From an uncultured Eubacteriales bacterium (GTDB lineage Bacteria > Bacillota > Clostridia > Christensenellales > Aristaeellaceae): a stretch of DNA of 64,000 nt. Both the position numbers and the translations under genes were made by a program. Positions 1 to 64,000 of the stretch are shown piece by piece. Within the stretch, counting starts at the first letter, position 1; every line of letters starts with the position of its first letter. The DNA is taken from the NCBI GenBank assembly GCA_902764875.1, contig CACWXP010000007.1, positions 59,709 through 123,708 of the forward strand, in the 5' to 3' direction. Below the pieces are notes generated by a model. The model worked only from the letters and a program-made list of their open reading frames with translations. It made no database searches and was not told where the DNA came from.

Positions 1-1
1 C

Positions 2-262
2 GATCCCGCCAACTATGTGGGCTGGGTTTCCATGGAAGGCTTCCTGCCCGCGGTCAACTCCGCGGTAGGCGCCCTGGTTGAGGCGGATCCGAGCTTCCAG
101 GCCTGGCTGGACGTGCTGGGCGGCGCGAAGTTCTATCCGACCACGAAGGCGGAATGGAACGACGTGAAGCAGGGTGTGATCGACGTTGAGCAGCAGGCAC
201 TGACCGGCGGCAACGTGAAGGAACTGCTGGATGCTCTGCAGACCAAGATCGCCGGCAAATAA
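2..262 (+). CDS. Sugar ABC transporter substrate-binding protein, C-terminal part
   Basis: This is the 3' end of a gene that begins before the window; about 86 residues are visible. The segment SFQAWLDVLGGAKFYPTTKAEWNDV followed by a terminal helical stretch ending in AGK resembles the C-terminus of MalE-type extracellular solute-binding proteins. Its identity is supported mainly by context: a hairpin and then MalF- and MalG-type permeases follow directly on the same strand. The protein would bind a carbohydrate outside the membrane and deliver it to the permeases. The substrate cannot be read from this piece, although the downstream NahK-like kinase hints at an amino sugar or a sugar released from an N-acetylhexosamine disaccharide. 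Confidence 0.75.
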   Translation, partial: DPANYVGWVSMEGFLPAVNSAVGALVEADPSFQAWLDVLGGAKFYPTTKAEWNDVKQGVIDVEQQALTGGNVKELLDALQTKIAGK

Positions 263-274
263 TCCAATTATTTC

Positions 275-308
275 GGGAGGCCGGGGGAAGCCCGGCCTCC
301 CGTTTGTT
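275..308 (+). terminator. Hairpin between binding protein and permease genes
   Basis: A perfect 11-bp stem (GGGAGGCCGGG at 275-285 pairing with 291-301, five-base loop) is followed by a short T-rich run. It lies 12 bases after the binding-protein stop and just before the permease ribosome site. In sugar ABC operons such hairpins usually stop part of the transcription and protect the upstream message, giving more binding protein than permease. That role here is inferred. Confidence 0.75.
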
Positions 309-322
309 ATGGGAGTGAGTTC

Positions 323-1213
323 ATGCGCTCTGTGTTTATGCGTCATCGGTGGGAACCTTACCTCTGGATTCTTCCCAGCGTTCTGCTGATGCTGATTTTC
401 GTCGTGTTTCCGATCGGAATCGTATTCCGGCTGGCCTTCAGCAACATCAGCCGGGCCGGTGTGGTCGGGGACTTCGCGGGACTGAAGAATTTTCAGGAAG
501 CGGTTTCTTCCGCCGCTTTCCCACAGGTGATGCTGAACACCCTGATCTGGGTGGTTTCCGTGGTGGGGCTTTCGACGCTGACGGGCTTCATCTGCGCGAT
601 GGTGCTGAACCAGGAGTTTGTCGGGCGGAAGATTGCCCGGTCCATCATGGTATTCCCGTGGGCGGCTTCGCTGGTGATTCAGGCTTCCGTATGGAACTAC
701 ATCATCAAGATGGAATACGGAAACCTGAACAACATACTGCTGAATCTCGGGTTTATTCAGAGCGCGGTGAACTGGCGCGCAAGCTATCAGATTGAGTTTG
801 TCTGGGAATGCGCGATCGGCATCATTGTGACGATTCCTTTCGTGACCTTTACGGTACTGAGCGGGCTGCAGTCCATTGACGACGCCTACTATGAAGCGGC
901 GACGGTGGACGGGGCGGGCTTCTGGAAAAAGCTGCGCCATGTGACGCTGCCGCTGGTGAAACCCTCGCTGACGGTTTCCATGGTGCTGAACATCATCTAT
1001 GTTTTCAACTCTTTCCCGATCATCTATACGATCACCAAAGGCGCACCGGCCAACAAGACGGACACGATGGTCACGTACCTCTACATGCTGGCGTTCTATG
1101 ACCAGAAGAAAGGTCCGGCCACGGCGCTTTCCGTGATCGGGTTTGTGATCCTGTGCGTTGCCTCCGGTATCTACATGTTTATCACGATGCGGAAGGAGGA
1201 CACAGGCCTATGA
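323..1213 (+). CDS. Carbohydrate ABC transporter permease, MalF-like
   Basis: This 296-residue integral membrane protein has six predicted hydrophobic segments, starting with WILPSVLLMLIFVVFPIGIVF. The cytoplasmic EAA loop that docks on the ATPase is visible near residues 190-215 (YYEAATVDGAGFWKKL followed by HVTLPLVKP). It lacks the long extra periplasmic domain of E. coli MalF, as is normal for Gram-positive members. The ATG at 323 follows GGGAGTGAG closely. The stop overlaps the next gene by four bases (ATGA), so translation is probably coupled. No ATPase gene is visible; these importers commonly share an MsmK-type ATPase encoded elsewhere. Confidence 0.92.
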   Translation: MRSVFMRHRWEPYLWILPSVLLMLIFVVFPIGIVFRLAFSNISRAGVVGDFAGLKNFQEAVSSAAFPQVMLNTLIWVVSVVGLSTLTGFICAMVLNQEFVGRKIARSIMVFPWAASLVIQASVWNYIIKMEYGNLNNILLNLGFIQSAVNWRASYQIEFVWECAIGIIVTIPFVTFTVLSGLQSIDDAYYEAATVDGAGFWKKLRHVTLPLVKPSLTVSMVLNIIYVFNSFPIIYTITKGAPANKTDTMVTYLYMLAFYDQKKGPATALSVIGFVILCVASGIYMFITMRKEDTGL

Positions 1214-2760
1214 AGACACGGGTGCTGATCCTGACCGCGGCGGCGATCCTGCTGACGGCGGCGCTGTGCTGTCTGCCCTTCCTGCAATATTCTTCTCAGA
1301 CGTACATCAAGCGTTCGCCGAATACCTTTGTCGGGGACGAAAAATATACCGCCGCCCGGGCGGAGGTGGAAGCGCAGCTGGAGACCTATCGGGCGCAGGG
1401 GATTGACTGCGCGATTGACGAACAGGTGACTGAACGGGTCAACAGCAAAAAAGAGAAGACATCGCTGGTCATTTTCACGATCAACGCGGCCAACACGCGG
1501 AGCGGGTGGGATCTGCTGGCGGCGGGGCTGCCGTCTTCGCGGCTGCTGATTGCTGCCCTTGGGGCGGGGATGGCTGCCTGGATCCTGACGATGCTGAATA
1601 TCGGACGGAAGAGCGGGGGACACGCAGGGAAGACGGTCGGCATTCTTTCCTTTATCTTCGCGCTGGCTTTTTTCTTCCTGGTTCCGACGGTTTACCTGCG
1701 AATGAACCTGGATCTTTCCCGGTCGGTGAGCCTTTACGCGAACGGACAGGAAGTTCCGGGTATCGACGGCCTGCTGGGCGCGCTGGACCGGTTCCTTTAT
1801 GACGGGGAAGCCGGGGATTCGCTGGTTACGATGCTGACGGCGATGAAGTATTCGATTCTGCCGGCGCTGTTCCTGCTGATGATTCCGGCCGGGAGCACCA
1901 TCTGCGCGGCGATTCTCGGATGCCGGAAGGATCTGAAAAAGACGCTGGGGCGGGTTGCGCTGTACGTGAGCGTGATTCTGTTTTCGGTGTTCATTCTGTA
2001 TCCGTTCTTCGTTATGTTCATTACGGCGTTCCGCAGCAACGCGGAAACCACGGACATGTATTTCCTGCATATCCTGCCGGAAAAATGGATTTTCAGCAAC
2101 CTGCAGGATACGCTGAACCGGGGGGTTCTGCGGTATCTGATCAACAGCCTGCTGATTGCCGGCGGAGCGACGGGGATCGCCATGCTTTGCGGCATACCGG
2201 CGGCCTATGCCATGGCGCGGATGGACTTCAGGGGAAAGAAGGCCTATCTTGGGTTCGTGATCATGAGCCAGATGTTTTCGCCGGTTGTGCTGCTGGTCGG
2301 GATTTCCCGGCTGATGAACACACTGAACCTGAACGACACACTGACGGGACTGATGTTCATCAACGCGGCGTTCAACCAGGCTTTTGCCATCTGGCTGCTG
2401 CGGGGAACGTTTGTTTCCATTTCACCGGAAATGGAACAGGCGGCATGCATCGACGGGTGCAACGTTGTGAGCGCAATGATCCGGATCCTGCTGCCCATGG
2501 CGGCTCCGGGCATCGTGACAACGCTGATTTTCGTTTTCATCAACGCTTGGAACGAATATACGGTATCCACGGTGCTGATTTCCACGACGACGAACCGACC
2601 TATCACCGTCGGCATCACACAGTTTTCCTCGTTTAACATGATTGAATGGCAGTATCTGTTCGCGGCGGCGCTGCTGGCCACGGTGCCGGTGGTGATCCTG
2701 TTTATGCTGATAGAAAAACACCTGGCCGCCGGGCTGACGGCCGGAGGAGTGAAAGGATAA
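1210..2760 (+). CDS. Carbohydrate ABC transporter permease, MalG-like, with long N-terminal extension
   Basis: The start at 1210 overlaps the upstream stop and follows AAGGAGGA, giving 516 residues against about 280 for ordinary MalG proteins. The C-terminal half, from about residue 245 (ALYVSVILFSVFILYPFF), is a normal MalG permease with an EAA loop (MEQAACIDGCNVVSAMIRILLP). The extra N-terminal part has a membrane segment at about 4-24, a roughly 85-residue polar domain likely outside the membrane, two adjacent membrane segments, a second outside loop and a fourth membrane segment. I do not recognise the outside domain. It might contact the binding protein. The gene end and the next start overlap at TAATG. 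Confidence 0.88.
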   Translation: MKTRVLILTAAAILLTAALCCLPFLQYSSQTYIKRSPNTFVGDEKYTAARAEVEAQLETYRAQGIDCAIDEQVTERVNSKKEKTSLVIFTINAANTRSGWDLLAAGLPSSRLLIAALGAGMAAWILTMLNIGRKSGGHAGKTVGILSFIFALAFFFLVPTVYLRMNLDLSRSVSLYANGQEVPGIDGLLGALDRFLYDGEAGDSLVTMLTAMKYSILPALFLLMIPAGSTICAAILGCRKDLKKTLGRVALYVSVILFSVFILYPFFVMFITAFRSNAETTDMYFLHILPEKWIFSNLQDTLNRGVLRYLINSLLIAGGATGIAMLCGIPAAYAMARMDFRGKKAYLGFVIMSQMFSPVVLLVGISRLMNTLNLNDTLTGLMFINAAFNQAFAIWLLRGTFVSISPEMEQAACIDGCNVVSAMIRILLPMAAPGIVTTLIFVFINAWNEYTVSTVLISTTTNRPITVGITQFSSFNMIEWQYLFAAALLATVPVVILFMLIEKHLAAGLTAGGVKG

Positions 2761-3848
2761 TGAACAACATTCTGGAACTGGCGGGGCGGTTTGCCCTGCC
2801 GGGGGCCGTGGCTTCCGCAGCCCCTTTCGGGAACGGACACATCAACAGCACGTATCTGCTTTCCATTGAAGGCGCGAAGGAGCAGTTCATCCTGCAGCGC
2901 ATCAACAGCTATGTTTTCGTTCGGCCGCGGGAGGTCATGGAAAACATGCTGCACATTACGGAATACCTGCAGGCGCGGATTCGGGAAGAGGGCGGCGATC
3001 CGGAACGGGAAACGATCCGGCTGATTCCGTCCCTGAACGGAAAACCCTGGGTTGAGGACGGGGAAGGCGAGGTCTGGCGGGTGATGCTGTGCGTTCCGGA
3101 CACGGTGAGTCCGCAGCTGCCGGACGATCTTGGGGTGCTGGAAGAATGCGGAAAGGCCTTCGGCTGCTTCAGCCGGCGGCTGCTGCAGTATCCGGCGGAG
3201 ACGCTGCACGAAACCATCGTTGATTTTCACAACACGCCGGCCCGCCTGCAGCAGCTGGAGGACGCGGCGGCGGAAGACGCCTGCGGGCGGCTGAAAGACG
3301 TGGCGGAGGAAATGGCCTTTGCAAGAGCCCGCGAAGCGGAAACCCGGGTGCTGACAGAAAAACTCGCAGCGGGCAGACTGCCGCTGCGGGTTACGCACAA
3401 TGACACGAAGGTGAACAATGTACTGCTGGACCGGAAGACCGGGAAAGCGGTGTGCGTGATCGACCTGGATACAGTGATGCCGGGACTGCTGGCTTACGAC
3501 TTCGGCGACGCGATTCGCGTCGGCGCCTGCAGCGCGGAGGAAGACGAGCGGGACCTTGGGAAAATACGGCTGGAGATGCCGAAGTATTCCGCGTTTGCCC
3601 GGGGATTCCTGGGGGAGATCCGGAGCGAACTGGACGAAGAGGAACTGCTGTCCCTGGAAGCGGGGGCCCGGCTGATGACCCTTGAAAACGGACTGCGGTT
3701 TTTGGCGGACCACCTGAAGGGAGACAAATACTTCCGGATTCACCGGCCGGGGCAGAACCTGGACCGGGCCCGGGCGCAGTTTGCCCTGCTGCAGGACATG
3801 GAAGATCATCAGCAGGAAATGCGGGACGCACTCATGCAAATGTCATGA
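2760..3848 (+). CDS. Phosphotransferase-fold sugar kinase, NahK-like
   Basis: The 362-residue protein belongs to the aminoglycoside/choline phosphotransferase fold. The catalytic loop HNDTKVNN and the metal-binding IDLDTVMPGLLAYDFGD are both present near residues 220-265. The N-terminal GNGHINSTYLL and the LQRINSYVF segment resemble N-acetylhexosamine 1-kinase (NahK) of bifidobacteria. NahK phosphorylates GlcNAc or GalNAc at C1 after phosphorolysis of host-glycan disaccharides. The start codon overlaps the permease stop, so it is the last gene of the sugar operon and probably acts on the imported sugar. No lacto-N-biose phosphorylase is in view, so the exact substrate is uncertain. Its 3' end overlaps the convergent CBM9-like gene by 17 bases. 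Confidence 0.8.
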   Translation: MNNILELAGRFALPGAVASAAPFGNGHINSTYLLSIEGAKEQFILQRINSYVFVRPREVMENMLHITEYLQARIREEGGDPERETIRLIPSLNGKPWVEDGEGEVWRVMLCVPDTVSPQLPDDLGVLEECGKAFGCFSRRLLQYPAETLHETIVDFHNTPARLQQLEDAAAEDACGRLKDVAEEMAFARAREAETRVLTEKLAAGRLPLRVTHNDTKVNNVLLDRKTGKAVCVIDLDTVMPGLLAYDFGDAIRVGACSAEEDERDLGKIRLEMPKYSAFARGFLGEIRSELDEEELLSLEAGARLMTLENGLRFLADHLKGDKYFRIHRPGQNLDRARAQFALLQDMEDHQQEMRDALMQMS

Positions 3849-4437
3849 CGCCGAAATCCGCGGGCCGGTGAAAATCCGGGGTTTCGGAGGAACAGGGATT
3901 CCAGGAAAGATAATGCTCGCGGGCGGTTTTTTCGCCGCACTTGTACACATTGGCGCGAAGGGAACCGGTGAAAGAGAAATCCGGCCAGAAGAGACGCAGG
4001 AAGGAAAGGGGAAGACGGTAGGCGGCTTCCCACCCGTCCGGCGTCTTTTGCGTACGGATGGCGAAGAGCTGTTTCGCATCCCGGCGGTAGAGGACCACAC
4101 GGTCCTGCCGGCTGAGGCCGAAACCGACATAGGGACAGCCGTTGGGGTTGATTTCAAAATTGAAATACCGGTCATCCTTCTCAGGCATAAAGAAGAATTC
4201 CAGACAGCTGTCCTCGCAGACACGGGAGAGCGGCGCGGTGTATTCCGCACGGATGTTTTCCTCCACAGCGCGGAGGCGGACATGGAGGGATTCGGCGCTA
4301 TAACAGAAGCGGCCGAAGGCCCGGATCCCGCAGTCGGGCAGCCAGAGAACTTCGGATACTTCCAGTTCGGGAACGGCATTCCAGTCCGGGGTTTCTTCCG
4401 CGCGGGGGATGATCCAGGTTTTGCAATTCGCGTTCAT
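3832..4437 (-). CDS. CBM9-like (DOMON-type) carbohydrate-binding protein
   Basis: The 201-residue protein has a GGAGG site nine bases before the ATG at 4437. The pattern of a short strand (LHVRLRAVEENIRA), then VCEDSCLEFFFMPEKDDRYFNFEINPNG, then YVGFGL is typical of family 9 carbohydrate-binding-module-like proteins. Those domains fold as beta sandwiches and bind sugar chain ends. It has no signal peptide and no attached catalytic domain, which is common for stand-alone members in gut Firmicutes and leaves its role unclear. It converges on the sugar kinase gene, so it has its own transcription. Function beyond sugar binding is not inferred. Confidence 0.75.
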   Translation of the reverse strand: MNANCKTWIIPRAEETPDWNAVPELEVSEVLWLPDCGIRAFGRFCYSAESLHVRLRAVEENIRAEYTAPLSRVCEDSCLEFFFMPEKDDRYFNFEINPNGCPYVGFGLSRQDRVVLYRRDAKQLFAIRTQKTPDGWEAAYRLPLSFLRLFWPDFSFTGSLRANVYKCGEKTAREHYLSWNPCSSETPDFHRPADFGVMTFA

Positions 4438-4577
4438 GGGGGATTCCTCCGTGACGTTTTTCCGGAATATGGTACACCGAAAAAAGGACGGGGTCAATGC
4501 TATACAATTGCGGGAAAGAATGATATGATGATGCAGGCGCCGGAGAAGGCGCGAAGAAAGAGGTAAGCGGAAGCCTT

Positions 4578-6410
4578 ATGGACTTTTTTGATATCCTGTC
4601 GCTGCTGGGCGGGCTGGCCATGTTTCTTTACGGGATGCGGCTGATGGGCGATTCCCTGAAAGAGAATTCTTCCGGAGCACTGCGATCCGTGATGGAGAAG
4701 GTGACGGACAACCCGATCAAAGCATTCCTGCTTGGCATCGCGGTGACCGCGCTGATCCAGTCATCCACGGCGACGATCGTGATTACCTCCGGCCTGGTGG
4801 CCGCGGGGATTTTGACGCTGCACCAGTCGCTGGGCATCATCATCGGGGCGAACGTGGGCACCACGGTGACGGGACAGATTATCCGGCTGCTGGACCTGAA
4901 CGCCTCGGGGGAGACCTCCTTCCTGCGCTTTTTTCAGCCCTCCACGCTGGCGCCGATCGCGCTGATCATCGGGATTATCCTGATTATGACAGGACTTTTC
5001 AGGAACTCCAAATCCATCGGGAACATCGCCATCGGTTTCGGGATTCTGTTTTCCGGACTGCTGAACATGACCAGCGCGGTGCAGGCACTGCAGAAAAGCG
5101 GCATGGTGGAACAGCTTTTTTCCGGGTTGGGGGACAATCCGGTGCTGGGGTACCTGACCGGCGCGGGAGTGGCTTTCATGCTGCAAAGCTCCTCGGCGAC
5201 GATCGGTATTCTGCAGGCGTTTTCATCCACCGGGCTGCTGACGTTCAAGGCGATTTATTCGGTGATCGTCGGGATTTATCTCGGCGACTGCGTGACGACG
5301 GCCATCGTTTGCTCCATCGGCGCGAACCGGGAGGCACGGCGGGTCGGCGTTGTGAATATCCTTTTCAACCTGAGCGAGACGGTGCTGGTGCTGGCGGGAG
5401 TGACCATCGCCCACCATGCGGGGCTGCTGGACGGCCTGTGGGACAAGACGGTGAACAGCGGCATGATTGCCAACACGAACACGATTTTCAACCTGGCGTG
5501 CGCCATCTGCCTTTTCCCGATGCTGGGCACCTATGAAAAATGGAGCGGGAAGATCGTCCGGGAGAAGAGAAAGATGGCGGACCAGTACGACAAACTGATT
5601 GAAGGGCTGAACCCGGTTTTCTTCGAGACGCCGGCGCTGGCGCTGCGCAGCTGCTACGACACGCTGATGGTGATGTTCCGGCTGGCCCGGGGTAACCTGG
5701 AGAAGGCGTATCTTCAGCTGAACGAGTTTTCCGCGGCGCGGCACGGGGAGATCAACGCGGACGAGCAGCAGATTGACCGGCTGACGGACCATCTGAGCCG
5801 ATACCTGGTGCAGCTGCTGCCGCATCTTCAGAACGAACAGTTCGTGGCGATGCTGAGCCAGTGCTACAAGGTTTCCACAGAGTTTGAACGGCTTGGGGAT
5901 CAGGCGGTGAAGATCACGGATCTGGCGGCGAAGCTTTCGGAGAACGATACGGGTTTTTCGGAAGCCTGCCGGCGGGAGCTGAAGACGCTTCAGGCGCTGG
6001 TGGAGGAAATTCTGGACGACACGGAAAAGACCTTTGACGAGCGGAGCGAGGACGCGGCGGTGGCGATTGAGCCGAAGGTTCACGTGCTGAACGACCTGAT
6101 CAGCGAGATGACGAGGAACCACTTCAAACGGATGAGCGCCGGGGAATGCTCGATGCTGGCGGACGCGGCGTTTTCCAACCTGATGGCTGAATACAAGCGG
6201 GTGGGCGGGATCTGCTCGAACACAGGGATGGCGACGCTGGTGCGGATTCACCCGGAACTGGCCTCCCGGGAACACATGTTCCTGGAGACACTGGACGAGA
6301 ACGGCGACGCCGCCTACCGGAAGACCCTGGCGGACACCCGGGCGCGGTATTTTGACATGCTGAAGGACAGCGAGGAACCGGCTGCGGAGCAGCTGACGAT
6401 GGAAATATAA
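4578..6410 (+). CDS. Na/Pi cotransporter family protein with PhoU-like domain
   Basis: The protein has 610 residues. The N-terminal 310 residues carry the duplicated Na/phosphate cotransporter repeats with the signature QSS motifs (IQSSTAT near residue 60, LQSSSAT near 200) and the glycine-rich GANVGTT loop. The C-terminal 250 residues form helical PhoU-like repeats (EFERLGDQAVKITDLA). This architecture is the NptA/YjbB-type sodium-dependent phosphate carrier in the cytoplasmic membrane, which can import or export phosphate. The gene stands 30 bases upstream of an oxidoreductase gene on the same strand and may be cotranscribed with it. Confidence 0.93.
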   Translation: MDFFDILSLLGGLAMFLYGMRLMGDSLKENSSGALRSVMEKVTDNPIKAFLLGIAVTALIQSSTATIVITSGLVAAGILTLHQSLGIIIGANVGTTVTGQIIRLLDLNASGETSFLRFFQPSTLAPIALIIGIILIMTGLFRNSKSIGNIAIGFGILFSGLLNMTSAVQALQKSGMVEQLFSGLGDNPVLGYLTGAGVAFMLQSSSATIGILQAFSSTGLLTFKAIYSVIVGIYLGDCVTTAIVCSIGANREARRVGVVNILFNLSETVLVLAGVTIAHHAGLLDGLWDKTVNSGMIANTNTIFNLACAICLFPMLGTYEKWSGKIVREKRKMADQYDKLIEGLNPVFFETPALALRSCYDTLMVMFRLARGNLEKAYLQLNEFSAARHGEINADEQQIDRLTDHLSRYLVQLLPHLQNEQFVAMLSQCYKVSTEFERLGDQAVKITDLAAKLSENDTGFSEACRRELKTLQALVEEILDDTEKTFDERSEDAAVAIEPKVHVLNDLISEMTRNHFKRMSAGECSMLADAAFSNLMAEYKRVGGICSNTGMATLVRIHPELASREHMFLETLDENGDAAYRKTLADTRARYFDMLKDSEEPAAEQLTMEI

Positions 6411-6440
6411 CATACTTCCGGGGAAAAGGAGCGGCGGATT

Positions 6441-7595
6441 ATGAGCAAAGTACGGCTTGGCATTATCGGCGTCGGGAATATCGGCTCGGCGCACGTGAAC
6501 AGTATCCTGGAGGGAAAATGCCCAGAAATTGAACTGGCCGCCGCGGCGGACCGGAGGGAATCCCGCCGGGCGTGGATTCAGGAGAAAATGCCGGGCATTC
6601 CCGTTTTTTCGGAGGGGGAGGAACTGATCGCCTCCGGGACATGCGACGCGATTCTGATCTCCGTTCCCCACTATCAGCACCCGACGCTGGCGATTTCCGG
6701 GTTTGAACACGGGCTGCACGTGATGTGCGAAAAGCCTGCGGGGGTTTACACGCTTCAGGTTCGGGAAATGATCGCGGCGGCGGACCGGCACCCGGAACTG
6801 ACCTTCGGGATGATGTTCAACCAGCGGACCAACTGCGTTTACCGGAAACTGAAAGAAATGATCGACGGCGGGGAACTGGGCGTGATCAAGCGGATGAGCT
6901 GGCTGATTACGGACTGGTACCGGACGCAGTACTACTATGACTCCGGGGCGTGGCGGGCGACCTGGAACGGGGAAGGCGGGGGCGTGCTGCTGAACCAGTG
7001 CCCGCATCAGCTGGACCTGCTGCAATGGCTTTGCGGGCTGCCGGTGAGCGTGCAGGCACGGTGCTATGAAGGCAAATGGCACGACATTGAAGTTGAAGAC
7101 GACGTGACGGCTTTGCTGGAATTTGAAAACGGCGCCACAGGGGTTTTTGTGACGACCACGGGGGACGCGCCGGGGACCAACCGGCTGGAGATTACCGGGA
7201 GCCGGGGGAAGGCGGTTTGCGAAGACGACGTGCTGACCTTCTGGAAGAACGCGGAAGACGAACGCGAATGGTGCGTGAGCTGCAGGGAGGGCTTCCGGAA
7301 GCCGGAATATGAAAAAATCGCGGTGGAGACAGACGGGGAGAACCCCCAGCACCCCGCCGTGCTGAACGCATTTGCGGGGCACATCCTGCGCGGGGAGCCG
7401 CTGGTGGCGGACGGAAGGGAAGGCATCCGGGGACTGATGCTTTCCAACGCGATGCACCTTTCGTCATGGCTGGATCAGCGGGTTTCGCTGCCGATTGACG
7501 AAGAACTTTTCTTTGCGATACTGACAGAGAAATGCAAAACATCCCGGAGAAAAGAGGAACGGGACGTGACCATGGACACGGCAGGAAGCTACTGA
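6441..7595 (+). CDS. Gfo/Idh/MocA family NAD(P)-dependent oxidoreductase
   Basis: The 384-residue protein begins with a Rossmann NAD-binding motif (IIGVGNIGSAH, residues 8-18) and has the family's CEKPAG motif near residue 97, whose lysine takes part in catalysis. The C-terminal alpha/beta domain contains the expected NQCPHQLDLLQWL helix. These enzymes oxidise or reduce hydroxyl groups on sugars, inositols or their derivatives. AAGGAG lies upstream of the ATG. The substrate is unknown. The neighbouring sugar-import operon suggests carbohydrate metabolism but proves nothing. Confidence 0.9.
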   Translation: MSKVRLGIIGVGNIGSAHVNSILEGKCPEIELAAAADRRESRRAWIQEKMPGIPVFSEGEELIASGTCDAILISVPHYQHPTLAISGFEHGLHVMCEKPAGVYTLQVREMIAAADRHPELTFGMMFNQRTNCVYRKLKEMIDGGELGVIKRMSWLITDWYRTQYYYDSGAWRATWNGEGGGVLLNQCPHQLDLLQWLCGLPVSVQARCYEGKWHDIEVEDDVTALLEFENGATGVFVTTTGDAPGTNRLEITGSRGKAVCEDDVLTFWKNAEDEREWCVSCREGFRKPEYEKIAVETDGENPQHPAVLNAFAGHILRGEPLVADGREGIRGLMLSNAMHLSSWLDQRVSLPIDEELFFAILTEKCKTSRRKEERDVTMDTAGSY

Positions 7596-7933
7596 AACAC
7601 AATGCATACAGCGCCGGCATCGATTACCGCGGAAAAGGGTTCCTGGATACGGCGTTTGACGCGGAAGAGCAGAAGGCCCTGATCCGGACCCGGGTTGAGA
7701 ACCGGCCGAACAGGCCTGCCAGTACGTCGGAGATCAGCATGTTGCGCAGGAAGACCCTTACAGGCGCCTGCGGTGATGGTCTTCCTGTCCTCTTTGTTCA
7801 CGGCAATCACAATCAGGCCGTTTGGCAGGCGGGCACCGCTGAGCACTTCCTCCGGCCGTGTGTTCACCAGCATTGCATCCAGCAGCGACTGGCTCATACG
7901 GAGTGTTACAAAACCGGTTCCTCATGTACCCAT
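7589..7933 (-). pseudogene. Broken gene downstream of the SDR, unidentified
   Basis: A GGAGG site and ATG at 7933 follow the SDR stop closely, as in a coupled operon gene. The fourth codon is TGA, after which the same frame stays open to 7589. It reads GTGFVTLRMSQSLLDAML, then RLPNGLIVIAVNKEDRKT, and then low-quality sequence. The first 50 residues look like real protein and the rest like frameshifted sequence. I cannot name the family. The 3' end runs into the end of the oxidoreductase gene. A decayed gene is the simplest reading. This entry covers the 350 bases between the two intact genes. Confidence 0.4.
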
Positions 7934-7944
7934 GCTGATTCCTC

Positions 7945-8820
7945 CTATTTCCATCCGTCTTCGACCATGGCTGCATCCTCCGGCATACCCGGCAGGATCA
8001 GGCCTCCGTCCACCCGAAGGGTGAATCCCGTGATATATGAAGCCTTATCGGAAGCGAGGAAAGCCACGGCGTTGCCGATATCTTCAGGCGTACCGACACG
8101 GCCCAGCGGAATCCTCGGCCCGAGAAGATCCCAGAAATCATGGTCCGCCACCTTCTGGGGATTTGTTTTGAAATCCTCGTCAAAAAAGTAATCCGTTTCC
8201 CGGCCATGGGTCATGGCCAGCAGTTCCTCATCCGAACGGACCCGAACGGCACCGGGCGCCACGTTGTTCACCCGGATCCGGTAGGGCGCGAGATCCAGGG
8301 CAAAAGCTTCCGCCATATGATTCAGGCAGGCTTTGATGCCGCAGTAGATCCCGGCGTTGGCATAGGCCCGCTCACCGCGGGAGGAGCTGACATTGACGAT
8401 GCAGCCCCTGACGCCGTGGTCAATCATATGCCGGGCGGCATAATGCATCAGCATGACGTAGGCCCGCAGATCGACGCTGATCAGGTAATCGAAGTTTTTT
8501 TCCGTGATGTCCTGCAGGGGAAGCGGAATATTGACGCCGGCATTGTTGACCAGCAGATCCACGCCGCCGATGGCCTCCACGGCCTCTTCAAAGAACTTCC
8601 GCGGCGCGTCCTTTTTGGAAAAATCCGCCGGGAAAGCCCAGGAACGCGCACCGCGGTCCTTCAGCAGTTTTTCGGTGGTGCTCAGCGCGTCTTCGAGGTT
8701 CTGCATCTTCGGATAATAGGAAAAGGCGATATCATAGCCGTTTTCCGCCAGCACCATCGCAATGCCGCGGCCCATACCGATCTCGCCGCCGGAGATAATT
8801 GCCTTTTTTCGATCCATCAT
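7945..8820 (-). CDS. Short-chain dehydrogenase/reductase (SDR)
   Basis: The classical SDR fold of 291 residues carries the cofactor loop SGGEIGMGRGIA near the N-terminus, NNAG near residue 95, the catalytic serine in NVSSS, the YxxxK pair in YCGIK and a C-terminal LRVDGG segment. Enzymes of this type use NAD(P) to oxidise or reduce alcohols and sugars (glucose-1-dehydrogenase-like). The ATG at 8820 (a second ATG follows at 8817) sits after AGGAAAGG. A good promoter lies at 8878-8906. A broken gene follows. The substrate is unknown. Confidence 0.9.
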   Translation of the reverse strand: MMDRKKAIISGGEIGMGRGIAMVLAENGYDIAFSYYPKMQNLEDALSTTEKLLKDRGARSWAFPADFSKKDAPRKFFEEAVEAIGGVDLLVNNAGVNIPLPLQDITEKNFDYLISVDLRAYVMLMHYAARHMIDHGVRGCIVNVSSSRGERAYANAGIYCGIKACLNHMAEAFALDLAPYRIRVNNVAPGAVRVRSDEELLAMTHGRETDYFFDEDFKTNPQKVADHDFWDLLGPRIPLGRVGTPEDIGNAVAFLASDKASYITGFTLRVDGGLILPGMPEDAAMVEDGWK

Positions 8821-8877
8821 GTTTTCCTTTCCTGCCTTAAGAAACAGCGGTATTTTATAAAACAACAGTCATGTTTT

Positions 8878-8906
8878 ATTATATACCCGTCATCCCCAAT
8901 CCGCAA
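8878..8906 (-). promoter_or_regulatory. Sigma-A-type promoter for the SDR gene
   Basis: Reading the minus strand, TTGCGG (8906-8901) is separated by 17 bases from TATAAT (8883-8878). It lies about 58 bases upstream of the SDR start and is back to back with the promoter for the peptidase-like gene on the other strand. Confidence 0.7.
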
Positions 8907-8943
8907 CAGAAAAAAGACCAAAGGCGAAGCCGGGCCGGGCTTG

Positions 8944-8972
8944 TTGTGTTCTGCCGGCATATATTGTATACT
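8944..8972 (+). promoter_or_regulatory. Promoter for the leader ORF and glutamine-amidotransferase-like gene
   Basis: TTGTGT at 8944 and TATACT at 8967 are spaced by 17 bases and lie about 36 bases upstream of the small ORF at 9009. The -35 box is imperfect, so this is less certain than its divergent neighbour. Confidence 0.5.
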
Positions 8973-9008
8973 GAATTGTATGGTGAAAAGGGAAAGGGAG
9001 GACCCCAG

Positions 9009-9074
9009 ATGAAATACAGAAGATTTGTTCTTTTTCAGGAACGCCTGCTGAGATTTCTTACGGAGGTTATTTGA
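9009..9074 (+). CDS. Possible 21-residue leader peptide
   Basis: The short ORF has a strong GGGAGGA ribosome site six to seven bases before its ATG, between a plausible promoter and the next gene. It encodes 21 residues rich in Arg, Phe and Leu (MKYRRFVLF at the start, EVI at the end). Its last codons contain the GGAGG of the following gene, and its stop is one base before that gene's ATG, an arrangement typical of translational coupling. It may be a regulatory leader or only a ribosome-loading ORF. Nothing in the peptide sequence names a signal. Confidence 0.5.
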   Translation: MKYRRFVLFQERLLRFLTEVI

Positions 9075-9075
9075 C

Positions 9076-9741
9076 ATGATTCGAATTGCCGTACCGACCA
9101 ACCGGCCGGAGAATGTGATCAACTATCTGAACGCTTTGACCGGCCTCGGGGCCCGGGGAGAGGCCGGAAGGAACTTTGATCCTTCCGGCTTTGACGGACT
9201 GCTGCTGCCGGGAGGATGCGACATTGCTCCTTCGCGGTACGGACAGGAGAAAACCGCAGAGGGAACCGTCGACGACGAGCTGGACGCGATTCAGTTTGCG
9301 GCGCTGGAGCGATTTCTTGCGGCGGGGAAGCCGGTATTCGGCATCTGCAGGGGACACCAGCTGCTGAACGTTGCCTTCGGCGGGACGCTGATTCAGCATC
9401 TTGCCGGAGCGGAGCATCACACGGGCCTGCCCGGCGGGGGCGACAACGCCCACGGGGCAACCATTGAACAAGGATCTTATCTGCAACCGATCTACGGCGA
9501 CGCATGCCGGGTGAACTCCTCCCATCATCAGGGTGTTGACCGGTTGGGGGAGGGACTGCGGGCGGTGATGCGGGCTGAAGACGGCACGGTTGAGGCCATG
9601 GAACATGACTCCCTTCCTGTTTGGAGCGTTCAGTGGCATCCGGAACGGATGTGCTTCGCGCACCGGCGGGAGGACACCGCGGACGGCAGCCTGGTTATCC
9701 GATTTTTCCTTGAACAGTGCCTGCAGCAGAAGAGGGGCTGA
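9076..9741 (+). CDS. Class I glutamine-amidotransferase-fold peptidase (PuuD-like gamma-glutamyl hydrolase family)
   Basis: The 221-residue protein has the family's LLLPGGCDIAPSRYG segment, the nucleophile elbow GICRGHQ (cysteine near residue 96) and the catalytic His-Glu in VQWHPER near residue 195. Members cleave gamma-glutamyl bonds, for example gamma-Glu-GABA in putrescine breakdown. No other putrescine genes are nearby, while the adjacent genes process cell-wall peptides, which contain a gamma-D-glutamyl bond. A role on such peptides is therefore possible but only inferred. Translation is probably coupled to the 21-codon ORF. The 3' end overlaps the convergent acetyltransferase by 47 bases. 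Confidence 0.85.
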   Translation: MIRIAVPTNRPENVINYLNALTGLGARGEAGRNFDPSGFDGLLLPGGCDIAPSRYGQEKTAEGTVDDELDAIQFAALERFLAAGKPVFGICRGHQLLNVAFGGTLIQHLAGAEHHTGLPGGGDNAHGATIEQGSYLQPIYGDACRVNSSHHQGVDRLGEGLRAVMRAEDGTVEAMEHDSLPVWSVQWHPERMCFAHRREDTADGSLVIRFFLEQCLQQKRG

Positions 9742-10861
9742 CAGGCATGGACAACAGATCGAACCGCCGGACGGGACGCAGTCCGGCTTTTTCATAGATT
9801 TTTCGCGCATGGCTTTCCCATCCGGTGAAAAGAGAACAGAAGGACGCGCCCTCCCGGACGAACGCCTGCAGGAGCAGATCGAAGAGGACGGTGGCGACGC
9901 CCCGGCGCTCATAGGCGGGATCCGTGCAGATGCCGGTGAACCAGCCGCGGCCGCTTTGCTGGCGGTCCACGGGGCCGGTGAAACCGACGATGCGGTCTTT
10001 GTGGATGGCCGTGAGCAGCATTCGCGGCCCCCGGGGCGGCAGTCCGTCCGCCCAAAACCGGGGATCCGCGTTCGGCTGTCCGGCCTTCCAGGCCGCGATC
10101 TCCGTGCGAAGAACGTCGCGCCAGTATTCACTTCCGACATTCGTGCACATTTGGTCAAAATCATACTCCAGGGAAGGGTCGTACGGCCCGGTTTCGATGC
10201 CTTCGGCGCGGAGGCGTTCCCTTTTGGCAGCCGTATCCGGAGAAGGGACCCAGGCGGAAAGGTCCCCGTACAGGGCGACCTCCCGGGCGCAGACGGTGAA
10301 ACCGCAGCGGAGCAGAAAAGGATAGCCGGCGCAGGACACATCCGCGCCGGGCATATTGTTATGGTCATGGCCCGGCGTGCCGGGAATCTGCCAGTCCAGG
10401 CTGACCGGATTCGTTCCCGAAATCATCAGCGTGTTCGCTCCCCGGCGGGCCATGCTTTCCCCAAAATCACGCAGCAGCGCACGGCCGACGCCTTTTCCGC
10501 GGCAGGCGGGGGAAACCAGGATCACCGTGAGATAAGCGGCGTCCAGCCGGGCGGGAGGCGCGGCGCCCGGCGCCACACCGTGGAGGAAACCGACAACCCG
10601 GTTTTCACTTTCGGCCACCAGCAGGTTTTCGGGCTCGCGGGACGGGCCGGCCACAAACTTGCAGCGGAAGGATTCCTGCGTCAGGGGAAGATACAGCACT
10701 TCCCCGGCGTCCACGCAGGTATTCCAGAGCCGCAGGACAGACGGAAGATCCGCCGGGGTCATTTTTCTGATTTGCATCGCATCCGGCAGACCCGTAGGGG
10801 TCCTCTTTCTGATTTGCATCGCATCCGGTCCATCCGCCGGGGTCCTCTTTCTGATCTGCAT
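9695..10861 (-). CDS. Tandem-domain GNAT acetyltransferase
   Basis: The 388-residue protein has two GNAT folds. The first contains the acetyl-CoA loop SPACRGKGVGRALL, and the second contains TDPAYERRGVATVLF and a terminal EKAGLRPVRRF. The substrate is unknown. The start is ambiguous because the first 42 codons are three near-copies of one 14-codon unit, each beginning with ATG (10861, 10819, 10777). The ATG at 10861 has AAGGA eight bases upstream; the third is probably the ancestral start because it runs straight into the GNAT fold. It is the last gene of the minus-strand cell-wall operon, 24 bases after NagZ, so an amino-sugar or amino-acid substrate is plausible. Confidence 0.85.
   Translation of the reverse strand: MQIRKRTPADGPDAMQIRKRTPTGLPDAMQIRKMTPADLPSVLRLWNTCVDAGEVLYLPLTQESFRCKFVAGPSREPENLLVAESENRVVGFLHGVAPGAAPPARLDAAYLTVILVSPACRGKGVGRALLRDFGESMARRGANTLMISGTNPVSLDWQIPGTPGHDHNNMPGADVSCAGYPFLLRCGFTVCAREVALYGDLSAWVPSPDTAAKRERLRAEGIETGPYDPSLEYDFDQMCTNVGSEYWRDVLRTEIAAWKAGQPNADPRFWADGLPPRGPRMLLTAIHKDRIVGFTGPVDRQQSGRGWFTGICTDPAYERRGVATVLFDLLLQAFVREGASFCSLFTGWESHARKIYEKAGLRPVRRFDLLSMPVSPSSAAGTVQGKIG
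10736..10861 (-). repeat. Three tandem 42-bp units at the start of the GNAT gene
   Basis: Units at 10861-10820, 10819-10778 and 10777-10736 encode MQIRKRTPADGPDA, MQIRKRTPTGLPDA and MQIRKMTPADLPSV. They keep the reading frame and each supplies a start codon. The copies differ at a few bases, so the duplication is not brand new. Slippage or unequal recombination could vary the number and so the N-terminal length. Confidence 0.9.
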
Positions 10862-10885
10862 AAGCATTATCCTTGCGGCTCTGAT

Positions 10886-12373
10886 TTACGCGTTCAGGAG
10901 GGCAAAGACGGCATCCAGGGCGAGGGTCTGATACTGCCAGGCCAGGATGTGCCAGGCGTTTTTCGGCGCGTGATCGAGGACGGAAGGTATATCCAGCCCG
11001 ACGCAGACGACCGGAATGCCCAGGTCGGCCAGGCGTGCGGCTTCTTTCAGGTCTTCCTCCAGGTGCTCTCCATGCCGCAGGAAGAACAGGGCTGATTCCG
11101 GAAGCAGCTCCGGCTTTTCCCCGGTTCCGTCGAAGCAGAAAGCTGAACCGAACCGCTCTGCGGCCATAGACGAGGCTTTCAGATGACCGCCGTCGACGAC
11201 GGGTGAACTGCTGAGGGCAGGCCAGGCCCAGAACAGGGTCTTCTCATTGATCGCAGGAAGCGGCCGGTTCTCCGGTGCATGCACGACACGAACCACGCGG
11301 CGCATGATTTCGGCGCAGGTTTCCTGATCCTGCGGATCCGCGAACTCTTCGGCCGGGCCGAGGGGCGGGAGCGCGGCCTTTTTCGCCGCGATGCGCTGAT
11401 AGGCTTCCGCAAGGTTTTCCGCGGAGAGCTCGCCGTTTTCCACGCCTTCCATGATCCGGACGCAGGCGGCGGCGGCCAGGGAGGGGTCATGACAGACAAG
11501 GGCAATATCCGCGCCGGCCTTCAGGGTACGTAACACCCCTTCCGGCACCGGGAAGAGATCCATCACCGCGTGCATCTCCATCCCGTCGGAAATGATAATC
11601 CCGGAGAAGCCCATACGCTCGCGGAGGAGGCCTGTCAGCACCCGGGAGGATACCGTACCGGGAAGTCCTTCCGGCTCAATGGCGGGAAAGGCGATATGTG
11701 CCGACATGATGGCGTCGGTTCCGGCGCGGATGGCTTCCCGGAAGGGAACGAGATCGGTCTGTTCCAGGTCTTCGAGACTTTTATGGACCACGGGGAGGGC
11801 AAAATGGGAATCCACGGAGGTGCCCCCGCGACCGGGAAAGTGCTTGGCGCAGGTCAGAACGCCGGATTCCCGGACGCCCTCTATATACGCCCGGCTGAAA
11901 AGCACGATCTGCTTCGGATCTTTTGAAAAATGGCGGTTACCCGCTGAAACGTCATATGTATCTCCCAGACAGTCCACCACCGGGGCGAGATTCAGGTTCA
12001 CGCCCGCGGCGCGGAGCCTTTTGCCGATGATCCGCCCGACGGTCCTGGCGCTTTCCGGATCACCGGTCGCACCGAGCGCGCCGGCACAGGGGGTGTTGCC
12101 GGACAGATGGTCGATGCGGGTGACTTCGCCGCATTCCTCGTCGATCATGATGAAGGGCGGCAGACCGGTTTCCGAGAGGATCAGTTCCCGCAAATCGGCG
12201 CAGAGGGCCTTCAATTGCTCAAAACTTTCCACATTCTCGCTGAACAGCAGAATATTCCCGACCTTATACTTTTGGATCAGCTCCCGGAGCTCCGGCGGAA
12301 CCGTTGTGCCTGTGAAGCCGGCGCAGATTCGCTGACCGATGGCGATCGTAAGTTTTTCCTTGGTCCATTCCAT
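10886..12373 (-). CDS. nagZ: Family 3 beta-N-acetylhexosaminidase, NagZ type
   Basis: The ATG at 12373 lies nine bases after GAGGAGG, giving 495 residues. The glycoside hydrolase family 3 barrel shows the hexosaminidase signature KHFPGRGGTSVDSH. The Asp and His of VDSH form the acid/base pair known from NagZ enzymes; the second histidine of the usual KHFPGHG is arginine here. The likely nucleophile Asp is in IISDGMEM. A second domain follows, as in Bacillus-type NagZ. NagZ removes terminal GlcNAc from GlcNAc-MurNAc chains. There is no signal peptide, so it should work in the cytoplasm. It lies 56 bases after NamZ. Confidence 0.88.
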   Translation of the reverse strand: MEWTKEKLTIAIGQRICAGFTGTTVPPELRELIQKYKVGNILLFSENVESFEQLKALCADLRELILSETGLPPFIMIDEECGEVTRIDHLSGNTPCAGALGATGDPESARTVGRIIGKRLRAAGVNLNLAPVVDCLGDTYDVSAGNRHFSKDPKQIVLFSRAYIEGVRESGVLTCAKHFPGRGGTSVDSHFALPVVHKSLEDLEQTDLVPFREAIRAGTDAIMSAHIAFPAIEPEGLPGTVSSRVLTGLLRERMGFSGIIISDGMEMHAVMDLFPVPEGVLRTLKAGADIALVCHDPSLAAAACVRIMEGVENGELSAENLAEAYQRIAAKKAALPPLGPAEEFADPQDQETCAEIMRRVVRVVHAPENRPLPAINEKTLFWAWPALSSSPVVDGGHLKASSMAAERFGSAFCFDGTGEKPELLPESALFFLRHGEHLEEDLKEAARLADLGIPVVCVGLDIPSVLDHAPKNAWHILAWQYQTLALDAVFALLNA

Positions 12374-12429
12374 TTCTTTTTTCCTCCTCGCTATGGCGAG
12401 TTTTTTTCCGACAAAGTCTGTCTTCAACA

Positions 12430-13572
12430 TCAGTCGTAGAGCAGAAAGGGCTGCCGCTCCTTCGCGAAGCGACGCCGGGCCTCCTCATGGGCGGAGAGCA
12501 GGGTTGGGCCGTCCAGACGGCCGAGGCGGTAATCATCCGTGCCAAGGAGCAGGTCGATCATATACCTTTCCGGGGTGTTGGCGACCCATTCCAGCTTCTC
12601 CGGATACAGCTCCCGGACGCTGTCCAGGAGCGCCAGGGCGCCGGCCACGGGATCCGCGGCGGCGGGATCCGTGAGATGAACCTGGACGCCGGCGCAGGGT
12701 TCGCCCGCGTACCAGGAGGCGCAGGGGGTGAACCAATGGGGCCGGAAGCGGACGCCGGGGACGGCGCGGCTTTCCGCCGCCGCGGCCAGCCGGTCCGCGT
12801 CGATCCAGGGAGAGCCGATATACTCAAAGGGCATGCAGGTTCCCCGGCCTTCGGAGAGATTGGTACCTTCAAAGATACAGGTTCCCACATAGGCCAGGGC
12901 ACTGTGGAACGTCGGGCAGTTCGGGGAAGGCGCGGGCCAGGGAAGATCCGCTTCCTCCGGGCGCATGCCGCGGCGCCAGCCCTCCAGGGGAACCACATGA
13001 AGCTCCAGATTCTCCAGCCCCAGGTGATGCTTCACCCAGCGGGCGTATTCACCGATGGTCAGTCCGTAGCGGGTGGGCAGGGGATAGAGGCCCACATACG
13101 AGGAAAATCGTGGGTCCAGAACGGTGCCCTGAATCTTTTCGCCCCCCAGGGGATTGATCCGGTCGAAGACCACCACCGGCTTTCCGGCCCGGCAGCAGGC
13201 CTCCATATTCAGGGAGAGGGCGTAAAGAAAAGTATAGAACCGGGCGCCCACATCCTGCATATCAAAGCAGAAGATGTCGAAGGTTTCCAGCATCTTTTCC
13301 GTCAGGACTTTGGTTTTTCCGTAGAGGGGGAACACCGGGAGTCCGGTGGCGGGATCCTGCATTGCAGAGAAGGCCTCGCCGGCCTCAATGTTTCCGCGGA
13401 TGCCGTGCTCTGCGGCGAAGAGGGCCGTAAGGCGGTACTTCCGGTGCAGAACGTCCGCCGTCGGGCAGAGGGAACGGGTCAGACCGGAAGGATTGGTCAG
13501 CAGCCCGAGACGCCCGGAGGAAAGCAGAGTATCCACGGTTTCGACGCGGTCAATACCGGACAGAACAGGCAT
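12430..13572 (-). CDS. namZ: Exo-beta-N-acetylmuramidase, NamZ type (DUF1343, GH171)
   Basis: The 380-residue protein matches the DUF1343 family throughout: LGLLTNPSGL, then FAAEHGIRGN, then FDMQDVGARFYT, FDRINPLGG and EGTNLSEGRGT. The Bacillus subtilis member NamZ cleaves terminal MurNAc from cell-wall sugar chains and is encoded next to nagZ and amiE, the same neighbourhood as here. It starts after AAAGGAG and has no signal peptide, unlike secreted relatives, which suggests it trims imported fragments inside the cell. NamZ and NagZ together would break GlcNAc-MurNAc chains into single sugars from the non-reducing end. Confidence 0.9.
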   Translation of the reverse strand: MPVLSGIDRVETVDTLLSSGRLGLLTNPSGLTRSLCPTADVLHRKYRLTALFAAEHGIRGNIEAGEAFSAMQDPATGLPVFPLYGKTKVLTEKMLETFDIFCFDMQDVGARFYTFLYALSLNMEACCRAGKPVVVFDRINPLGGEKIQGTVLDPRFSSYVGLYPLPTRYGLTIGEYARWVKHHLGLENLELHVVPLEGWRRGMRPEEADLPWPAPSPNCPTFHSALAYVGTCIFEGTNLSEGRGTCMPFEYIGSPWIDADRLAAAAESRAVPGVRFRPHWFTPCASWYAGEPCAGVQVHLTDPAAADPVAGALALLDSVRELYPEKLEWVANTPERYMIDLLLGTDDYRLGRLDGPTLLSAHEEARRRFAKERQPFLLYD

Positions 13573-13612
13573 GGGCGGTCTCCTTTTTACGCTTTTCTTT
13601 CGGTATTTGAGG

Positions 13613-13646
13613 AAAGGGGCCGTTCCCTGAACGGAAACGGCCCCCG
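13613..13646 (-). terminator. Hairpin between the binding protein and NamZ genes
   Basis: A 9-bp stem (GGGGCCGTT at 13616-13624 pairing with AACGGCCCC at 13636-13644) lies between the binding-protein stop and namZ. The minus-strand T-run is short (TTTCC), so it more likely attenuates transcription or stabilises the binding-protein message than ends it completely. Confidence 0.6.
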
Positions 13647-13669
13647 GGTTTTATCCCTTGGGACAACAA

Positions 13670-15124
13670 TTATTTTGCGAGGAACGCATCCAGCTGAGCC
13701 TGGATTTCAGCCTTCACCTTTTCGAGGCCGGCTTCGTTCATTCTCTCCAGCATTTCCGGGATCACCACATCGGGATCGGAAGTGCCGGTATAGAGTTCAC
13801 GGCGATATTCTTCGATGATCGTCTTGATCGCGAGGCATTCGGTTTCAACGGGTCCGATGTCAGGCGTGAAGCCCATGGCGGCGGACAGGGTCGCATCCGC
13901 ATAGCCGGCCATGGTCTTTTCCCACTGATGGATATCGGTAGGAACTTCCGGGAAGGGAGAAGCTTCCAGCGCGCCGACGGTATAGTGGCCCTGGGCATAC
14001 GCCTGGACGCCCATGTTGGAGCTGCCCAGCTCGGTGCGGGTCACAGTGCCGTCATCATTGCGGGTGTAGTGCTTGCCTTCGATACCATAGCGGGCGGTCT
14101 CACGATACCAGGGATCAGTGTTCATGAGCTCAACCAGCTTCAGGGCTTCTTCCTTATGCTCGGAGAAGCTGCTGATGGCGGTCATGGAGCCGCGGATGGA
14201 AGAGGTGCTCATGAAGGGTCCGTCATAGCGGGAAATGTAGATGGGCTGCTTGATAACGTTGGCCCAGACGGTTTCAGCGCCGAACCAGCCCTGACCGGAC
14301 TGGACAACACCGGCCTGCGCACGGGGCATGGACTCAGTGACGGCGGCGTCGGGATTGATGTAGCCCTTCTGATACCACTCATGGATCTTGCGGAGTCTGT
14401 TCTTCCAGGCGTCGATTTCAAGCGCGCTCTTCACGACATGTTCGTTCTCGGTGCCCTGGGCTTCCCATTCGAGGCCGATCAAATAATCCATGTTGAGCCA
14501 GTCGACGAGGCAGTTCTGCCAGGAGGTGATGCCGCCGTAGCTCATCTTGAAGGGATAGTCATCGGGATTTTCCTTCTTGTAGGCTTCGAAGTAGGGTTCG
14601 ATGCCTTCGAAGGAGATATAGAGATCCTTTTCGAAACCGGCCTTGTTGAGGAAGAAATCGGAATTCAGGATCCAGAAGACTTCATAGCCGATGTCCTTCA
14701 TGTGGGGGATGGCATAGATGCCGCCGTTGACCTTGGCACCTTCCCAGGCGAGGGGCAGGACGGATTCCTTCAGGGCAGGAACCGTGTCCAGATAGTCATC
14801 CAGCTGCAGGAACATGCCGGCGGCCACGTTGGTTGCATAATCATTCCACCAGTCGCAGGTGAAAGCGATGTCGAAGTATTCACCGGTCTGGGTGGCCAGG
14901 GCGATCTGCGTTTCGTCCATATATTTGAATTCGCAGGTGACGCCGATCTTTTCCGCGGAATACTTGTTCAGCACTTCTTCCACTTCGGGCCAATCAATGG
15001 GGGTCTCGCTGGCAGTGTACATGAACCAGACGAGATGGACGGGCTCCTTGGCCTCAGCCGTCGCGAACGAGCAGACGGAGAGAACCATCACCAGAGTCAG
15101 GAACAGGGACAGGATCTTCTTCAT
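13670..15124 (-). CDS. ABC transporter substrate-binding protein, LipO/DUF3502-like
   Basis: The 484-residue protein begins with a Sec signal peptide (MKKILSLFLTLVMVLSVC, cut probably after ATA near residue 23). The cysteine is preceded by valine, so a lipobox is poor. The mature part has the features of family 1 binding proteins partnered with LplB/YtcP permeases (FDIAFTCDWWNDYA, GGIYAIPHMKDIGYEVFW, and a C-terminal DUF3502-like region). Its position between the permease genes and namZ in an operon headed by murQ and murK suggests that it captures muropeptides or MurNAc-containing sugars. A GGAGG site precedes the ATG. Confidence 0.88.
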   Translation of the reverse strand: MKKILSLFLTLVMVLSVCSFATAEAKEPVHLVWFMYTASETPIDWPEVEEVLNKYSAEKIGVTCEFKYMDETQIALATQTGEYFDIAFTCDWWNDYATNVAAGMFLQLDDYLDTVPALKESVLPLAWEGAKVNGGIYAIPHMKDIGYEVFWILNSDFFLNKAGFEKDLYISFEGIEPYFEAYKKENPDDYPFKMSYGGITSWQNCLVDWLNMDYLIGLEWEAQGTENEHVVKSALEIDAWKNRLRKIHEWYQKGYINPDAAVTESMPRAQAGVVQSGQGWFGAETVWANVIKQPIYISRYDGPFMSTSSIRGSMTAISSFSEHKEEALKLVELMNTDPWYRETARYGIEGKHYTRNDDGTVTRTELGSSNMGVQAYAQGHYTVGALEASPFPEVPTDIHQWEKTMAGYADATLSAAMGFTPDIGPVETECLAIKTIIEEYRRELYTGTSDPDVVIPEMLERMNEAGLEKVKAEIQAQLDAFLAK

Positions 15125-15275
15125 GGGGTTACCTCCTTTAAAGTGATATATTTGGAACGGCTTCTGCCGCTCAAATCAGGGCTGCAACCTCAATCGTCGC
15201 GACTGCCCACCGGACAGATCGCTCGTTTCGGTTGAATTCACATTCGCTGATATATCCGCCACCGTCGGTAAATGC

Positions 15276-16220
15276 TCATCCTTTCACGGCTCCGATAGTC
15301 AGGCCACTGATAAAGTACTTCTGGAAGAAGGGATAGCTGAACATGATAGGCACAACGGAAATCACCACGATTGCCATCCGCATGGTTTCGCTCGGCAGTG
15401 CGTTGCTGTTGGCGGACATGGCCATGTCATTGTTTGCCAGGTACTGGATGTTCTTTTCAATATTCACCAGCACGTACTGCAGGGGGAAGAGGTCGTGCTG
15501 GTTGCTTTCGATGTAGAGGCTTGCCTGGTACCAATCGTTCCAGTAGGCAAAGGTCAGGAAGAGGGCGATGGTGGCCAGCGCTGGCAGGGAAATGGGCAGC
15601 ACCAGCTGGACGAAAATGCGCAGCTGGCTGGCCCCGTCAATCTTTCCGGATTCGATGATCTCATCCGGCACGGTGGTCTGGAAGAAGGTGCGCATGATGA
15701 TGACATAGAAGGAGGAGCAGCACAAAGGCAGGATCAGGGCCCAGTAAGTATTCTTCAGACCAAGAATCTGGGTATTAATCACATAGGTGGACAGCAGACC
15801 GCCGTTGAAGATCATGGGAATGAAGATCAGGTAGGTATAGATCTTCCGTAGGCGGAAATTCGGTCGGGAGAGCACATATCCCATGGTCGAGATCAGGGTC
15901 AGGCCTAGAACGGTTCCGACGAGAGTGATGCCGATAGAGGTCAGGAATGCCATGACGACCGTGGGGATCCCGTGGGTGTTCCGAAGATGCCAGACGTACT
16001 GATATGCCTCGGTGGACCACTCGGCGGGGACAAAACTGTAGCCGACCTTGCCGATGGAAGCCTCCGAGGAGAAGGAGATGATGATGACAAAGATTACGGG
16101 GATCACGCACAACAGGGCCAGAAGGATAAACAGAATGCTGTAGGCGATGTCGGTGCTCCGGCGGATGGAGTTGAACCGTTTCATTCCGCTGCCGGAAACG
16201 GTAAGGGTTGACTTGGACAT
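15276..16220 (-). CDS. ABC transporter permease, YtcP-like
   Basis: The 314-residue membrane protein starts after AAGGAGG and carries six hydrophobic segments. The EAA loop reads IIESGKIDGASQLRIFVQLVLPISLPALATI near residue 195. The C-terminal VVPIMFSYPFFQKYFISGLTIGAVKG is typical of the MalG-side permease of LplB/YtcP importers. It forms the membrane channel with the next-upstream permease (21 bases away). No dedicated ATPase is encoded here. About 150 bases separate it from the binding-protein gene; I see no clear promoter or terminator there. Confidence 0.92.
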   Translation of the reverse strand: MSKSTLTVSGSGMKRFNSIRRSTDIAYSILFILLALLCVIPVIFVIIISFSSEASIGKVGYSFVPAEWSTEAYQYVWHLRNTHGIPTVVMAFLTSIGITLVGTVLGLTLISTMGYVLSRPNFRLRKIYTYLIFIPMIFNGGLLSTYVINTQILGLKNTYWALILPLCCSSFYVIIMRTFFQTTVPDEIIESGKIDGASQLRIFVQLVLPISLPALATIALFLTFAYWNDWYQASLYIESNQHDLFPLQYVLVNIEKNIQYLANNDMAMSANSNALPSETMRMAIVVISVVPIMFSYPFFQKYFISGLTIGAVKG

Positions 16221-16240
16221 ACTCTGCTTTTCCTCCTTTC

Positions 16241-17227
16241 TCAGAACAGCGCGCTTTCCTTGTCCACCTTGCGCACGATCGCGTTAGCGACGATCATGGT
16301 AAGGCAGCCGAGGACAGACTGGAGGAAGCCCGCGGCGGAGATATATCCATATACCGGGCGGGGATTGTTGAACATGGAATTGAAGACATAGACATCCAGG
16401 GTCAGGTAGACGCTAGTGAGGGAACTGGAATTCCGAGTGGTCCGGTAGAAAAGGCCAAAATCAGAATTGAAGATTTTGCCAACGGCCATGATGAACATAA
16501 TGATCATGATGGTTTTCAGCATGGGAAGGGTAATGTAGCGCGTTTGCTGCCATTTGGAGGCACCATCGATCATGGCAGCCTCGTAGAGGCTTTCATCGAT
16601 CCCCTTAATGGAGGCCAGGTAGACCACCATAGAGTACCCGACGGTTTTCCACATATGCAGGAAAACCAGGAACCAGGGCCAGTAGCCCACGGCCTCCCCT
16701 TGATACCATTTAACCGGCGTCCCGTTCAGGGACATAATGATGCGGTTGACCAGGCCGTTATCCGTCGACAGGAAGGCAAAAACGAAATAGCCGACGACCA
16801 CCCAGCTGAGGAAATGGGGGAGAAACATGGCGGTCTGGGTCACCTTGGCCAGTTTCTCACTCCGGAGATGGTTGATCATGATGGCCAGGGCCACCGGCAG
16901 CACAATCCCCAGGATAATGAAAATGATGTTGTATCCAATGGTGTTGCGGAACATGTTGATGGTCGTTTCCTTATTGTTGGCAAAAAGGAAACGGAAGTTA
17001 TCCAGCCCGCACCATGCGCTGTTATTGAAAAGACTCCAAAGGAACCCCTTGCCGGGGGCTACCTTATATTTCTTGAAGGCGATGATGAGCCCGAACATCG
17101 GGAGATAGCAAAGAAGGAGATACCAGATGGTACTCGGAAGGGAAAGTAGGAAAAGCTGAAAATCGTCCTGCGTGAAGCGGCGTTTTTTCCGGGCGGAGGC
17201 GGCCTTGGCCGGGGTGGTTCCTTTCAT
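16241..17227 (-). CDS. ABC transporter permease, LplB-like
   Basis: The 328-residue protein starts at the ATG at 17227 after AAAGGAG; an earlier in-frame methionine lacks a ribosome site. It has the LplB-type N-terminus (FLLSLPSTIWYLLLCYLPMFG, IAFKKYK) and the EAA loop ESLYEAAMIDGASKWQQTRYITLPMLK. It pairs with the YtcP-like permease. The 170 bases between the kinase stop and this start contain an extended -10 element on this strand (TGATATACT, 17380-17372) without a good -35, so a weak internal promoter is possible. Confidence 0.92.
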   Translation of the reverse strand: MKGTTPAKAASARKKRRFTQDDFQLFLLSLPSTIWYLLLCYLPMFGLIIAFKKYKVAPGKGFLWSLFNNSAWCGLDNFRFLFANNKETTINMFRNTIGYNIIFIILGIVLPVALAIMINHLRSEKLAKVTQTAMFLPHFLSWVVVGYFVFAFLSTDNGLVNRIIMSLNGTPVKWYQGEAVGYWPWFLVFLHMWKTVGYSMVVYLASIKGIDESLYEAAMIDGASKWQQTRYITLPMLKTIMIIMFIMAVGKIFNSDFGLFYRTTRNSSSLTSVYLTLDVYVFNSMFNNPRPVYGYISAAGFLQSVLGCLTMIVANAIVRKVDKESALF

Positions 17228-17397
17228 GGGGGTTGCTCCTTTCTCCGAAAACCTTTGGGCATCCCTGCGGATCGAACTCATCACCAAAACCGACCGCATG
17301 AAAGAGGAGGGCCGCGCTTCCCGGCAAGGGAAAACGGGCATCCGTATTGAATTCGTCCCAAAAGCAAGAAAAGTATATCACAATTCTGAAAAAAACG

Positions 17398-18306
17398 CTA
17401 CTGCTTCGCGAAAATTTTTTGCGCAATTTTTGAGGCGCCTTCTGCAGGTGTTGCCATGGGCAGGGTGATCCGGAGGCGGGGACAGGAGCGGCTGAGCCGG
17501 GCTTCCAGCTGATCACGGACGGCGGGAACATGCAGCAGGATGCTGCCGGTGAGGGCCAGGGAGCATTTTTCCAGGCCGGATTTTTCCCAGCCGGTTTCCG
17601 CCATTTCGGCCAGATCGTTCGCGGCTTTGGCGGCGATGGCTTCGGCGGCTTTATCGCCCTGAGATAGCGCTTCGGGCAGGAGGGACGCCAGGGCGGCGAC
17701 CTCCCGCTTTCCGGTTTCCGGCGCGTAGAGCCAGGTGATCAGCTGCGGGACGGAGGCGAGGCGCAGCCTTTGAAAGACCCCCTGCGTGAAAACGGTGGCG
17801 GGGCCCCGGCCGTCTTCGGCCCGGACCACGGCGGCAAGGATATCGCGGCCGATGGCCCAGCCGCTGCCGCAATCATCAATCAGATAGCCATAACCACCCA
17901 CCCGGAAGAGGTTTCCCGCGGCGTCCCGGCCGCAGCAGACCGAGCCGGTCCCGGCGATGAGCAGCATGCCGGGGCCTTCCACGGCGCCGGCCAGGGCGAT
18001 TTCCTGATCCCCCAGGAGACGGAGGGGGCCCGTCCAGCCGGCATCGGCCAGGGCCTTTTCCAGCAGGGAGCGGGCCGACAGGTTGCTGATGCCGGCCATG
18101 CCGACCACGAGGCCGGCGATTTCCGACAGACTGCCGGCCTGTTCCTTCATATAATTCACGCACGCATTGACGGTTTCGGGCAGCCGGTCCCGGGAGGCAC
18201 CGTTCGGATTCAGGGGTCCAAAGACCGCCGAGGTGATCCGGCCGGTTTCATCCAGGAGGCAGACTTCCGTTTTGGTTCCGCCTCCGTCCCATCCGCAGTA
18301 CAGCAT
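17398..18306 (-). CDS. murK: BadF/BadG-family sugar kinase, MurNAc/GlcNAc kinase (MurK-like)
   Basis: The ATG at 18306 lies one base after the murQ stop and follows GGGAGGG, giving 302 residues. The N-terminal phosphate loop YCGWDGGGTKTEV, the LLIAGTGSVCCGRD segment near residue 120 and the GGYGYLIDDCGSGWAIGRD signature place it in the BadF/BadG/BcrA family. Its characterised member MurK of Clostridium acetobutylicum phosphorylates MurNAc and GlcNAc at position 6. The direct coupling to murQ supports the same activity. A kinase is needed because the ABC importer, unlike a PTS, delivers unphosphorylated sugar. Confidence 0.88.
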   Translation of the reverse strand: MLYCGWDGGGTKTEVCLLDETGRITSAVFGPLNPNGASRDRLPETVNACVNYMKEQAGSLSEIAGLVVGMAGISNLSARSLLEKALADAGWTGPLRLLGDQEIALAGAVEGPGMLLIAGTGSVCCGRDAAGNLFRVGGYGYLIDDCGSGWAIGRDILAAVVRAEDGRGPATVFTQGVFQRLRLASVPQLITWLYAPETGKREVAALASLLPEALSQGDKAAEAIAAKAANDLAEMAETGWEKSGLEKCSLALTGSILLHVPAVRDQLEARLSRSCPRLRITLPMATPAEGASKIAQKIFAKQ

Positions 18307-18307
18307 G

Positions 18308-19216
18308 TTATCCCTCCCGCCCGTTTTCGATGGCCCGGGCAATTCTTCCGTCTGACGCTGCCAGCAGCCTTTCGGCTTCCGGGGCCTCCACGTTCAGCAG
18401 CAGCATCACGATGGCGGTTTTGCAGGAGAAACCGCAGCGCTTCAGGGCTTCTTCCGCCTCCTGTTCACTGACACCGGTCGAAGTGCAGACGATGCGGATG
18501 GCGCGGTTTACCAGCTTCTGATTGGTGGTCTGGACATCCACCATGAGGTTGCCGTAGACCTTGCCCAGCTTAATCATGACGCAGGTGGAAAGCATATTGA
18601 GCACCAGCTTCTGGCAGGTGCCGCTTTTCATGCGGGAGGAGCCGGTGACCACCTCCGGGCCGGGAACGGGGGCCATGGTGACATCGGCATGGCGGGACAT
18701 TTCGCTGTTGCGGCAGCAGGTGAGCGCCATGACGGGGGCGCCTACCTCGCGGGCATAATCCATGGCGCCGAGGACGTAGGGCGTGCGGCCGCTGGCGGCG
18801 ATGCCCACCAGGGCGTCTTTTTCAGAAAAACCATGGTCGATCAGATCCTGACGGCCCAGGGACGGACTGTCCTCCGCGCCCTCGACCGCCTTCAGAAGGG
18901 CCGAGGGGCCGCCGGCGATGAGCCCGATGACCAGATCCGGCGGGACGCCGTAGGTCGGCGGGCATTCGGCAGCATCCAGCACGCCCAGACGGCCGGAGGT
19001 TCCGGCGCCGACGTAGAACAGCCGGCCGCCGCGGCGGAGCTGCCCCTCGATGAGATCGACGCTGCGGGCGATTTCCGGCAGCACCAGGGCCACCGCTTCG
19101 GCACAGCGGTGATCCTCCTGATTGATGAGGCGGACCATTTCCTCCGTCGGGAGCCGGTCGATATTCGCCGTGGCGGGATTGCGCTGCTCGGTATCCAGTT
19201 TGTTCAGTTCTTCCAT
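18308..19216 (-). CDS. murQ: N-acetylmuramic acid 6-phosphate etherase MurQ
   Basis: The 302-residue protein is near-canonical MurQ: LNKLDTEQRNPAT at the start, the sugar-isomerase loop YVGAGTSGRLGVLDAAECPPTYG near residue 70 with a catalytic glutamate, VEGAEDS with the second glutamate, ASGRTPYVLGA, and SSRMKSGTCQKLVLNM. It splits the lactyl ether of MurNAc-6-phosphate to give GlcNAc-6-phosphate and D-lactate. The ATG at 19216 with AAGGTG upstream is preferred over a GTG three codons earlier. A strong promoter lies 60 bases upstream, and this gene heads the operon. Confidence 0.95.
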   Translation of the reverse strand: MEELNKLDTEQRNPATANIDRLPTEEMVRLINQEDHRCAEAVALVLPEIARSVDLIEGQLRRGGRLFYVGAGTSGRLGVLDAAECPPTYGVPPDLVIGLIAGGPSALLKAVEGAEDSPSLGRQDLIDHGFSEKDALVGIAASGRTPYVLGAMDYAREVGAPVMALTCCRNSEMSRHADVTMAPVPGPEVVTGSSRMKSGTCQKLVLNMLSTCVMIKLGKVYGNLMVDVQTTNQKLVNRAIRIVCTSTGVSEQEAEEALKRCGFSCKTAIVMLLLNVEAPEAERLLAASDGRIARAIENGREG

Positions 19217-19274
19217 GGCTTTCACCTTATTTCTCTTTTTTGCCGCATTGCGGGCGGCCTGATTTCATGATACC

Positions 19275-19303
19275 ATTATAGCCACAGAAAAGACCGCTTG
19301 CAA
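19275..19303 (-). promoter_or_regulatory. Promoter of the murQ operon
   Basis: On the minus strand TTGCAA (19303-19298) is followed after exactly 17 bases by TATAAT (19280-19275). The transcript would start about 52 bases before murQ and cover murQ to the GNAT gene, about 9.5 kb. I see no MurR-type regulator gene nearby. The divergent serine hydrolase gene begins 70 bases away on the other strand. Confidence 0.8.
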
Positions 19304-19374
19304 CCGTGAAACAGGGAAAGTTTGAAAGGAACGTTTCATGGCTGACGGGTCAACGGAAAATGGAGGGCATCCAC

Positions 19375-21219
19375 ATGCTGAACAGTACCTGGCTGAACGA
19401 ACAACTGCTGACAGGGATCCGGGAGGGCTGCTTCCCCGCGGCGGCGGCAGCCGTGGGCGTGGGAGGGCACGTGCTGGCAAAAGCCTGCGCCGGGGAGGCG
19501 CCGGAACCCGGCGGACAGCCCGTGGACGAACACACAAGATGGGACATGGCTTCCCTGTCCAAGGTGATCGGCACCACGATGGTGGCGCTGCGGGCCCTGG
19601 AGGAGGGAAAACTTCGCCTTGACGAGACAGTCGGCGACTTCTTTCCGGAGGCGCCGGCGGACAAGGCGGGGATCACGGTCTTTCAGCTGATGACCCACAC
19701 GGGCGGATTTGAGCCGAGCTTCCGGCTGGACCGGATGCTGACGGATCCCGCGGACGCGGTTCGCTGCATTCTGGAGGTCCCCCTGGCGGAGAAACCGGGG
19801 GTGCGGCCCATCTATTCGTGCATGGGATATATTCTTTTCGCCAAAATGCTGGAAAAACGGCTGGGCGCGCCTTTGAACGAACTGGCGGAACGGACGGTTT
19901 TCCGGCCCCTGGGCATGACGGAAACCGGCTACTGCCCGCCGGCGGAGGCGGTGTGCGCCGCGACGGAGGTGGATCCGGAGACGGGGAAGGCCTGGACCGG
20001 CGTCGTTCACGACGAGAACGCCCGTTTCCTGCGGGGCGTTTCGGGCAACGCGGGGGTTTTTATGTCCCTCGACGACGGGATCCGGTTTGCGGGGATGCTG
20101 GCCCGGGGCGGCGAAGGCTTGCTTCGGAAGGAAACCATGGAAAAGGCGATCCGGGATTACACCCCCGGGATGGATATACACCGGGGACTGGGTTTCCAGA
20201 TCGCCGGTTCCCCGGACTGTTTTTTCAGCGACGCGGTGCCGGAAAGGTGTTTCGGGCATACCGGGTTCACCGGGACGAGCCTGCTGGTGGAGCCGGAAAG
20301 CGGGTTCTGGGTGCTGCTGCTGGCCAACCGGGTGTATCCCACCCGGGAGAGCACGGCGCTTTTCCCCTTCCGCCGGCGGCTGCACGCGGAGGCCTGGGCC
20401 TTGTTTCACGCGCCGATGGGGGCGGAGGAGCTGTACGACACACTGGAGATTCCCTCTGTGGTGCGGGAGAAGTTTTCCGCCTGGGACCGGGAGGACAAAC
20501 CCTTTGCCGACGACGAAATGATCCGGCGGCTGCTGACCCGGAGCGAATGGGGGAAAGCGGCGGAAGACATGAAAGAGCGGATCGGGGAGGATCCGGGGGC
20601 GCTGCGCTTCCTCTGGGAAGAGCTGCGGATTGCCCGGATGCAGTGGCCGGCATGGCTTCGGAAGGGAATCCCGGAAAACGTGTGGCGGGACACGATGCTG
20701 TTTGCGACCCGGTACCTGAACAACGGGCTGAAAGCCTACGGCCATTACTGCTTCACGGCGCCCTGGTGGTTCCCGCGGCAGCTGGCGATGGAGCTGTTCC
20801 GGCTGGGGGCGCTGGAGTTTGAGCTGGCGGCCCTGGAGGAAGGACGGCGGGTTTACCTGCACATTCCGACGGACGCTTTCCTCGCGCCGGAGGCGGTGGA
20901 CGACTCCCTTGCCCGGTTCCGGGCCTTTGCGGCCGAGTTTTATCCGGACTGGACCGAGGTGCCCCTGTACTGCGATTCGTGGCTGCTTTCCCCGGCGCTG
21001 GAGGAACTGCTGCCGGCTTCTTCCCGGATCCTGGCCTTTGCGCACCGATTCCGGATCCTTTCGGTGAACCGGGACAACATGGGCGCCGTCGGATGGGTGT
21101 TCCCGGGATGGAAGGAACCTTCGCCGGAACTGCCGGAGGATACGGGCCTGCAGAAAAAAATGAAGGCTTTCCTCCTGAACGGGGGAAAGCCGGGATGGGC
21201 CGAAGGAATTATGAAATAA
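19375..21219 (+). CDS. AmiE-like serine hydrolase fused to an acyltransferase (NAT_N/GNAT_C-type) domain
   Basis: The ATG at 19375 follows GGAGGG and gives 614 residues. Residues 1 to about 345 form a beta-lactamase-fold hydrolase: SLSK (Ser60, Lys63), a YSC in place of YxN near residue 148, and GHTGFTGTS near 300. This resembles YbbE/AmiE, the MurNAc-L-alanine amidase encoded beside nagZ and namZ in Bacillus subtilis. Residues from about 355 form a second domain with WWFPRQLAMELFRLGALEFE, VYLHIPTDAFL and DSWLLSPALEELLP, matching the proteins usually annotated acyltransferase domain-containing. No signal peptide is present. It would strip peptides from imported muropeptides; the acyl acceptor is unknown. 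Confidence 0.8.
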   Translation: MLNSTWLNEQLLTGIREGCFPAAAAAVGVGGHVLAKACAGEAPEPGGQPVDEHTRWDMASLSKVIGTTMVALRALEEGKLRLDETVGDFFPEAPADKAGITVFQLMTHTGGFEPSFRLDRMLTDPADAVRCILEVPLAEKPGVRPIYSCMGYILFAKMLEKRLGAPLNELAERTVFRPLGMTETGYCPPAEAVCAATEVDPETGKAWTGVVHDENARFLRGVSGNAGVFMSLDDGIRFAGMLARGGEGLLRKETMEKAIRDYTPGMDIHRGLGFQIAGSPDCFFSDAVPERCFGHTGFTGTSLLVEPESGFWVLLLANRVYPTRESTALFPFRRRLHAEAWALFHAPMGAEELYDTLEIPSVVREKFSAWDREDKPFADDEMIRRLLTRSEWGKAAEDMKERIGEDPGALRFLWEELRIARMQWPAWLRKGIPENVWRDTMLFATRYLNNGLKAYGHYCFTAPWWFPRQLAMELFRLGALEFELAALEEGRRVYLHIPTDAFLAPEAVDDSLARFRAFAAEFYPDWTEVPLYCDSWLLSPALEELLPASSRILAFAHRFRILSVNRDNMGAVGWVFPGWKEPSPELPEDTGLQKKMKAFLLNGGKPGWAEGIMK

Positions 21220-21268
21220 ACGGGTTGCCCAGGATGAACCGGAGGGATTATGAAATAAACAGGCTGCC
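21206..21268. repeat. 39-bp offset duplication at converging gene ends
   Basis: Sequence around ATTATGAAATAAAC followed by GGnTGCC occurs at 21206-21229 and again at 21246-21268. The first copy ends the serine hydrolase gene on the plus strand; the second encodes the last residues of the NlpC/P60 protein on the minus strand. A 39-bp tandem duplication would have separated two gene ends that formerly overlapped. Confidence 0.7.
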
Positions 21269-22174
21269 GACGGCTTCGATGCTTTCGGCCAGGTCTTCGC
21301 GGTAATCCGGATCCTCCGGACGCAGGCTGTTGACGGTGACCCGGGGCGTTTTCCGATAAGCGGTGGCGTGAACATACTTTCCACCGCCGATATATACGGC
21401 CACATGGCCCGGGAAAAAGATCAGATCTCCTTCCTTCATCTGCGAACGGTCGATGGCATTCAGCGGATAATCCGGAAGGATGGAGGCGTCGCGCCAGATC
21501 AGGAAACCGTTTTCCATCCAGCTCATGAAGGCCAGGCCGGAGCAGTCGATGCCATCGGCGGCCTTTCCGCCCCAGCGGTAGGGTGCGCCCAGACGGGACA
21601 GGGCGCTCTGGACTACCGCGGCCCGGAGCGGGGCTTCTTCCGCCCGGCTGATTTTCGACTGCCCGTGGCGCCGGAACCAGGAACGGTCGCCTTCCCCCTC
21701 CAGCAGAAAAAGATCATCATCCAGGCGGGGCTTCAGGGCTTCCGGCTGGGCCCAGCCCTCCGTTCCGTCGGCGGCGCGCAGGCGGATCCAGCCGTCCCGG
21801 TCGGGAGCGGGGAGGCGCTCTGCAATGCTTCCGCGGGGAAGCACGGCCAGCAGGTCTCCTTTCACGGTGGGGTCGGCGTGGAGATCGGTGCAGGCATCGG
21901 ACACCAGGGGGAATCGGACGCCGTCCTGACGGTCCAGGAGCTCCTCTTTCTTCAGGGGCCGGAGAGCTTCCCGGCGGACCCAGCCCTCATAGCCGTAATG
22001 GGTTTGAATCCGGACCCAGGCTTCGGGGCCGGTTTCCAGGAAACGAACCGCCCAGCCGGAGAAGACTTCGTCGGTCTGGGGACCGACGCCCCGGACGGCG
22101 GAGGGAGCGCCTGGTTCATCATACAAAAACAGCCGCGGGGTAACGACGAGCCCCAGTTCGATTTCGGATGGCAC
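21248..22174 (-). CDS. NlpC/P60 endopeptidase with SH3 domains, YkfC-like
   Basis: The GTG at 22174 follows AAGGAGG and gives 308 residues. Two SH3-type segments (ending WVRREALRPL and EGWAQPEALKP) precede the NlpC/P60 peptidase. The catalytic cysteine is in DGIDCSGL near residue 225, the histidine in FPGHVAVYIGG near 270, and the third polar residue in YVHATAY. There is no signal peptide. YkfC-type enzymes cut the gamma-D-Glu-diamino acid bond in recycled peptides. The gene is 30 bases after the epimerase that handles the resulting L-Ala-D-Glu, the same pairing as ykfB-ykfC in Bacillus, which strongly supports this role. Confidence 0.9.
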   Translation of the reverse strand: MPSEIELGLVVTPRLFLYDEPGAPSAVRGVGPQTDEVFSGWAVRFLETGPEAWVRIQTHYGYEGWVRREALRPLKKEELLDRQDGVRFPLVSDACTDLHADPTVKGDLLAVLPRGSIAERLPAPDRDGWIRLRAADGTEGWAQPEALKPRLDDDLFLLEGEGDRSWFRRHGQSKISRAEEAPLRAAVVQSALSRLGAPYRWGGKAADGIDCSGLAFMSWMENGFLIWRDASILPDYPLNAIDRSQMKEGDLIFFPGHVAVYIGGGKYVHATAYRKTPRVTVNSLRPEDPDYREDLAESIEAVGSLFIS

Positions 22175-22204
22175 GGGGGATTCCTCCTTTTTCTTTTGCG
22201 GCGG

Positions 22205-23314
22205 TCAGAGGACGGAGACAAAATCCACGGGGACGCGGGTGAACCCGATACCGGGGGTTTCCGGCAGGAAAATCTTTTCCTCCCGGTAGACCGGGCCGCC
22301 CTCATAGGGATTTTCGGCGCAGAGGCTGGGACCGTCGAGATCGCACAGGCCGACGACGGAGCGGGCGGCGGCCAGGTGCGCCCCGCCGCTGACGGAGATG
22401 GCGCTTTCCAGCATACAGCCCATCATGCATTTGACACCGGCGCGCTCGGCCATGTCGCAGATTTTTTCCGCGGGGTAGATGCCGCCGGTTTTCATGAGCT
22501 TGATATTGATCCAGTCCGCTCCATGCTCCTCGATGATCCGGGCGGCATCCTCGGGGGTGAAGACGCTTTCATCCGCCAGGATCGGCGTCTTCGTATGGGC
22601 GGTTACGTACTGCATGCCCTTGAAATCATGGCAGGAGACGGGCTGCTCCACGAGCTCGATGTTCAGGCCGGCGTCCTCGATCATACTGATGGTGCGGACG
22701 GCTTCCTCCGGCGTCCAGCCCTGGTTGGCGTCGATCCGGAGCACGGTGTTTTCCCCGGCGGCCTGCCGCACGGCGCGGACGCGCTTCACATCCTCCGCGC
22801 CGCCTTTGCCCACCTTCACCTTCAGGATCGTGAACCCGCGGGCGACCGCGGCCCGGGTGTCGGCGGCCATGGTCTCCGGCGGGTTGACGCTGATGGTCAG
22901 ATCCGTTTCCAGCTCGGCGCGCACCTGCTCCGGGGCTTTTTGGCCCAGAAAGCGGAAGAGCGGCAGGCCCATGGCCCGGGCGGCGGCATCATGAATCGCG
23001 ATATCCAGGGCGGCCTTGGCGGAGGTGTTTTTCGCCATGGCCCGATCCAGCCGGGCGAAGAGTGCATCCCGGTCGGAGGGATCGAGCCCCAGCACCGCCG
23101 GCGCCAGATAATCCCGGATGGCAGCTTCCATGGAGGGAAGGGTTTCACCGGTGATGACCGCGGTGGGCGGGGCCTCGCCGTAGCCGGTTTCACCGGTGTC
23201 CAGCGTGACGCGGACGACCAGATCCTGAATCCGGTCCACCGTCCGCAGGGAGGTTTTAAACGGGGTGATCAGGGGAATGGAGACTGTTCCGAGGGCAATA
23301 TCCGTAATTTTCAT
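22205..23314 (-). CDS. L-Ala-D/L-Glu (dipeptide) epimerase, YkfB-like
   Basis: This 369-residue enolase-superfamily enzyme has the KVKVG lysine pair near residue 160, metal ligands in RIDANQGW, ELVEQPV and LADESVF, and the second catalytic lysine in NIKLMKTGG. The LMKTGGI segment and the C-terminal MMGCMLES are typical of dipeptide epimerases. It converts L-Ala-D-Glu from cell-wall peptides into L-Ala-L-Glu, which ordinary peptidases can degrade. The start at 23314 follows AGAGG. It lies upstream of the NlpC/P60 gene and divergent from the next hydrolase. Confidence 0.9.
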   Translation of the reverse strand: MKITDIALGTVSIPLITPFKTSLRTVDRIQDLVVRVTLDTGETGYGEAPPTAVITGETLPSMEAAIRDYLAPAVLGLDPSDRDALFARLDRAMAKNTSAKAALDIAIHDAAARAMGLPLFRFLGQKAPEQVRAELETDLTISVNPPETMAADTRAAVARGFTILKVKVGKGGAEDVKRVRAVRQAAGENTVLRIDANQGWTPEEAVRTISMIEDAGLNIELVEQPVSCHDFKGMQYVTAHTKTPILADESVFTPEDAARIIEEHGADWINIKLMKTGGIYPAEKICDMAERAGVKCMMGCMLESAISVSGGAHLAAARSVVGLCDLDGPSLCAENPYEGGPVYREEKIFLPETPGIGFTRVPVDFVSVL

Positions 23315-23412
23315 GCAATTCGCCTCTTTTCCTTTTCTGCTGTTCATGATATGCTTTTCGGGAGAGAAAAGCAACAACAGAAAAACGTTTTTTTCGGGAT
23401 GGATGAGGGAGC

Positions 23413-24216
23413 GTGATTCGGATGAACAACCGGTGGGAATGGCTGGAGACGGCGATGGCGGGGGTTTCCGGGACGGCGAGCTGCTGGTTCCGGGATCTGG
23501 AGACCGGGGAAACCTTCGGATGGCAGGAAGAGGCGGTGCATTCCTCCGCCAGCATCATCAAGATTTTCCTGATGGCCTTTCTGTTCCGGAAATTCCGGGA
23601 CGGGGAGCTGCATCCGGAAGACCGGATGGAAATCCGGCCAGAGCTGATCGCGCCCTCCGCGGGGGTGCTTTCCTACCTGCGGGATCTGCGGGAACTGTCG
23701 GTGCGGGACCTGATTGAGCTGATGATCATCGTGAGCGACAATTCCGCCACGAACGTGCTGATCGACCTGGCGGGGATGGACGAGGTGAACGCTTTTCTGG
23801 CGGAGGAACTGGGCCTGCGGCAGACCCGGGTGCGCCGGAAGATGATGGACCTGGACGCCATTGCCCGGGGGCAGGACAACACCACCTCGGCCATGGAGGC
23901 GGGGATCGTGCTGGAACGCATGCGGCAGGGGACGCTGATCGGCCCGGAAGAGAGCCGGGAGATGCTGCGGGTGCTGAAAAACCAACAGGATTCCAGCCTG
24001 ATTCCCTGGTATCTGCGGGAGGAACTGCCGGAGCATTCCATTGCCCACAAGACCGGGGGACTGGACCACGTTGTGCACGACGCGGCGCTGGTGGACCTGC
24101 CGGAGCGGCCCTATATCCTGTGCTTCTTCGGCAGCGGCGTTTCGGTGCCGGTGTACGGGCGACTGATGCAGGACGCTTCGCTGCGGATTTACCGGGAACA
24201 GACGGAAAAGGAATGA
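23413..24216 (+). CDS. Class A beta-lactamase-fold serine hydrolase without signal peptide (1)
   Basis: The 267-residue protein shows the three class A motifs in order: SASIIK near residue 45, SDNSATN near 110 and HKTGG near 215. A GTG at 23413 or an ATG at 23422 could start it. The absence of a signal peptide or membrane anchor argues against a secreted beta-lactamase. With muropeptide enzymes on both sides, a cytoplasmic peptidase or amidase acting on D-amino-acid bonds of recycled peptides fits better, but that is inference. It is the first of three consecutive hydrolase genes of this fold. Confidence 0.8.
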   Translation: MIRMNNRWEWLETAMAGVSGTASCWFRDLETGETFGWQEEAVHSSASIIKIFLMAFLFRKFRDGELHPEDRMEIRPELIAPSAGVLSYLRDLRELSVRDLIELMIIVSDNSATNVLIDLAGMDEVNAFLAEELGLRQTRVRRKMMDLDAIARGQDNTTSAMEAGIVLERMRQGTLIGPEESREMLRVLKNQQDSSLIPWYLREELPEHSIAHKTGGLDHVVHDAALVDLPERPYILCFFGSGVSVPVYGRLMQDASLRIYREQTEKE

Positions 24217-24246
24217 AGTTTGAAAAAGAAGATGGGGGGCATCACA

Positions 24247-25671
24247 ATGAAGACATTTGCATTTGAAACCTGGGGCAGTCCGGAGGAAGCCGGTGTTTCC
24301 AGCGGGGGGATTCTGCGCTTTCTGGACGAATGGGAAAAAGTCCGCAAAACGATTCAGCTGCACAGCCTGATCGTGCTGCGCCACGGCAAAATCGTGTGGA
24401 AAATGAACGTGGCGCCCTACAGCGACCGGACGGTGCACACGATGTATTCCCTGAGCAAATCCTTCACCAGTGCTGCGGCGGGATTCGCAGTGAATGAAGG
24501 GTTGCTGCGGTGGGACGACAGCGTGGTGGACATCCTTCCGGAGGAAGTGCCGGAAGGAAGGGAGGACGTGCTGCGGCCCATCACCCTGGAAGCCCTGCTT
24601 TGCATGGGATCGGGACTGGACAAGGCCTCCGACAGCCCGTCGCCGGATCCGGCGGTGACCTGGGCGCGGCACGTGCTGAGCCACGAGGTGCAGTACCCGG
24701 TGATGACCCATTTCAGCTACAATTCTTTCGGCACGTATCTGGTTTCCTGCATGATTCAGAAGGTGACCGGGCAGACGGTACGGGACTACCTGATTCCCCG
24801 GCTGTTTGCGCCCCTTGGCATTGAGACACCGGAATGGGATCAGTCCCCGGAGGGCATTTCCTGCGGCGGATTCGGGCTGCACCTTGCCACGGAGAGCATT
24901 GCCCGGTTCGGACAGTGCCTGCTTCAGCACGGGAAATGGCAGGGGAAGCAGGTGCTGCCGGAAGGATGGGTGGAGCTGGCGACGCGGGAACACATTGCCA
25001 ACTATGAGGGGCATCCGCAGGAAGGCAACGAATGGGGACAGGGCTACGGATTCCAGTTCTGGCGGTGCATCGGCGGGCGGTACCGGGGAGACGGCGCCAT
25101 GGGCCAGGGATGCTTTGTGGACGAGCGGCAGGACATGGTGATCGCGGTGACCTGCGGAACCAACGACCTGGGCGGGGAGTTCGGCCTGATCCGGGAATAC
25201 CTGTTCGGCGCGCCGGAAGCGGCGCCGGGCGACGCCGCGGCGCAGGAAACGCTGCGGCAGCGGACGGAAGCGCTGCACTGGGGCGGACCGGAGGACGACG
25301 GTACGGACGGGGACATTCCGGAAGGCGTTTATACATCGGAATTCCAGGGCATGACGGTGGGGTTGCGGATTGAGAAGCTTGCGGGTGAGCGGATCCGGCT
25401 GGCATTCAGCTTCGGAGAGGACCGGCAGAACCTGGAACTGCCGCGGAGCACACCGGGACCGGCCGGGGAGCAGCGGTGGCAGGGAACGGTGCTGCACTTC
25501 ATCGGCGCCTGGGGCCGGAAGGACGGCAAACTGAGCGTGAGCCTGCGCGACGTGAACGGACCGGAGACCCTGGAGGGCACCTTTGCCCCGGCGGAGGGCG
25601 GGCTGACCTTTGAAGGGCTGGGCGTCGACTGTCCCGACGGCGGGAGTTTTTATCGGAAGGTTGCGGAATGA
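24247..25671 (+). CDS. Class C beta-lactamase-fold serine hydrolase (2)
   Basis: The ATG at 24247 follows a GGGGGG site and gives 474 residues; a TTG 27 bases earlier is less likely. It contains SLSK (YSLSKSFTSAAAGFA, near residue 68) and the YNS motif in HFSYNSFGTYLVS near 155, followed by a long C-terminal beta-rich domain of about 120 residues. Relatives include penicillin-binding-protein-like hydrolases and esterases (EstB, D-aminopeptidase). No signal peptide is seen. The end overlaps the next start (ATGA). The substrate is probably a peptide or ester from cell-wall turnover. Confidence 0.8.
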   Translation: MKTFAFETWGSPEEAGVSSGGILRFLDEWEKVRKTIQLHSLIVLRHGKIVWKMNVAPYSDRTVHTMYSLSKSFTSAAAGFAVNEGLLRWDDSVVDILPEEVPEGREDVLRPITLEALLCMGSGLDKASDSPSPDPAVTWARHVLSHEVQYPVMTHFSYNSFGTYLVSCMIQKVTGQTVRDYLIPRLFAPLGIETPEWDQSPEGISCGGFGLHLATESIARFGQCLLQHGKWQGKQVLPEGWVELATREHIANYEGHPQEGNEWGQGYGFQFWRCIGGRYRGDGAMGQGCFVDERQDMVIAVTCGTNDLGGEFGLIREYLFGAPEAAPGDAAAQETLRQRTEALHWGGPEDDGTDGDIPEGVYTSEFQGMTVGLRIEKLAGERIRLAFSFGEDRQNLELPRSTPGPAGEQRWQGTVLHFIGAWGRKDGKLSVSLRDVNGPETLEGTFAPAEGGLTFEGLGVDCPDGGSFYRKVAE

Positions 25672-26513
25672 ATCATTTGATGGCAGAAATGTCCGCCGTG
25701 CGGGCGCTGATTGACAGCGTTCCGGGAGGCGACGGACTGATTGTTTTCGGCGAAAAAACGCCAGCGCCGGAAACGCTTCGGCGGCTGCAAGGGGAAATCC
25801 AAAAGATGGCAGACGACGGCCACCGGGTTTCGATGATCGCGGTTCATTTGGCCTCCCGTTCAGGCACGGCTTTTCGCCCGGATGCGGTGATGTGCTCGCA
25901 GAGCACGGTGAAGGCCATCTATGTCGGGGCGCTGCTGGAACGCTTTCCGGAGGCCCTTGGGGAACAGCTGGAGCGGATCCGGGAGACCATTGTCCTTTCC
26001 AGCAACGAGGCCTATGAAAGCCTGCGGGACCTTTACGGGACGGAAGTGATCCGCACCTGGTGCCGGGAAACGGGAGTGGCGGAAGGATTTGCCGATGCGC
26101 CTTATCCCCGGGCCTACAGCGCGCGGGATCTGCTGAAGCTGTGGACACGGCTGTACTGCTTTCTGAACGGCGGGTCGGAGGCGGCCGCCGGCGTGGGCGG
26201 GTATTTTGAGAACTCCGCGCTGTCCGCCGCCCGGGAAAGGCTCGGCGGACGATGCCGCGTGCAGACCAAGGCGGGATGGGAAAACGGCATGGGCGACGAC
26301 GCGACGGACTTTGCGCACGCGGTGATTCCAAAGCGGTTTACGGACGGGGATCCGCTGAACGACGAATGCGCCACCAACGACAGCGGCATTGTGTACGCGG
26401 GAAACGGGCCTTATCTTTTTGTGATCTATTCGGACTATCCCTGTCCATGGACCGGGGGCAACCGGCTGGCCGGCCTGACGGACGCGCTGTATGAGTACCT
26501 TGAAAAACTGTGA
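25668..26513 (+). CDS. Class A beta-lactamase-fold serine hydrolase, divergent motifs (3)
   Basis: The 281-residue protein overlaps the previous gene by four bases. It keeps SxxK as STVK (near residue 78), has SNE at the SDN position (near 110) and TKAGW where KTG is expected (near 205). This is a divergent relative of class A enzymes, probably still catalytic because the serine and lysine remain. It lacks a signal peptide. It appears to be cotranscribed with the two preceding hydrolases. The MATE exporter promoter lies inside its last codons. Confidence 0.75.
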   Translation: MNHLMAEMSAVRALIDSVPGGDGLIVFGEKTPAPETLRRLQGEIQKMADDGHRVSMIAVHLASRSGTAFRPDAVMCSQSTVKAIYVGALLERFPEALGEQLERIRETIVLSSNEAYESLRDLYGTEVIRTWCRETGVAEGFADAPYPRAYSARDLLKLWTRLYCFLNGGSEAAAGVGGYFENSALSAARERLGGRCRVQTKAGWENGMGDDATDFAHAVIPKRFTDGDPLNDECATNDSGIVYAGNGPYLFVIYSDYPCPWTGGNRLAGLTDALYEYLEKL

Positions 26514-26527
26514 AACCGATGTATAAT
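26500..26527 (+). promoter_or_regulatory. Promoter of the MATE exporter gene
   Basis: TTGAAA at 26500 and TATAAT at 26522 are 16 bases apart, about 27 bases before the ATG at 26554, with a GAGGAGG ribosome site between. The -35 box is inside the 3' end of the preceding gene. Confidence 0.7.
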
Positions 26528-26553
26528 GATGGCGCAGAGGAGGAGCAGCCGTC

Positions 26554-27915
26554 ATGAAGCGCTTGAATCAGACACTGGAGAAATGGTTTTCCTCGGAGCT
26601 GTTTACATGGCCGGAACTCAAAAAGATGTTCCTGACCCTCCTGCTCGACCAGGCTTTTGTCTATATCATCAGCGTACTTACCACGATGCTCGTTTCCCGT
26701 GTCGGGGAGGCCGCGATGGCCGCCGTTTCCCTGGTGTCGACGGTGAACGGCATGGTTTCCCTGATCTTCACCGCGCTGGCGACCGGCGGCGGCATCGTGG
26801 TTTCCCGGGCGAAAGGGCGGGGAGACACCGCCGGGATTCAGCAGGCCATCGGGGAAGTGACGGGGGTCTGTTTCCTCACCGCGCTGGTGCTGAGCAGCGC
26901 GATGTACGCCGGGGCGGACGCGGTTGTGCATCTGCTGTATCCGGGCGTGGAACCGCTGGTGACCGAATACGCGGTCAGCTATATGCGGATGATGTGCATC
27001 TCCTTTATTCCGTTTTCTGTTTTCAACGCGATTTTCAATATCTTCCGGAACCTGGGGGACACCCGGTCCAGCCTTTTCCTGACCATTGTGATCAACGCGG
27101 CCCACCTGATTCTCAGCCTGCTGTTCATCAATGTTTTCAATATGGGCGTCCGGGGTTCGGGACTTTCATATATCGTGGTCAGGACGATCGGCATGGCGGT
27201 GGCTCTGCTCTGGATCCTGAAGGTGCACAATACATACGGCGTTCGTTTTTCCGGGTTCTTCCGCTTCAGCCGGAAGGTGACAAAGGAACTGTTTTCCCTG
27301 GGCATGCCGCTGACGGTGGAATCCCTGCTTCTGCAGGGAGGAATGCTGCTTGTCAATATATATCTGGCCCGGCTGAGCACGATGGAGATGGCGGCGCACG
27401 CACGGGCCAATTCCATTCTGAATCTTTACAACACAACGGCCGGCGCACTGACGGCGATGACGGGAACTATCTGCGGCCAGTGTTTCGGCGCCGGAAGAAC
27501 GGACCTGATGCGCCGGTACGGGAAAAACCTGATCCGGGCCGGACGGATCGCCATGGGACTGACTTCGCTGATTCTTTATCCGCTGACGCCGCTGCTGATT
27601 CTCCTGTTTGACGTGCCGCCGGAAAGCCGTGGCGTGATTTATTTCTGTCTTGCGATTGCGGCGGTGGGGATGCCGCTGTTTGCCGGGGACAGCAACATGA
27701 CCGCGATGATCCTGCGGGTGGCGGGGGACAGCGTGTATACGGGTTTCTGCGCGGTTTCGGCGCTGGCGCTGGGACGGTGCGCGCTGGGTTATCTGCTCAC
27801 GGTACCGCTGGGACTTGGGATCCCGGGCGTGTGGATTGCCCTGGTGTTTGAATGGTGCTACCGGACGATTCTGCAGCGGCTGCGCCTTCGTAGGACCGCC
27901 GCCGCGGCCGGATAA
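26554..27915 (+). CDS. MATE family efflux transporter
   Basis: The 453-residue polytopic protein has about 12 hydrophobic segments in two homologous halves (LTLLLDQAFVYIISVLTTMLVSRVGEAAMAAVSL and LGMPLTVESLLLQGGMLLVNIYLARLST). This pattern is the DinF/NorM-type multidrug and toxin extrusion family, which exports cations or drugs in exchange for Na+ or H+. It has its own promoter inside the preceding gene. The VanY-type gene starts 15 bases downstream, so the two are probably cotranscribed. Confidence 0.92.
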   Translation: MKRLNQTLEKWFSSELFTWPELKKMFLTLLLDQAFVYIISVLTTMLVSRVGEAAMAAVSLVSTVNGMVSLIFTALATGGGIVVSRAKGRGDTAGIQQAIGEVTGVCFLTALVLSSAMYAGADAVVHLLYPGVEPLVTEYAVSYMRMMCISFIPFSVFNAIFNIFRNLGDTRSSLFLTIVINAAHLILSLLFINVFNMGVRGSGLSYIVVRTIGMAVALLWILKVHNTYGVRFSGFFRFSRKVTKELFSLGMPLTVESLLLQGGMLLVNIYLARLSTMEMAAHARANSILNLYNTTAGALTAMTGTICGQCFGAGRTDLMRRYGKNLIRAGRIAMGLTSLILYPLTPLLILLFDVPPESRGVIYFCLAIAAVGMPLFAGDSNMTAMILRVAGDSVYTGFCAVSALALGRCALGYLLTVPLGLGIPGVWIALVFEWCYRTILQRLRLRRTAAAAG

Positions 27916-27929
27916 AGGAGGCAATTCCT

Positions 27930-28523
27930 TTGGACTACATGATTCTGGTCAACCAAAGCCACCCGCTTCCCGAAGACTGGGAGAAATTGCTTCAGACCGT
28001 GACTGTCGTCAATTCCGTCGGGGATGAGGTTGTGGTTGAGAAGAAGACCTACGACGCGTATCTTTTACTTAAAAAAAGCCTGGAGGAAAAGGACGGCATC
28101 TGCCTGGAACCGGATTCCGGCCTGCGCAGCATTGCAGAGCAGCAGGAGATTATGGAACGCTTTACGGAAAAATACGGCGCAGAATATGCCCGAAAAACCG
28201 TTGCGCCGCCCGGCTACTCGGAACACCATACCGGACTGGCGGTGGATCTTTATTACCGGCTGAAAAACGCGGACGGCAGCGTCCGGGATGTTTATACCAA
28301 CGAAGAGCTTGAGGAACATCCGGACATCTGGGCCGTCATTCACGGGCGGCTGGCGGAATTCGGGTTTATCCTGCGCTATCCGGAGGGGAAAACCCACATT
28401 ACGGGATATCAATACGAACCGTGGCACATCCGGTATCTGGACAGTGCGGCCGCTGCCGCGGACATCATGGGCAGGCCCGGGCTGACGCTGGAAGAATGGC
28501 TGGCGGAGAAGGGCAGCAAGTGA
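27930..28523 (+). CDS. VanY/LdcB-type D-alanyl carboxypeptidase without signal peptide
   Basis: AAGGAGG lies eight bases before a TTG at 27930, giving 197 residues; an ATG three codons later is too far from the site. The zinc peptidase motifs are clear: SEHHTGLAVDL (His and Asp ligands, near residue 95) and EPWHIRYL (catalytic Glu region and third His, near 165). Such enzymes remove terminal D-Ala from wall peptides. Family members are normally secreted or membrane-anchored; this one has neither signal nor anchor, matching the cytoplasmic set of cell-wall salvage enzymes upstream. Confidence 0.87.
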   Translation: MDYMILVNQSHPLPEDWEKLLQTVTVVNSVGDEVVVEKKTYDAYLLLKKSLEEKDGICLEPDSGLRSIAEQQEIMERFTEKYGAEYARKTVAPPGYSEHHTGLAVDLYYRLKNADGSVRDVYTNEELEEHPDIWAVIHGRLAEFGFILRYPEGKTHITGYQYEPWHIRYLDSAAAAADIMGRPGLTLEEWLAEKGSK

Positions 28524-28589
28524 AGACAGACACGGAAGCGAGGCGGCGGAGAAGCGCGGGGCGTAAAGGCAGACGCAAACGCAGCGGTA

Positions 28590-29786
28590 TTACTGCTTTT
28601 TCCGACTTTTCCGCAGCATGAAGGCGCGGGCCACGTTGATACCGATTTTCCAGGGAAGGGGACGAAGAGCTTTGTCCGCTTCCTTTAATTTTTCGCGGAT
28701 CGGAATGCCCTGGGGACAGTGCTTTTCACATTTTCCGCAGCCGACACACTGCGTTGCGAAGGCCGGCTGACGGGTCAGACTGACGGTCTGGGCAAAACGG
28801 AAGCGTGCCTCGGCCTTTCCTTCCGTGGACATCGTGTTATAGCAACGGAAAATGCCGGGGATATCGACGCCCTGAGGGCAGGGCATGCAATAGCGGCAGG
28901 CGGTGCAGCCGACCTTTTCACCGGCGCGGATCAGGGTTTTTACCTGATCCAGAAGGATGAAATCCGACTCAGTCAGCGTTCCGGGAAATGCTGTGCAGGC
29001 GGTTTCGACATTTTCATTGACCATTTCCACCGAATTCATACCGGAAAGAACGACGGTGACCTCCGGCTGGTTGAAGAGCCAGCGGAAAGCCCACCCGGCG
29101 GGGGACCAGCCCCGGCCGCTTTCCGCCATGCGTTTTTTCGCCTCCGAGGGGAGAAGACTGACCAGCTTTCCGCCCCGCAGGGGCTCCATGATCACGACGG
29201 GAATGCCCCGGGCGGCAGCAGCCTTCAGCCCTTCGACGCCGGCCTGGGTGGTTCCGTCGAGATAGTTATACTGGATCTGGCAGAAATCCCAGTCGTAATC
29301 CTGCAGGATTTTCAGGAAGTTCTCCGTGTTTCCGTGGAAGGAGAAGCCGATGTTCCGGATGGCGCCGGCGGCCTTTTTTTCCGCGATCCAGGAGAGGATG
29401 CCCATCTGCTTCAGGCGTTCCCACTGGGCAATGTCGGTGAGCATGTGCATGAGGTAATAGTCAATATAGTCCGTACGCAGGCGGGAAAGTTCTTCCCCGA
29501 AGGTTTTCTCCGCGCCGGCGAGACTGCGGACCATATACTGGGGCAGCTTGGTGGCGATATACACCTGAGACCGGATGCCGTTGCGCTCCAGAACCGTTCC
29601 GAGGAGGGCCTCGCTGCCGGGATAGATATAGGCCGTGTCATAATAATTGACGCCCGCATGAAAGGCGGTCATGATTTCTTTTTCCGCCTTTTCCAGATCC
29701 AGGGCGTTTCCCTTTTTCGTGAAGCGCATGCAGCCGAAACCCAGAACGGACAGATCCCGGCCGTATTTATCCTTGCGGTACTGCAT
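28590..29786 (-). CDS. Aldo/keto reductase with C-terminal 4Fe-4S cluster region
   Basis: The 398-residue protein begins with an aldo/keto reductase barrel (LGFGCMRF, then NYYDTAYIYPGSE with the catalytic Asp-Tyr, IATKLP, and DYYLMHML). It ends with a ferredoxin-like segment with cysteines in CTACRYCMPCPQGVDIP and CVGCGKCEKHCPQGIPI, which should hold iron-sulfur clusters. This architecture is common in anaerobic Firmicutes; substrates are mostly unknown. It converges with the VanY gene. The hairpin at 29852-29878 separates it from the flavin reductase gene. Confidence 0.92.
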   Translation of the reverse strand: MQYRKDKYGRDLSVLGFGCMRFTKKGNALDLEKAEKEIMTAFHAGVNYYDTAYIYPGSEALLGTVLERNGIRSQVYIATKLPQYMVRSLAGAEKTFGEELSRLRTDYIDYYLMHMLTDIAQWERLKQMGILSWIAEKKAAGAIRNIGFSFHGNTENFLKILQDYDWDFCQIQYNYLDGTTQAGVEGLKAAAARGIPVVIMEPLRGGKLVSLLPSEAKKRMAESGRGWSPAGWAFRWLFNQPEVTVVLSGMNSVEMVNENVETACTAFPGTLTESDFILLDQVKTLIRAGEKVGCTACRYCMPCPQGVDIPGIFRCYNTMSTEGKAEARFRFAQTVSLTRQPAFATQCVGCGKCEKHCPQGIPIREKLKEADKALRPLPWKIGINVARAFMLRKSRKKQ

Positions 29787-29851
29787 TGTGTTTCCTCCGG
29801 CAAATGTTTTTGCGGGTGTTAACGTGATGTTTTATTAACAGGAAAACTTTC

Positions 29852-29878
29852 AAAAACTGCGCAGCAACATTGCTGCAC
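29852..29878 (-). terminator. Rho-independent terminator after the flavin reductase gene
   Basis: On the minus strand TGTGCAGCAA and TTGCTGCGCA form a stem (two-base loop, centred at 29869), followed by GTTTTTG. It lies 16 bases after the stop at 29894. Confidence 0.75.
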
Positions 29879-29893
29879 AGGGCTTTTTCATGC

Positions 29894-30463
29894 TCAGAAG
29901 GCTTCCCCGGGTTCGCCCCAGGCGCCCAGATCCGCACCGTTCCAGCCGAAATAGCGGTTGCAGGTGGTCCGCACCGGAGCGATGGCAGCCAGCTTTTCGG
30001 GAGAAGGAATCGCGCTGTCGGTCAGGGCATCGTCCTGGAGGACATTGCGGATTTTGCAGATCATGACCTCTCCGTCGTGCAGGGGAATGAACTGCTTGAC
30101 TTCCAGTTCAAAGGAAACGGGGGACGCCGTCAGAACCGGAACGGACAGAACACGGCCTTTTTCGATTTCCAGATTCGGGTTCATTTTCTCCGGATTATGG
30201 CCGTCGGTGTTTCCGAGATGATCTGCCAGGGGCAGAAGGGCTTCGGTGACCAGATTGGCGGAGAATACCTTGTGCTTATGAATATTTTCCTTCGTCAGCT
30301 TTTCACCGCCGATGCAGGCCATGACGCCCAGTTCGCCGTCCCAGACATAGCTGAACCAGCAGAAGAGGCCGAAATCGGGCCTGCCTTCATCGTCATAGGT
30401 GCCATAAAGAAAGAGCGTCTGGGGGCAGAAATCATTTGTAGGCTTGATGCTTGTTTTACTCAT
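29894..30463 (-). CDS. Flavin reductase family protein
   Basis: The ATG at 30463 follows GAGGAGG and gives 189 residues. The sequence contains CWFSYVWDGELGVMACIGGEKLTKENI and FSANLVTEAL, the split-barrel FMN-binding pattern of flavin reductase/DIM6-NTAB-like proteins. These reduce flavin with NAD(P)H or use bound FMN in redox reactions. It is a single-gene unit with a terminator downstream; the partner is unknown. Confidence 0.85.
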   Translation of the reverse strand: MSKTSIKPTNDFCPQTLFLYGTYDDEGRPDFGLFCWFSYVWDGELGVMACIGGEKLTKENIHKHKVFSANLVTEALLPLADHLGNTDGHNPEKMNPNLEIEKGRVLSVPVLTASPVSFELEVKQFIPLHDGEVMICKIRNVLQDDALTDSAIPSPEKLAAIAPVRTTCNRYFGWNGADLGAWGEPGEAF

Positions 30464-30632
30464 AGCGGCTCCTCCTCGGTTTTCGGGGCTTTTGACCGGT
30501 TTCTCCGCCCTGCGCATCGCGATGGCGCGACCGGCAAAGGCATCCGGATTTCTTTCTCCCATCATATCTGTGTTTGCCGGCGTTGTCAAACCCGGCCGGT
30601 TTCCCGGAAACAAAACAAGTACCGAAAACGGA

Positions 30633-30661
30633 TTGACGGCAGGACAGAAGTTCTTTATGAT
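30633..30661 (+). promoter_or_regulatory. Promoter of the ABC exporter operon
   Basis: TTGACG at 30633 and TATGAT at 30656 are spaced by 17 bases, 64 bases before the ATG at 30725. The 260 bases between the flavin reductase and exporter genes hold no convincing gene. Confidence 0.8.
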
Positions 30662-30724
30662 GAGCGGGAAAGAACAGCAACGCGAGGCAAAGAAGAAGCA
30701 CAGGAAGGAAAAACGGGGTATCCA

Positions 30725-32494
30725 ATGAAATTTCTTTGGAAGTATCTGAAAAAGTATCGATGGATGATCCTGCTCGGGATGGGCATGAAGCTGGCCGGTA
30801 CGCTGACGGAGCTTCTGATCCCCTATGTGATGGAGCATCTGCTGGATCATGTGGTGCCGGAAAAGGAGACGGCGCCCGTGCTGCTGTGGGGCGGGGCCAT
30901 GATCCTGCTGGCATGCGTGGTGCGGTTTCTGAACGTGACGGCAAACCGGAAGGCCGTGCAGATTGCCAAGGAAAGCATCTTTACCATCCGGCAGGATCTG
31001 TTTCATTCCGCACTGAATCTGTCCGGCGGTCAGACGGATGAAATCGGACTGCCGTCGCTGATTTCCCGGATGACATCGGATACCTATAATGTTCAGAACT
31101 TTATCCGGGCAGCGCAGACGCTGGGCATCCGGGCGCCGATCATGCTGATCGGCGGCATCGCGATCACACTGACCATGGACACGGGGCTGGCGCTGATTCT
31201 TTGCATCATGGCGCCGATCATGATCGGTCTGGTGGTGTTTATTTCCTTCAAGGGGATTCCGCTGTACGACAAGGTGCAGCAGGGCATGGACGACATCGTG
31301 CGCATCATGCGGGAAAACATTTCCGGCATCCGGGTGGTGAAGGCCCTTTCAAAGGAACCCTATGAGATGCGCCGATTCAGCGGGGCCAACGATACCACGG
31401 CCCGGCGGGACATCAAGGCGAGCATCATCATGGCGCTGCCGGGCCCGGTGGTGACGCTGTTTCTGAACATCGGGCTGACGCTGATCGTTTTTATCGGTGC
31501 GAAGCGCGTGAACGCGGGTGCGACACAGCCCGGTGTCATTCTGGCCTTTCTGACCTACTTCAATATGATCCTGATGGGCGTGATGGGCCTGAATCGTGTG
31601 TTCCTGATGCTCTCCAAGGCAAACGCTTCGGCTGCCCGCATTGCCGAGGCGGCGGAGATGCAGGAGGATCTGGCCGTGGTATCGGCGGAAGAAGGGGCAA
31701 AAACCGACCGGGAAGGTTTCATCGTCTTTGATCATGTGACGTTCAGCTATGCGGGGAACAGGGAAGACAAACCGGAAAACGCTGCAGCCTTCGCTGGCTC
31801 CTCCCGGCAGCAGTGCCTGAAAGATGTGGATTTTTCGATTCGGAAGGGCGGCTCCCTGGGCATCATCGGCGCCACGGGAAGCGGAAAGACCACGATTATC
31901 AACCTGCTGATGCGGTTTTACGACCCGCAGGAGGGACATGTATTCATTGACGGCACAGACGTGCGCACGATGGACCGGGACGATCTGCGCCGCCGGTTCG
32001 GGACGGTTTTCCAGAACGATACGATCTTTGCCGCCAGCATCCGGGAGAACGTGGTGTTCGAGCGGAAGGTGGATGAAGAACGGCTGCAGGAAGCGCTGGA
32101 AGACGCCATGGCTGCAGACTTTGTGAACCGCTATCCGGACGGCGCAGATCACATGGCGGCGATTCACGGCGGCAATTTCTCCGGCGGACAGAAGCAGCGG
32201 CTGCTGATTGCCCGGGCGCTGGCGGCGAAACCGGACATTCTGATTCTGGACGATTCCTCCTCGGCGCTGGATTACCGGACGGACGCGGAACTTCGCAAGG
32301 CGATTGCCGCGCGATATGATGATACCACGCTGATCGTGATTGCCCAGCGGATCTCTTCCATTATGAATCTGGACGAGATCATCGTGCTGGACGAGGGCGA
32401 AATGATCGGAAAGGGGACGCATGAGGAACTGATGCGCAGCTGCCCGGTTTACCGGGAGATCCAGCAGACCCAAATGGGGGAGGCGGGAGCATGA
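30725..32494 (+). CDS. ABC exporter half-transporter with degenerate Walker B (subunit 1)
   Basis: The 589-residue protein has an N-terminal six-helix membrane domain and a C-terminal ATPase. The Walker A is GATGSGKTT, the signature is FSGGQKQR and the Walker B reads ILILDDSSSALD, with aspartate in place of the catalytic glutamate. This is the pattern of the non-canonical subunit in heterodimeric exporters such as BmrCD/LmrCD. It overlaps the second subunit gene by four bases. The pair probably exports drugs, lipids or peptides; the substrate is not evident. Confidence 0.92.
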   Translation: MKFLWKYLKKYRWMILLGMGMKLAGTLTELLIPYVMEHLLDHVVPEKETAPVLLWGGAMILLACVVRFLNVTANRKAVQIAKESIFTIRQDLFHSALNLSGGQTDEIGLPSLISRMTSDTYNVQNFIRAAQTLGIRAPIMLIGGIAITLTMDTGLALILCIMAPIMIGLVVFISFKGIPLYDKVQQGMDDIVRIMRENISGIRVVKALSKEPYEMRRFSGANDTTARRDIKASIIMALPGPVVTLFLNIGLTLIVFIGAKRVNAGATQPGVILAFLTYFNMILMGVMGLNRVFLMLSKANASAARIAEAAEMQEDLAVVSAEEGAKTDREGFIVFDHVTFSYAGNREDKPENAAAFAGSSRQQCLKDVDFSIRKGGSLGIIGATGSGKTTIINLLMRFYDPQEGHVFIDGTDVRTMDRDDLRRRFGTVFQNDTIFAASIRENVVFERKVDEERLQEALEDAMAADFVNRYPDGADHMAAIHGGNFSGGQKQRLLIARALAAKPDILILDDSSSALDYRTDAELRKAIAARYDDTTLIVIAQRISSIMNLDEIIVLDEGEMIGKGTHEELMRSCPVYREIQQTQMGEAGA

Positions 32495-34260
32495 CGCGCA
32501 GAGAATCCATCATGACCAGGCCCAAAGACTCCAAAGGCGCCTTCCGGCGGCTGCTGTCCTACCTCGGCGCTTTCAAGGCATGGATCCTGCTGGTGGCGGT
32601 ACTGTGCCTGATCAGCAACGTGCTGAGCCTGTGGGGACCGTCGCTGGCGGGATCCGCCATCAATGAGGCGGCTGCGGGTGTGGACAGGGTCGATTTTGAA
32701 AAGGTTACCTACTACGCTGTCCGGATGCTGGCGGTTTACGCATGCTCTTCGCTGATCACCATTCTGATTCACATGATCATGGTGAACGTATCCAAACGCG
32801 CGGGCCGGAAGATGCGGCAGGACGTGTTTGACAAGCTGATGCGGCTGCCGGTGGGATTCTTTGACCGGAACCAGGCGGGGGATATGATCAGCCGGGTTTC
32901 CTATGACGTGGACGTGATCAGCACCTGCATGGCCACGGACGTGGTGGCGATTCTGACCAGCGTTGTGACAGTGGTCGGCGCGATGATCATGATGGTCCGG
33001 ATTTCCCCGATGCTGAGCCTGGTGACGCTGGTTACAGTGCCTGCTTCCATCGGATTCACCGCCCATATGCGCAAAAAAACGCAGCCGCGGTTTGTGAAGC
33101 GGTCCAAAGCCTACGGAGCGATGAACGGCTTTGTGGAGGAACAGCTTTCCGGACAGAAAACCATCCAGGCCTATGCCTATGAGGATCAGATTGACGAAAA
33201 ATACAACGATATCAACCACCAGGCCGCGGACGCCTACTACGAGGCAGATTCCCTGGCGGCAACCATCGGGCCGACGGTTGGATTTATCAACAATATCGGC
33301 CTGAGCCTGATTGCCCTGCTGGGATCGGTGCTGTATATGAACGGTTCGATCGGCCTGGGCAATATTTCTTCCTTTGTGCTGTATTCCCGCAAGTTTTCCG
33401 GACCGATCAACGAGGTTGCGAATATCATCAACGAACTGTTTTCTGCCCTGGCTGCGGCGGAACGGGTGTTCGGACTGCTGGACCAGGCGGAGGAACTTCA
33501 GGACGCGGAGAACGCACGGACGCTGACAGAGCCGGAAGGGAACGTGGCACTGGATCATGTTTTCTTCGGCTATGAACCGGAACGGACGATTATCCATGAT
33601 CTTTCCATGCAGGCGGACGCCGGAAAACTGACCGCCATCGTCGGTCCGACAGGCGCCGGGAAAACCACGATTATCAACCTGCTGATGCGCTTTTATGACG
33701 TGGACAGCGGAAGCGTGACCGTGGACGGGCAGAACGTTCGGGAACTGACCCGGCGAAGTCTCCGGTCGGCCTATGCCATGGTGCTGCAGGATACCTGGGT
33801 TTTCCGGGGAACGATTTTTGACAATATCGCCTACGGCAAGGAGAATGCGACGATGGAAGAGGTTGTCGCCGCGGCGAAGGCGGCCCATATCCATCCGTTT
33901 ATCATGCGCCTGCCGGAAGGGTATCAGACGGTCATCAGCGAAGACGGCGGCAACATTTCCAAGGGTCAGAAACAGCTGCTGACCATTGCGAGGGCGATGC
34001 TTTACACCTCCAGCATGCTGATTCTGGACGAGGCGACATCGAACGTGGATACCTCCACGGAACGGGAGATCCAGCGGGCCATGCGGGAGCTGATGACAGG
34101 ACGGACCTGCTTTGTGATTGCCCACAGGCTTTCCACTATCCGGAATGCGGATAATATCCTGGTGGTGAACCAGGGAGACGTCGTTGAGCAGGGGACACAT
34201 GATGAACTGATGCGGGCAAAAGGGTTCTATTACCGCCTGTACCGGGCTCAGTTTGAATAA
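32491..34260 (+). CDS. ABC exporter half-transporter with canonical Walker B (subunit 2)
   Basis: This 589-residue partner has a membrane domain followed by an ATPase with Walker A GPTGAGKTT, canonical Walker B MLILDEATSNVD and an altered signature (NISKGQKQ instead of LSGGQ). In the heterodimer its Walker motifs would pair with the normal signature of subunit 1 to make one active ATP site, while the other site is degenerate in both Walker B and signature. The ATGA overlap indicates coupled translation. The small minus-strand gene just downstream converges on it. Confidence 0.93.
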   Translation: MTRRESIMTRPKDSKGAFRRLLSYLGAFKAWILLVAVLCLISNVLSLWGPSLAGSAINEAAAGVDRVDFEKVTYYAVRMLAVYACSSLITILIHMIMVNVSKRAGRKMRQDVFDKLMRLPVGFFDRNQAGDMISRVSYDVDVISTCMATDVVAILTSVVTVVGAMIMMVRISPMLSLVTLVTVPASIGFTAHMRKKTQPRFVKRSKAYGAMNGFVEEQLSGQKTIQAYAYEDQIDEKYNDINHQAADAYYEADSLAATIGPTVGFINNIGLSLIALLGSVLYMNGSIGLGNISSFVLYSRKFSGPINEVANIINELFSALAAAERVFGLLDQAEELQDAENARTLTEPEGNVALDHVFFGYEPERTIIHDLSMQADAGKLTAIVGPTGAGKTTIINLLMRFYDVDSGSVTVDGQNVRELTRRSLRSAYAMVLQDTWVFRGTIFDNIAYGKENATMEEVVAAAKAAHIHPFIMRLPEGYQTVISEDGGNISKGQKQLLTIARAMLYTSSMLILDEATSNVDTSTEREIQRAMRELMTGRTCFVIAHRLSTIRNADNILVVNQGDVVEQGTHDELMRAKGFYYRLYRAQFE

Positions 34261-34272
34261 GAGGTCATGGTC

Positions 34273-34434
34273 TTATTTCCTTGCAGTCACAGCCTTGATT
34301 AGGCGGTTGAAAAGATTCATCCGGGTCTTGCTCATTCCGCTGAGCTTCGGATTCCGCAGCTCGGGTGTGTAAACATCCTCAGCCAGAATCACAGACAGGT
34401 TCGCAGTGTTGACAGTGTTCGTCAGGTTCATCAT
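34273..34434 (-). CDS. Small hypothetical protein, 53 residues
   Basis: The ATG at 34434 has an excellent GAGGAGG site nine bases upstream. The product begins MMNLTNTVNTANLSVILAED and ends with the basic segment MNLFNRLIKAVTARK. I do not recognise a family. The Thr/Asn-rich N-terminal part is followed by an acidic middle and a basic amphipathic tail. It has no clear membrane segment. The strong ribosome site argues that it is translated. Confidence 0.5.
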   Translation of the reverse strand: MMNLTNTVNTANLSVILAEDVYTPELRNPKLSGMSKTRMNLFNRLIKAVTARK

Positions 34435-34606
34435 CGTATTGATCCTCCTCGTTCCTTTCGGTCGTTCAGTTCCTTTTGACATGCATATCATAGCAGAAAC
34501 GACAGGAGAATCTTATATATTTATTGTAAAACTTACATAAATATAATGCAATTATTCAGCGTGCCTGCAGAAAAGCTCGCGGAGCCCGAGAGAAAGAAAA
34601 GTCATC

Positions 34607-34636
34607 TTGTCAACCGCCACGCCTGTGACGTATAAT
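34607..34636 (+). promoter_or_regulatory. Promoter of the HD-GYP gene
   Basis: TTGTCA at 34607 and TATAAT at 34631 are separated by 18 bases. The expected start of transcription is about 26 bases before the ATG at 34669, with GGGAGGTG between. Confidence 0.78.
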
Positions 34637-34668
34637 AGCTCAAAGATGTACGGGAGGTGGGTTCCGGA

Positions 34669-35550
34669 ATGATTACTGCGCTGATTATCGCTGGTGCTGT
34701 GCTCATGATCTGGAACATCTACCGTTTCTTTCAGCTGATTCGTTCCACCCACGATGTCCTTTCTTCCAACAGCACCCGGGACCAGCGCTGGATGCTCATT
34801 GCGCTGATTCTCCTGATCTTCTTCCTCGGCGCATACCTTTTTGTCGGTATTTTCGCGGATCCGCATCTTGTGACCGCGCTGATTCTTTTCTTTGGGTCTA
34901 TCTTTGTGGCGATCGTCCTGACGCTGATGTTCCATCTGATGGACACCGCCAAAACCAGAAGCATCGACATTGCGGAAGTCCTGGTCGGCGTTATTGATGC
35001 CCGGGATCCCAACCTGAACGGACACAGCCGTTATGTTCAGGCATTGACCATGCTTTTCTACCGGTATCTGCCGAACAATCTGAAAAAAGAGATCAATCCC
35101 GTCAGTCTGGAGTACGCCGCTCTGATGCATGACGTTGGCAAGCTCGGGGTACCGGAATCAATCCTGAATAAACCTGCCCAACTGGATCAGGATGAATGGG
35201 CTGTTATGCGGAATCATCCGAAAACCGGTGTAAAAATCCTGAAACCGCTTCATACTTTTGACGACATCGCTCCCTGGATTGAATATCATCACGAACGAAT
35301 CGACGGCAAAGGGTACTATGGCCTGAAGGCCGAAGAAATTCCGCTCGCATCAAAGATGATCGCCATTGCTGACACATACTCCGCCATCACCATGCGCAGA
35401 TCCTATAAACCACCCCGGACACACGAGGACGCCATCCGAATCATACAGGAAGTCTCCGGAACGCAGCTTGATAAGGATCTGGCTGATATCTTTGTGAAAA
35501 TTCCGAAAGAAGAACTGGTTCGGTGCATGCCGGAGAAAGTTAAATACTGA
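34669..35550 (+). CDS. Membrane-anchored HD-GYP-type phosphohydrolase
   Basis: The 293-residue protein has an N-terminal membrane helix, then two adjacent hydrophobic segments near residues 40-90, and a cytoplasmic HD domain. The metal motif MHDVGKLGVPE, the HHERIDGKGY motif and IADTYSAIT are those of HD-GYP c-di-GMP phosphodiesterases. The GYP triplet reads GYY and the domain is shorter than usual, so activity on c-di-GMP is likely but not certain. The ATG at 34669 is preferred over an in-frame GTG overlapping the ribosome site. A diguanylate cyclase is encoded at 50913. Confidence 0.85.
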   Translation: MITALIIAGAVLMIWNIYRFFQLIRSTHDVLSSNSTRDQRWMLIALILLIFFLGAYLFVGIFADPHLVTALILFFGSIFVAIVLTLMFHLMDTAKTRSIDIAEVLVGVIDARDPNLNGHSRYVQALTMLFYRYLPNNLKKEINPVSLEYAALMHDVGKLGVPESILNKPAQLDQDEWAVMRNHPKTGVKILKPLHTFDDIAPWIEYHHERIDGKGYYGLKAEEIPLASKMIAIADTYSAITMRRSYKPPRTHEDAIRIIQEVSGTQLDKDLADIFVKIPKEELVRCMPEKVKY

Positions 35551-35617
35551 TTTCACCTTCGACATTTCCCTGAATAAACGAAATGCAGCTTGCCGCATGG
35601 ATTGGGAGGTCTTCGTA

Positions 35618-36046
35618 ATGCTGTCCTACATTTGGCCGATAGCGCTGGTGGTGCTTTCCAACACGCTCTATCAGATCTGCGCAAAATCTGTTCCGGAAGG
35701 AATGAATCCGCTGGCATCCCTGACTGTCACGTATCTGGTTGGCGCGGCTGTTTCCTGCGCCCTGTACTTTATTCTGAACCGGAATGCAAATCTGCTCAGG
35801 GAAATACGACTGACAAACTGGGCGCCGATTGTCCTGGGCGTTGTGATCGTCGGCCTGGAAGTCGGTTTTATCTATGCGTTCCGCGCCGGCTGGCAGATCA
35901 GTATGGCGCAGATCGTGTCATCCGCTGTACTGGCTGTGATCCTGATCTTTGTCGGATATCTGCTTTATCATGAGGCGATTACGTGGAACAAGATCGTTGG
36001 AATTATCGTTTGTCTGGCCGGACTTGTTCTGATTAATTTCCGATAG
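35618..36046 (+). CDS. Short EamA/DMT-superfamily membrane protein
   Basis: The ATG at 35618 follows GGGAGG and gives 142 residues with four to five hydrophobic segments, about half the length of a ten-helix EamA transporter. The C-terminal WNKIVGIIVCLAGLVLINF is typical of the repeat. Proteins of this size act as dimers, like the SMR and PnuC-like small transporters; the family is often annotated EamA. It lies 67 bases after the HD-GYP gene and may be in the same transcript. The substrate is unknown. Confidence 0.8.
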   Translation: MLSYIWPIALVVLSNTLYQICAKSVPEGMNPLASLTVTYLVGAAVSCALYFILNRNANLLREIRLTNWAPIVLGVVIVGLEVGFIYAFRAGWQISMAQIVSSAVLAVILIFVGYLLYHEAITWNKIVGIIVCLAGLVLINFR

Positions 36047-36480
36047 AACGAAAACCGGATGATATCCAGTCGGTCATGGAAGCAGAGAAGCATACCGTGG
36101 CTGAACTGCGTGACGGCATCCATGAACTGCTGAAGAAGGAAGCGTGACAGATGAAAGATGGGACGTGGCTTTTAGAAGCAGAAACTTGACGATCATGACA
36201 CCCAATGACATCATTTAAAAGTGCTGCGAAGTTATAAAAATTTAAATCGGAGCATCATAAACAGATCGCGTAAAGAGGATGATTCTTTTGATCGGACGGG
36301 AAAAAAGAAGTCAAAACCCTGCAGCTTGTTATGATTACAACATACGGCGTCAGGAAAAACCAATACAGCAACATTGTTTCAGGACAGGTTGTACTGGAGG
36401 ACCTTTTCAGGCCGGTATTCCGGTATTGACCCGCTTTGGAAATCCCGATGATGCTGAAACAAAAAAAGGTGGAATAAGGT
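36047..36480 (+). other. Gap with a 23-codon ORF and no clear gene
   Basis: The 434 bases hold no complete gene. A short frame at 36076-36147 (MEAEKHTVAEL to LLKKEA) looks protein-like, amphipathic and charged, and may be the tail of a lost gene; it has no ribosome site. The rest is AT-richer than the flanks. TTGACC at 36426 is a possible -35 for the next gene but its -10 (TGATGC) is poor. GGTGGAATAAGGT provides the ribosome site for 36481. Confidence 0.4.
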
Positions 36481-38448
36481 ATGGATCTGAAACTCACTGC
36501 ACGCAGTAAAGTTGGGCCGGAAGAGTATTCGGCTTTATCCGATCACGGCCTTCGGGCGGAATCCACTCAGACGCCGGAAGGAATTTGTTCACAAATTACC
36601 GTCCGGATTTCTGCAGACAGGGATTTTTCCGGCATCATCCGGTTTGCGCTCGGTTCTGGCGGAAATCCCGCTTCAGCCCGGTTTTTCCTTCCGGGATTTA
36701 TGTACGGAACGAATCGGGGCGAATCTCCGCTTATTGTGGACAGCAAGGCGCCGCGCCTGAGGATGCAGGAGGATTTTCCGGCTTCCCCCTGGTGGATGGT
36801 TCGCAGCGACAGGCTGTCCCATCCCTGTGCGATGAGGTTTCTGGATGGCAGGATCACGGCGATGGCCGCCTCGCCCTACTATGTGCGCCGGGATGGGCGC
36901 CGTGAAGCCTGGGGACCGGGAATCACCGGAGAATTTGAACAGTATGCCGGATTCGGATGCTCGCTGGAGCGGGGAGAGATATGGTATACCCTCGGGTATG
37001 AAAACGCCCCGTGGATGTTTGTGGATTCCCATCATATCAAGCCGCGCAGCGCGCCGGGAGAAAACTGTTTTTCCATCCGGAAAGGAGAAACCTTCACCGT
37101 CCTCCTTCACGGTTTTGATATTCCCGCGGAGGACGAGCGTGAGATCCATTCTGTCCTGAAGTGGGTCTACGCCCGATATCATGAATCGCCCCGCACCCTC
37201 CGATCGGTTCCCGATACCGTGCGCGAAATCTCCTGCGCGATTATGAAAGACGCCTGGGTTCCGGAAAACCATTGCTATACAGGATTCGTTTTCGACAGGG
37301 GCGATCATTATGAGAACCGGCTCCTTCCGTCCATTACCTGGACGAACGGTCTCGCGGCGGCGGTGCCCATGCTGCTTTCCGCGCTTCATCTGGAAAACGC
37401 GGAAATGCGTTCCCAGGCGCTGGAATGTATTGATCATATTGTGAAATACTGCATCAATGAAAAGAACGATCTTCCGTATCTGGCAGAGCAGGACGGCATA
37501 TGGAGCAACCGGGGCTGGTGGTTTGACAAGCAGCATACCCCGGGACATGCCTCTTATCTCGTCGGGCAGAGCGTTTACTTGATCCTGAAGGGATATGAAG
37601 CGGAAAAGAAGCGGGGGACCGTTCATCCGGACTGGCTCTCCTTTGCCGCGCGTGTGATTGCGCGGACAGAGAAAAGCCGGAATCAGGACGGTGAATATCC
37701 GTATGTATTCTCGGAAAAGACCGGTTCCGGACTGGAATATGACTCTTTCTCCGGCGCCTGGTGTATGGCTGCGGCCGCGTATTACTGCTGTCTGACCGGT
37801 GAAAGGGCATATCTTGCGAACCTGCTCCGCAGCGAGCAGTGGTATCATGACAGCTATATCCGGCACGAGGAATGCTACGGAGGGCCGCTGGATATTGATA
37901 AAAATGTGGATTCTGAAGGGATCCTGAGTTATATCCGGGCCGTCCGTTACCTGCATGAAATCATCTGTGCAGACGGTTTGGCCCGAAGCGCGGAAGCGGA
38001 GCGGCTGCTGGATCATCTCCGCGACGCCCTGTATTATGAATATACTTTCAAGTTCTGCTATAATTCTCCGATCAAGGTGCCGCCCCTGAGCACGACGGGC
38101 TGGTCCAGCTGCGGCGGGAGTATCACCTCCGTAACCAATCCGCATATCCATCCCATGTCCTCTTCCGTGATGGATGAGATGCTGTATTATCTCAGATTCA
38201 GGAAGGACAGCTATATCCGGAGCCGCCTGGAAGACACAAAGCTGTGGAGCTGCCAGTGTCATAACACCTTTGACGGGGAATACGGCTATGGAAAAACCGG
38301 CTGGATGTCCGAACGCTTCTGTCACAGCGAGGGCCTGCTGACCGAAAAGTGGCCGGACGGATCCCCCGCGTCCACGTGGTTCGCGCTGATGCCCTGGGCG
38401 TGCGGGTCTATTCTGGAAGGGCTGAACGGAGAAGTTTTTCCGGAATGA
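36481..38448 (+). CDS. Putative six-hairpin (alpha/alpha) glycosidase-like protein
   Basis: The 655-residue protein has no signal peptide. An N-terminal beta-rich region of about 230 residues is followed by helical repeats with Trp, Tyr and His clusters (LLPSITWTNGLAAAVPMLLSALHLENAEM, YLAEQDGIWSNRGWWFDKQHTPGHASYLVGQSVYLILKGY, DGEYPYVFSEKTGSGLEYDSFSGAWCMAAAAYY). This layout is typical of (alpha/alpha)6-barrel glycosidases and lyases, but I cannot assign a family. Candidate acidic residues are in EYDSFSGAW and VDSEGIL. The next gene encodes a DUF5107/TPR protein also linked to carbohydrates, which supports a sugar role. Confidence 0.6.
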   Translation: MDLKLTARSKVGPEEYSALSDHGLRAESTQTPEGICSQITVRISADRDFSGIIRFALGSGGNPASARFFLPGFMYGTNRGESPLIVDSKAPRLRMQEDFPASPWWMVRSDRLSHPCAMRFLDGRITAMAASPYYVRRDGRREAWGPGITGEFEQYAGFGCSLERGEIWYTLGYENAPWMFVDSHHIKPRSAPGENCFSIRKGETFTVLLHGFDIPAEDEREIHSVLKWVYARYHESPRTLRSVPDTVREISCAIMKDAWVPENHCYTGFVFDRGDHYENRLLPSITWTNGLAAAVPMLLSALHLENAEMRSQALECIDHIVKYCINEKNDLPYLAEQDGIWSNRGWWFDKQHTPGHASYLVGQSVYLILKGYEAEKKRGTVHPDWLSFAARVIARTEKSRNQDGEYPYVFSEKTGSGLEYDSFSGAWCMAAAAYYCCLTGERAYLANLLRSEQWYHDSYIRHEECYGGPLDIDKNVDSEGILSYIRAVRYLHEIICADGLARSAEAERLLDHLRDALYYEYTFKFCYNSPIKVPPLSTTGWSSCGGSITSVTNPHIHPMSSSVMDEMLYYLRFRKDSYIRSRLEDTKLWSCQCHNTFDGEYGYGKTGWMSERFCHSEGLLTEKWPDGSPASTWFALMPWACGSILEGLNGEVFPE

Positions 38449-38511
38449 GATGTCCCTTTCGAATCCGTGCATTCAGTCAGAGCAGCGGATATGTGGTTCC
38501 CTGAATCCACA

Positions 38512-38541
38512 TTGCTTAAAGATACCGGCTTATGATAAGAT
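38512..38541 (+). promoter_or_regulatory. Probable promoter of the DUF5107/TPR gene
   Basis: TTGCTT at 38512 and TAAGAT at 38536 are 18 bases apart, 22 bases before the start at 38564. TATGAT at 38531 overlaps but is badly spaced. Confidence 0.45.
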
Positions 38542-38563
38542 CAGAAAAAAGGGGGAAGCAGGC

Positions 38564-41500
38564 ATGAGCCAGCTGACACACCGGGCGGAGATCCGGGAGG
38601 AGAACGTTCTGATTCCGACCTACGGATGCGGAAAACCTGACCGGAATCCCATGTTTCTCGAAAAGCGGGTTTATCAGGGATCCAGCGGAAAAGTTTATCC
38701 TCTGCCCGTGATCGACCGGATTGAGGATACGAAAGAAGAGAAAAGCTACCGGGCGGTCTTTCTGGAGAACGACTACCTGATGGTGATGGTGCTGCCGGAA
38801 CTGGGCGGACGGATTCAGCGGGCGCTGGACAAAACCAACGGCTATGATTTCGTGTATTACAACGAGGTGATCAAGTCGGCGCTGGTGGGCCTCACGGGGC
38901 CGTGGATCAGCGGCGGGATTGAGTTCAACTGGCCCCAGCACCACCGGCCCACCACCTTCGCGCCGACGGACTGGCAGCTGCTGGAGAACACGGACGGCAG
39001 CGTTGCGGTGGAAATGTCGGAAGTGGACCAGATGTACGGCACGAAGGGGAAGATGACGTTCATCCTGCGGCCGGACAGGGCGTATATTGAGATCCGGGGG
39101 CAGCTGTACAACCGGACGCCCCTGCCGCAGACGTTCCTGTGGTGGGCGAACCCGGCGGTATCGGTGAACGAGAATACCCAGTCGGTTTTTCCGCCGGACG
39201 TGAACGCGGTTTATGACCACGGAAAACGGGATGTGAGCACGTTCCCCATTGCGACGGGGGTTTATTACAAGCACGACTACAGCGCCGGAGTGGATATTTC
39301 CCGCTACCGGAATATTCCCGTGCCCACCAGCTATATGTGCGCCCACAGCGACTACAACTTCGTGGGCGGATACGACTACGGCGTCGAGGCGGGGATCCTG
39401 CACGTTGCGGACCACCACGTGAGCCCGGGGAAGAAACAGTGGACCTGGGGATGCGGAGACTTCGGAAAAGCCTGGGACCGGAACCTGACGGACGCAAACG
39501 GGCCGTACATCGAGCTGATGACGGGCATGTACTGCGATAACCAACCGGACTTCACGTGGCTGAAGCCTTTTGAGGAGAAAACCTTTACCCAGTACTTCAT
39601 GCCCTACAAGGCGGCGGGGTACGTGAAGAACGCGTCGAAGGACGCGGCGGTCAACCTGGAGACGGGGGACGGGAAGGCGCGGTTCACGGTGTACGCCAGC
39701 GGCGTGTTTGAAAACGCACGCGTGACGCTGACGGCCGGCGGGAAAACGATCTATGACAGAACGGTGACGATCGGGCCGGAGAACATCCTGCAGGACGAGG
39801 CTGAAACCGCGGCCGAAGCGGCGGAACTGCGGATCGCGGTTTATGACGCGCAGGGGCGGCTGCTGGTGGATTACCGGCCGCGGAAGGCAAAGGTGGAACG
39901 GATTCCGGAGCCCGCGAAACCGGCCGAACTGCCGGAGAAGATCCGGACCAACGAGGAACTTTATCTGACGGGACTGCACATTGAACAGTACCGGCACGCC
40001 ACGTATCTGCCGGATCCTTACTATCTGGAGGCGCTGAAACGCGATCCGGGAGACATCCGGGCGAACAATGTCTACGGCCTGCTGCTGCTGCGGCGGGGCC
40101 TGTTCGCGGAGAGCGAAAGGTATTTCCGGGCGGCGATTGAACGGATGACGGAGCGGAACCCGAATCCCTTCGACAGCGAGCCGCTGCTGAACCTGGGGCT
40201 GTCGCTGCTATATCAGGGGCGGGAAGACGAAGCCTACGACGCCTTCTATAAGTCCGTGTGGACCGCGGAACAGCAGGAGACCGGATATTACTATCTGGCG
40301 GCGCTGGACTGCCGGCGGGGGGACTACGGGCACGCGCTGGAGATGATTGAGCGCAGCCTTGTGAAGAACGGGCACAACCTGAAGGCCCGGGCGCTGAAGG
40401 GCATGATCCTGGACAGCCTGGGACGGGAAGAAGAGGCGGAAGCCTGGTTCGCGGAGAACCGGAAGGTGGACGACTTTGATTACGTTTCCCGCCTTGAAAG
40501 CGGAGACGTGGAAGCGACGCTGGCACTGATGGGCAAAAGAGCCAGCTCTTACATCGAGTGCGCGCTGGACTACGCTGAAGCCGGATACTATGAAGACGCG
40601 CTGTTTATCCTGGATCGCTGTCCGGAGAAGACGCCCATGGTGTATTACCACGCGGCACGGTTCTGCGCGCTGAACGGGGACGCGGAAGGCGCACGGGAAA
40701 TGCTGGAGAGAGGGGCGGAGGCCGATCCGCTGTACTGCTTCCCGAACCGGCTGGAGGACATCCTGGCGCTGAGCGATGTTCCGGAGCAGAACCCGGAGGA
40801 CAGCAGGGCACCCTACTACCTGGGGTGTCTGTGGTATGACCGGCGGCAGTATGAAAAGGCTATCGCGTGCTGGGAGAAAAGCGCAGAAGGGGATCCTTCC
40901 TTCCCGACGGTCTGGCGGAATCTGTCGCTGGCGTACTACAACAAGCGGGGAGAAAAAGAAAAAGCCCTGGCATGCATGGAGCGGGCGTACGCGCTGGACG
41001 AAAGCGACGCGCGGGTGCTGCTGGAACTGGATCAGTTGTACCGGAAACTGCGGAAAAGCATCGGGGAACGGTTTGCGTTCCTGGAGGCGCACCGGGAGAC
41101 CGCGATGAAGCGGGACGATCTGTGCATTGAATACTGCACGCTGCTGAACCTGCAGGGGAGATACGCGGAAGTGCTGGAGATTATCCTGGGCAGGCATTTC
41201 CATCCCTGGGAAGGCGGCGAAGGAAAAGTGACCACGCAGTATGCCGTCGCCCTGAAGCAGACCGCCCGGGCGGCGCTGAATGCCGGAGATTTCGCGAAGG
41301 CGAAAACGCTGCTGGAAGAAGCGCTGGTTTTCCCGGAGAACCTGGGGGAGGGAAAACTGGAAGGTGCGAAGGACAACGACATCTATTATCTGCTGGGTGC
41401 AGCGGAGAAGGCGCTGGGCATGGAAAAAGAGGCGCGGGAACACCTGGAGCGGGCATCCGAAGGGAACGAGGAACCGGCGGGCATGATGTATTACAACGAC

Positions 41501-41833
41501 CAGCCGGCGGACATGATTTTTTATCAGGGATTGGCGCACCGTGCGCTGGGCCGGGAAGAAAAAGCGGCTTCCCGGTTCCACAAGCTGATCAGCTACGGCG
41601 AGAAGCATTATTACGACGAAGTACGGATCGATTATTTTGCCGTTTCACTGCCGGATCTGCAGCTTTTCGACGAAGATTTGTCGGTAAAGAACCGGGCGCA
41701 CTGCGAGTATCTGATCGCGCTCGGGAGCCTGGGCCTCGGGGACCGGGAACGGGCGGAAGGATGCTTCGACGCGGTGCTGCGGATCGATCCCGCGCACCAG
41801 GGGGCCATCCTGCACCGGGCACTGTTGGCATAA
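38564..41833 (+). CDS. DUF5107-type beta-sandwich protein with TPR repeats
   Basis: The start at 38564 follows AAGGGGGAAGCAGG and gives 1089 residues. Residues 1 to about 340 form a beta-sandwich resembling aldose-epimerase-like DUF5107 proteins (LENDYLMVMVLPELGGRIQRALDKTNG, SGGIEFNWPQHHRPTTF, LWWANPAVSVNENTQSVFPPD). From about 470 to the end run many TPR-like helical pairs, for example PYYLGCLWYDRRQYEKAIACWEKSAEGDPSF. There is no signal peptide. Such proteins occur near glycosidases in gut bacteria and probably bind or remodel carbohydrates while the TPRs recruit partners. Conserved His and Asp/Glu in the first domain could be catalytic. Confidence 0.8.
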   Translation: MSQLTHRAEIREENVLIPTYGCGKPDRNPMFLEKRVYQGSSGKVYPLPVIDRIEDTKEEKSYRAVFLENDYLMVMVLPELGGRIQRALDKTNGYDFVYYNEVIKSALVGLTGPWISGGIEFNWPQHHRPTTFAPTDWQLLENTDGSVAVEMSEVDQMYGTKGKMTFILRPDRAYIEIRGQLYNRTPLPQTFLWWANPAVSVNENTQSVFPPDVNAVYDHGKRDVSTFPIATGVYYKHDYSAGVDISRYRNIPVPTSYMCAHSDYNFVGGYDYGVEAGILHVADHHVSPGKKQWTWGCGDFGKAWDRNLTDANGPYIELMTGMYCDNQPDFTWLKPFEEKTFTQYFMPYKAAGYVKNASKDAAVNLETGDGKARFTVYASGVFENARVTLTAGGKTIYDRTVTIGPENILQDEAETAAEAAELRIAVYDAQGRLLVDYRPRKAKVERIPEPAKPAELPEKIRTNEELYLTGLHIEQYRHATYLPDPYYLEALKRDPGDIRANNVYGLLLLRRGLFAESERYFRAAIERMTERNPNPFDSEPLLNLGLSLLYQGREDEAYDAFYKSVWTAEQQETGYYYLAALDCRRGDYGHALEMIERSLVKNGHNLKARALKGMILDSLGREEEAEAWFAENRKVDDFDYVSRLESGDVEATLALMGKRASSYIECALDYAEAGYYEDALFILDRCPEKTPMVYYHAARFCALNGDAEGAREMLERGAEADPLYCFPNRLEDILALSDVPEQNPEDSRAPYYLGCLWYDRRQYEKAIACWEKSAEGDPSFPTVWRNLSLAYYNKRGEKEKALACMERAYALDESDARVLLELDQLYRKLRKSIGERFAFLEAHRETAMKRDDLCIEYCTLLNLQGRYAEVLEIILGRHFHPWEGGEGKVTTQYAVALKQTARAALNAGDFAKAKTLLEEALVFPENLGEGKLEGAKDNDIYYLLGAAEKALGMEKEAREHLERASEGNEEPAGMMYYNDQPADMIFYQGLAHRALGREEKAASRFHKLISYGEKHYYDEVRIDYFAVSLPDLQLFDEDLSVKNRAHCEYLIALGSLGLGDRERAEGCFDAVLRIDPAHQGAILHRALLA

Positions 41834-41986
41834 ACACGGAGAACGCCGGCACTGTTTTAAGAAGAAGCGGAACTTCGCAAAGGCTGATGTTCATCTGTAT
41901 CTTGTCTCTGCCGCCGTGGAATCCGGAAACATTGTTTGATGATATGAGATTTGGAACCGCTTGCGTGAGGAAGGCGAGGAAAGACG

Positions 41987-42304
41987 TCATAAACCTTTGA
42001 TGATACTCAGATAATCCTGCCTCTGATCAACAACTGCATAAACAGTTACGACTTCTCTGTTCTCGTCAATTTTGTAGAATACCAGATCTTTTTCAAGGAT
42101 CAATACTTTATATCCCTGACGCTTTAGCACTGTATACCTGGGTTTTGTCCCGATATATGGATTATCCTCGAGTTTCAGAATGGATTTTTCAAGATCGTCC
42201 AGTTTTTTCAGCGCAATTTCCTTTCCGAAATTTCCAGCAATGCACAGGACAATATTCCTGATCAGGGCATCTGCTGTGTCAGTACGGTATACTTTGTATT
42301 TCAC
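41987..42304 (-). CDS. RelE/ParE-family toxin
   Basis: The 105-residue protein overlaps its antitoxin gene by four bases. MKYKVYRTDTADALIRNIVLCI at the start and the terminal KVLILEKDLVFYKIDENREVVTVYAVVDQRQDY have the compact RelE/ParE fold pattern. Toxins of this family cleave mRNA in the ribosome or poison gyrase; which applies is not decidable here. The two TA genes are lower in GC than their neighbours and lie beside truncated genes, suggesting acquisition. Confidence 0.87.
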   Translation of the reverse strand: MKYKVYRTDTADALIRNIVLCIAGNFGKEIALKKLDDLEKSILKLEDNPYIGTKPRYTVLKRQGYKVLILEKDLVFYKIDENREVVTVYAVVDQRQDYLSIIKGL

Positions 42305-42585
42305 AGGATATCCTCCGTCAGCATTTTCCGGAGATCATCGAAAGTTTCCTGCACCGGCGCTATTCTGCCGAATTTTACGTCTTCATCTGATTCGGCAAGT
42401 ATTTCAAGCAGTTCAATTCTTGCCCTCATTCTCTTGTATTCTTCATATGCGATGGAAACAGTATCACCCCGACCGTTTACTGTGAAAATAACAGCTTCCT
42501 TATTCTCTCTGCACTGTCTGGATATTTCGCTGTAATGATTTCTGAGGTCAGCTGAAGGCCTGATTGATTCCCGAAATGTCATCAT
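42301..42585 (-). CDS. Phd/YefM-family antitoxin
   Basis: The ATG at 42585 is seven bases after AGGAGG and gives 94 residues. RESIRPSADLRNHYSEISRQCRENKEAVIFTVNGRGDTVSIAYEEY is the Phd/YefM DNA-binding and toxin-binding pattern. It should neutralise the downstream toxin and repress its own promoter, where a palindrome is present between the -10 box and the gene. The C-terminal LRKMLTEDIL is the likely toxin-contacting tail. Confidence 0.9.
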   Translation of the reverse strand: MMTFRESIRPSADLRNHYSEISRQCRENKEAVIFTVNGRGDTVSIAYEEYKRMRARIELLEILAESDEDVKFGRIAPVQETFDDLRKMLTEDIL

Positions 42586-42602
42586 ATAAAAGCCTCCTTT
42601 CC

Positions 42603-42645
42603 TATGATGTATCATAATTATATCACGCTACGCCTATGCATGCAA
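42603..42645 (-). promoter_or_regulatory. Promoter and operator of the toxin-antitoxin pair
   Basis: On the minus strand TTGCAT (42645-42640) and TATAAT (42622-42617) are 17 bases apart. A palindrome with arms TATGAT and ATCATA (42603-42616) directly follows the -10 box, placed for autorepression by the antitoxin-toxin complex. The upstream half of this promoter overlaps the scar where older gene fragments end. Confidence 0.75.
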
Positions 42646-42812
42646 CCGCTTTCAACACCCCCCGCCCAGGCCCGGCAGTAGAGCTTTGCGTTCTGCAGTG
42701 CTGCCTCACAGGTTTTCTCCCAGTCCGGCCCGAAAAATACCTGTGCGCGCCCGTTGTCCGCCGCTTGGCAAAACAGCGTCCGGCACACCAGTTCGTTCGA
42801 CGGAATCATCAT
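42618..42812 (-). pseudogene. N-terminal fragment of an unidentified gene
   Basis: The ORF starts with two ATGs at 42812/42809 after CAAGGAG and overlaps the stop of the SPASM fragment, as in a coupled operon. The first 50 residues (MMIPSNELVCRTLFCQAADNG, FFGPDWEKTCEAALQNAKLYC) look genuine; from about GGVESG on it reads into the TA promoter region. The gene was probably cut by insertion or deletion at about 42660. I do not recognise the family. Confidence 0.5.
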
Positions 42813-44751
42813 GTCGGTTCGCTCCTTGCGGGCGCTTCTCCCGCAATCCTGGCATGAAGCGCCAGCACATACTTTTCCGGTTCGTTCCGCAGCCCGATGC
42901 AGGTCTTCTGATCATGCAGGCGGCGATGGGGGCAGCCTCCGACGCACGTCGGCAGCCAGATGCATTCGTTGCATCCAGAATCGGGTAGAGGCCGGCAAAC
43001 GGATCAGTTTCCATTTGAATTTCCGTATCCAGCACCAGCACCCTGTTTTCCGCGCCGGTATTCGCCGGCCATTCCGGAAGGCCTTCTCCGTTTGGATTGC
43101 CCGTGCGGATGAAGTTGACAAAATACTGCTGCATGGTGCTGCTCAGCGCTCTGTCTTCCGCTGTGTAGAGACCGGAGTTTTCCGGGATGTTTCCGTAGAA
43201 GTAGACTTCTTCGCCGCTGTGCCAGCATCCCAGACGGCCGTTTGTCTTCGTGAAGAAATATTCATAGGAAGGAATCTGATTCATCGCGGCCTGTTTTTCC
43301 CAGACGGAATGACCGTAGGTAAAGAAGTATGCCGAATAGATGTCAGCCCAGTTCCGCTTTGCCTCCGCGTCCGATCCGGCCGGATAAAGCTTCAGCACCT
43401 TGTCCGCACCTTCCGCCGGGAACAGCTTCCGAACCTTTTCTTCATAGTTTTTTAGGTTTGCCTGCTCAAAGAGAATGAAGGCTTCCGACTCCTCGCGGTT
43501 GAATCCGTGCAGCTGTGCTTCCTGATTGTATATGCCCTTTTCATAGGATTCCCAGGGCGTTTCCGTCAGCGCATAGCCATCCACCGTCATATGATGGTGA
43601 GCTGACAACTCACCTACGATTTTCTCTGCCGGCAGTTTTCGCAGTTCTTCGATCGAATGAACGCCAAGGCGCTTTTTTGTTTCCTCTCCGGCTTTCAGCG
43701 CGGCTTCCATCGAGCGGAAGGAATGCGCCGGGGCTTTGGCTGTCACCGTAGAACTCTCCGCGATGACCCGGCGAAACAATCCTTTGGCCAGCGGGGAAGT
43801 GGAAAGCGCGGTCACACAGGCAGCGCCCGCCGACTCTCCGGCCAGTGTTATGTTGCCAGGATCCCCACCGAACGCGGCAATATTCTCCCGCACCCACTGC
43901 AGGGCGCAGATCTGATCCAGCAGGCCGTAATTCCCGGTTGTTCCGTTGGGAGATTCCGCCGCCAGCGCTTCGTCCGCGAAGAATCCGAAAACGCCAAGCC
44001 GGTATCCCATGTTGACAACCATGACGCCCTTCCGGGCCAGGCCTTCGCCGCTGTAATCCTGGTACCAGGGCTGCCCGGTCTGCAGGGAACCGCCGTGGAT
44101 ATATACCAGCACCGGAAGGTTCTCCGATTCTCCTGCCGGTTTCCAGATGTTCAGGTAAAGAGAATCCTCACCGGCAGGCTCGCGAACATTGTCTTCCATC
44201 GAAAAAAACTCATAGTCATGATAGCCGATGATCCGTGCCAGGGAATCGTAGATCGGAAGATCCTGCGTCTGCATGGACATGGGTTTGAAATGATCCGCCG
44301 CCAGGACGCCCTCCCAGGGCAGCGCAGGCTGCGGCTCCTTCCAGCGGAGTTCGCCCACAGGAGGCTGCGCATAGGGGATTCCTGCATATACTTCCACCTG
44401 ACCGTCAGCGGTAACGACGCCTGTGAGATCGCCCTGGGCCACATGAATCACGCCGGCCTTTTCCGGGGAGGCACCCTTTACCGCGGGAACCGCCTGCACC
44501 GGAGGCCACGAAATCCAGAGAATCGCAGCAAAGCCAATGCCCAGTACGCCAATCCACGCGAGAATCCTTTTGCCTGCACTTAATGCTTTCCAGCGTGTTG
44601 CACGCAGAAACCAGAAACCCGCCAGCAGAAGCGCGGCCAGAATCCAACCCAGGACGGTATGCTTTCCAAGCTCCAGAACGGCAAACATCAGCAGCGCCGA
44701 TATTACAAACAAAACACGCCAGAGAATACCCTTTGACTGTTTTTTCTCCAT
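42706..44751 (-). CDS. Membrane-anchored type B carboxylesterase with altered C-terminus
   Basis: The 681-codon ORF starts after GGAGGG, six bases past the previous gene's stop. Three hydrophobic N-terminal segments (residues about 12-85) are followed by an alpha/beta-hydrolase domain: YAGIPYAQPPVGELRW, YIHGGSLQTGQPWY for the oxyanion hole, GESAGAA with the nucleophile serine near residue 310, and a catalytic His region near CWHSGEE. The homologous part ends near GLYPILDAT (about 42975). The last 85 codons are read out of frame through a SPASM fragment and are not native. The catalytic core looks intact, so the enzyme may still work. Confidence 0.8.
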   Translation of the reverse strand: MEKKQSKGILWRVLFVISALLMFAVLELGKHTVLGWILAALLLAGFWFLRATRWKALSAGKRILAWIGVLGIGFAAILWISWPPVQAVPAVKGASPEKAGVIHVAQGDLTGVVTADGQVEVYAGIPYAQPPVGELRWKEPQPALPWEGVLAADHFKPMSMQTQDLPIYDSLARIIGYHDYEFFSMEDNVREPAGEDSLYLNIWKPAGESENLPVLVYIHGGSLQTGQPWYQDYSGEGLARKGVMVVNMGYRLGVFGFFADEALAAESPNGTTGNYGLLDQICALQWVRENIAAFGGDPGNITLAGESAGAACVTALSTSPLAKGLFRRVIAESSTVTAKAPAHSFRSMEAALKAGEETKKRLGVHSIEELRKLPAEKIVGELSAHHHMTVDGYALTETPWESYEKGIYNQEAQLHGFNREESEAFILFEQANLKNYEEKVRKLFPAEGADKVLKLYPAGSDAEAKRNWADIYSAYFFTYGHSVWEKQAAMNQIPSYEYFFTKTNGRLGCWHSGEEVYFYGNIPENSGLYTAEDRALSSTMQQYFVNFIRTGNPNGEGLPEWPANTGAENRVLVLDTEIQMETDPFAGLYPILDATNASGCRRASEAAPIAACMIRRPASGCGTNRKSMCWRFMPGLREKRPQGANRHDDSVERTGVPDAVLPSGGQRARTGIFRAGLGENL
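42809..42988 (-). pseudogene. C-terminal SPASM-domain remnant of a radical-SAM protein
   Basis: In the frame ending at 42809 the sequence reads CNECIWLPTCVGGCPHRR then HDQKTC and ends ALHARIAGEAPARSEPT. The cysteine spacing CxxCxxxxxCxxxC and the GGCP are the auxiliary iron-sulfur motif of SPASM radical-SAM enzymes (sulfatase maturases, peptide modifiers). The rest of that gene is missing; upstream sequence belongs to the esterase in another frame. This is a deletion junction between two genes. Confidence 0.75.
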
Positions 44752-44754
44752 CGT

Positions 44755-45621
44755 TCATCCCTCCAGAACGCTGTTTTTTGGTTTTCTTCTTTTCGACAGA
44801 TATACGTTGTATGCAACGATGGAAAATACAACGATGACGGATCCGATCACGGACAGCGTGGAAACTTTCTCTCCGTAAAATGCCGCCACCAGCAGCGGGT
44901 TCAGAATCGGCTCCAGACCTGTCAGCAGGCTTGCGGTGACCGGCGGCGTATGCCGGATTCCGATCGTGAACAGAATATATGCCAGCCCCACCTGAATCAC
45001 GCCCAATCCGATGACTGACGCGATCACGGGAAACGAGAAATCCGTTTCCAGGAAGCAGAAGGGCGTGAAAATCACACCGGCTGTCAGCTGCCCGATGAAG
45101 CAGGAAGAAATGGCGTCGGCATTCTTTCCGGTATTCATCATGAAAACCCCGGCGTAGCATACCCCGGAAAGAATCGCGATCACGTTTCCCCAGAGATTCC
45201 CGGCCCGGATGCCGTCCACAAAGAACAGCACAACCCCCAGAAGTACGGCAACGCACGTCGCTATGTCCGCCTTACCCGTTCTCTGCTTATAAAGAACCGC
45301 AACGAAAAGGATGACAAAAACCGGCGCTGTGAACTGCAGAACAATAGCATTGGCCGCGGTGGTCAGTTTATTCGCAATCGCGAAAAGCGTCGTCACGCCG
45401 ATCATGGAAAGCGCACCGATCATCACCGTAAGATTAAAAATGATTTTCCTCCCGGTCACAAGAAGATAAATCCCGATCACCGCCGCGCCGATCAGATTCC
45501 GGGCACCGTTGATGGCCAGCGCCGACCAGGGGATCATTTTGATGAACAGTCCGCCGGTGCTGAAACAGACCGAGGCCAGAAAAACGCAAAGCGGATATCG
45601 CCATTCCCGCGTTTTTTCCAT
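44755..45621 (-). CDS. EamA/DMT-family transporter
   Basis: This 288-residue protein with about ten hydrophobic segments has the duplicated EamA repeat (CFSTGGLFIKMIPWSALAINGARNLIGA, and a second half with ILSGVCYAGVFMMNTGK and LTGLEPILNPLLVAAFYGEKVS). Such transporters move amino acids, nucleosides or other metabolites. It starts after GGAGG, four bases beyond the stop of a broken upstream frame. The esterase follows in the same operon. The substrate is unknown. Confidence 0.9.
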   Translation of the reverse strand: MEKTREWRYPLCVFLASVCFSTGGLFIKMIPWSALAINGARNLIGAAVIGIYLLVTGRKIIFNLTVMIGALSMIGVTTLFAIANKLTTAANAIVLQFTAPVFVILFVAVLYKQRTGKADIATCVAVLLGVVLFFVDGIRAGNLWGNVIAILSGVCYAGVFMMNTGKNADAISSCFIGQLTAGVIFTPFCFLETDFSFPVIASVIGLGVIQVGLAYILFTIGIRHTPPVTASLLTGLEPILNPLLVAAFYGEKVSTLSVIGSVIVVFSIVAYNVYLSKRRKPKNSVLEG

Positions 45622-45624
45622 GGT

Positions 45625-45715
45625 TTATTCCTCCAGAGATTCGGGAAATTCATAGTACTTGGGCAAAGCCCGGGCAGGCTTCCCGGCTGCAATGAACTGC
45701 TCAAGCGTGTCAGCG
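45625..45715 (-). pseudogene. C-terminal remnant upstream of the EamA gene
   Basis: The frame ending at 45625 reads YADTLEQFIAAGKPARAL then KYYEFPESLEE and looks like the tail of a real protein coupled to the EamA gene. It has no start and merges with the last codons of the histidine kinase, whose own final residues (after IIIPA) look unrelated to the family. I take it as a deletion junction. The family is not identified. Confidence 0.4.
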
Positions 45716-47473
45716 TACGGCGGGAGAGGACTGATTCGGGGACGCCGGGATGATGATTGTTACGAGGGTACCGCTTTCTTTGCTGCTTTGGATCTCCAGG
45801 GATCCGCCGCACATCAGCTGCAGGCGCTCCCGTACATTGTCCAGACCGACATGTTCCTCGCCGATCTGCTCCTGCGGTTCGAAGCCCGGGCCGTTGTCCT
45901 TCACCGTGATATAGGCATCGGAGCCTTCCGCCCAGCTGGAGACAACGACATGCACCGGAGCGATTCCTTTGCGCAGGCTGTGTTTGATGGCGTTTTCAAC
46001 CAGCGGCTGCAGCGTGAGCGGCGGCAGGCGGAACGCGGTATGCCGAATGTCGTAATCCACGGACAGCTTTTCACGGTAACGGTAGGACTCCACGGATACA
46101 TAGGCTTTGGTGTGCCGGAGCTCATCCGAGAAGGTGATCAGTTCCGTTGCCGTCAGGGCGGTAAAGTTGGACTGCAGGTATTCGGTAAAATTCTGCACAA
46201 TCAGGGCGGCTCTCTCCGGATCATCCCTGCAGAGGACATATACGGAGGTCAGCGTGTTGTAGATGAAATGCGGCCGGATCTGGTTCATCATGGTCCGGAG
46301 CTTTGCATCCCGAAGCTCTTCCTGCTTCTTTCGCAGAAGCCGTTCGCGGAGAATCGCCGCGCGCACGAACCCGAAGCCGCGCACATACAGATACAGAATC
46401 AGCCAGATCAGAAAAACAGGGGAGAAGTGCAGCGCGTCGGTGCGCGAAGAGAACAGCAGATCCGCACCCAGGGTCAGACACAGGGGAAGGACCCACAACA
46501 ACTCGGCACGGGTCGGCTTTTGCTTTACGAAGGGGAGCAGATGCAACACGACCATGCCGATTCCGTACCAGACCAGAGACTGATACAGTTCCACCGCGTT
46601 GAAGAGCTGCAGAAGAATCAGCACCACCGCCGCGGCTGCGCCGGTATAAAAACAAACCGTGCCGAGAAGATGATTCTTTTCTCCCCGAATGGCCAGGGCC
46701 AGGCGCAGGGACAGCACCATCATCAGCATATAGGAAACGGTGCCGGCAAACCAGATTTCCTTATGGATTCCACGGAATTCCAGCAGCAGGGGAATCGCAG
46801 GCAGACCGCAAAGCTTCCAGATGCCTGCGGCAACAGCCACGGCGCCAAGGAAGAAGGTTTGCCTCTTTACGGGACTTTCCAGCGGAAGAACCAGAGACAT
46901 GATGATCAGGAATAACCCCAAAACGGCGGCCAGCACGCTCAGCGTGATCATCAGGCCGCTTTCCGGGAGAACGATCATGCTCAGGAGCATATCTCTCGTG
47001 ATGATCATGAAATCCGGTGTTTCGCTCAGAACGTTTTGATACACAGGCGTCAGAACGATCCGGGCTGTTTTTCCGGCGTATTCGGGATGGATGGGAATGC
47101 AGACCCAGTAATTCCCCGGCGTCAATCCGAAGGACGACTGACTGTTGCTGCCGGTTCCGGGGGTGATACTGTAGCGCAGTGTGTCGTCAATATAGAGTTC
47201 CGCCAGCGTATGACGAAGGAAAAAAGTCAGCCGGGAGCCGGTGGTCGTTGCGGATGTGCTTTCGGGAATGGTGAAGGTATATGTGCGCCGGACGCCGGCA
47301 TATTCAGAGATTTCTTCCTCCGCGACGTCGTCCGGCTTCAGCATAAAGAACGGCGTTGCTGATGAAGCATAGCGATAGTAGCTCAGGTTTTTGTGCACCA
47401 GGAAGACGGTTACCACGCACAAAACTGCCAGCAGCAATACAACCAGTTCAGGAAACAGTTTCTTCTTGAACAT
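45710..47473 (-). CDS. LytS-type sensor histidine kinase with seven-helix membrane domain
   Basis: The start at 47473 gives 587 residues; it lies four bases beyond the response regulator stop. A first membrane segment (about 8-25) and an extracellular beta-rich domain of about 150 residues are followed by a run of seven hydrophobic segments, resembling 7TMR-DISM-type receptors. The kinase part has the HFIYN phosphoacceptor motif (IRPHFIYNTL near residue 390), PLVENAIKH and DNGPGF for ATP binding. It should sense an extracellular ligand and phosphorylate the XRE-receiver regulator. Confidence 0.88.
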   Translation of the reverse strand: MFKKKLFPELVVLLLAVLCVVTVFLVHKNLSYYRYASSATPFFMLKPDDVAEEEISEYAGVRRTYTFTIPESTSATTTGSRLTFFLRHTLAELYIDDTLRYSITPGTGSNSQSSFGLTPGNYWVCIPIHPEYAGKTARIVLTPVYQNVLSETPDFMIITRDMLLSMIVLPESGLMITLSVLAAVLGLFLIIMSLVLPLESPVKRQTFFLGAVAVAAGIWKLCGLPAIPLLLEFRGIHKEIWFAGTVSYMLMMVLSLRLALAIRGEKNHLLGTVCFYTGAAAAVVLILLQLFNAVELYQSLVWYGIGMVVLHLLPFVKQKPTRAELLWVLPLCLTLGADLLFSSRTDALHFSPVFLIWLILYLYVRGFGFVRAAILRERLLRKKQEELRDAKLRTMMNQIRPHFIYNTLTSVYVLCRDDPERAALIVQNFTEYLQSNFTALTATELITFSDELRHTKAYVSVESYRYREKLSVDYDIRHTAFRLPPLTLQPLVENAIKHSLRKGIAPVHVVVSSWAEGSDAYITVKDNGPGFEPQEQIGEEHVGLDNVRERLQLMCGGSLEIQSSKESGTLVTIIIPASPNQSSPAVR

Positions 47474-47477
47474 TCTT

Positions 47478-48068
47478 TCACCCCTGTATCGGGAATCGAA
47501 GATGGGACATTTCATGCAAGACCTTTTCCGGCGTCAGCGGCTTGAGCAGATAGCCGCTGCAATGCATCTGCAGCGCGTCAAAAGTATATTCCGAATGCCC
47601 CGTGAGGAAAATCACGTTGATGGTCGGATTGACGGCGGAGAGTTTTCCGGCAAGATCAATGCCGCTTTCACCAAAAAGCTCCACATCGAGAAAAGCCACA
47701 TCCACCCTGTTGGCTTCCACAAATTCCAAAGATTCCTTCCCGGTCTGGAATCCGTAAACCTGCGCCTCCGGCAGGGTATCGCTGACAATATGGATGAACC
47801 CTGTCAGGATATCCTGTTCGTCCTCCACAATGATCAGCGTGGGGGAATCCTTCTCTGACGGATAAACATCCATCAGCTCATAGGGCTTGACCCCCAGCGT
47901 CCTGCTGAGCCGGGTGAGCATGACCACATCCGGCATCCGGATTCCGGCTTCCCAGTTGCTGACGGTTTTCCGGGTGATGAACAGCGCGTCGGCGAGCTGA
48001 CGCTGCGTCAGCCCTTTTTCCACGCGCAGCGTGTGCAGTTTTTCACCGAACGATTCCAGTACATTCAT
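47478..48068 (-). CDS. Response regulator with N-terminal XRE helix-turn-helix and C-terminal receiver
   Basis: The 196-residue protein has an XRE HTH at residues about 8-65 (LRVEKGLTQRQLADALFITRKTVSNWEAG) followed by a receiver domain: LIIVEDEQDI, phosphoacceptor Asp in VAFLDVEL near residue 125, LTGHSEY and YLLKPL with the conserved lysine. This is the reverse of the usual receiver-first order. Together with the kinase it forms a two-component system. Phosphorylation would alter dimerisation or DNA binding of the XRE domain. The targets are not evident. Confidence 0.88.
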   Translation of the reverse strand: MNVLESFGEKLHTLRVEKGLTQRQLADALFITRKTVSNWEAGIRMPDVVMLTRLSRTLGVKPYELMDVYPSEKDSPTLIIVEDEQDILTGFIHIVSDTLPEAQVYGFQTGKESLEFVEANRVDVAFLDVELFGESGIDLAGKLSAVNPTINVIFLTGHSEYTFDALQMHCSGYLLKPLTPEKVLHEMSHLRFPIQG

Positions 48069-48070
48069 TA

Positions 48071-48301
48071 TCAGTTACCTCTTTTCCCGCAGATCTTACG
48101 CAGCAATACGGCAATTCCGAACGCCACAAGGCTGATTGCAAGAAACCAGAGAATGCTCATATACCACGGCTGGTTATGAACTTTCAGGAACGGGTAGGGC
48201 TCTTCCACAACGCGGAAGTAATTCAGCGGAACCATCACCAGCATATAAATCGCAGTCGGAATCATTGCCAGCCGGCTGTTTCTTTTTTCAATCGGATTCA
48301 T
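48071..48301 (-). pseudogene. C-terminal part of a membrane protein, probably 5'-truncated
   Basis: The 76-codon frame from an ATG at 48301 encodes two hydrophobic segments and a basic tail. It has no ribosome site, and the same frame stays open and protein-like upstream (KIFQHTLCPILGFATLPF directly before the methionine). That pattern fits the last helices of a larger polytopic protein whose 5' part was lost. It ends three bases before the response regulator start. I cannot name the family. Confidence 0.5.
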
Positions 48302-48380
48302 AAAAGGCAGCGTGGCGAATCCAAGAATCGGGCACAGCGTGTGCTGGAAAATTTTTCTTCCTCCGTAAATACAATGATTC

Positions 48381-49298
48381 TCAGTTTTTTATATCCAATA
48401 GCATCTCAATATCACGGCAGCAGTGTTCAATGCACTGTTTGCTTTCCGGGCGCGCATTGCGATCCATATATTCAATGATGCGGATGCAGCCGAGCAGGCG
48501 GGCAGTGTGGACTGCGTTCTGAATGGAAGAAGTTTTGTCCCCCTCCAGATACAGCTCAAATGTCCTGTCGCAGATCCGCTCCGCAGTCTTCACGTCTATT
48601 CCCAAAAAAGCGGCCGCAGCCGGATTGATCGACGGGAATTCCCGGTAGGAGTTATAAACCGTCGCAAGCTCAAAGATCGGATCGCCCGTACACAGGGTAT
48701 CCATATCAATCAGCATCAGTTCATCCCCGCAGACCATGATGTTTTTCAGATGAAAGTCTGCATGCAAAAGAGTACGGCGGTCCGGAACCGACTCCAGGAT
48801 CTGCCGAAGCTTTTCATAGTGAACGGATGACAGCTTCGTCCTGATCTTCTCCAGCCAGACAACTGTCTGCTGCTTCATATCCTGAAGCTCTCCTGATTCC
48901 GCTTCGATCGCGTGCACCTGCTTCATCAGCTCGACAGACTTTTCGATGAACCAGTCCAGACGTTCCGGGAACTCGGCAATATAGTCCGATGCCGATTTTG
49001 CATTCAGAAGCTCGAACATCGTTCCGTAATGTCCGCCGACGCGCACAACGCCGAAGGGGATCGCCGTCGGGATCCCTTTCACAAACGCACGACGGCACAA
49101 TGCCTGCTCCCGGTGAATATCATCCAGCGACACGCCTTCGCGGTAAACCTTCACCAGCATATCCGGAGCGGTCTGGTAAACAACGCCGTGTGCGCCTTCA
49201 CCGATCTTTCTGCAGCCGTCAATGCTGATCTCGTGAAGCTCCTTCTTCTTTTTCACTTCCAAATCAATTTCACCATCCTTGCATCGGACCTCAGCCAA
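48381..49298 (-). CDS. Phosphotransferase-fold protein, TIGR02172-like
   Basis: The 305-codon frame begins at a TTG (49298) without a clear ribosome site, so the true start is uncertain. From about residue 25 (ISIDGCRKIGEGAHGVVYQTAPDMLVKVYRE) it follows the TIGR02172 family of aminoglycoside-phosphotransferase-like proteins, with catalytic LLHADFHLKNIM and metal-binding LIDMDTL. The natural substrate of this family is not known to me. The frame is open upstream of the TTG, so the gene may be joined to another fragment at its 5' end. Confidence 0.75.
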   Translation of the reverse strand: MAEVRCKDGEIDLEVKKKKELHEISIDGCRKIGEGAHGVVYQTAPDMLVKVYREGVSLDDIHREQALCRRAFVKGIPTAIPFGVVRVGGHYGTMFELLNAKSASDYIAEFPERLDWFIEKSVELMKQVHAIEAESGELQDMKQQTVVWLEKIRTKLSSVHYEKLRQILESVPDRRTLLHADFHLKNIMVCGDELMLIDMDTLCTGDPIFELATVYNSYREFPSINPAAAAFLGIDVKTAERICDRTFELYLEGDKTSSIQNAVHTARLLGCIRIIEYMDRNARPESKQCIEHCCRDIEMLLDIKN

Positions 49299-49309
49299 TG
49301 GAAAACATT

Positions 49310-49543
49310 CTATAAATATGGATCGCCTTCCGGGGCAGAGCTTTTCTCTTCGTCTGTTTTCTTCTTCGGCGGGTTTCGTTTCAGGTATTCGCGGAACGGT
49401 TCCTCCGCGGCCTTCGTGAGCCGCTCCTCCCAGCCGTTTTCAAAGAAATAGCACACATCTTCATCAATGCCGTAATAATCGTTTCCTTGCATCAGCACGG
49501 AAGGGCCGTCAAACGCCACGCGGTTGCCCTGTTTCAGATGCAT
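49310..49543 (-). CDS. Hypothetical protein, possibly a 3' gene fragment
   Basis: The 77-codon frame from ATG 49543 has no ribosome site and stays open and plausible upstream (LRLEKPLIEHFS). The product is acidic with a charged tail (EPFREYLKRNPPKKKTDEE). The VAFDGPSVLMQGNDYYGIDEDVCYFFENGW segment suggests a small folded domain. It abuts the stub of a HlyD-like gene read in another frame, so it is probably what remains of a downstream gene after a deletion. No family recognised. Confidence 0.4.
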   Translation of the reverse strand: MHLKQGNRVAFDGPSVLMQGNDYYGIDEDVCYFFENGWEERLTKAAEEPFREYLKRNPPKKKTDEEKSSAPEGDPYL

Positions 49544-49557
49544 GGAAAAATGCTCGA

Positions 49558-49674
49558 TCAGGGGCTTTTCCAGGCGGAGGGGTTGGTTACACGAAGGTAG
49601 CAGTTCAACTGTTCAGGCGACTGGATACGGTCGAGACTCGACTGCCTGTAAACGGATTTGTTTTCCACGTTCAT
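49558..49674 (-). pseudogene. N-terminal stub of a HlyD-like secretion protein
   Basis: The frame starting at 49674 (ATG, or a GTG two codons on after GGGAGG) reads VYRQSSLDRIQSPEQLN then YLRVTNPSAW and stops after KSP. The SLDRIQSPEQL and RVTNPS pattern is the conserved N-terminus of HlyD-type membrane fusion proteins of NHLM-like peptide export systems. The membrane helix that should follow is absent. The gene was cut here and joined to the downstream fragment. Confidence 0.6.
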
Positions 49675-49750
49675 CCTCCCGTTTCTATATAAACATATTC
49701 AGACACAACATACCACACATAGTATAACAGAAAAAGCCCCGTTTGTCCCG

Positions 49751-49807
49751 GGAGGGCACATTTTGTGCCCTCTGTACTTTTTTGGTTGTTTTCTGCTATA
49801 CTAAACA
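49751..49807 (+). promoter_or_regulatory. Promoter/operator copy 1, before the sugar-binding protein and GGDEF genes
   Basis: A perfect inverted repeat with arms GGGCACA and TGTGCCC (49754-49770, three-base spacer) precedes a -10 box TATACT (49797-49802); there is no good -35. The palindrome centre lies about 47 bases before the expected transcription start, a position usual for activators, although a repressor is possible. About 85% of this 57-base stretch recurs at 52388-52443. Confidence 0.7.
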
Positions 49808-49845
49808 TGCTCAAACAACGTTGGGGGAGGAGCAAAACACAAACG

Positions 49846-50895
49846 ATGAAGATGAAACGAGCATTGCGGGTATTGGCGGCAGTGACAGCACTCTTCTGTC
49901 TGGTTGAAACAGGAATGCCCGCCTGCGCCGAGGAAACAGAAAAGGCAGCATCTGCCGTCCGGTTTGACCTGACCCTCGATTCCTATGCTCCGAAAAAAGA
50001 CCACTACAATTTCTATTTCACCTATAAAACGGTTCATGCCTGGTGGGACGCGGTTGCCATGGGCATGGAGGACGCCCAGCGGCAATATCTGAGCCGCGGG
50101 ATTGTCGTCACCTATGAATATCTGGCGCCGGAAGCCGCTTCGGCCGATGATCAGAAGAACCGCCTGCTGGCCGCCGCCCGGAATAGAGAGTATGACGTGA
50201 TCGGCGTCGATGTGGCGGATGAGACGGTCATTTCCCCCGTGCTGGATCAGCTGGCAGACGCCGGTATCCGCGTCATGACCTTTTCCAGTTCCGACGCAGC
50301 ACCCGGATGCAAGCGAATCGCATATGTCGGAAACACTCATAATTATGAAGACGGCGCCGATCTTGCCCGGACGCTGTGCGAAAAGCTTGGCGGAAAAGGC
50401 AAAATCGCCGTGCTTGTCGGAACAAAAGGCGCTCCGTGTCACGAGGATCGGGCAAAGGGCGTCCGGGATACCGTTGCCCAATATCCGAATATGGAGATCG
50501 TCGCCGAAGAATATGACCAGGACAGCATTCAACGGGCTTACGACCTGACGATGAAGATACTTGACGATCATCCTGATCTCGGCGGGCTCGTCTGCTGCAA
50601 CATGAGCAATCCGGTGGGCGCTGCCCGGGCCGTGAAGGAAACAGGACGGGATATTGTGATCGTCGGCATGGACCACGACAGGGAAGCTCTCCGGGATCTT
50701 CGGGACGGTGTGATTTACTGCCTCGGCATTCAGGACTGCTATTCCATTGGGTTTGATACACTGCAGGTTGCCGTGAAAATTGCCGACGGCGAGCTGCCCG
50801 GTACCCTGTATCCGGAAAAAACGGAAAAATCAACCACCATCATCTTCCAGCAGGACGCGGAAAAAATGCTGGAACTCCTTTACGGTGAATTCTGA
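49846..50895 (+). CDS. Periplasmic-binding-protein-like sugar sensor (type I fold)
   Basis: The ATG at 49846 gives 349 residues with a signal peptide (MKMKRALRVLAAVTALFCLVETG, cut near ACA-EE). The mature part is a ribose/galactose-binding type I fold: WWDAVAMGMEDAQRQYLSRGIVVTYEYL, VIGVDVADETVISPVLDQLADAGI, IAYVGNTHNYEDGADLARTLCEKL, and VIVGMDHDREALRDLRDG. No permease or ATPase follows; instead a GGDEF protein does, 17 bases later. The protein is therefore more likely a ligand sensor that informs the cyclase than part of an importer. Confidence 0.87.
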   Translation: MKMKRALRVLAAVTALFCLVETGMPACAEETEKAASAVRFDLTLDSYAPKKDHYNFYFTYKTVHAWWDAVAMGMEDAQRQYLSRGIVVTYEYLAPEAASADDQKNRLLAAARNREYDVIGVDVADETVISPVLDQLADAGIRVMTFSSSDAAPGCKRIAYVGNTHNYEDGADLARTLCEKLGGKGKIAVLVGTKGAPCHEDRAKGVRDTVAQYPNMEIVAEEYDQDSIQRAYDLTMKILDDHPDLGGLVCCNMSNPVGAARAVKETGRDIVIVGMDHDREALRDLRDGVIYCLGIQDCYSIGFDTLQVAVKIADGELPGTLYPEKTEKSTTIIFQQDAEKMLELLYGEF

Positions 50896-50912
50896 TAACA
50901 GAAGGTGCAAGC

Positions 50913-52358
50913 ATGAAGCGGTCAAACCTTTTTCCTGTCCTGATCGGCGCGGTGATCGTTGTGCTCATCGTGATCGCCGCGACACTGTGGATGAGCGCCG
51001 GCGCACGCAAGGCGACGGATGATGCTGTGGAAAAAGTCAGCGAATTTTATCTGGAAGAACTGGCAGACCGCAGAAGCCAGGTTGTAACCCGTTTCTTTGA
51101 AACAGAGGCGGACCAGATGCAGCGCGCCCTGGCACTGATGACGCAGGAAGACCTTTCCTCACAGGAAGCGCTTAGATCCTTCATCGGGCGTGTGGAAGCC
51201 CTGTACGGGCTGGAGCTGTTTGCCGTTGCGGATGAAGACAATGTTGTCTACACAGAGCATACAACCTATATGGGCGGGAGCCGTTATGCATTTCTGTCGG
51301 ACGAACTGTCCCGGATCCGCACCATCACGACAAATGCCACCTACGGTGGCGGCAAGGATATTTGCCTTTCATTGCCCGTTCAGAACCGGGTATTCAACGG
51401 GAAAAAGCTGAAGACCTGTTTTATTGAAATCAACATGGATGACATTGTCAGCATGCTGGCTTTCAACACGCAGGAGAAAGGGACCTACTTCAGCCTGTAT
51501 TATGAGAACGGCGAAAACCTGACCGGCCTTGATTTCGGCCCCGTCAGCGCAAAACAGAACCTCCTCACATTCATGAGCCGATATCTGACGGCGGCCGAGA
51601 CTGAAGTTCTTTCCGGAAACTTCAGGAACGGAACCGCCGGCAAAGCGCTTTTCTCGTTCTCCGGCGCCGGGCAGATGTTTTATTATTCACCGATCCCCGA
51701 AACTGGCTGGATGATCACCGTGCTGATTCCCGAAAACCTGATTTATGACCAGATCGGCGGCATCCGGGAAGAGACAATGAACCGCAGTATCATCCAGATT
51801 TCGATTACCTGCGCCGCGCTGCTGGCTTTCTTCGGCGTGCTGGCTCTGAAAGCGCAAAGGGAATCCAGGGCCCTGCTGGAAGAAGAGCGGAAGATTGCCG
51901 AACGGGATTCCCTGACAGGCGTCGGCAACAAATATGCCTATACGCAAAAGGTCAACACAGTGGATCAGGATATTCAGAGTGGGAACATCCGGCTGTTTGC
52001 CCTTGTGGTCTGTGACCTGAACGGGCTGAAACAGGTCAACGACACCCAGGGGCATGCCGCGGGAGACAACTATATCCGCAAAGCAAGCCAACTGATCTGC
52101 GACCTGTACAAACACAGCCCGGTCTACCGGATCGGCGGCGATGAATTTGTCGTTTTCCTGGAGGGCACGGATTATGAGCAGCGCAGCGAACTGCTCGAAA
52201 GTTTGGACAGCCGGATGGTTGAAAACAACAAAACCGGCGGCGTGGTGATTGCCGCCGGCATGGCGGAGTATCAGCCGGGAGATTCGCATCTCTTTGATGT
52301 CTTCAGCCGTGCCGACAGCCTGATGTATGAGCGGAAAAAGCAGCTGAAAAATGCCTGA
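50913..52358 (+). CDS. Membrane diguanylate cyclase with extracellular sensor domain
   Basis: The 481-residue protein has a membrane segment at about 7-27, an extracellular Cache-like domain of about 240 residues, a second membrane segment near 290-310 (IIQISITCAALLAFFGVLAL) and a GGDEF domain. The catalytic motif is intact (YRIGGDEFVVFLEG near residue 410). An RxxD inhibitory site is not seen just upstream. It should make c-di-GMP in response to an outside signal, probably through the binding protein encoded just upstream. The HD-GYP protein at 34669 could be an opposing phosphodiesterase. Confidence 0.9.
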   Translation: MKRSNLFPVLIGAVIVVLIVIAATLWMSAGARKATDDAVEKVSEFYLEELADRRSQVVTRFFETEADQMQRALALMTQEDLSSQEALRSFIGRVEALYGLELFAVADEDNVVYTEHTTYMGGSRYAFLSDELSRIRTITTNATYGGGKDICLSLPVQNRVFNGKKLKTCFIEINMDDIVSMLAFNTQEKGTYFSLYYENGENLTGLDFGPVSAKQNLLTFMSRYLTAAETEVLSGNFRNGTAGKALFSFSGAGQMFYYSPIPETGWMITVLIPENLIYDQIGGIREETMNRSIIQISITCAALLAFFGVLALKAQRESRALLEEERKIAERDSLTGVGNKYAYTQKVNTVDQDIQSGNIRLFALVVCDLNGLKQVNDTQGHAAGDNYIRKASQLICDLYKHSPVYRIGGDEFVVFLEGTDYEQRSELLESLDSRMVENNKTGGVVIAAGMAEYQPGDSHLFDVFSRADSLMYERKKQLKNA

Positions 52359-52387
52359 CCATGGAGAAGCCGACACCATTGCATGCA

Positions 52388-52443
52388 GGAGGGCACATTT
52401 TGTGCCATCTGATCTTTTTCGGTTATTTTCTGCTACACTAATC
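52388..52443 (+). promoter_or_regulatory. Promoter/operator copy 2, without its gene
   Basis: The palindrome GGCACATTTTGTGCC (52392-52406) and the following TTTTC-GGTTATTTTCTGCTACACT repeat copy 1 closely, with -10 box TACACT at 52434. It points into the end of a convergent transposase-like fragment, so nothing recognisable is transcribed. The gene it once served was probably lost when the mobile-element patch arrived. Confidence 0.6.
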
Positions 52444-52476
52444 ACAGTCATTAGAGTTTTTGCACATATGAACCCC

Positions 52477-52857
52477 TCATTTGCGTGAAACAGGAAATGA
52501 TTCTTGAGGAATAAATCCTATTTCTTCAAGCAACTCAATATCCCTTATCCTGGTGTTATGCAGTTTCCATTCGTTTTCGTGTTGAACCATCCGCATGTGT
52601 CCGGATTTAATGAGGGCATCAAAAGTGGAAATGCTTGGTTTATTCAGAGCTTTGACCGCTTCATTCAAACGGGAATGGATTAATCCTGTAACCAGCATAA
52701 TAAAATCAAAACCATGGGCGCAATAGTAATCCTGGTTCTTCAGGTCATTAAAATCAGCATCGTTCTTGATATAGTTGTTTCCATTCCGTTTACCATGGGT
52801 ATCCCTCCAGATAATCCTCAACAGATCCTTCAATCCGTTCGTCCACGTTGCTTTCAA
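52477..52857 (-). pseudogene. Transposase-like C-terminal fragment
   Basis: The readable part starts near NYIKNDADFNDLKNQDYYCAHGFDFIMLVTGLIHSRLNEAV and ends SFPVSRK. The helix DFIMLVTGLIHSRL and the terminal segment with LHNTRIRDIELLEEIGF resemble the C-terminus of IS1634/IS4-type transposases. The first 30 codons overlap the next gene in another frame and are not native. The N-terminal catalytic part is missing. This identification is tentative. Confidence 0.45.
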
Positions 52858-53452
52858 AAGACATCGCTACTGAAACAGGATCTGCTGTTTCGTTTTTTGC
52901 AAACAGAGCAGGATCATATTTCCAAAGCTCCAGTATGACAGGATCTGCATTCGGTTCCCAGCGAATATCAATCTCCGTAATTTTATCCGAATTGATTGCG
53001 GCTTTCCATACAGCGCGTACAGGAATACGCGGATGATTCAACATGGAGCATTGCGCAAGTGCGGATTCTCCGGAAAAGGGATAACGATCATACTCCCTGC
53101 TATTCTGCACGGTGATCATTCTTTGAACAGGATTGATCAAAAATGGTTTTGCTTGCTTGTACAATTCAATGCCTGAGCTTTCTAATCTCATCAGGAACTC
53201 TTTCCCGGTCTTTTTTTGAGAAATGAGACCCATTGCAGCCAATTGCTCACTGGCCCTGGTCAGTGAGGTTCGGGTCACGCCGATTGCTTCCGCCGCATCC
53301 TTCTTCATGACAGGTTTTCCGTTACTCTTATACAACAGCCAGAGAAACAGAGACTGACTAACGGGGGTCTTCCATAAAACAGTATTAGGCAGAAATTCAG
53401 AAAAGGCATCTGCGTGCTGGATTGGCCAATACTGAATTATGGAGGAAAACAC
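52790..53452 (-). CDS. Winged-helix (MarR/AbiEi-like) regulator, possibly 5'-truncated
   Basis: The 220-residue frame starts at a GTG that lies inside the ribosome-site region of the divergent TnpV gene, so the original N-terminus may be lost. Residues about 35-95 form a winged HTH (KPVMKKDAAEAIGVTRTSLTRASEQLAAMGLISQKKTG). The C-terminal 110 residues (FSGESALAQCSML, VPVRAVWKAAINSD, ELWKYDPALF) resemble the nucleotidyltransferase-partner or AbiEi-like regulatory domains. It may regulate an adjacent element. The function is not certain. Confidence 0.6.
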   Translation of the reverse strand: MFSSIIQYWPIQHADAFSEFLPNTVLWKTPVSQSLFLWLLYKSNGKPVMKKDAAEAIGVTRTSLTRASEQLAAMGLISQKKTGKEFLMRLESSGIELYKQAKPFLINPVQRMITVQNSREYDRYPFSGESALAQCSMLNHPRIPVRAVWKAAINSDKITEIDIRWEPNADPVILELWKYDPALFAKNETADPVSVAMSFESNVDERIEGSVEDYLEGYPW

Positions 53453-53453
53453 A

Positions 53454-53831
53454 ATGAAATCTCTGTTTGAAGAACTTGGCGGGACCTACACCCTGGGCAA
53501 AGACGGGATGTACTATCCGAACCTGATGATTGAGGAAGCTGATCAGCATCCCATTGGGAAATGGGGACGGATGCACAGGGAATACCTGAAGGAGCAGCAT
53601 CCGAGACTTTATCAACGGCTCATTCTGAACGGGACTTTGGGCAGGCATCTCGCCGATGCCAACGAGAGAGCTGCGGTGATGCTTGAAAGCCTGATTGCAC
53701 AGATGGTCAGGCAGGAGGGCATCACGGGGCAACTCAAGGCAGAAAAGCCCATGGTATGGGTTGGTAGGATGAACAGTATTCGCAGCCGAGCCGAGGAGAT
53801 TGTCATAGAAGAAGTCATAAATACCCTGTAA
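53454..53831 (+). CDS. tnpV: TnpV family transposon-encoded protein
   Basis: The ATG at 53454 follows GGAGG by eight bases and gives 125 residues. LFEELGGTYTLGKDGMYYPNL, KWGRMHREYLKEQHPRLYQRLILNGTL and the helical C-terminus match TnpV proteins carried by Clostridia transposons. Their function is poorly understood. Alone, without tnpX-like recombinase genes, it marks the remains of a mobile element between 52477 and about 53890. A terminator follows. Confidence 0.85.
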   Translation: MKSLFEELGGTYTLGKDGMYYPNLMIEEADQHPIGKWGRMHREYLKEQHPRLYQRLILNGTLGRHLADANERAAVMLESLIAQMVRQEGITGQLKAEKPMVWVGRMNSIRSRAEEIVIEEVINTL

Positions 53832-53839
53832 ACAAAGCA

Positions 53840-53887
53840 GCTGCTGGTATGATCGGGAAGACCATACCGGCGGCTATTGTAGTTTTT
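53840..53887 (+). terminator. Terminator after tnpV
   Basis: GCTGCTGGTATG (53840-53851) pairs with CATACCGGCGGC (53863-53874) with two G-T pairs, followed by TATTGTAGTTTTT. Confidence 0.7.
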
Positions 53888-54010
53888 GGACCGCATATAT
53901 GAGGATCTGGGGAAAACACAGCCAGGTTGATTCAATCTAAGCAGGATTATCAAGATGTAGAACGAATAACTACCTTCAGAAGTTCCTGTTTTATGGAACT
54001 TAGAAGAGCC

Positions 54011-54032
54011 AAACCCCGATCATCCGGGGTTT
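54011..54032. terminator. Short hairpin AAACCCCG/CGGGGTTT
   Basis: An 8-bp perfect stem with a six-base loop has A-rich and T-rich ends and could end transcription from either side. It lies in the 264-base gap between tnpV and the HTH gene, which holds no gene. Confidence 0.5.
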
Positions 54033-54095
54033 AACGAATGCGCTTGTCAATGAACTGCCGACTATGGCTTTGAATCAGTCAAAGGAGTGCAAGAT

Positions 54096-54548
54096 ATGGG
54101 TCAAAATAGGCTCAGCACAGAGGAGCTCTTTTCTCTTCTTTTTCAGACATCCAGCCTCCCTTTGTTTCTGGAAGAAAAAGGGTCAGTCATTACGTTGCCG
54201 GTTTTTCATGAATATATCGCCTCTCTGTGCGCTGAGCAAAACGAAGTGCCTGAGCATATCATACAGCGCGCCGGACTGGAAAAATCATTCGGGCACCAGC
54301 TTTTCAGCGGAAGAAGAACCCCATCAAGGGATACGGTACTACAGCTTGCTTTTGGGTTTTCGCTATCGGTAACCGATACGCAGGAATTATTAAAAGTTGC
54401 CAGAAAGAGTCCTCTGTATCCACGTGTAAAAAGGGATTCTGCTATCATCTACTGCCTTTATCATGGTAAATCTTTCGTTGATACGCAAATTATCCTTCAT
54501 GATTTAGACTTGCCCATTTTAGGCGACGGAGGACGAAAAAATGATTGA
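54096..54548 (+). CDS. HTH-like DNA-binding protein paired with a protein kinase
   Basis: The ATG at 54096 follows AAGGAG and gives 150 residues. EVPEHIIQRAGLEKSFGHQLFSGRRTPSRDTVLQLAFGFSLSVTDTQELLKVA has the helix pattern of XRE-type HTH domains, with the recognition helix near SRDTVLQLAF. The C-terminal part (KRDSAIIYCLYHGKSFVDTQIILHDL) is shared by small regulators found next to kinases in Clostridia. Its end overlaps the kinase gene by eight bases, so the two are translated together. The regulator is a likely target or controller of the kinase. Confidence 0.7.
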   Translation: MGQNRLSTEELFSLLFQTSSLPLFLEEKGSVITLPVFHEYIASLCAEQNEVPEHIIQRAGLEKSFGHQLFSGRRTPSRDTVLQLAFGFSLSVTDTQELLKVARKSPLYPRVKRDSAIIYCLYHGKSFVDTQIILHDLDLPILGDGGRKND

Positions 54549-55938
54549 CAATCAATCTGCTGTGCAGGAAATAGAGAACATATTTTCAAAAGCTGGATAC
54601 CCCGCTGCATTTTTGGCAGATTATGATCAATTGGAATGCCTCGCTTCTCATCATGGGAGGGAAACCTTTTTGGTATCACAAAAAGGAACACATAATTTTT
54701 GCGTAGCAAAATGCTATGATAGCTCATTATTTTCAGAGCCGAATACCGAAAGTATACTGCGTAACCTGCATCATGAAGGAATCCCGGATTATTGCGACAG
54801 CTATAAAAATGATTCAATGTTTGTTATTGTGCGCTCATACATCGAAGGAACGCCGCTTAGTGATTATGCCAGAAACAATGATTTATCCCAAGAGGAAATC
54901 GTACAGCTTTGCATAAAACTTTCGGATGTCTTGATTTATCTTCATAACCAGACGCCGCCTGTCATTCATCGCGATATAAAGCCAGAAAACATCATTGTTA
55001 CGAAAAATGAAGATGTCGTGCTGATTGATTTTGACATCGCAAGAACTTTCAAAACTGCAGAGGAATCGGATACTGTTTTCTTCGGGACAAAAGGATATGC
55101 GCCGCCTGAACAATATGGCTTTGCGCAGACCGATACCAGATCTGATATATATTCTTTCGGCGTGCTGCTTCGTTTTCTCCTGACTGACAGCGTGCGGGAG
55201 AATCATAAGATACGTCTGTATAAACCACTCAGGAACATTATTACCAAATGTACGGCTTTTGATCCGAAAAATCGTTATTCAGACATGAATCAGGTGAAAC
55301 GCGCGCTGCTGAATGCAAATCCGCGCTCTCAGGTTATACGGATCGTCAGAATATCGATTTGTGTTCTTGCAGTCATGGCAGTTGTTTCTTTCGCCGGAAA
55401 AACCGCCTATGAGCGGATCACATACAATCCTTTTACGGATGGCACAGTTATTCCGCGGGTCATGCCGGACGAAGAGCGCCAGCGGGAGGCGGTTTCCTAT
55501 CTTCAGAGCAAATATGGAACGCACATCTTTGATAACAGCGCTGCGCATTATACCGTGGGGATGCTGAAGGATACCCTGATCGAGGTATATGGCCTTGAAA
55601 ATGACTATGTGAGGATTCCCAGCCCGTTAGAACCTCCGCAGGAGAATGAAGCCCATTTTCTTCCCTGGTCTCTGGACGATATGCAATACATTGACAGGGA
55701 TTATCTGGCGTATTTCGTGACAAAAACCTATTGGCCCCAGGTGGTTGCTGATTGGTCATCTATTAAAGGAAACCCGGAAGAATACCCAGGGATTACCGTG
55801 TCCTTGAAATGGTGCGAAGATCATGGAATTCTTATCGGCGTAAACCGGCCGAGGGATGTTTCCTGCGGAGAAGCAGCCATTGCGTTTGCTAACGCTGATA
55901 AAGTATATGCCATGATGCAGGGCACTCAGAAAAAATAA
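54541..55938 (+). CDS. Membrane Ser/Thr protein kinase with DFD in place of DFG
   Basis: The 465-residue protein has a Hanks-type kinase domain (residues about 30-265): Lys57 in FCVAKC, HRDIKPEN at 143-150, and the metal-binding motif as IDFDIA (Asp163-Phe-Asp165) instead of DFG. GTKGYAPPEQYG and SDIYSFG follow. The glycine loop is weak. A membrane helix (RISICVLAVMAVVSF, near 275) is followed by an extracellular domain of about 180 residues without PASTA repeats; it ends with a helical S-layer-like pattern (CGEAAIAFANADKVYAMM). Catalysis is plausible because the key Lys and both Asp remain. A terminator follows. Confidence 0.85.
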   Translation: MIDNQSAVQEIENIFSKAGYPAAFLADYDQLECLASHHGRETFLVSQKGTHNFCVAKCYDSSLFSEPNTESILRNLHHEGIPDYCDSYKNDSMFVIVRSYIEGTPLSDYARNNDLSQEEIVQLCIKLSDVLIYLHNQTPPVIHRDIKPENIIVTKNEDVVLIDFDIARTFKTAEESDTVFFGTKGYAPPEQYGFAQTDTRSDIYSFGVLLRFLLTDSVRENHKIRLYKPLRNIITKCTAFDPKNRYSDMNQVKRALLNANPRSQVIRIVRISICVLAVMAVVSFAGKTAYERITYNPFTDGTVIPRVMPDEERQREAVSYLQSKYGTHIFDNSAAHYTVGMLKDTLIEVYGLENDYVRIPSPLEPPQENEAHFLPWSLDDMQYIDRDYLAYFVTKTYWPQVVADWSSIKGNPEEYPGITVSLKWCEDHGILIGVNRPRDVSCGEAAIAFANADKVYAMMQGTQKK

Positions 55939-55947
55939 TCTGCCTAA

Positions 55948-55970
55948 GTGGGCGTGACGCCCACCCATTT
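55948..55970 (+). terminator. Terminator after the kinase gene
   Basis: GTGGGCG (55948-55954) and CGCCCAC (55958-55964) form a perfect stem with a three-base loop, followed by CCATTTTCC. The T-run is short. Confidence 0.55.
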
Positions 55971-56031
55971 TCCTCCATGGATTGATAGAATAAAGAAGGA
56001 GCACCAAATAACTTATTGGAGGGAAATGAAA

Positions 56032-56586
56032 ATGAAAACCGGAAAAAGAATAACCGCTATGTTATGCTCCGTCCTGCTTCTTGCTTTCCTTGTGTCTTGC
56101 AACACCTTGGCGCTCGCTGAGGAAGTGCCGGAATTGAACTGGACGGATCTGGTTACCGAAGAAATAGAGGCTCAGGGAGCATTCCAAAAGATTGAGATAT
56201 CGGATTCTCTTTCGATCCAGCTTTGGATTCCTGCTGAGATGATTTCGGTTGACACCAGCTTCATGGACGGCCCATTCAAGCCTGTTGCGCTTTATGGGAC
56301 GGAAGATCAGGCCAGGTCTGTCATTCTTTTTGTTTCAGAAGTATCAAGCCTGGATGAATACGTCGCGCTCATGGAAAAAGAAGGAGGCGGCTCAAACTTC
56401 AACAGTATTATAATAAACGGTGTTGAATGCATTTCTTATGATGTGGAAAAAGATAATATCCTGAGCTTGATTTATCCTGTTTCTGATCATATGGTGCTTT
56501 CTGTGAATTGTATGCCAATGGACGCAGACGAAAACTGGGAAATAACAAGAAATATCATTCTTTCGTCAATTCACCCCGCAGAATAA
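56032..56586 (+). CDS. Small secreted lipoprotein of unknown function
   Basis: The ATG at 56032, eight bases after GGAGGG, gives 184 residues with a lipoprotein signal peptide: hydrophobic core MLCSVLLLAFLVSC with an LVSC lipobox at about residue 21. The mature domain (IEISDSLSIQLWIPAEM, ILFVSEVSSLDEYVALMEKEGG, INGVECISYDVEKDNILSLIYPVSDHMVLSVN) looks like a single compact alpha/beta unit. I do not recognise the family. It follows the kinase gene and has its own terminator; it might be an extracellular partner of the kinase. Confidence 0.7.
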   Translation: MKTGKRITAMLCSVLLLAFLVSCNTLALAEEVPELNWTDLVTEEIEAQGAFQKIEISDSLSIQLWIPAEMISVDTSFMDGPFKPVALYGTEDQARSVILFVSEVSSLDEYVALMEKEGGGSNFNSIIINGVECISYDVEKDNILSLIYPVSDHMVLSVNCMPMDADENWEITRNIILSSIHPAE

Positions 56587-56649
56587 ACTGTAACATACTT
56601 AAAACATTGAATCTCGTTTAGGCGAAACAAGAAAAGAGTTAAATCAAAA

Positions 56650-56690
56650 GTGGAGAAGCGTCACACAAAGGCTTCTTCACTTCTTCTTTT
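56650..56690 (+). terminator. Terminator after the lipoprotein gene
   Basis: GTGGAGAAGC (56650-56659) pairs with GCTTCTTCAC (56671-56680) with one G-T pair, followed by TTCTTCTTTT. The remaining 210-base gap to the Ogt gene shows nothing else. Confidence 0.75.
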
Positions 56691-56798
56691 GGATGCTGCC
56701 GGTGTGGCGCGGGTCCATATCCAGCGTGCTGCGTGATCCTTGTGCGGGCCAGCCGGCGGAGCTTCATGGGCTTTGCCTGCCCGGTTCGCTTTACGGCG

Positions 56799-57383
56799 CT
56801 ATTTTGGAGATGGTGTCCGGATGCTGAACCGGGGAACAACGGTTCCATGGCAGGAACACATATCTGCACCTTCCATCTGCAGTAAGCGAATTTTTCTGTC
56901 AATCCCTCCGGCATACCCTGTCAGACTGCCGTTCGTGCCCACCACTCTATGGCACGGGATGATGAGGGAAATGGAGTTGTGTGCTACCGCACCGCCCACA
57001 GCCTGCGCAGACATTTCAGAAAGATTCATCTGCCGCGCTACGGTTTCGGCTATCTGCCCGTAGGTCATCGTCCGGCCAAAGGGAATCGTGAGCATAATCT
57101 CCCAGACCATTTTTCTGAAGGCAGTGGTGCGCATGGACAGCTTTGGCGTAAAATCCGGCGCTTTACCGCTGAAATATATATCCAGCCACTGATCCGCTTC
57201 TTCAAAGACAGGGAGCGGCTTCTCTTCCGCGGTTTTGTTCAGCGTATTCGCGAAATACTTCTGCCCATCAAACCACAGGCCGATGAGCGCGTCCCCATCG
57301 CTGGCTAAAGTGATCCCGCCGAGGGGAGAATCGTAGTGATGTGTGTAATCCATCTTCATATCAGAGATTGGGCTGCCGGCCAC
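56799..57383 (-). CDS. ogt: Methylated-DNA-protein-cysteine methyltransferase (Ogt type)
   Basis: A GTG at 57383, seven bases after GGAGG, gives 194 residues. DSPLGGITLASDG starts the N-terminal domain; the C-terminal domain has FRKMVWEIMLTIPFGRTMTYGQIA and the active-site IPCHRVVG with the acceptor cysteine near residue 155. The enzyme repairs O6-methylguanine by irreversible transfer of the methyl group to itself. The last 20 residues after the usual end (CSCHGTVVPRFSIRTPSPK) are unusual and may reflect a changed stop. It is last in a four-gene run. Confidence 0.92.
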   Translation of the reverse strand: MAGSPISDMKMDYTHHYDSPLGGITLASDGDALIGLWFDGQKYFANTLNKTAEEKPLPVFEEADQWLDIYFSGKAPDFTPKLSMRTTAFRKMVWEIMLTIPFGRTMTYGQIAETVARQMNLSEMSAQAVGGAVAHNSISLIIPCHRVVGTNGSLTGYAGGIDRKIRLLQMEGADMCSCHGTVVPRFSIRTPSPK

Positions 57384-57417
57384 TGTCTTTCCTCCAGGAA
57401 TATTTGTATTCGCAATC

Positions 57418-58287
57418 CTACTGCGCCATATAAGCGTAAAGCGTTACCCACTTGTTCTCTTCACCGATGTTTCCAGCCTTGAATGCCGGTACACCTTTGG
57501 ATGCTGTCAAAATATATCTTCCGTTTTCCGTTCGATACTGATTCAGTACTTTATATTCGGCCTGCATTGCTTCAGAATCCGGCTGGCACCCCAGAACCCT
57601 CAGCGCATAAAGGATGTTCTGCGCTCCAACTTTGATCGGGTCAGAAGGATAGAAAGTACCAAGCATTACGTCAACCATGGGCGTCTTCATATCGTCCGTT
57701 CTGAAGAAAATGTTTCTTTTCATAAAATAATGCACAAGTTTATTCTCGCAGTCCATCCTGTATCCCAGCAGATGCAGTTCAGCGACAAGCAGGAGATATT
57801 CCACCGTCAGACGTGCGCAGCTCTTATGCGGTTTCCGCGGATCGTTTGTCTTTTTGTTTGTGCTGATGCATCCAAAGCCACCGTCTTCCTTGATTCCGCT
57901 TAAGACACAGGCGATTTCGTTCTTTACAATATCCTCCTGATCGTATCCCAGTTTCACGAGATTCCTGAGGAGGTATGGCTCTCCGCACAGCATTTTGAAT
58001 CCTGTGCTTTGTATCAGGCCAAACACTTCATCATCGATATCCTTTCCGACATCCTTGCGGGTCAGACCCCACTCGGCAAAAGCCATGATGGCGTCGAACT
58101 TATCCCACGGTTTATCCTTCCTGTTTTTTTTCAGTGCCCGTTCATAAGTTTTACTGTGCAGGAGCCGTCTTTTGCATTCGACGACTTTTTCGTCATCATC
58201 CGGCAGTTTCATATATTCTTTGAGCGTTCTGAGCCGAACTTCCGGTGTTTCTTCCTCCAGAAGCCAATCCAAAATCGACTGATTCAT
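57418..58287 (-). CDS. Prenyltransferase/squalene-cyclase-like helical protein
   Basis: The ATG at 58287 follows GGAGG and gives 289 residues. Helical repeats such as RLLHSKTYERALKKN, WDKFDAIMAFAEWGLTRKD, YLLRNLVKLGYDQEDIVKNEI, CISTNKKTNDPRKPHKSCARLTVEYLLLVAEL resemble uncharacterised alpha/alpha-toroid proteins often annotated prenyltransferase. There is no proof of enzyme activity. It lies 13 bases after the AraC gene and may be under its control. Confidence 0.65.
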   Translation of the reverse strand: MNQSILDWLLEEETPEVRLRTLKEYMKLPDDDEKVVECKRRLLHSKTYERALKKNRKDKPWDKFDAIMAFAEWGLTRKDVGKDIDDEVFGLIQSTGFKMLCGEPYLLRNLVKLGYDQEDIVKNEIACVLSGIKEDGGFGCISTNKKTNDPRKPHKSCARLTVEYLLLVAELHLLGYRMDCENKLVHYFMKRNIFFRTDDMKTPMVDVMLGTFYPSDPIKVGAQNILYALRVLGCQPDSEAMQAEYKVLNQYRTENGRYILTASKGVPAFKAGNIGEENKWVTLYAYMAQ

Positions 58288-58300
58288 CTTTTCCTCCGCA

Positions 58301-59140
58301 TCACTTGCTTTTCCTGACAGGAATGCAGATCTCACTGACATAATCCCGTGAAGACGGATCTCCGGGCAGGTAGTTTTCGATGTCATAATCGGGAATCAGC
58401 TCATAATCGGAAACCGGCAGCCATTCCTTGTAAATCCGTTCCCACATGGCCTGGATTGCCCCGGGCATCGGGCCGACGCATTTGAAAACCGCCCAGGTGT
58501 ATTCCGAAATATGGATAATCTCAAACCCTTCCGGGATGCCTTCCACATCGGAAGCTTTGCAGCCGATGCCGTACCGGAACTCATCACCATCGGTTTTCTG
58601 CTGGGCACAAAGTCCGAGGTATCCCGGGATCTTACGGTATTCTTCATTGGCGTAATACTCGTCCCAGAACTTCGGAATCTCGTCTTCGCTTGTTTCCGCA
58701 TGAAAAACCTTCGCATGCATGAGAAGATCCATCGCTTCCCATTTTTCAATTTTGTACTCCATGATGCAGCCTCCTTCAATTGTCATACGGACGGTAAACC
58801 GATTCATGAACTGAATGGGGCTTCCCTTTTTCGCCTGCATCGGCGAAACGCCGTGGAACCGAGTAAACGCTTTGGTGAAGCTTTCCGGCGAATCATAGCA
58901 GTATTTCAAAGCGACGTCGATGACCTTTTCGTCTCCGCTGATCAGATCTGCCCCGGCCTGCGAAAGGCGCCTTTTACGCAGGTATTCCGCCGGGGACATT
59001 TCTGTCAGCAGGGAAAACGCCCTCTGGAAATGAAAGGCAGAAAGGTTTACATGCTTCGAGATATCCGCCAGCGTGATTTCATCCGTCAGATGCCTCTCCA
59101 TATATTCGATGGCGTCGTTGATAGTTTTGATCCAGTTCAT
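58301..59140 (-). CDS. AraC-type regulator with GyrI-like ligand-binding domain
   Basis: The 279-residue protein starts after GGAGGG. Residues 1-105 are a double AraC HTH (NDAIEYMERHLTDEITLADISKHVNLSAFHFQRAFS and VALKYCYDSPESFTKAFTRFHGVSPMQAKKG). Residues about 125-279 are a GyrI-like effector domain (PKFWDEYYANEEYRKIPGYLGLC, EYTWAVFKCVGPMPGAIQAMWERIYKEWLP). This is the Rob/BmrR-type arrangement for sensing small hydrophobic or cationic compounds. Its start overlaps the truncated GNAT gene by four bases. Confidence 0.92.
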   Translation of the reverse strand: MNWIKTINDAIEYMERHLTDEITLADISKHVNLSAFHFQRAFSLLTEMSPAEYLRKRRLSQAGADLISGDEKVIDVALKYCYDSPESFTKAFTRFHGVSPMQAKKGSPIQFMNRFTVRMTIEGGCIMEYKIEKWEAMDLLMHAKVFHAETSEDEIPKFWDEYYANEEYRKIPGYLGLCAQQKTDGDEFRYGIGCKASDVEGIPEGFEIIHISEYTWAVFKCVGPMPGAIQAMWERIYKEWLPVSDYELIPDYDIENYLPGDPSSRDYVSEICIPVRKSK

Positions 59141-59463
59141 CCGGTCTCCCTCCTTTCACAATTGATCATAAGACTGTTCAAAGGCGTAATCCTGTCCCGG
59201 ATTGCTTTGTTTTGTCCGGTTCGTACCTGATATGTTGCCGTGCCGATCTTGCAAAAGCCGACAAAATCATTGCCGTTCTCAATCACAGCAATGCGGGATT
59301 TGCCTTCTTCAAGTTCGCTTTCGAACTGCTTTATTCTCTCTTCGGAGGGTGTTTTGGGGTAGCTGCCTTTGAAATGAACGGAGACTTTATTATGATGCTC
59401 CGCCAATGCTTCCAGACATTCATAGAGTTTTCCGTTTTCTTCTGAATGAATCTCTTTGATCAT
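59137..59463 (-). pseudogene. Truncated GNAT acetyltransferase
   Basis: The frame from ATG 59463 begins like a complete GNAT N-terminus (MIKEIHSEENGKLYECLEALAEHHN, RIAVIENGNDFVGFCKI). The acetyl-CoA loop that must follow is missing; the sequence after CKIGTATYQVRTGQNK is unrelated and stops in an overlap with the AraC start. With 108 residues it is about two thirds of the family length. It is probably inactive but still placed so that translation carries into the AraC gene. Confidence 0.65.
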
Positions 59464-59615
59464 GGCCGGTCTCCTTTGATCGTACAGAAACAAGATCATC
59501 GTATTCTTTTTCGCCGGATCAATTGCCTTCTCCTGTTCTGAATATGCCTTTTTTTCATGCTTCGATGGAGCTGATTGTGTTTCTAACGGATCGTCGAGAT
59601 CAACTGAGCCTGAAA

Positions 59616-59711
59616 TCGAGGAACCGACCCCAGAAAGGGTATGTGTGCGAGATTTCATGAAATCTCGGAATCTTGAAATCTCACTCCTCGCGATCGGTCG
59701 GTTCCCCTCGA
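59616..59711. repeat. Nested inverted repeats
   Basis: The outer arms TCGAGGAACCGACC (59616-59629) and GGTCGGTTCCCCTCGA (59696-59711) are complementary apart from a two-base bulge. Inside lies a perfect 20-bp palindrome CGAGATTTCATGAAATCTCG (59648-59667). The whole could fold as a cruciform or serve as a protein site. Confidence 0.75.
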
Positions 59712-59819
59712 AGTCGGTTCATCCAAAAACCGGCTTGCAGCCTTATAAATCAACGGGTTCGGTGAGTCCGGCTCACCTCAATGCAAACCCTGAGATGCAG
59801 TTTCATTCAGCATAGTCGA

Positions 59820-59872
59820 TGAAATCTCACGTGAAATCTCACTTGAAATTTTGAAATCTCAGTTGAAATCTC
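59820..59872. repeat. Four direct TGAAATCTC repeats
   Basis: Copies start at 59820, 59832, 59852 and 59864, with spacing 12, 20 and 12. Two further direct copies at 59658 and 59674 and one inverted copy belong to the preceding palindromic block. Confidence 0.75.
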
Positions 59873-59987
59873 GCCCGGAATCCGGGAGCTGATCAGCGGT
59901 TTGCTGTCTGGAAGCACTGTTAAAGCGCAACATAGGAATGAATATCGTCTGCGACAGCGGCACAGGGTACAGGGACAACCAAAAACG

Positions 59988-60290
59988 GCTGTCGTCCTGT
60001 CGTCCTGTCGCAGTTAGAGTTAACTCTAAGGGTTTGGACAAGGCGAGTTGCCGGCTGTGTGCCTATCTTTTTTTTGTGCCTAAAAACGGGCGTGACGCCA
60101 GGAAAATCAAGGCTTACAGGGAATTCCTTCCGCCTGAACTGAGTGACATAAACAGGCTGAAATGCGGCTGAAAAAGCGATGTCACTCTGTCACTCTGGCA
60201 CTCTGGCACTCGGACAGGGTGACAGCGGGCGACAGGCGCTGTCGTCCTGTCACAGTTAGAGTTGACTCTAATGTTTTGGACGGACGAGTT
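59988..60290 (+). repeat. Two diverged copies of a palindrome-containing unit
   Basis: Copy A (about 59988-60050) and copy B (about 60237-60292) share GCTGTCGTCCTGTC, then CAG, the palindrome TTAGAGTTAACTCTAA (60014-60029; B has one change, 60256-60271), then TTTGGAC and CGAGTTG. The two are roughly 80% identical in the core and 242 bases apart. Confidence 0.75.
60181..60212 (+). repeat. Four tandem 8-bp units
   Basis: GTCACTCT, GTCACTCT, GGCACTCT and GGCACTCG follow one another without gaps. Confidence 0.8.
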
Positions 60291-60296
60291 GAAAAG

Positions 60297-60431
60297 TTGC
60301 ACTCAAAAATAGTTGCACTCAAAATCGGCTTGAAGCCAATGCTGACAATGGTTTCGAACGAAAGTGGTGCACTCAATCCGAACCGCTCCCGGCCGCTCGA
60401 AAAAATTACACTCAAGAAAATTTACACTCAA
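60297..60431 (+). repeat. Five dispersed copies of a TTRCACTCAA motif
   Basis: TTGCACTCAA at 60297 and 60313, GTGCACTCAA at 60367, TTACACTCAA at 60406 and 60422. The first and last pairs each have 16-base spacing. They lie 65 to 200 bases before the promoter at 60495. Confidence 0.75.
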
Positions 60432-60494
60432 AGTCCCGGTCGATGTGAACATCAGAATGTCATGACACTAGAGCACTTTAGCACTAAAAGTGCC

Positions 60495-60523
60495 TTGACG
60501 GTGTAAAGAAATAAAGGTATAGT
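60495..60523 (+). promoter_or_regulatory. Promoter of the STAS remnant and amino-acid importer
   Basis: TTGACG at 60495 and TATAGT at 60518 have ideal 17-base spacing. It lies about 55 bases before the ATG at 60579, which has an AAGGAGG site. Confidence 0.82.
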
Positions 60524-60578
60524 ATTCTTATCTTTTATAGAATAAAAGGAGTGTCAGCATACAAGGAGGAAACCATAA

Positions 60579-60770
60579 ATGACACTGACCACAGACAAAA
60601 ACGGAACCCAGCTGACGGTTCGCCTTTCCGGCGAGCTCAACACCATGACCGCCCCGGATGATGAAGCGACTGGCCGCGGTTATAACTGTCGCTGCCGTTC
60701 TCCGATTTCATGGTATTCGGTTAGTCATACTGAGACGGTCTTCGCGCGAGGAATGAGAAAGCAGAGGTGA
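60579..60770 (+). pseudogene. Truncated STAS-domain (anti-anti-sigma-like) gene
   Basis: After AAGGAGGAAACCATAA the ATG at 60579 opens a frame reading MTLTTDKNGTQLTVRLSGEL then NTMTAPD, the conserved N-terminus of STAS-domain proteins of the SpoIIAA/RsbV type. From residue 28 (DEATGRGYNC) the similarity ends and a stop follows 35 codons later. The phosphorylatable serine region is missing, so the protein cannot work as an antagonist. A deletion appears to have removed most of the gene and left its promoter driving the importer, which starts three bases later. Confidence 0.7.
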
Positions 60771-60773
60771 ATT

Positions 60774-61454
60774 ATGAGTCTTTCTGAAAAGCTTAACAAG
60801 ATCCTGATCCAGGGAGGATCCTGGAAAACCATCCTGGGCGGCTTATGGGTAACGGTCCAGATTTCTGCGCTGGCGCTGGTTCTGGGTACCATCCTGGGTG
60901 CCCTGATCTGCCTGCTGCGCAGGCGGAGAAACCCGATCGCCCGGGGCATAGCATCGATCTATATTGCCGTGCTGCGCGGCACGCCGGTGCTGATGCTGCT
61001 GCTTCTTATGTATTACGGAGTATTGGCCAAAGCCGGCGTAACGCCGGTGATGGTGGCGGTGATCACCTTCGCGTTGAATGTATCCGCCCACGTAGCGGAG
61101 CTGCTGCGCTCCGCACTGGAAGCGGCGGACCGCGGACAAGCCGAGGCCGCGCGGACATTGGGCTTTTCGGCCTGGGACACGTTCCGGCTTATTACGCTGC
61201 CGCAGGTGCTTCGCATTGCCAAACCCGTATATCAGTCCACCATCGTGAACCTGATCCAGTGGACCAGCGTAGTCGGCTATGTGACAATCACCGACCTGAC
61301 CCGCGTGATCAACAACACAGCCTCCAGAACCATGCAGCCACTGCTGACGATTATCATCGGTATGCTGATCTACCTGGCGCTTTCCTATATCGTGTTCGGA
61401 TTGTTCGCGCTCTCGGATAAAATCAAAATGAGGAAGCGGGGTGCGGCGGTATGA
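60774..61454 (+). CDS. Amino acid ABC transporter permease
   Basis: The 226-residue permease of the His/Glu/Gln/Arg type starts after AGAGGTG. The N-terminal GGLWVTVQISALALVLGTILGAL, the RGTPVLMLLLLMYYG segment and the EAA loop SALEAADRGQAEAARTLGFSAWDTFRLITLPQ are all typical. It overlaps the ATPase gene by four bases. It likely forms a homodimeric channel for a polar amino acid. Confidence 0.93.
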   Translation: MSLSEKLNKILIQGGSWKTILGGLWVTVQISALALVLGTILGALICLLRRRRNPIARGIASIYIAVLRGTPVLMLLLLMYYGVLAKAGVTPVMVAVITFALNVSAHVAELLRSALEAADRGQAEAARTLGFSAWDTFRLITLPQVLRIAKPVYQSTIVNLIQWTSVVGYVTITDLTRVINNTASRTMQPLLTIIIGMLIYLALSYIVFGLFALSDKIKMRKRGAAV

Positions 61455-62545
61455 GCCTGATTGAAGTGAAAGGGCTGAAGAAGTCCTTCGGCTCCCTGGA
61501 AGTGCTCAAAGGCGTTGATCTGACCGTCGAACAGGGAGAGCGGATCGCCATCATCGGCGGCTCCGGCTGCGGCAAGAGCGTATTCCTTCGCTCACTGTGC
61601 CTGCTGGAAAAACCGGACGCCGGGAGGATCCTGATTGACGGGAAGGAGATTACTGCCAAAGGTGCAAAGATCGACGAAATTCGTCGCAGCATGGGCATGG
61701 TGTTCCAGAAATTTCATCTGTTCTCCGAGATGGACGTGATGGACAACCTGTGCCTCGCACCGACGCGAATCCTGAAAATGCCCCGGGCTGAAGCGGAAAA
61801 GAAGGCCATGGAACTGCTTTCCCAGGTAGGCCTGGCTTCCCGGGCTCACGCCTGGCCCACGGTGCTGTCCGGCGGCCAGCAGCAGCGGATCGCCATCTGC
61901 CGCTGCCTGATGATGGAGCCGAAGGTGCTGTTGTTCGACGAACCCACCAGCGCCCTGGATCCCACGATGGTGGGGGAAGTGCTGGCGGTGATCCGGATGA
62001 TTGCGAAGCGGGACATGAGTATGCTGATTGTTACCCACGAAATGAATTTCGCAAGGGAGGTTGCGAACCGGGTGCTGTTCTTCGCGGATGGAGGGATCTA
62101 TGAGCAGGGAACCCCGGCGGAAATTTTCGATAACCCGAAAAAGGAGAAGACGGTTGCCTTCATCCAGAAGATCAAATATTTCACTTATGAGATCACCCAG
62201 AAAGACTTTGACCTGATGGTCCTGCATGGCGGTATCCAGATCTTCGGCGAGAAATACGGCCTGGACAATAAACGCATCAACCGGCTGGAGATTTGCTGCG
62301 AGGAGCTGGTCTATGAGCTGCTGGCCCACTGCTATCCGGACCGGGAGGAAGTGGATATGAAACTGGATGTCTCCTACGCGGAGGCAGACCGGGCGACGAA
62401 GATCGCGCTTTCCTGCGGCGGAGCGGCGTATGACCCCTTCTCTCAGGAAGAGGATGGCCTGGGCGTGACGATCCTGAAGAACATGTCGAAACAGCTGGAT
62501 TACAGCTTTATCGATAACAGAAATCAGTTGAGTATCACACTTTGA
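61451..62545 (+). CDS. Amino acid ABC transporter ATPase fused to an RsbW-like domain
   Basis: Of 364 residues, 1-240 are a complete GlnQ-type ATPase: Walker A GGSGCGKS (36-43), signature LSGGQ (139-143), Walker B LLFDEP with Glu164, and the switch His in VTHEMNF. Residues about 245-364 resemble the GHKL ATPase fold of anti-sigma kinases RsbW/SpoIIAB: RLEICCEELVYELLAHCY as N-box and DGLGVTILKNMSKQLDYSF as the second glycine box. The N-box asparagine is replaced by Glu289 and the first glycine box lacks its Asp (SCGGAAYDP), so this domain is probably not a kinase but could bind a STAS partner, whose remnant lies upstream. Confidence 0.85.
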   Translation: MSLIEVKGLKKSFGSLEVLKGVDLTVEQGERIAIIGGSGCGKSVFLRSLCLLEKPDAGRILIDGKEITAKGAKIDEIRRSMGMVFQKFHLFSEMDVMDNLCLAPTRILKMPRAEAEKKAMELLSQVGLASRAHAWPTVLSGGQQQRIAICRCLMMEPKVLLFDEPTSALDPTMVGEVLAVIRMIAKRDMSMLIVTHEMNFAREVANRVLFFADGGIYEQGTPAEIFDNPKKEKTVAFIQKIKYFTYEITQKDFDLMVLHGGIQIFGEKYGLDNKRINRLEICCEELVYELLAHCYPDREEVDMKLDVSYAEADRATKIALSCGGAAYDPFSQEEDGLGVTILKNMSKQLDYSFIDNRNQLSITL

Positions 62546-62569
62546 TTATTTTTGAAGGAGGTATCTCCC

Positions 62570-63433
62570 ATGAAAAAAACGGTAACATTGATTCTGGCGC
62601 TCATGCTTATCCTTTCCCTCTGCCTGCCCGCGTGTGCAGAGACTGCCGGCGGAGTCACGAAATATGGCAACATCGGCCGGTTGTCCAAGCTGAACATTAC
62701 CGAAGACCAGTTGAATGACGTGCTCAAGGATATCATGGTCAACAGCATCTGCAACCGGTATGTGTTCTATGATACGATGACTGATATGCTGATGGCGCTG
62801 AACAGGGGTGATATCGTCGTGCTCGAAACCGACCAGAACACCGTACGGTACATCGCGTCCAGGAACGAAAACATTGTGGATCGCCCGCCGTACCTTAACC
62901 CGAACAATCTGCTCTTCAGTATGCTGCTGCGGGAAGAGGACGCCGAACTGCGCGACCGGCTTTCCGCCTGCATAGCCGAAATGAAAGAGGACGGTACCAT
63001 GGAGGACTTGAGACAGCGCTATATTGAGGATGTTATTGCGGGCAAGGAACCGGATGCCATTGTGCCCGAGATCTTTCCGGACGCCGGGACGATCAAAGTG
63101 GCTGTGACGGGAGACCGGCCTCCCATGGACTATGTCTCCGCCGGAGGCGAACCTCTGGGTTTCAACACGGCATTGATTACTGAAATCGCAAAACGGCTGG
63201 GAATCAACGTTGAATTCATCAACGTGTCCTGCGCCGCCAGAGGAATATCGCTTGCAACCGGTGTCTGCGACATCGTTTTCTGGATGGAAATCGGGGATTT
63301 CGAGAACTGGGAAGGCGCTGATTTTGAAGACCAGCCCGAAAGCACCATTGTGACAGAGCCTTATATGTCCGTTTCCCTGTGGTGGGCTGTCCTCGCAGAC
63401 TCCCCGGTGGTGAACGTATACCGGGATCAGTGA
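62570..63433 (+). CDS. Amino-acid-binding protein with apparently permuted lobes
   Basis: The ATG at 62570 follows AAGGAGG and gives 287 residues with a signal peptide ending near LPACAETA (a possible lipobox). In ordinary family 3 binding proteins the N-terminal lobe strand (IKVAVTG, GFNTALITEIAKRLGINVEF, CDIVF, EPYM) comes first. Here it comes second (residues about 170-275), while the segment resembling lobe 2 and the C-terminal helix (YDTMTDMLMALNRGDIVVL, IAEMKEDGTMEDLRQRYI) comes first. The protein should feed the importer encoded just upstream. The last 12 residues may be altered by the adjoining deletion. Confidence 0.75.
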   Translation: MKKTVTLILALMLILSLCLPACAETAGGVTKYGNIGRLSKLNITEDQLNDVLKDIMVNSICNRYVFYDTMTDMLMALNRGDIVVLETDQNTVRYIASRNENIVDRPPYLNPNNLLFSMLLREEDAELRDRLSACIAEMKEDGTMEDLRQRYIEDVIAGKEPDAIVPEIFPDAGTIKVAVTGDRPPMDYVSAGGEPLGFNTALITEIAKRLGINVEFINVSCAARGISLATGVCDIVFWMEIGDFENWEGADFEDQPESTIVTEPYMSVSLWWAVLADSPVVNVYRDQ

Positions 63434-63443
63434 CCGTGGCGGT

Positions 63444-63596
63444 GGGTCATCCCTGCCGGCCTTCGCCTCCAAGAAGTACCACCCGGCAGACGATATCCGC
63501 TGCGCCGACCGGGACACACTGGGCATCAAAACAAAGTATTATAACACCGCATTGCATGCAGGCTCATTTGCGGTACTCTCAAGGTGGGGTGTGTGA
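63444..63596 (+). pseudogene. C-terminal remnant of spermidine synthase
   Basis: The frame ending at 63596 reads LPAFASKKYHPADDIR, then LGIKTKYYNTALHAGSFAV and stops. FASKKY and the KTKYYN-LH-AFA pattern are the conserved end of SpeE-type spermidine synthases. The catalytic domain is gone and the piece directly follows the binding-protein stop. Confidence 0.7.
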
Positions 63597-63821
63597 TTAC
63601 CGCTGCTCCGGAGGCAGTTCGACCACCGGGCTCAGATAGGATTCATAGGGCAGCTTCTTACAGGGGATGCCCAGTTCATCCAATATGGCGGCAAAGGCCA
63701 GATAGTAGCGGTCGGATTCGATGGTCTGGGTAAAGTTGATATGGACATTCCCTGGCCGCGAAGCGGGAACTTGTCCACTGACTGCTGCCTGTTCGCAAAA
63801 TCGTGTCCAGGAACATATCAA
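63597..63821 (-). pseudogene. Unidentified C-terminal gene fragment cut by an IS21-like end
   Basis: From the repeat boundary near 63765 to the stop at 63597 the minus frame reads NVHINFTQTIESDRYYLAFAAILDELGIPCKKL to ELPPEQR. It looks like the end of a real protein, but I do not recognise it. The codons upstream of about 63765 lie inside the IS-like repeats and are not native. Confidence 0.45.
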
Positions 63822-64000
63822 CGTTTTAACTGTTCGTCAGGAACATATCAACCGATTTTGGACACCTACCCGTTATCGGGAACATGTCGACAAGCTGGAA
63901 TATATCTTGATTTTAGTTTTGATATCGTATCTGCTGTTCTTTGATCATCGGATACCGAATCAATGCTTTTCCGTCTGTTGCCTCTTTGTGCATATCTACG
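63765..64000. mobile_element. IS21-like element end with multiple short repeats
   Basis: Four copies of an approximately 14-base motif GGAACWTRTCNAC start near 63765, 63808, 63838 and 63878, in the same orientation and with uneven spacing. Several short repeats at each end are typical of IS21-family elements. The sequence after 63900 turns AT-rich and shows no gene before the window ends. The transposase genes would lie beyond 64000. Confidence 0.5.

Follow-up and report, generated by a model that had tools for sequence, protein, structure and literature searches.

An RsbW-like GHKL domain with pseudokinase features on the ATPase of a polar-amino-acid-type ABC importer in rumen and gut bacteria

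The importer operon and its permuted binding protein

The window, i.e., the whole stretch of 64,000 nucleotides analyzed here, belongs to a draft genome of 3.27 Mb and ends where its contig (C7) ends. Positions 60774–63433 of its plus strand hold a compact ABC importer operon encoding a permease, an ATPase, and a substrate-binding protein. The permease gene (60774..61454, +) encodes a BPD_transp_1 domain and matched the HEQRo_perm_3TM model (TIGR01726) with 74.7 bits, the cut-off being 42.2, and it overlaps the start of the ATPase gene by 4 bases. The ATPase is encoded by a single open reading frame (61451–62545, +; 364 aa) that joins an ABC nucleotide-binding domain (NBD) to a C-terminal GHKL domain. 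The NBD (residues 1–241; 61451..62173, +) is of the GlnQ/TcyN type, and its Walker A motif (GGSGCGKS), signature motif (LSGGQ), Walker B motif, and H-loop are all present, in columns that are invariant among 49 relatives. The best NCBIfam matches of the NBD were EhuA (281 bits), TcyN (275 bits), and GlnQ (266 bits), all below the equivalog cut-offs of the respective models. When the model of the whole fusion was searched with Foldseek, the best match was ArtP (2olj; TM-score 0.96 by target), and the best 50 of 1393 matches were NBDs, so the search informs on the NBD part alone. With its GlnQ-type NBD and HEQRo-type permease, the operon has traits of polar-amino-acid-type (PAAT) importers, and judging from these sequence matches, we identify the ATPase as the motor subunit of a PAAT ABC importer. 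The remainder of the ATPase, the putative pseudo-RsbW domain (residues 241–364; 62171..62542, +), was assigned from Pfam, hhalign, the AF2 model, and residue scoring.

The preliminary description of this DNA had placed a STAS gene just upstream. STAS sequence does lie upstream of the permease gene, but it is a 5′ remnant only (60579..60671, +), which corresponds to codons 1–31 of about 98 and matched positions 1–31 of the STAS model with 32 bits. Sequence comparison indicated that filler (60672..60773, +) stands in place of the remaining gene. The region before the remnant (59808–60432) contains short degenerate direct repeats, among them 43-nt copies at 59997 and 60239 that are 91% identical.

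The third gene of the operon (62570..63433, +) encodes a protein of the SBP_bac_3 family whose parts stand in circularly permuted order. In profile comparisons with solved amino-acid-binding proteins, residues 171–284 matched residues 4–105 of 6svf and residues 61–155 matched residues 134–226, i.e., the order was swapped, and residues 28–155 matched residues 111–230 of AncQR (4zv1). Because the swapped matches together cover nearly the whole protein, we regard it as a natural circular permutation of SBP_bac_3, a call that rests on sequence order. The structure prediction indicates a well-folded chain (pLDDT 87.4, pTM 0.82), and the TM-scores of this model to other two-lobed proteins in Foldseek were about 0.3–0.5 (best 50 of 1470 matches), as a permuted chain would give.

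For comparison, we collected 96 fusion loci that include a permease and whose NBD DNA is non-identical (58 and 36 loci, and 2 from the window's genome), and 66 GlnQ-type controls without the fusion (41 NBDs from 40 control stretches, 19 from L113–L127, and 6 others). Among the fusion loci, a binding protein was called in 81 (no call in 15 of the 96) and was permuted in every one of them; among the unfused loci, it was called in 61 (no call in 5 of the 66) and was permuted in 3. The permutation is not exclusive to the fusion, because these three unfused loci (L105, L124, and L153) have permuted binding proteins too. The usual SBP_bac_3 order of PAAT importers was not found in the fusion family, in which the permuted domains also occur as arrays, with as many as five copies joined to the permease. 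According to the available part of its description, TpMglB-2 is another ABC binding protein whose chain is naturally circularly permuted; however, it is a sugar-type “Cluster B” protein (PMC4990184), whereas the permuted proteins here are of the SBP_bac_3 family and are tied to the NBD-GHKL clade. Among the matches listed from open-access PMC titles and abstract beginnings, none described a permutation of SBP_bac_3.

The C-terminal GHKL domain

A GlnQ-type ATPase with a C-terminal GHKL domain like those of anti-sigma kinases was what the preliminary description had proposed, and this assignment was borne out. Residues 233–364 alone matched PF13581 (HATPase_c_2) with an E-value of 4e-6 and 27.3 bits, just under the cut-off of 27.4, and the fused domains of 19 of 30 family members matched the same model on their own (E 0.01). 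When 30 fused domains were compared by hhalign with 8 RsbW-like domains of solo or MATE proteins, the probability was 98.2% over 108 columns. The AF2 model of the fusion (49 sequences; pLDDT 90.7, pTM 0.69) has the C-terminal topology beta-alpha-alpha-beta-beta-alpha-beta-beta, which is the order expected for a small GHKL domain. A phmmer search of the fused domain against the PDB gave no match, and the fused-domain profile reached RsbW (6m36) at an E-value of 0.3, which is non-significant by itself. From the sequence and model evidence, the fold is predicted to be Bergerat/GHKL and RsbW-like. NIL or TOBE domains are the regulatory or dimerization domains of other importers (e.g., the NIL domain of MetN). 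As candidates, the ACT, NIL, and TOBE folds gave no Pfam match with the window's domain (E 1) or with its relatives (E 0.01); a different known fold, for which the preliminary description had given ACT and NIL as examples, was thus not what we found.

In SpoIIAB-type kinases, an Asn binds Mg and the Asp of the G1 box binds adenine. Of the 96 fusion loci, 95 could be scored for such residues, and G1 was scored in 92 (3 gaps). The Glu of the N-box is conserved in all 95 domains, and the Mg-binding Asn is kept in just one, being replaced mostly by Glu (48) or Gln (30). In the window, the N-box reads E284-E285-L-V-Y-E289: E284-E285 are kept and the Asn has become Glu289, as had been noticed beforehand. 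Furthermore, a short loop replaces the ATP lid and the G1 Asp is lost. The earlier remark that the first glycine box is lost applies to this Asp, which was found in none of the 92 domains, but not to the G1 Gly, which is kept in 89 of them. With a crude pattern, the G1–G2 loop could be measured in 23 of 30 fused domains, 22 of which had 6–14 residues and one 28, and in 6 of 8 solo or MATE domains, which had 15–37. In the solo RsbW-like proteins next to the loci, both the Asn and the Asp are retained, in 6 of 6 genuine rows of one alignment (a seventh row, L143_7406, is a broken fusion and was left out) and in 8 of 8 RsbW-like rows of a second alignment. Because the Asn and the G1 Asp are lost while the N-box Glu stays, the fused domain reads as a pseudokinase by its sequence, i.e., a domain that would keep the shape of the kinase and for which kinase work would be impossible.

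Among 300 genomes from the window's family, 66 matched the window's GHKL domain (E 1e-6), and 60 of these had at least one match in an ABC-type frame of at least 354 aa (73 sites); the remaining matches in the 66 genomes were fragments, broken fusions, and MATE fusions. In the phylum, 10 of 398 genomes, the window's own included, matched the family profile (E 1e-10), and only part of these matches are ABC fusions. The NBD-GHKL carriers are rumen and gut bacteria, cultured ones included, and those with names include Selenomonas ruminantium S137, Anaerovibrio lipolyticus DSM 3074, and Butyrivibrio sp. VCD2006, XPD2002, AC2005, and Su6. A quickly built NBD tree with 161 rows requires 2 changes of the fused label (the mean after shuffling was 51), so the tree suggests, most simply, that the fusion arose once. 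The only break in the fused clade is L106, whose NBD is cut by a contig end. In some members, the permease, the NBD, and the GHKL domain are joined with up to three binding domains in a single chain (L133, 1432 aa). In the single-contig genome G314, an NBD and a fused-type GHKL domain lie in adjacent frames of 258 and 143 aa (L236, 7693–8759), which may represent a split pair or a frameshift.

Partner-switch genes near the fusion

The preliminary description suggested looking in other genomes for an intact STAS gene beside the fusion, and several genomes proved to have one, so homologous loci are not without STAS neighbors. In L086 and in L089, where the permease is split between two frames, an intact STAS gene lies directly 5′ of the permease, which is the position of the window's remnant. 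In L246, the order is STAS, four binding domains with the permease, and NBD-GHKL, and in L247, it is permease, NBD-GHKL, PP2C, and STAS. The fullest form is L248, in which a PP2C (1656–2399), a solo RsbW-like protein with an intact N-box (2465–2809), a STAS protein (2842–3135), a GHKL-like frame, a 1510-aa frame with five binding domains and the permease, and NBD-GHKL (8189–9241) follow one another in one gene run. The frame after the STAS gene is an extra open frame that appears GHKL-like by eye. The switch parts of L248 recur in other orders in L108 (three binding domains, permease, NBD-GHKL, two STAS, PP2C, and solo GHKL) and in L098 (two STAS, an acyltransferase-like protein, PP2C, solo GHKL, binding protein, permease, and NBD-GHKL).

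A STAS gene, a SpoIIE-type PP2C gene, or another RsbW-like GHKL gene lay within 6 kb in 24 of the 96 fusion loci and 2 of the 66 controls (p = 1.3e-4), and without the window's two loci, in 22 of 94 against the same controls (p = 2.3e-4); these and all other neighbor p-values ignore shared descent and genome size, the loci and genomes being related and larger genomes being richer in everything. For STAS alone, again without the window's two loci, the counts were 11 of 94 and 2 of 66 (Fisher p = 0.075). No partner-switch gene was found within 6 kb in 72 of the 96 fusion loci. As for the two control matches, L174 has its STAS within a frame of 431 aa, and L143 adjoins a fusion locus that is broken. 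The controls L106 and L107 have NBDs that are cut by contig ends and are possibly fused, and neither is a control match.

In a second test, the STAS matches of all 66 genomes were compared with random placement. Of the 73 long intact fusion sites, 12 had STAS within 6 kb, about tenfold above the 1.17 expected (Poisson p = 4.6e-9, kinship ignored), and 11 of 71 had it when the window's genome was left out. All 12 sites were confirmed as ABC fusions in the loci examined. When five short or broken frames were added, the count was 15 of 78 against 1.27 expected (p = 8.6e-12, kinship ignored), or 14 of 76 once the window's genome was left out. Furthermore, 65 of the 66 genomes with a fused-domain match contained STAS (E 1e-10), as did 117 of the 234 without one. 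With 13 STAS loci, the fusion tree requires 12 state changes of STAS adjacency, and therefore the adjacency recurs and is not one inherited arrangement.

These results bear on the possibility that the GHKL domain is a plain regulatory or dimerization domain that no longer meets STAS, its neighbors reflecting shared taxonomy and gene-rich clusters. The 72 loci without partner-switch neighbors, the loss of the ATP-binding residues, and the non-significant difference for STAS alone against the importer controls would fit such a domain. However, the roughly tenfold STAS proximity that recurs on the tree, the pooled switch genes in 22 of 94 loci as against 2 of 66 controls, and the N-box Glu kept in 95 of 95 domains speak against this explanation, and we consider it improbable.

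In the window's own genome, the STAS gene beside the importer is reduced to about one third, which over 29 aa is 52% identical to the intact L059 STAS, and at the second fusion locus of the genome (contig C27), the 3′ part of a STAS gene is left instead. With regard to repeat-mediated breakage of the STAS genes, a candidate cause that was not adopted, no second copy of the filler region (60655–60775) was found in the genome, and the junction of the STAS break in C27 shares 54 bases with contig C35; beside that 54-base stretch of C35, near the contig end, lies a lone fused-type GHKL fragment (L005, 551–796). A PF01740 search of the genome returned two STAS regions, a full one at C7:37870 and the C27 fragment, and the window's remnant was not among them. 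This sole full-length PF01740 STAS (C7:37861–38154) lies on the same contig as the window's fusion, 83 kb away, and C7:37.9–42.7 kb contains the STAS gene together with an RsbW-type protein and a MATE-GHKL fusion. Six SpoIIE-family phosphatase regions lie elsewhere in the genome. Since both STAS genes in cis are broken, any control in this genome must act in trans, and its source would most simply be C7:37.9–39.3 kb, where genes for the full-length STAS and for a solo RsbW-type protein lie. It is also conceivable, although rather unlikely in our judgment, that in this genome the control has been lost and the importer runs unregulated. The 5′ remnant at 60579–60671 and the 3′ remnant in C27 point in this direction, whereas the frames of NBD-GHKL, the permease, and the binding protein are all open, and a full-length STAS gene and an RsbW-type gene remain on the contig.

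RsbW-like and STAS domains were also seen on other proteins. MATE exporters with a C-terminal RsbW-like GHKL domain occur in the window's genome (L229, 10738–12663, and L230, about 5534–7294, on contigs C7 and C14) and in L109 (7073–8896), L146 (3294–5195), L134, L241, L243, L244, L249, and L251. Their genes adjoin STAS and PP2C genes in several loci, and 2 of the 3 aligned have kept the N-box Asn. In Anaerovibrio, sodium:dicarboxylate symporters of the SDF family that carry a GHKL-like domain at the N-terminus are encoded near the ABC fusion (L092, 11097–12737; L094, 8118–9767; and L100, 8316–9962; L232 is probably the same locus as L092). The N-box Asn is replaced by Arg in all three, and the GHKL part of the L094 protein gave no Pfam match at E 0.01. 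Upstream of the importer in L128 (4079–5239) and L130 (3972–5306), STAS is fused to an APH-type phosphotransferase that matched PF01636 and fell below the cut-off of TIGR02172, and judged by these matches, it is a possible alternative STAS kinase. Many STAS matches in the search of the 66 genomes sit in frames of 400–460 aa and may be of this kind. In L099 (2088–3374), STAS stands at the C-terminus of a 429-aa protein, with Ser-Arg-Ala-Gly in place of the usual Ser-Ser-Ala-Gly; its N-terminal part, methyltransferase-like by eye, had no Pfam match.

Partner switching as a candidate control of transport

Based on these results, we think it fairly probable that the importer, via its pseudo-RsbW domain, is the target of a partner switch made up of PP2C, RsbW, and STAS. 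In its fullest form, that of L248, the PP2C and the intact RsbW kinase would set the phosphorylation of STAS, and unphosphorylated STAS, a protein of the RsbV/SpoIIAA type, would most likely dock on the pseudo-RsbW domain of the NBD. The docked STAS would alter NBD dimerization or ATPase activity, and uptake would then follow the state of the switch, up or down. In this scheme, the docking of STAS, the influence of phosphorylation on it, and the direction in which uptake is controlled are all inferred. The fold, the pseudokinase signature, the clustering of STAS, PP2C, and RsbW genes, its recurrence, and the gene run of L248 argue for this partner-switch reading; counted against it are the 72 loci without such neighbors, the p-value for STAS alone, the E-value of the RsbW match in the PDB, and the two broken cis STAS genes of the window's genome.

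The information could also flow in the reverse direction, with the transporter as the sensor. The cycle of the NBD would then be driven by substrate-loaded binding domains, with the pseudo-RsbW domain titrating STAS or releasing it to another RsbW target, such as a sigma factor or the MATE-GHKL transporters. The same gene clusters would serve such a scheme, and the arrays of up to five binding domains, the odd permuted binding protein, and the MATE-GHKL genes near ABC fusions in L109, L134, and L146 are in keeping with it. However, the L248 phosphatase, a 734-aa frame, includes a long additional region at its N-terminus, and therefore another input is likely; we regard the reverse flow, and this form of it, as unlikely.

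If the partner-switch reading is true, partner switching would move from the control of transcription to the direct control of transport, and nutrient uptake would be tuned by a protein switch known mainly for the control of gene expression. With less confidence, and leaning somewhat against it, we raise the possibility that one STAS/RsbW/PP2C module is a general post-translational control of several unrelated membrane transporters, which includes that ABC, MATE, and SDF transporters each independently acquired an RsbW-like receiver domain. In L248, the kinase, the phosphatase, STAS, and the receiver domain borne by the motor lie in one gene run, and since there are also cultured Butyrivibrio and Anaerovibrio members, the question is directly testable.

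The regulation of ABC transporters after their synthesis is described as poorly understood in the available part of a study on MlaFEDB (PMC7367683). The same part reports that MlaB, a STAS protein, binds the NBD of MlaF itself and that the phosphomimetic change Thr52Glu of MlaB weakens this binding, and it raises STAS phosphorylation as a possible control (PMC7367683). The preliminary description had considered gating of uptake by STAS binding a form of transport control not described before; a STAS protein on an ABC ATPase is thus known, but MlaB docks on the NBD and not on an RsbW-like domain. MlaB–MlaF is the one STAS–NBD case found in the open-access PMC literature, and no NBD-GHKL fusion was described in the open-access PMC titles and abstract beginnings among the matches listed. 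In their available portions, a review of STAS domains (PMC8256260) does not use “ABC transporter” or “MlaB” in its main text, nor does the word “transporter” occur in a paper on how SpoIIE/RsbU dock (PMC11418112).

MlaF resembles the fused ATPase in being an ABC NBD with a C-terminal extension on which a STAS protein acts, whereas MlaFEDB, as far as the available text describes it, has no RsbW-like domain, kinase, or phosphatase and is a lipid transporter, not a binding-protein-dependent importer (PMC7367683). Its permease is of the MlaE type, unlike the BPD_transp_1 permease of the window, and its STAS acts directly on the NBD, whereas here the STAS link seen is gene adjacency. Importers with a NIL domain on MetN are likewise regulated through a C-terminal extension of the NBD, which here has the GHKL fold instead. 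CapK–CapS and VapK–VapS are GHKL kinase–STAS pairs with outputs other than sigma factors, namely a transcriptional repressor and a PIN toxin; in the part of the report available, CapK and VapK are active kinases, the output is carried by the STAS partner and not by a pseudo-GHKL receiver, and no transporter is involved (PMC13373217). With the switch formed by RsbW/SpoIIAB, RsbV/SpoIIAA, and RsbU/SpoIIE, the fusion family shares the GHKL fold, the STAS and PP2C neighbors, and the N-box Glu. In contrast to RsbW/SpoIIAB, the fused GHKL domain is without the ATP-binding residues and is joined to a transporter ATPase, so that the switch would act on transport instead of a sigma factor.
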